Assembly (NCBI GenBank): GCA_903930515.1
Contig: CAIYYW010000273.1
Coordinates: forward strand, 1-8,439
Direction: 5' to 3'
DNA from: an uncultured delta proteobacterium
Lineage (GTDB): Bacteria > RBG-13-61-14 > DRUE01
DNA: 8,439 bases
Below, piece by piece: positions 1 to 8,439 of the stretch; the stretch's first letter is position 1; each line of letters starts with the position of its first letter. The translations under genes and the position numbers were made by a program. The notes under the pieces are model-generated. The model searched no databases, had not been told where the DNA came from, and was given only the letters and a program-made list of their open reading frames with translations.

Positions 1-1
1 C

Positions 2-335
2 ATTTTCCCCACGCGCGTGGGGGTGAACCGGGACGGTGGGTTGCCGTTGATCGCCTGTCCGGATTTTCCCCACGCGCGTGGGGGTGAACCGCAGTTCCAC
101 CTCCCATCAAGGTCTGGCCAAGTATTTTCCCCACGCGCGTGGGGGTGAACCGTGAAGATGCCAGATTCCCGATACCGAGAGCCAATTTTCCCCACGCGCG
201 TGGGGGTGAACCGTTTTCATTTTCCTTCCTCTATCCGGAAATTCGATTTTCCCCACGCGCGTGGGGGTGACCCGACCCGGTGAAAAGTCCGGAGCTTCGC
301 GCTCCGATTTTCCCCACGCGCGTGGGGGTGAACCG
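2..335 (+). CRISPR. Type I-E-like CRISPR array, leader-distal end (6 repeats, 5 spacers)
   Basis: Six 29-nt repeats start at 2, 63, 124, 185, 246 and 307, exactly 61 nt apart, separated by five unrelated 32-nt spacers (31-62, 92-123, 153-184, 214-245, 275-306). Each repeat begins ATTTTCCCC and ends GTGGGGGTGAACCG. Repeat bases 6-21 form a perfect 16-bp palindrome, giving a CCCCAC/GTGGGG stem around GCGC in the RNA. The 29/32 geometry, the stem position and the 3' end GTGAACCG match the type I-E family, in which Cas6e cleaves after the stem and leaves an 8-nt 5' handle. That orients crRNA transcription left to right, so the leader and newest spacers lie beyond the left edge. Five repeats are identical; the one at 246-274 has a single A-to-C change at 271. 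No cas gene is present. Base 1 is the end of a further spacer. Type assignment rests on repeat form alone. Confidence 0.97.
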
Positions 336-383
336 GGAACACTCATTCCGCCCGCTTGCGCCACAAGCATTTCGTAAAGAAAA

Positions 384-432
384 AGCGTGTTGCGAGCTTT
401 GGGCGGTAATCGGCCCAAGCGAGCAACACGCT
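384..432. repeat. Large imperfect inverted repeat / hairpin
   Basis: AGCGTGTTGC (384-393) is the exact reverse complement of GCAACACGCT (423-432). Inside it, GA at 394-395 faces GA at 421-422 as a tandem G·A mismatch. Then GCTT (396-399) pairs with AAGC (417-420), T400 is bulged, and GGGC (401-404) pairs with GCCC (413-416), leaving the 8-nt loop GGTAATCG. This makes 18 Watson-Crick pairs over 49 nt. Read on the minus strand the stem is followed by TTTTCTTT, as in an intrinsic terminator; on the plus strand it is followed by GAAATTTT, which is a poorer U-tract. It ends 6 nt before the -35 box at 439. It could be a terminator, mainly for minus-strand transcripts, or a DNA-level operator. The inverted repeat is directly visible; the function is inferred. 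Confidence 0.75.
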
Positions 433-438
433 GAAATT

Positions 439-467
439 TTGACAAGGGCAGGGGGGTGGATTATACT
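439..467 (+). promoter_or_regulatory. Near-consensus sigma70-type promoter
   Basis: TTGACA (439-444) is a perfect -35 hexamer and TATACT (462-467) matches the -10 consensus at five of six bases. They are separated by exactly 17 bp, the optimal spacing. The spacer contains a run of six G (451-456). Transcription would be expected to start around 473-476, at or just before the ATG at 476. This promoter would drive the unknown 476 gene and, through the 14-nt junction, mfd. Confidence 0.75.
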
Positions 468-475
468 CGGAGGGC

Positions 476-1984
476 ATGAGCGAGGAGCAGGAGATCAAGG
501 AATCGGGGTCTGAACTGTGGGTGGAGCCGGGCGGGGAAGTCAGCAAACTGCTCCTGGAGCGGAAACGCTGGTTTCGGTCGGTGGAGGTTGAGCGGAAGCA
601 GGAGCGGCTGTTCGAGTTGGAGGTCTTGCTCAAGGGTTTGGTGGTTTATTCCAACCTCAATAACCATTCCATCTCCGATCGCTCCCGTCTGATCCATCGC
701 GATTTCAGCCCGGAGATTGAGGTGATCAAGAACGCCCTGGTCCGCTCAATTATTTTGATCCGGAGCCTTTTGCCGGAGACCGAGGCCAATATTCTTCATT
801 TCCAGAACTATGTGGAGACCCGCTTGATGAGCGACTATCAGCGGGGCCAGCTTTTATCGCGCGCCATCAACCAGAGCACGCCGATTGAATCGCTCTATAT
901 GCTCTGCCACAGCCTGATTGATTTCTCGGAACTGGCCGGGAACCTCTTGGAACTGGAAGACAAACGCTACCAGGTTTTTTATTATCTGGAGCAGATGGTA
1001 TCCCGCGAGATTATATCCAACCTCTATTTCAACCCCTTCCGCGCCCTCGGCTTCGCCCCGCATTACGATGTGGTCCGCTCCCCCCAGGTGACCCTGGTGG
1101 TCAAGGGCATACCGGACAAGAAGATCAAGAAGATGGTCTCAATGATCCTTTTGCTCCTGTTCAAACTGCTCCGGTACCTGAGCCTGATCCAGACCGAAGC
1201 CGCGAATTTGACGCGCCTGCGCGACGGCCTGATGGTGATCTCTCTGGTCAACTCCGAGAGCCAGCTGCTGGTGGAATCGTTTGAAGGCTTTTTCCCGGAC
1301 CGGATCCGCGAGTCCGGGTTTGACCGGACCGGGGAAGGCAAACGGCTCCTGGAATTATTGGACGCCTTCGCCTTCCAGCTCCAGGTGGAGTTGAAAAAAA
1401 TATTCGACCTGGAAATCAGGAATGCCGCGGCTTTGACCGAGCCGCGGCCGCTTCAGAACGGGATCATCCGCGCCCGGGGTATGCTGGTGAATATTTTCCA
1501 GCAGGCGATCGTGGAGGTCTGCCGGGTGTTTGATCCGGACCTGGACGGCCGTAAGATTTTCAAGGAATTCGTGAGCAAGCTGGAGCAGTCGCTCAAGCTC
1601 CGGCGGGATGTCTGGCTTTTTGCCAAGGTCTTGGAGCGGCAGGAGCAGGTTTTGGACCGGTGCGGAACCGGCCGCCCGATGGAGCCGATTTACGATTCCA
1701 TCAACACCCTGCGCAATTTTGTTTACTATTACCAGAACATCTCCTTCCAGTTCGTCCGGGCCTATGACCGCGAGGAGTTCCAGAGGTTTTTCGATTACCT
1801 GGACGCCACCGCCGCGGAAGAATTGAGAAAGCCGGAAGTGCGCTCGCTCTTCCGCACCGAAGTCAACGGCTTCCGGATGTTCCTGGAAGCCACCCTTAAC
1901 GCCATCAGCCATCGCGCCGAGTTGGAAAAGATTCCGTTCGGAACCGATGAAGCCGAACGGCTGCTTTCCCAGTTCCTGCAATAG
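476..1984 (+). CDS. Uncharacterised helical protein, upstream of and probably co-transcribed with mfd
   Basis: The 502-aa product is not a family I recognise. It has no signal peptide. It appears almost wholly alpha-helical and rich in Leu, Glu, Arg and Phe, with no visible nucleotide-binding, zinc or nuclease motif. A very hydrophobic stretch at residues 220-238 (MVSMILLLLFKLLRYLSLI) contains Lys and Arg and is preceded by a lysine cluster (KKIKK), so it looks more like a buried or membrane-contacting amphipathic helix than a clear transmembrane span. Aromatic-rich segments occur near the C-terminal part (FVYYYQNISFQF). ATG 476 is the only sensible start: an in-frame stop lies at 440-442 and the next GTG is at 521. 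GGAGGG at 469-474 is only one base from the ATG, too close to act as a normal ribosome site, and the promoter places the transcript start near the ATG, so initiation may be leaderless. It ends 14 nt before mfd on the same strand, which suggests an operon. It is not a recognisable cas gene despite lying beside the CRISPR array. Confidence 0.88.
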   Translation: MSEEQEIKESGSELWVEPGGEVSKLLLERKRWFRSVEVERKQERLFELEVLLKGLVVYSNLNNHSISDRSRLIHRDFSPEIEVIKNALVRSIILIRSLLPETEANILHFQNYVETRLMSDYQRGQLLSRAINQSTPIESLYMLCHSLIDFSELAGNLLELEDKRYQVFYYLEQMVSREIISNLYFNPFRALGFAPHYDVVRSPQVTLVVKGIPDKKIKKMVSMILLLLFKLLRYLSLIQTEAANLTRLRDGLMVISLVNSESQLLVESFEGFFPDRIRESGFDRTGEGKRLLELLDAFAFQLQVELKKIFDLEIRNAAALTEPRPLQNGIIRARGMLVNIFQQAIVEVCRVFDPDLDGRKIFKEFVSKLEQSLKLRRDVWLFAKVLERQEQVLDRCGTGRPMEPIYDSINTLRNFVYYYQNISFQFVRAYDREEFQRFFDYLDATAAEELRKPEVRSLFRTEVNGFRMFLEATLNAISHRAELEKIPFGTDEAERLLSQFLQ

Positions 1985-1998
1985 CAGACTGAGCCGAG

Positions 1999-4900
1999 AT
2001 GCCGCCCTTGCCGATGGAATCGCTGCTCCAAAAAATCCGCGAGCGGAAAAACCTTCAGCTTGCGTTCGCGCCCGGCTCTTCTCCCAGTTGGCTGGTCTCG
2101 CTGATCCGGCGCGAGACTGACCGGCCGGTGCTGGTCCTGGCCGACACCCCGGAAAAGGCCGCGGAAATTTCGGAAGAGTTGAAAACTTTTTCCGCGCTTC
2201 CCCTTGCGCTCTTTCCCGGGCTGGATTATTACCAACCCGAAGGGATGGAGCCGAGCGGGGAAAGGGCCGGGACCCTCGCCCGGATTCTGACCAAACAAAT
2301 CCGGCTGTTGGTCGCGCCCGCGATCAGCCTGTTCCAGCCCACGCTCCCGAGAAAATTGCTGGAGCAATACCTGTTTGAGCTCAAGCCCGGAGCCACCCTG
2401 GACCCGGAGCAATTCCTGGCCCGGCTGCTGGAAGCCGGGTACTTCTTCGCGGAGTCCGTGTCCGAGCCGAAAGAGATCAGCCGCCGCGGCGGGATCCTGG
2501 ACCTGTACCCGCCCGCGGCGATTTATCCGCTCCGGCTGGAATTTTTCGGAAACCAGATTGAAAGCATCCGATCCTTTGACCCGGCCGGACAGGTGTCCAA
2601 GCAAAAAATAGAGCGCGCCTGGATCTGGCCCGCGACCGAGTTGATCCTGACCCGGGAGCGCGGCCTGGAACTGAAGAAGGCCTTGTTCCGGCTGGCCGAG
2701 GATTTGAAAAAAAGTTACCGGGAAAAAAACCTGAGCTACACCCGGCCGGTCCAGGAGATCGTCAATCATTTGGATCAACAGCAACACTTTTACGCGGAAG
2801 AACGATTCCTCGGATTGATGGGCGGATCTGAATCCTTGCTTGACTATCTCTCGGATGATTGGCTGGTGGCAATCCTGGAGCCGTTTCCCACGAATCAAGT
2901 TCTGGCCCGGGCCGGCCAAAAGGCCCATGAAGATTGGGACAGACTGGCCGGGGGGGGGAGCTTGATCCCGGCTCCATTTCAAGTTTTTATCTCCGGTTCC
3001 GGGGTCAAGGAAAAAATTCGCCGGTTCCAAACCCTGACCCTGGGCGGATTGGTGTCCGGGAAAGAAGAGTTGGAGACGGCCCCGGAGGTTGAGCTTTTTC
3101 TGGAACCGATCCCGGGGGAAACGGCTGAACTGGCGATTGAGCTCAATCCGGACTTGTCTTTCTCGCCCAAGCTCCCGGAGCCGGTGGCAAAATTATTGTC
3201 CGAGATCAACAAACTGAGGACCGAAAAATTTTCCTCCATCCTGGTCTGCTCGTCGGTGAGCCAGTGCGAGCGGCTGGCCGATCTGTTCCGGGAGCAGGGA
3301 GTTTTCCCGGCGGAGTTGTCCTCAAAGGACGATTTTTTTTATCCCAAATGGCCGCTGACCATTGCCCCGGGCGAGCTGGGAACCGGGTTCCGGATTCCGG
3401 AGTTCGGGCTTGCCATCATCAGCGAGCAGGAGATTTTTGGAGAGAAGATCCGGAGGCGATTGGTCGCGCCGGAGCGGGTGGAGTGGAAAGAGGAGGATTT
3501 GTCGGATTTGCAACCGGGCGATCCGGTGGTTCATATCAAACACGGGATCGGTCTTTACCGGGGGATGCGCCAGGTCAAGGTGTCTAGTTTTGAAAAATGG
3601 GATGTGTTCAAAGGCCGCGTCCGGCCCATGCAGACGCAGCCCTGCCTGGAAATAGAATACGGGGACGGGGCGAAACTATTTCTTCCGGTGGACCAGATCA
3701 ACCAGGTCCAGAAATACCGCTCACCCGGAGAAGCTCCCCCCAAATTGGACCGGCTCGGCACGCAAAGCTTTGAGCTGGCCAAGAAGCGGGCGATGGAGGC
3801 GATTGAGAAACTGGCTGAGGATTTGCTTGAGCTTTACGCCAGCCGCGAAGTCTTCCCCGGCTATTCCCTGCCCCAGCCGGACCATACCTACCGCGAGTTT
3901 GAGGCCGGCTTTGAATTTGAGGAAACCCCGGACCAGGGGAATACCATTGCCGCGGTGATTGAAGACCTTTCGCGGGACCGGCCGATGGACCGGCTGGTGC
4001 TGGGCGATGTTGGCTATGGCAAGACCGAGGTCGCGCTCCGGGCGGCTTTTCTGGTGGCGATGGAGGGGAAACAAGTGGCCTTGCTCTGCCCGACCACCAT
4101 TTTGGCCCAGCAACATTTTGACACCTTCCAGCGCCGTCTCAAGGACTGGCCGGTTCAAGTTTGTATGCTCAGCCGGTTCCAATCCCGGATCGGCCAGAAG
4201 AAAAATATTGAGCGTCTGAAAAGCGGGAACTGCGACATCGTGATCGGAACCCACCGGCTTTTGAGCAAGGATGTGGAATTCCTGGATTTGGGTCTGCTGG
4301 TCATTGACGAGGAGCAGAGGTTCGGGGTGGTTCAGAAGGAAAAGATCCGGAAGCTGAAGAAGACGGTTCACTGCCTGACCCTGAGCGCGACCCCGATTCC
4401 GCGCACGATGGAAATGTCTTTGCTCGGTCTGCGCGACCTGTCCACCATCACCACTCCTCCCGCGGACCGGCAGGCGATCCACACGGAGTTGATCCATTTT
4501 GACCAGCAACTGATCCGCGAGGCGGTGCTGCGCGAAATCGCCCGGAACGGCCAGGTTTTTTTTGTGCACAACCGAGTCCAGGGCATTGACCAGATTGCCC
4601 GCTGGATCAGCCGGCTGGTGCCTGAGGCCAGGATCGCGGTTGCGCACGGGCAGATGGACGCGCGGAAATTGGAACAGGTGATGCGCAATTTTTATCAGCA
4701 TAAATACGATCTGCTGGTCTCAACCGCAATCATTGAAAGCGGGCTGGACCTGCCCTCGGCCAATACCATCATCGTCAACCGGGCGGACCAGTTCGGCCTG
4801 GCCCAGCTTTATCAACTGCGCGGCCGGATCGGGAGGAGCAAGGAAAAAGGGTATGCCTACCTGGTGGTGCCTTCGCGCGCGGCTTTGAAAGGAGACGCGG

Positions 4901-5550
4901 TCAAGCGGCTGAAGGCGCTCAAGGAATTCACCGAACTCGGCTCCGGTTTCAAGCTCGCGGCCCATGACCTGAAAATACGAGGCGCCGGGAACCTGCTCGG
5001 GAAGGAACAGAGCGGACAGATCAACCGGATCGGCTACGAGCTTTACCTCCGCCTGCTCGAGCAGAAGATCAGCCAGCTCAAGGGGGTCAAGACCGAAGAG
5101 GAATTCGATCCGGCCATCAAACTCGCCATTCCCGCGTTCCTGCCCGATGGTTACATCCCCAGCGATTCCGAGCGGCTCGGCTGGTATAAGAGACTGGCAA
5201 TGGCCAAGGATCAAAAGGAACTCAATTCCCTGCGCGAGGAGCTGATGGATCGGTATGGTAAAATACCGGGCGAGGCCGCAACTTTGCTGGAAGTGGTCCG
5301 GCTAAAGTTCTCGTTGAAACAACTCCGGATCCCGGAATTGGAAGCGGATCAGTCCCGCGCCCTGATCACCTTCAATGACCAGTCCCGGATTGACCTGGAC
5401 GGTCTGCTCAAACTCGCCGGGGAGCAACCATTATCCTTCAAGTTCACCAAGGACGAAAAACTGATCTTCCGGTTCCAGCGCGGCGCAAGCGTCTTCAAGC
5501 AACTACATTCCCTGTTCCAGCAAATCAAGCTTGCGTCATCGCAAAATTAA
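1999..5550 (+). CDS. mfd: Transcription-repair coupling factor Mfd
   Basis: Mfd is an ATP-driven DNA translocase that pushes or removes RNA polymerase stalled at lesions and recruits UvrA for nucleotide excision repair in the cytoplasm. The 1183-aa length is slightly above the usual 1150 or so. The N-terminal UvrB-like module carries the SRRGGILDLYPP segment (161-172). The RNA-polymerase-interacting domain begins near 500 (QPGDPVVHIKHGIG, 505-518). The RecG-like motor has Walker A GDVGYGKT (669-676), DEEQ (770-773), SATPIPRT (796-803), SGLDLP ending at 919 and QLRGRIGRS (939-947). The C-terminal TRCF domain starts near 1035. All key motor residues are present. An insertion of about 14 residues lies in the polymerase-interacting domain (within about 529-548), and a nine-G run at 2950-2958 encodes Gly318-320. 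ATG 1999 is 14 nt past the upstream gene and has no convincing Shine-Dalgarno site, so translational coupling is plausible; Met6 at 2014 is an alternative start. Identity is certain from the motifs. Confidence 0.99.
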   Translation: MPPLPMESLLQKIRERKNLQLAFAPGSSPSWLVSLIRRETDRPVLVLADTPEKAAEISEELKTFSALPLALFPGLDYYQPEGMEPSGERAGTLARILTKQIRLLVAPAISLFQPTLPRKLLEQYLFELKPGATLDPEQFLARLLEAGYFFAESVSEPKEISRRGGILDLYPPAAIYPLRLEFFGNQIESIRSFDPAGQVSKQKIERAWIWPATELILTRERGLELKKALFRLAEDLKKSYREKNLSYTRPVQEIVNHLDQQQHFYAEERFLGLMGGSESLLDYLSDDWLVAILEPFPTNQVLARAGQKAHEDWDRLAGGGSLIPAPFQVFISGSGVKEKIRRFQTLTLGGLVSGKEELETAPEVELFLEPIPGETAELAIELNPDLSFSPKLPEPVAKLLSEINKLRTEKFSSILVCSSVSQCERLADLFREQGVFPAELSSKDDFFYPKWPLTIAPGELGTGFRIPEFGLAIISEQEIFGEKIRRRLVAPERVEWKEEDLSDLQPGDPVVHIKHGIGLYRGMRQVKVSSFEKWDVFKGRVRPMQTQPCLEIEYGDGAKLFLPVDQINQVQKYRSPGEAPPKLDRLGTQSFELAKKRAMEAIEKLAEDLLELYASREVFPGYSLPQPDHTYREFEAGFEFEETPDQGNTIAAVIEDLSRDRPMDRLVLGDVGYGKTEVALRAAFLVAMEGKQVALLCPTTILAQQHFDTFQRRLKDWPVQVCMLSRFQSRIGQKKNIERLKSGNCDIVIGTHRLLSKDVEFLDLGLLVIDEEQRFGVVQKEKIRKLKKTVHCLTLSATPIPRTMEMSLLGLRDLSTITTPPADRQAIHTELIHFDQQLIREAVLREIARNGQVFFVHNRVQGIDQIARWISRLVPEARIAVAHGQMDARKLEQVMRNFYQHKYDLLVSTAIIESGLDLPSANTIIVNRADQFGLAQLYQLRGRIGRSKEKGYAYLVVPSRAALKGDAVKRLKALKEFTELGSGFKLAAHDLKIRGAGNLLGKEQSGQINRIGYELYLRLLEQKISQLKGVKTEEEFDPAIKLAIPAFLPDGYIPSDSERLGWYKRLAMAKDQKELNSLREELMDRYGKIPGEAATLLEVVRLKFSLKQLRIPELEADQSRALITFNDQSRIDLDGLLKLAGEQPLSFKFTKDEKLIFRFQRGASVFKQLHSLFQQIKLASSQN

Positions 5551-5593
5551 AGCGCGATCTTTTTTCGCGAGGTATTGGCTGCGCGCGGGTCGG

Positions 5594-5623
5594 TTGTATT
5601 TCTTCACGCGCCTGCGCTAAAAT
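5594..5623 (+). promoter_or_regulatory. Possible sigma70-type promoter for the exported hydrolase gene
   Basis: In the 114-nt gap after mfd, TTGTAT (5594-5599) and TAAAAT (5618-5623) lie 18 bp apart, resembling -35 and -10 elements with two and one mismatches to consensus. Transcription would start near 5630, giving a short leader that includes the strong ribosome site at 5648-5656. The rest of the gap (5551-5593) holds only a weak CGCGA/TCGCG hairpin around a T-run (5553-5569) and no convincing terminator, so some read-through from mfd is possible. Confidence 0.45.
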
Positions 5624-5647
5624 TATTCTTTCGGCGGCGATAAATTT

Positions 5648-5656
5648 AGAGGAGGG
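5648..5656 (+). promoter_or_regulatory. Strong Shine-Dalgarno site
   Basis: AGAGGAGGG is near-perfectly complementary to the anti-Shine-Dalgarno end of 16S rRNA and lies 8 nt before ATG 5665, which fixes the start of the exported hydrolase gene. It contrasts with mfd and the 476 gene, neither of which has a well-placed site. Confidence 0.85.
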
Positions 5657-5664
5657 AACCAGAG

Positions 5665-7875
5665 ATGAGCGGGAAGGTTTTGGCAAGGGGAATATTTTTA
5701 GTGGTTGCGATTTTATGGGCCGCAGGTTTGGCCGCGGGGGAGCGGGTGGACTGGCTTTTGAAGCAGAAGCCGGCGCTGGCGATCCGTTCCGAGAAGGGAA
5801 TGGCCGCGAGCCACCCGGTTTTGGGATTTGAAGCGGGGAAGACAGTTGAGACGAGGATCGGCCGGGCGCAAAGCTTTGAGGCAAGGGTGGAAGGGCTGGA
5901 GGGGAAAGTGTCGCTTCGGGCGGAAGAGTTGACCGATCTTCCGGCGATGATCTTATGGCTGGAACTCAAAGACGGGATGGACCCGGCGGAGATGGGGAAA
6001 TGGGAGATGGCGCCGATTGCCATTGAGTTGGATCAGCCGAATGATTTTCCCCGCTCTCTCTCTTTTGCCAATGACGCTTTTGCTCCTCCCAAAGACACTT
6101 TGGTCCCGAGCCAGGGGCCTGCGGTTTTTTATAATGACAATTTTGAAACGGTTTTGGTTTCTCCGCTGGACCATTTTATGGTCAGCCTGATCGGGCCGAA
6201 GGAGAGACGGTTCCAGATCGGATTGGAAGGCGATTTGAAATCCATTCCAGCCGGGTTCGATCATCCGGTGATTTTCTATTTCGGCCAAGGGATGCGGAAC
6301 AGTTTCATCGGCTGGGGGGATTTGCTGCTCCAGTGGCATAACCAGAAGCGGGAAGGGCCGTATTCGGATGTGGGGTTGTCGTATCTCGGTTACTGGACGG
6401 ACAATGGCTCGTATTATTATTACAAAACCGAGCCGGGGATGAATTACCAGGACACCTTGCTCGCGGTCAAGGCGGACGCGGACCGGGCCGGGGTTCCGTT
6501 CCGATATTTTCAAATGGATTCCTGGTGGTATTTCAAGAGCGAGGGCAAGCGGACCGGGATCGGCATTTTTGACTGGGTCAAAGCTCTAATGGGCGGCGGA
6601 GTGATCCGGTGGGAAGCGCGTCCGGACCTTCTCCCGGACGGCCTCAGCGGGTTTCAGAAAAAATTGAACTTGCCTTTGATCGCGCATAACCGCTGGTATG
6701 ACAAGAACAATGACTATCGCCGGGACTATCAATTTGTGGACGGGGTCGGAGACCGGAACCCGGCGTTCCCGATTGAGGATCGGTTCTGGGAGATGATTAT
6801 GGAGAACGCGAAGAATTGGGGGGTGGAGGTTTATGAGCAGGACTGGCTGTTGACGCAATGGGATATGATCCCGTATCTGCGCGAGAGCGTGGACGCGGGG
6901 GAGAAATGGCTGAAGGCGATGAGCAGGTCTGCGGAGAAGCGCGGCCTGACCATTCAATATTGTATGGCGAATCCGGGAATGTTTATGCAATCAGCTAAGT
7001 ATCCCAACATCACCCAGGTTCGGCCTTCCGGGGATTATTTGGCCGGAGCGCCCAAGCAGATGTTCTGGATCCCCTTTACCAAGACTTCCATGCTGGCCTG
7101 GGCGGTCGGGCTGTATCCCTGGAAGGATGTTTTTCTATCTTCCTCGGGACAGCGCGCGGTCCGGGACGAGCGCCATCCGGAAGAAGAAACCCTGATCAGC
7201 ATTTTGAGCGCGGCAATGGTCGGACCGGGGGACCGGATCGGGTCCATCAATAAGGATCTCCTGATGCGGACCTGCCGGCGCGACGGTTTGTTGCTCAAGC
7301 CGGACCTTCCGGCAATGCCGATTGACCGAATGTTTGTGGAGAACAACACCCTTTACACCATCATCACCGAGTCCAGGACCGGGATCGGGACTTATTATTA
7401 TGTGGCCGGCTTCAACATTTTTCCGCAAAAATACCGCGAGCGAGAGTTGAGCTTCCAGCAACTCGGGATCGGTCCGGGCAAATATCTGGTCTATGACTGG
7501 AAGGATAAAAGTTTCCAGACCGGCAAAGATCGGGTTGAATTTCCGAAAAACCTGGACCGTTACCGGTCGGCATATTATGTGGCGGTCCCTGATTTTGAAA
7601 AAACGCCGGCCCTGATCGGCGAGCAGGAAAAATTCATCACTGTGAGCAAAGCGAGGTTCCCGGAACTTGCGGTCAAAGATAATAAACTCAAGCTGACCAT
7701 TGCCGGCGTGCCGGGGGAAGAACTGGAACTGCGGTTCCGGGCTGAGAAAGAACCGGTTGCGAAGATCATCTCCGGCGCGAGCCTGATTGATTCCAACTAC
7801 GAGGCGAGCAGCGCTCTCTTGATCGTGAAGCTCAACCTGACTTCTGAAAAAGGGGAGATGGAAGTCGGATATTAA
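5665..7875 (+). CDS. Exported glycoside hydrolase, clan GH-D-like (GH27/GH36/raffinose-synthase-like fold)
   Basis: The 736-aa product has a Sec signal peptide: basic residues K4 and R8, hydrophobic core 10-24, likely cleavage near 23-25. It is therefore exported to the periplasm or surface. Residues of about 26-240 look like a beta-sandwich, about 240-560 like a TIM barrel and about 570-736 like a C-terminal beta domain, the architecture of GH36 enzymes. In order I see YWTDNGSYYYYK (243-254), RYFQMDSWWYF (280-290) where GH27/36 enzymes have a DDGW-type strand, VEVYEQDWL (387-395) where the nucleophile KxD would fall, C433 followed by NPG, and RPSGDY (453-458) where the acid/base Asp sits. 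The 64-residue gap from D393 to D457 is close to the 61 between the nucleophile and acid/base of human alpha-galactosidase A. Catalysis by D393 and D457 is inferred, and the substrate is unknown. A GH31-like or wholly separate family is possible. The start is fixed by the ribosome site at 5648-5656. Its stop overlaps the convergent methyltransferase stop. Confidence 0.85.
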   Translation: MSGKVLARGIFLVVAILWAAGLAAGERVDWLLKQKPALAIRSEKGMAASHPVLGFEAGKTVETRIGRAQSFEARVEGLEGKVSLRAEELTDLPAMILWLELKDGMDPAEMGKWEMAPIAIELDQPNDFPRSLSFANDAFAPPKDTLVPSQGPAVFYNDNFETVLVSPLDHFMVSLIGPKERRFQIGLEGDLKSIPAGFDHPVIFYFGQGMRNSFIGWGDLLLQWHNQKREGPYSDVGLSYLGYWTDNGSYYYYKTEPGMNYQDTLLAVKADADRAGVPFRYFQMDSWWYFKSEGKRTGIGIFDWVKALMGGGVIRWEARPDLLPDGLSGFQKKLNLPLIAHNRWYDKNNDYRRDYQFVDGVGDRNPAFPIEDRFWEMIMENAKNWGVEVYEQDWLLTQWDMIPYLRESVDAGEKWLKAMSRSAEKRGLTIQYCMANPGMFMQSAKYPNITQVRPSGDYLAGAPKQMFWIPFTKTSMLAWAVGLYPWKDVFLSSSGQRAVRDERHPEEETLISILSAAMVGPGDRIGSINKDLLMRTCRRDGLLLKPDLPAMPIDRMFVENNTLYTIITESRTGIGTYYYVAGFNIFPQKYRERELSFQQLGIGPGKYLVYDWKDKSFQTGKDRVEFPKNLDRYRSAYYVAVPDFEKTPALIGEQEKFITVSKARFPELAVKDNKLKLTIAGVPGEELELRFRAEKEPVAKIISGASLIDSNYEASSALLIVKLNLTSEKGEMEVGY

Positions 7876-8439
7876 AGCTTGCCCCCAAGGCGGAGCAGGG
7901 AGATGGATTCAAGATGGAAGGTCTGGGGGAAGAGATCCATGGGGATGATTTTTTCAAGTTGATACCCGGCCTTAAGCAGGGCGGCCAGGTCCCGGGCGAG
8001 GGTTGACGGCTCGCAGGAGACATAAATAACAGCTTTGGGCTTGAGCGCAATGATTTTCTGGATTTCTTTCTTGGCCCCGGCTCGGGGCGGGTCGAGCAGG
8101 ACCAGGTCGTACTTTTGATTGGATTTGAGCGCGTAATTGAGATATGCCTCGGAGGACTGGGAGATGATCCGGACATTGTCGGCGCCGGATTCGGTTTTGA
8201 GAAGATCGGCCAGTTCCACGGCGCAGCGATTGAGTTCCACCGCGGTCACCGCGGCCAATTTTTTCGCCAGAGCAAAAGTGAAATTACCGGACCCGGCGAA
8301 AAGCTCCAGGCAGGATTGGGCGCCGGTGGAATGGGCCAGCCCTGATACCAGGGAAACCATTTTTTGGTTTTGCTCCGGATTGCTCTGGACAAAGGAGAGG
8401 AGTTGGAGAGCGGTTTTACGGTCCGGGGAAATTTTCACG
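7872..8439 (-). CDS. TrmA/RlmC/RlmD-type RNA (uracil-5-)-methyltransferase, C-terminal part
   Basis: This is the C-terminal 188 or so residues of a class I SAM-dependent RNA methyltransferase that makes 5-methyluridine in 23S rRNA or tRNA. The gene enters from the right edge, so its N-terminus (TRAM and RNA-binding parts, possible iron-sulfur cysteines) is not in view; the GTG at 8436-8438 is probably an internal Val codon. FVQSNPEQNQKMV matches the conserved FxQxN segment that leads into the SAM domain. ELFAGSGNF (8280-8306) is SAM motif I, DPPR (8082-8093) is motif IV, and SCEP carries the catalytic Cys (codon 8013-8015), followed by TLARDL. HLES near the end supplies the family's catalytic base Glu (codon 7908-7910). 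The closest resemblance is to RlmD (RumA), but TrmA and RlmC cannot be separated without the N-terminus. It is convergent to the hydrolase, with a 4-nt overlap. Confidence 0.95.
   Translation of the reverse strand, partial: VKISPDRKTALQLLSFVQSNPEQNQKMVSLVSGLAHSTGAQSCLELFAGSGNFTFALAKKLAAVTAVELNRCAVELADLLKTESGADNVRIISQSSEAYLNYALKSNQKYDLVLLDPPRAGAKKEIQKIIALKPKAVIYVSCEPSTLARDLAALLKAGYQLEKIIPMDLFPQTFHLESISLLRLGGKL

Follow-up and report, generated by a model that had tools for sequence, protein, structure and literature searches.

An uncatalogued family of all-helical bacterial proteins, with a member encoded directly before mfd behind a conserved promoter

A conserved and hitherto undescribed protein family is represented in the window (the whole stretch of 8,439 nucleotides that was analyzed) by a 502-aa, all-helical protein whose gene immediately precedes mfd, and both the promoter of this gene and its 8-nt spacing from the start codon are newly found to be conserved in the three mfd-linked genomes of the phylum. 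The features are collected in Table 1. The initial annotation, made from the sequence alone, had described an intact reading frame for a helical protein without a recognizable motif, preceded by a near-consensus promoter of its own and followed after 14 nt by mfd on the same strand, and each of these observations held up. The reading frame opens with ATG, is uninterrupted, and has the last base of its stop codon at position 1984, with the mfd ATG at 1999. Comparison with a sister species of the same genus (genome G001) gave 90, 60, and 193 changes at codon positions 1, 2, and 3, with a dN of 0.149, a dS of 0.94, and a dN/dS of ~0.16, and 88 distinct homologous sequences were collected, so that it is certain that this is a true coding gene under purifying selection; the codon-position changes and the existence of the family rule out a spurious reading frame. 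Between the two species the protein is 79% identical, a higher value than the 71% of Mfd. The downstream gene was confirmed as mfd by 985.9 bits against a TIGR00580 cut-off of 800, and its product, which contains the Pfam domains TRCF, UvrB_inter, and CarD_TRCF_RID, shares neither sequence nor domain with the 502-aa protein.

Table 1. Features of the window and the second family member of the same genome
Feature	Position	Strand	Details	Basis
Inverted repeat	384..432		Near-perfect, 22-nt arms; between CRISPR array and promoter	Repeat search
Promoter of the operon with mfd	439..467	+	Sigma70-type, TTGACA-N17-TATACT	11/12 consensus bases
Gene of the 502-aa protein	476..1984	+	All-helical, undescribed family	ORF, homologues, model, codon changes
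N-terminal helical bundle and linker	539..1114	+	Residues 22-213; conserved linker residues N182, F185, P187, D198	AlphaFold2 and conservation
KKIKK and hydrophobic helix	1118..1189	+	Residues 215-219 and 220-238; opens the middle bundle as its first long helix	Model
Family signature EQSLKLRRDVW	1583..1615	+	Residues 370-380; R376 and D378 nearly invariant	Conservation
mfd	1999..5550	+	Transcription-repair coupling factor, 1183 aa; downstream operon partner	TIGR00580, 2.4e-296
Divergent paralogue	L019:3514-5010 (G000:C87), window genome		Overlaps start of acyl-CoA carboxyltransferase gene; G002 counterpart L018	

Within the first 2.1 kb, two promoter-like sites were found against 0.7 expected. 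The window, G001, and RBG_13_61_14 (G002) have identical hexamers and the same 17-nt spacer length in the operon promoter, and in each the ATG follows the −10 box after exactly 8 nt. G001 keeps the promoter although its sequence beyond it is different throughout. In G002, which is much more distant, GCCCTTT stands in place of the Shine-Dalgarno-like CGGAGGG. Because transcription is expected to start ~7 nt after a −10 box, the 8-nt gap indicates that the mRNA would begin at the ATG or within 1–2 nt of it. Closely placed −10 boxes before the ATG are a signature of leaderless genes in bacteria, which are defined by a −10 box ~10–12 bp before the start codon at a conserved position (PMC3160421). 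The arrangement TATACT-N8-ATG in the three genomes agrees with this definition, as does a genome-wide peak at 6–9 nt: the window genome contains 113 sites of the form TTGACA-N16-18-TANNNT-N0-30-ATG compared with 3 for the reversed control, and in 27 of the 97 analyzed among the sites listed the −10 box lies 6–9 nt before the ATG, against ~11 expected from the 11–30-nt bins. A predicted leaderless mRNA for the gene and mfd is well supported by this spacing and its conservation. The proposed co-transcription with mfd was also borne out as far as sequence allows, the order being kept in four genomes, and the two genes are very probably transcribed together. Leaderless genes appear to be widespread in the window genome, given the excess of −10 boxes 6–9 nt before ATG.

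Upstream of the promoter lies a CRISPR array (positions 2–335), cut by the contig start, with six 29-nt repeats (ATTTTCCCCACGCGCGTGGGGGTGAACCG, the fifth with one change) and 32-nt spacers at a period of 61. The repeat looks like one of type I-E; no further copy of it was found elsewhere in the window genome. The array, pointed out earlier as the other neighbor of the gene, is thus real, but it is incidental, because in the sister species the gene and promoter are present and the 1.9 kb upstream contain no array of this kind. The inverted repeat between array and promoter probably insulates the operon. Behind mfd, a 736-aa reading frame (5665–7875) has a signal-peptide-like N terminus and no Pfam match above cut-off, and the minus strand (7872–8438) carries the C-terminal part of an RlmD/RumA-type rRNA (uracil-C5)-methyltransferase gene that is cut by the contig end. 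Searches of the window for Rfam families and for tRNAs gave no match.

Searches of Pfam, NCBIfam, PHROGs, PADLOC, and PDB sequences returned no significant match for the 502-aa protein, PDB chains were matched neither by phmmer nor by profile, and literature searches turned up no relevant account of such a protein linked to mfd or ruvB. Judged by these searches, the family is an uncharacterized conserved (DUF-type) family that falls under no named family. Phage or plasmid cargo was rejected, as neither a tblastn search of plasmids nor PHROGs gave a match. The distribution is patchy and includes bacteria of the RBG-13-61-14 type, the phylum to which the window probably belongs, as well as Nitrospirota, Myxococcota-like genomes, Acidobacteriota, and others, with members in ~3% of genomes in domain-wide samples. 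A scan of contigs gave 46 loci, most of them in Nitrospirota and others in Acidobacteriota, Fischerbacteria, and 'Deltaproteobacteria'. Members occur in all three genomes sampled from the phylum of the window and in 34 of 97 from the phylum of G030, which we infer to be Myxococcota. A conserved hypothetical protein linked to RuvB in Myxococcota-like genomes belongs to the same family by full-length profile (E down to 1.8e-127), although its operon differs from that of the window protein. The window genome and G002 each have a second, divergent paralogue, encoded directly before an acyl-CoA carboxyltransferase.

The AlphaFold2 model of the whole protein, computed with ten relatives, is all helical (pLDDT 83.5, pTM 0.79), and residues 22–213 alone, with 52 sequences, gave a pLDDT of 88.7 and a pTM of 0.82. 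We read the model as three consecutive helical bundles at about residues 24–180, 203–355, and 356–501. An internal duplication was ruled out, as no similarity was seen among the N-terminal, middle, and C-terminal domains (hhalign probability 0.6–4.3%). Among polar residues, conservation is highest at W32, N182, D198, R376, D378, R428, D431, and R480. Foldseek comparison of the whole model with the PDB and viral models, and of the N-terminal domain with the PDB, gave no match with E <0.1, and VIA-align 2 returned generic helical bundles only, with best Z values of 10.3 (whole) and 9.3 (N-terminal domain); according to the tool's own note, such results are common among helical proteins. Single bundles of vinculin, talin, and alpha-catenin can be aligned with the middle bundle at Z ~10 and rmsd values of 2.6–3.6 over ~120 residues. 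However, the protein has no sequence homology to these three by phmmer or by profile against PDB chains, and their single-bundle matches tie with unrelated helical bundles (best Foldseek E 0.5). Because unrelated bundles score alike, the vinculin-type likeness probably reflects no more than a common arrangement.

The gene proved not to be fixed next to mfd across relatives, as mfd is present in all 13 carriers examined and adjoins the gene in 4, which is not the pattern of an obligate Mfd partner. These four are the three genomes from the phylum of the window, with the mfd of G002 cut by a contig end, and G016, where the order is gpsA-gene-mfd. The mfd beside the gene in G016 (L013:10357–13365) has an in-frame TAA after ...IFSERLK, which may reflect an assembly error or a pseudogene. 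Other clades encode the family away from mfd. In Nitrospirota the order is mutS-gcvH-lpd-gene-eno, with mutS ~2 kb upstream in most loci; in Myxococcota-like genomes it is ruvB-gene-lpxC, the gene lying directly behind ruvB in nearly all loci examined, and a divergent form in G375, from another sampled phylum, is likewise directly behind ruvB. The order gpsA-gene is found in G022 and its relatives and in G045, STAS-gene or gene...cheA in Acidobacteriota, and gene-pccB for the paralogue. The gene and its neighbors are tightly spaced and on one strand within each locus, with overlaps of a few nucleotides for gpsA/gene and gene/pccB, and Pfam confirms RuvB, GpsA, Lpd, enolase, carboxyltransferase, and STAS as neighbors. 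Mapped onto the tree, the contexts can be explained by 15 changes, against 39.8 in shuffles, indicating that they are inherited by clade. The window and G016 members share one supported clade, and their mfd contexts may therefore be a single inherited arrangement. The mfd link is thus lineage-bound, belonging to the window's own branch and one other lineage rather than being general; that relatives are never near mfd, named beforehand as grounds for dropping the link, is true of most clades and untrue of the window's. In some Acidobacteriota and Fischerbacteria, divergent members follow a gene for a single-domain STAS (anti-anti-sigma-like) protein (L072:4125–5880, L073, L075), and in G050 (L016:2465–5329) a member is followed by genes for a cyclic-nucleotide-binding protein and a PolB-like 3'-5' exonuclease.

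Two identities suggested by local features of the protein are very improbable. The KKIKK cluster and the hydrophobic stretch behind it, singled out in the initial annotation as the most distinctive local feature, are indeed present, and 19 residues with a mean Kyte-Doolittle hydropathy of 2.05 after a basic cluster could suggest a membrane or membrane-anchored protein. However, within this stretch 95% (weighted) of the family carry Arg or Lys at position 230 and Arg is frequent at position 233, and the high-confidence model places the helix, which spans residues 215–235 in the model, inside a soluble bundle; the conserved basic residue and the modeled bundle rule out a membrane span. An HEPN-type RNase or another toxin or defense protein linked to the CRISPR array, which lies 140 nt upstream of the gene, is similarly hard to credit. 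The weak Pfam match to HEPN_AbiU2 (PF18734; residues 339–414, E 0.022) scores 14.7 bits against a gathering cut-off of 26.8 and was obtained for 1 of 10 members. R-x(4-6)-H, the catalytic motif of HEPN RNases, is absent from the window protein (RRDVWLFAK, with no His) and present in only 29 of 87 members, and in the sister species the 1.9 kb upstream of the gene are free of such an array. This identity was rejected on the sub-cut-off score, the absent motif, and the lack of a PADLOC match.

The neighborhoods bear on two broader alternatives. Both Mfd and RuvB are repair motors that translocate on DNA, and the protein might bind such motors or their substrate complexes (Mfd with stalled RNA polymerase, RuvB at Holliday junctions) and help to load, brake, or recycle them. 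We regard this as possible but rather unlikely. Adjacency to mfd in the window's phylum and G016, with the support for co-transcription described above, the position directly behind ruvB in Myxococcota-like loci and G375, and mutS nearby in most Nitrospirota loci all argue for it. In most clades, however, the direct neighbors are not repair genes (gpsA, lpd/eno, pccB, STAS, cheA), the two mfd contexts possibly stem from one inherited event, mfd is near-universal in bacteria whereas the family is found in ~3% of sampled genomes, and the slightly acidic pI of the window protein (5.9) does not suggest DNA binding. That the family serves transcription-coupled repair and branch migration alike as a common accessory, as partner of Mfd in some phyla and of RuvB in Myxococcota, seems decidedly improbable. 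Of the first guess of a role in transcription, repair, or polymerase handling, the repair part is compatible with the Mfd and RuvB contexts, but it is not established, because metabolic neighbors are at least as frequent. These neighbors, which across several clades comprise gpsA, lpd, eno, pccB, and malic enzyme and show coupling overlaps, could point to a metabolic regulator or an assembly factor whose expression accompanies that of central carbon enzymes. This too appears improbable, as five different metabolic genes are weak evidence when such genes are common, the mfd, ruvB, STAS, and cheA contexts do not fit, and no cofactor motif or enzyme fold was found. The great variation of neighbors between clades fails to single out one pathway.

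A soluble, cytosolic, presumably non-enzymatic helical adaptor is the best reading of the data, held tentatively and at somewhat less than even chances. It fits best because the protein combines the absence of an enzyme signature with conserved charged residues, a soluble helical build, and co-expression with housekeeping genes; no relation to any enzyme family was found in Pfam, NCBIfam, PHROGs, PADLOC, or the PDB, and Foldseek gave no significant match. As such an adaptor, the three-bundle protein would bind a cellular partner that is itself conserved, with contacts made by the polar residues of highest conservation, namely those of the linker at residues 181–198 together with the charged R376, D378, R428, D431, and R480 in the C-terminal bundle. 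In the lineage of the window, the protein and Mfd would be synthesized together from one promoter and an mRNA starting at the start codon, whereas in other lineages the same protein would be tied to other housekeeping operons. The near-invariant charged residues could equally form an active or ligand-binding site.

The conserved and probably leaderless promoter suggests how this candidate phylum expresses a repair operon. The family itself is conserved and uncatalogued, and its presence beside ruvB in culturable myxobacteria makes its function testable there, including a function in repair.
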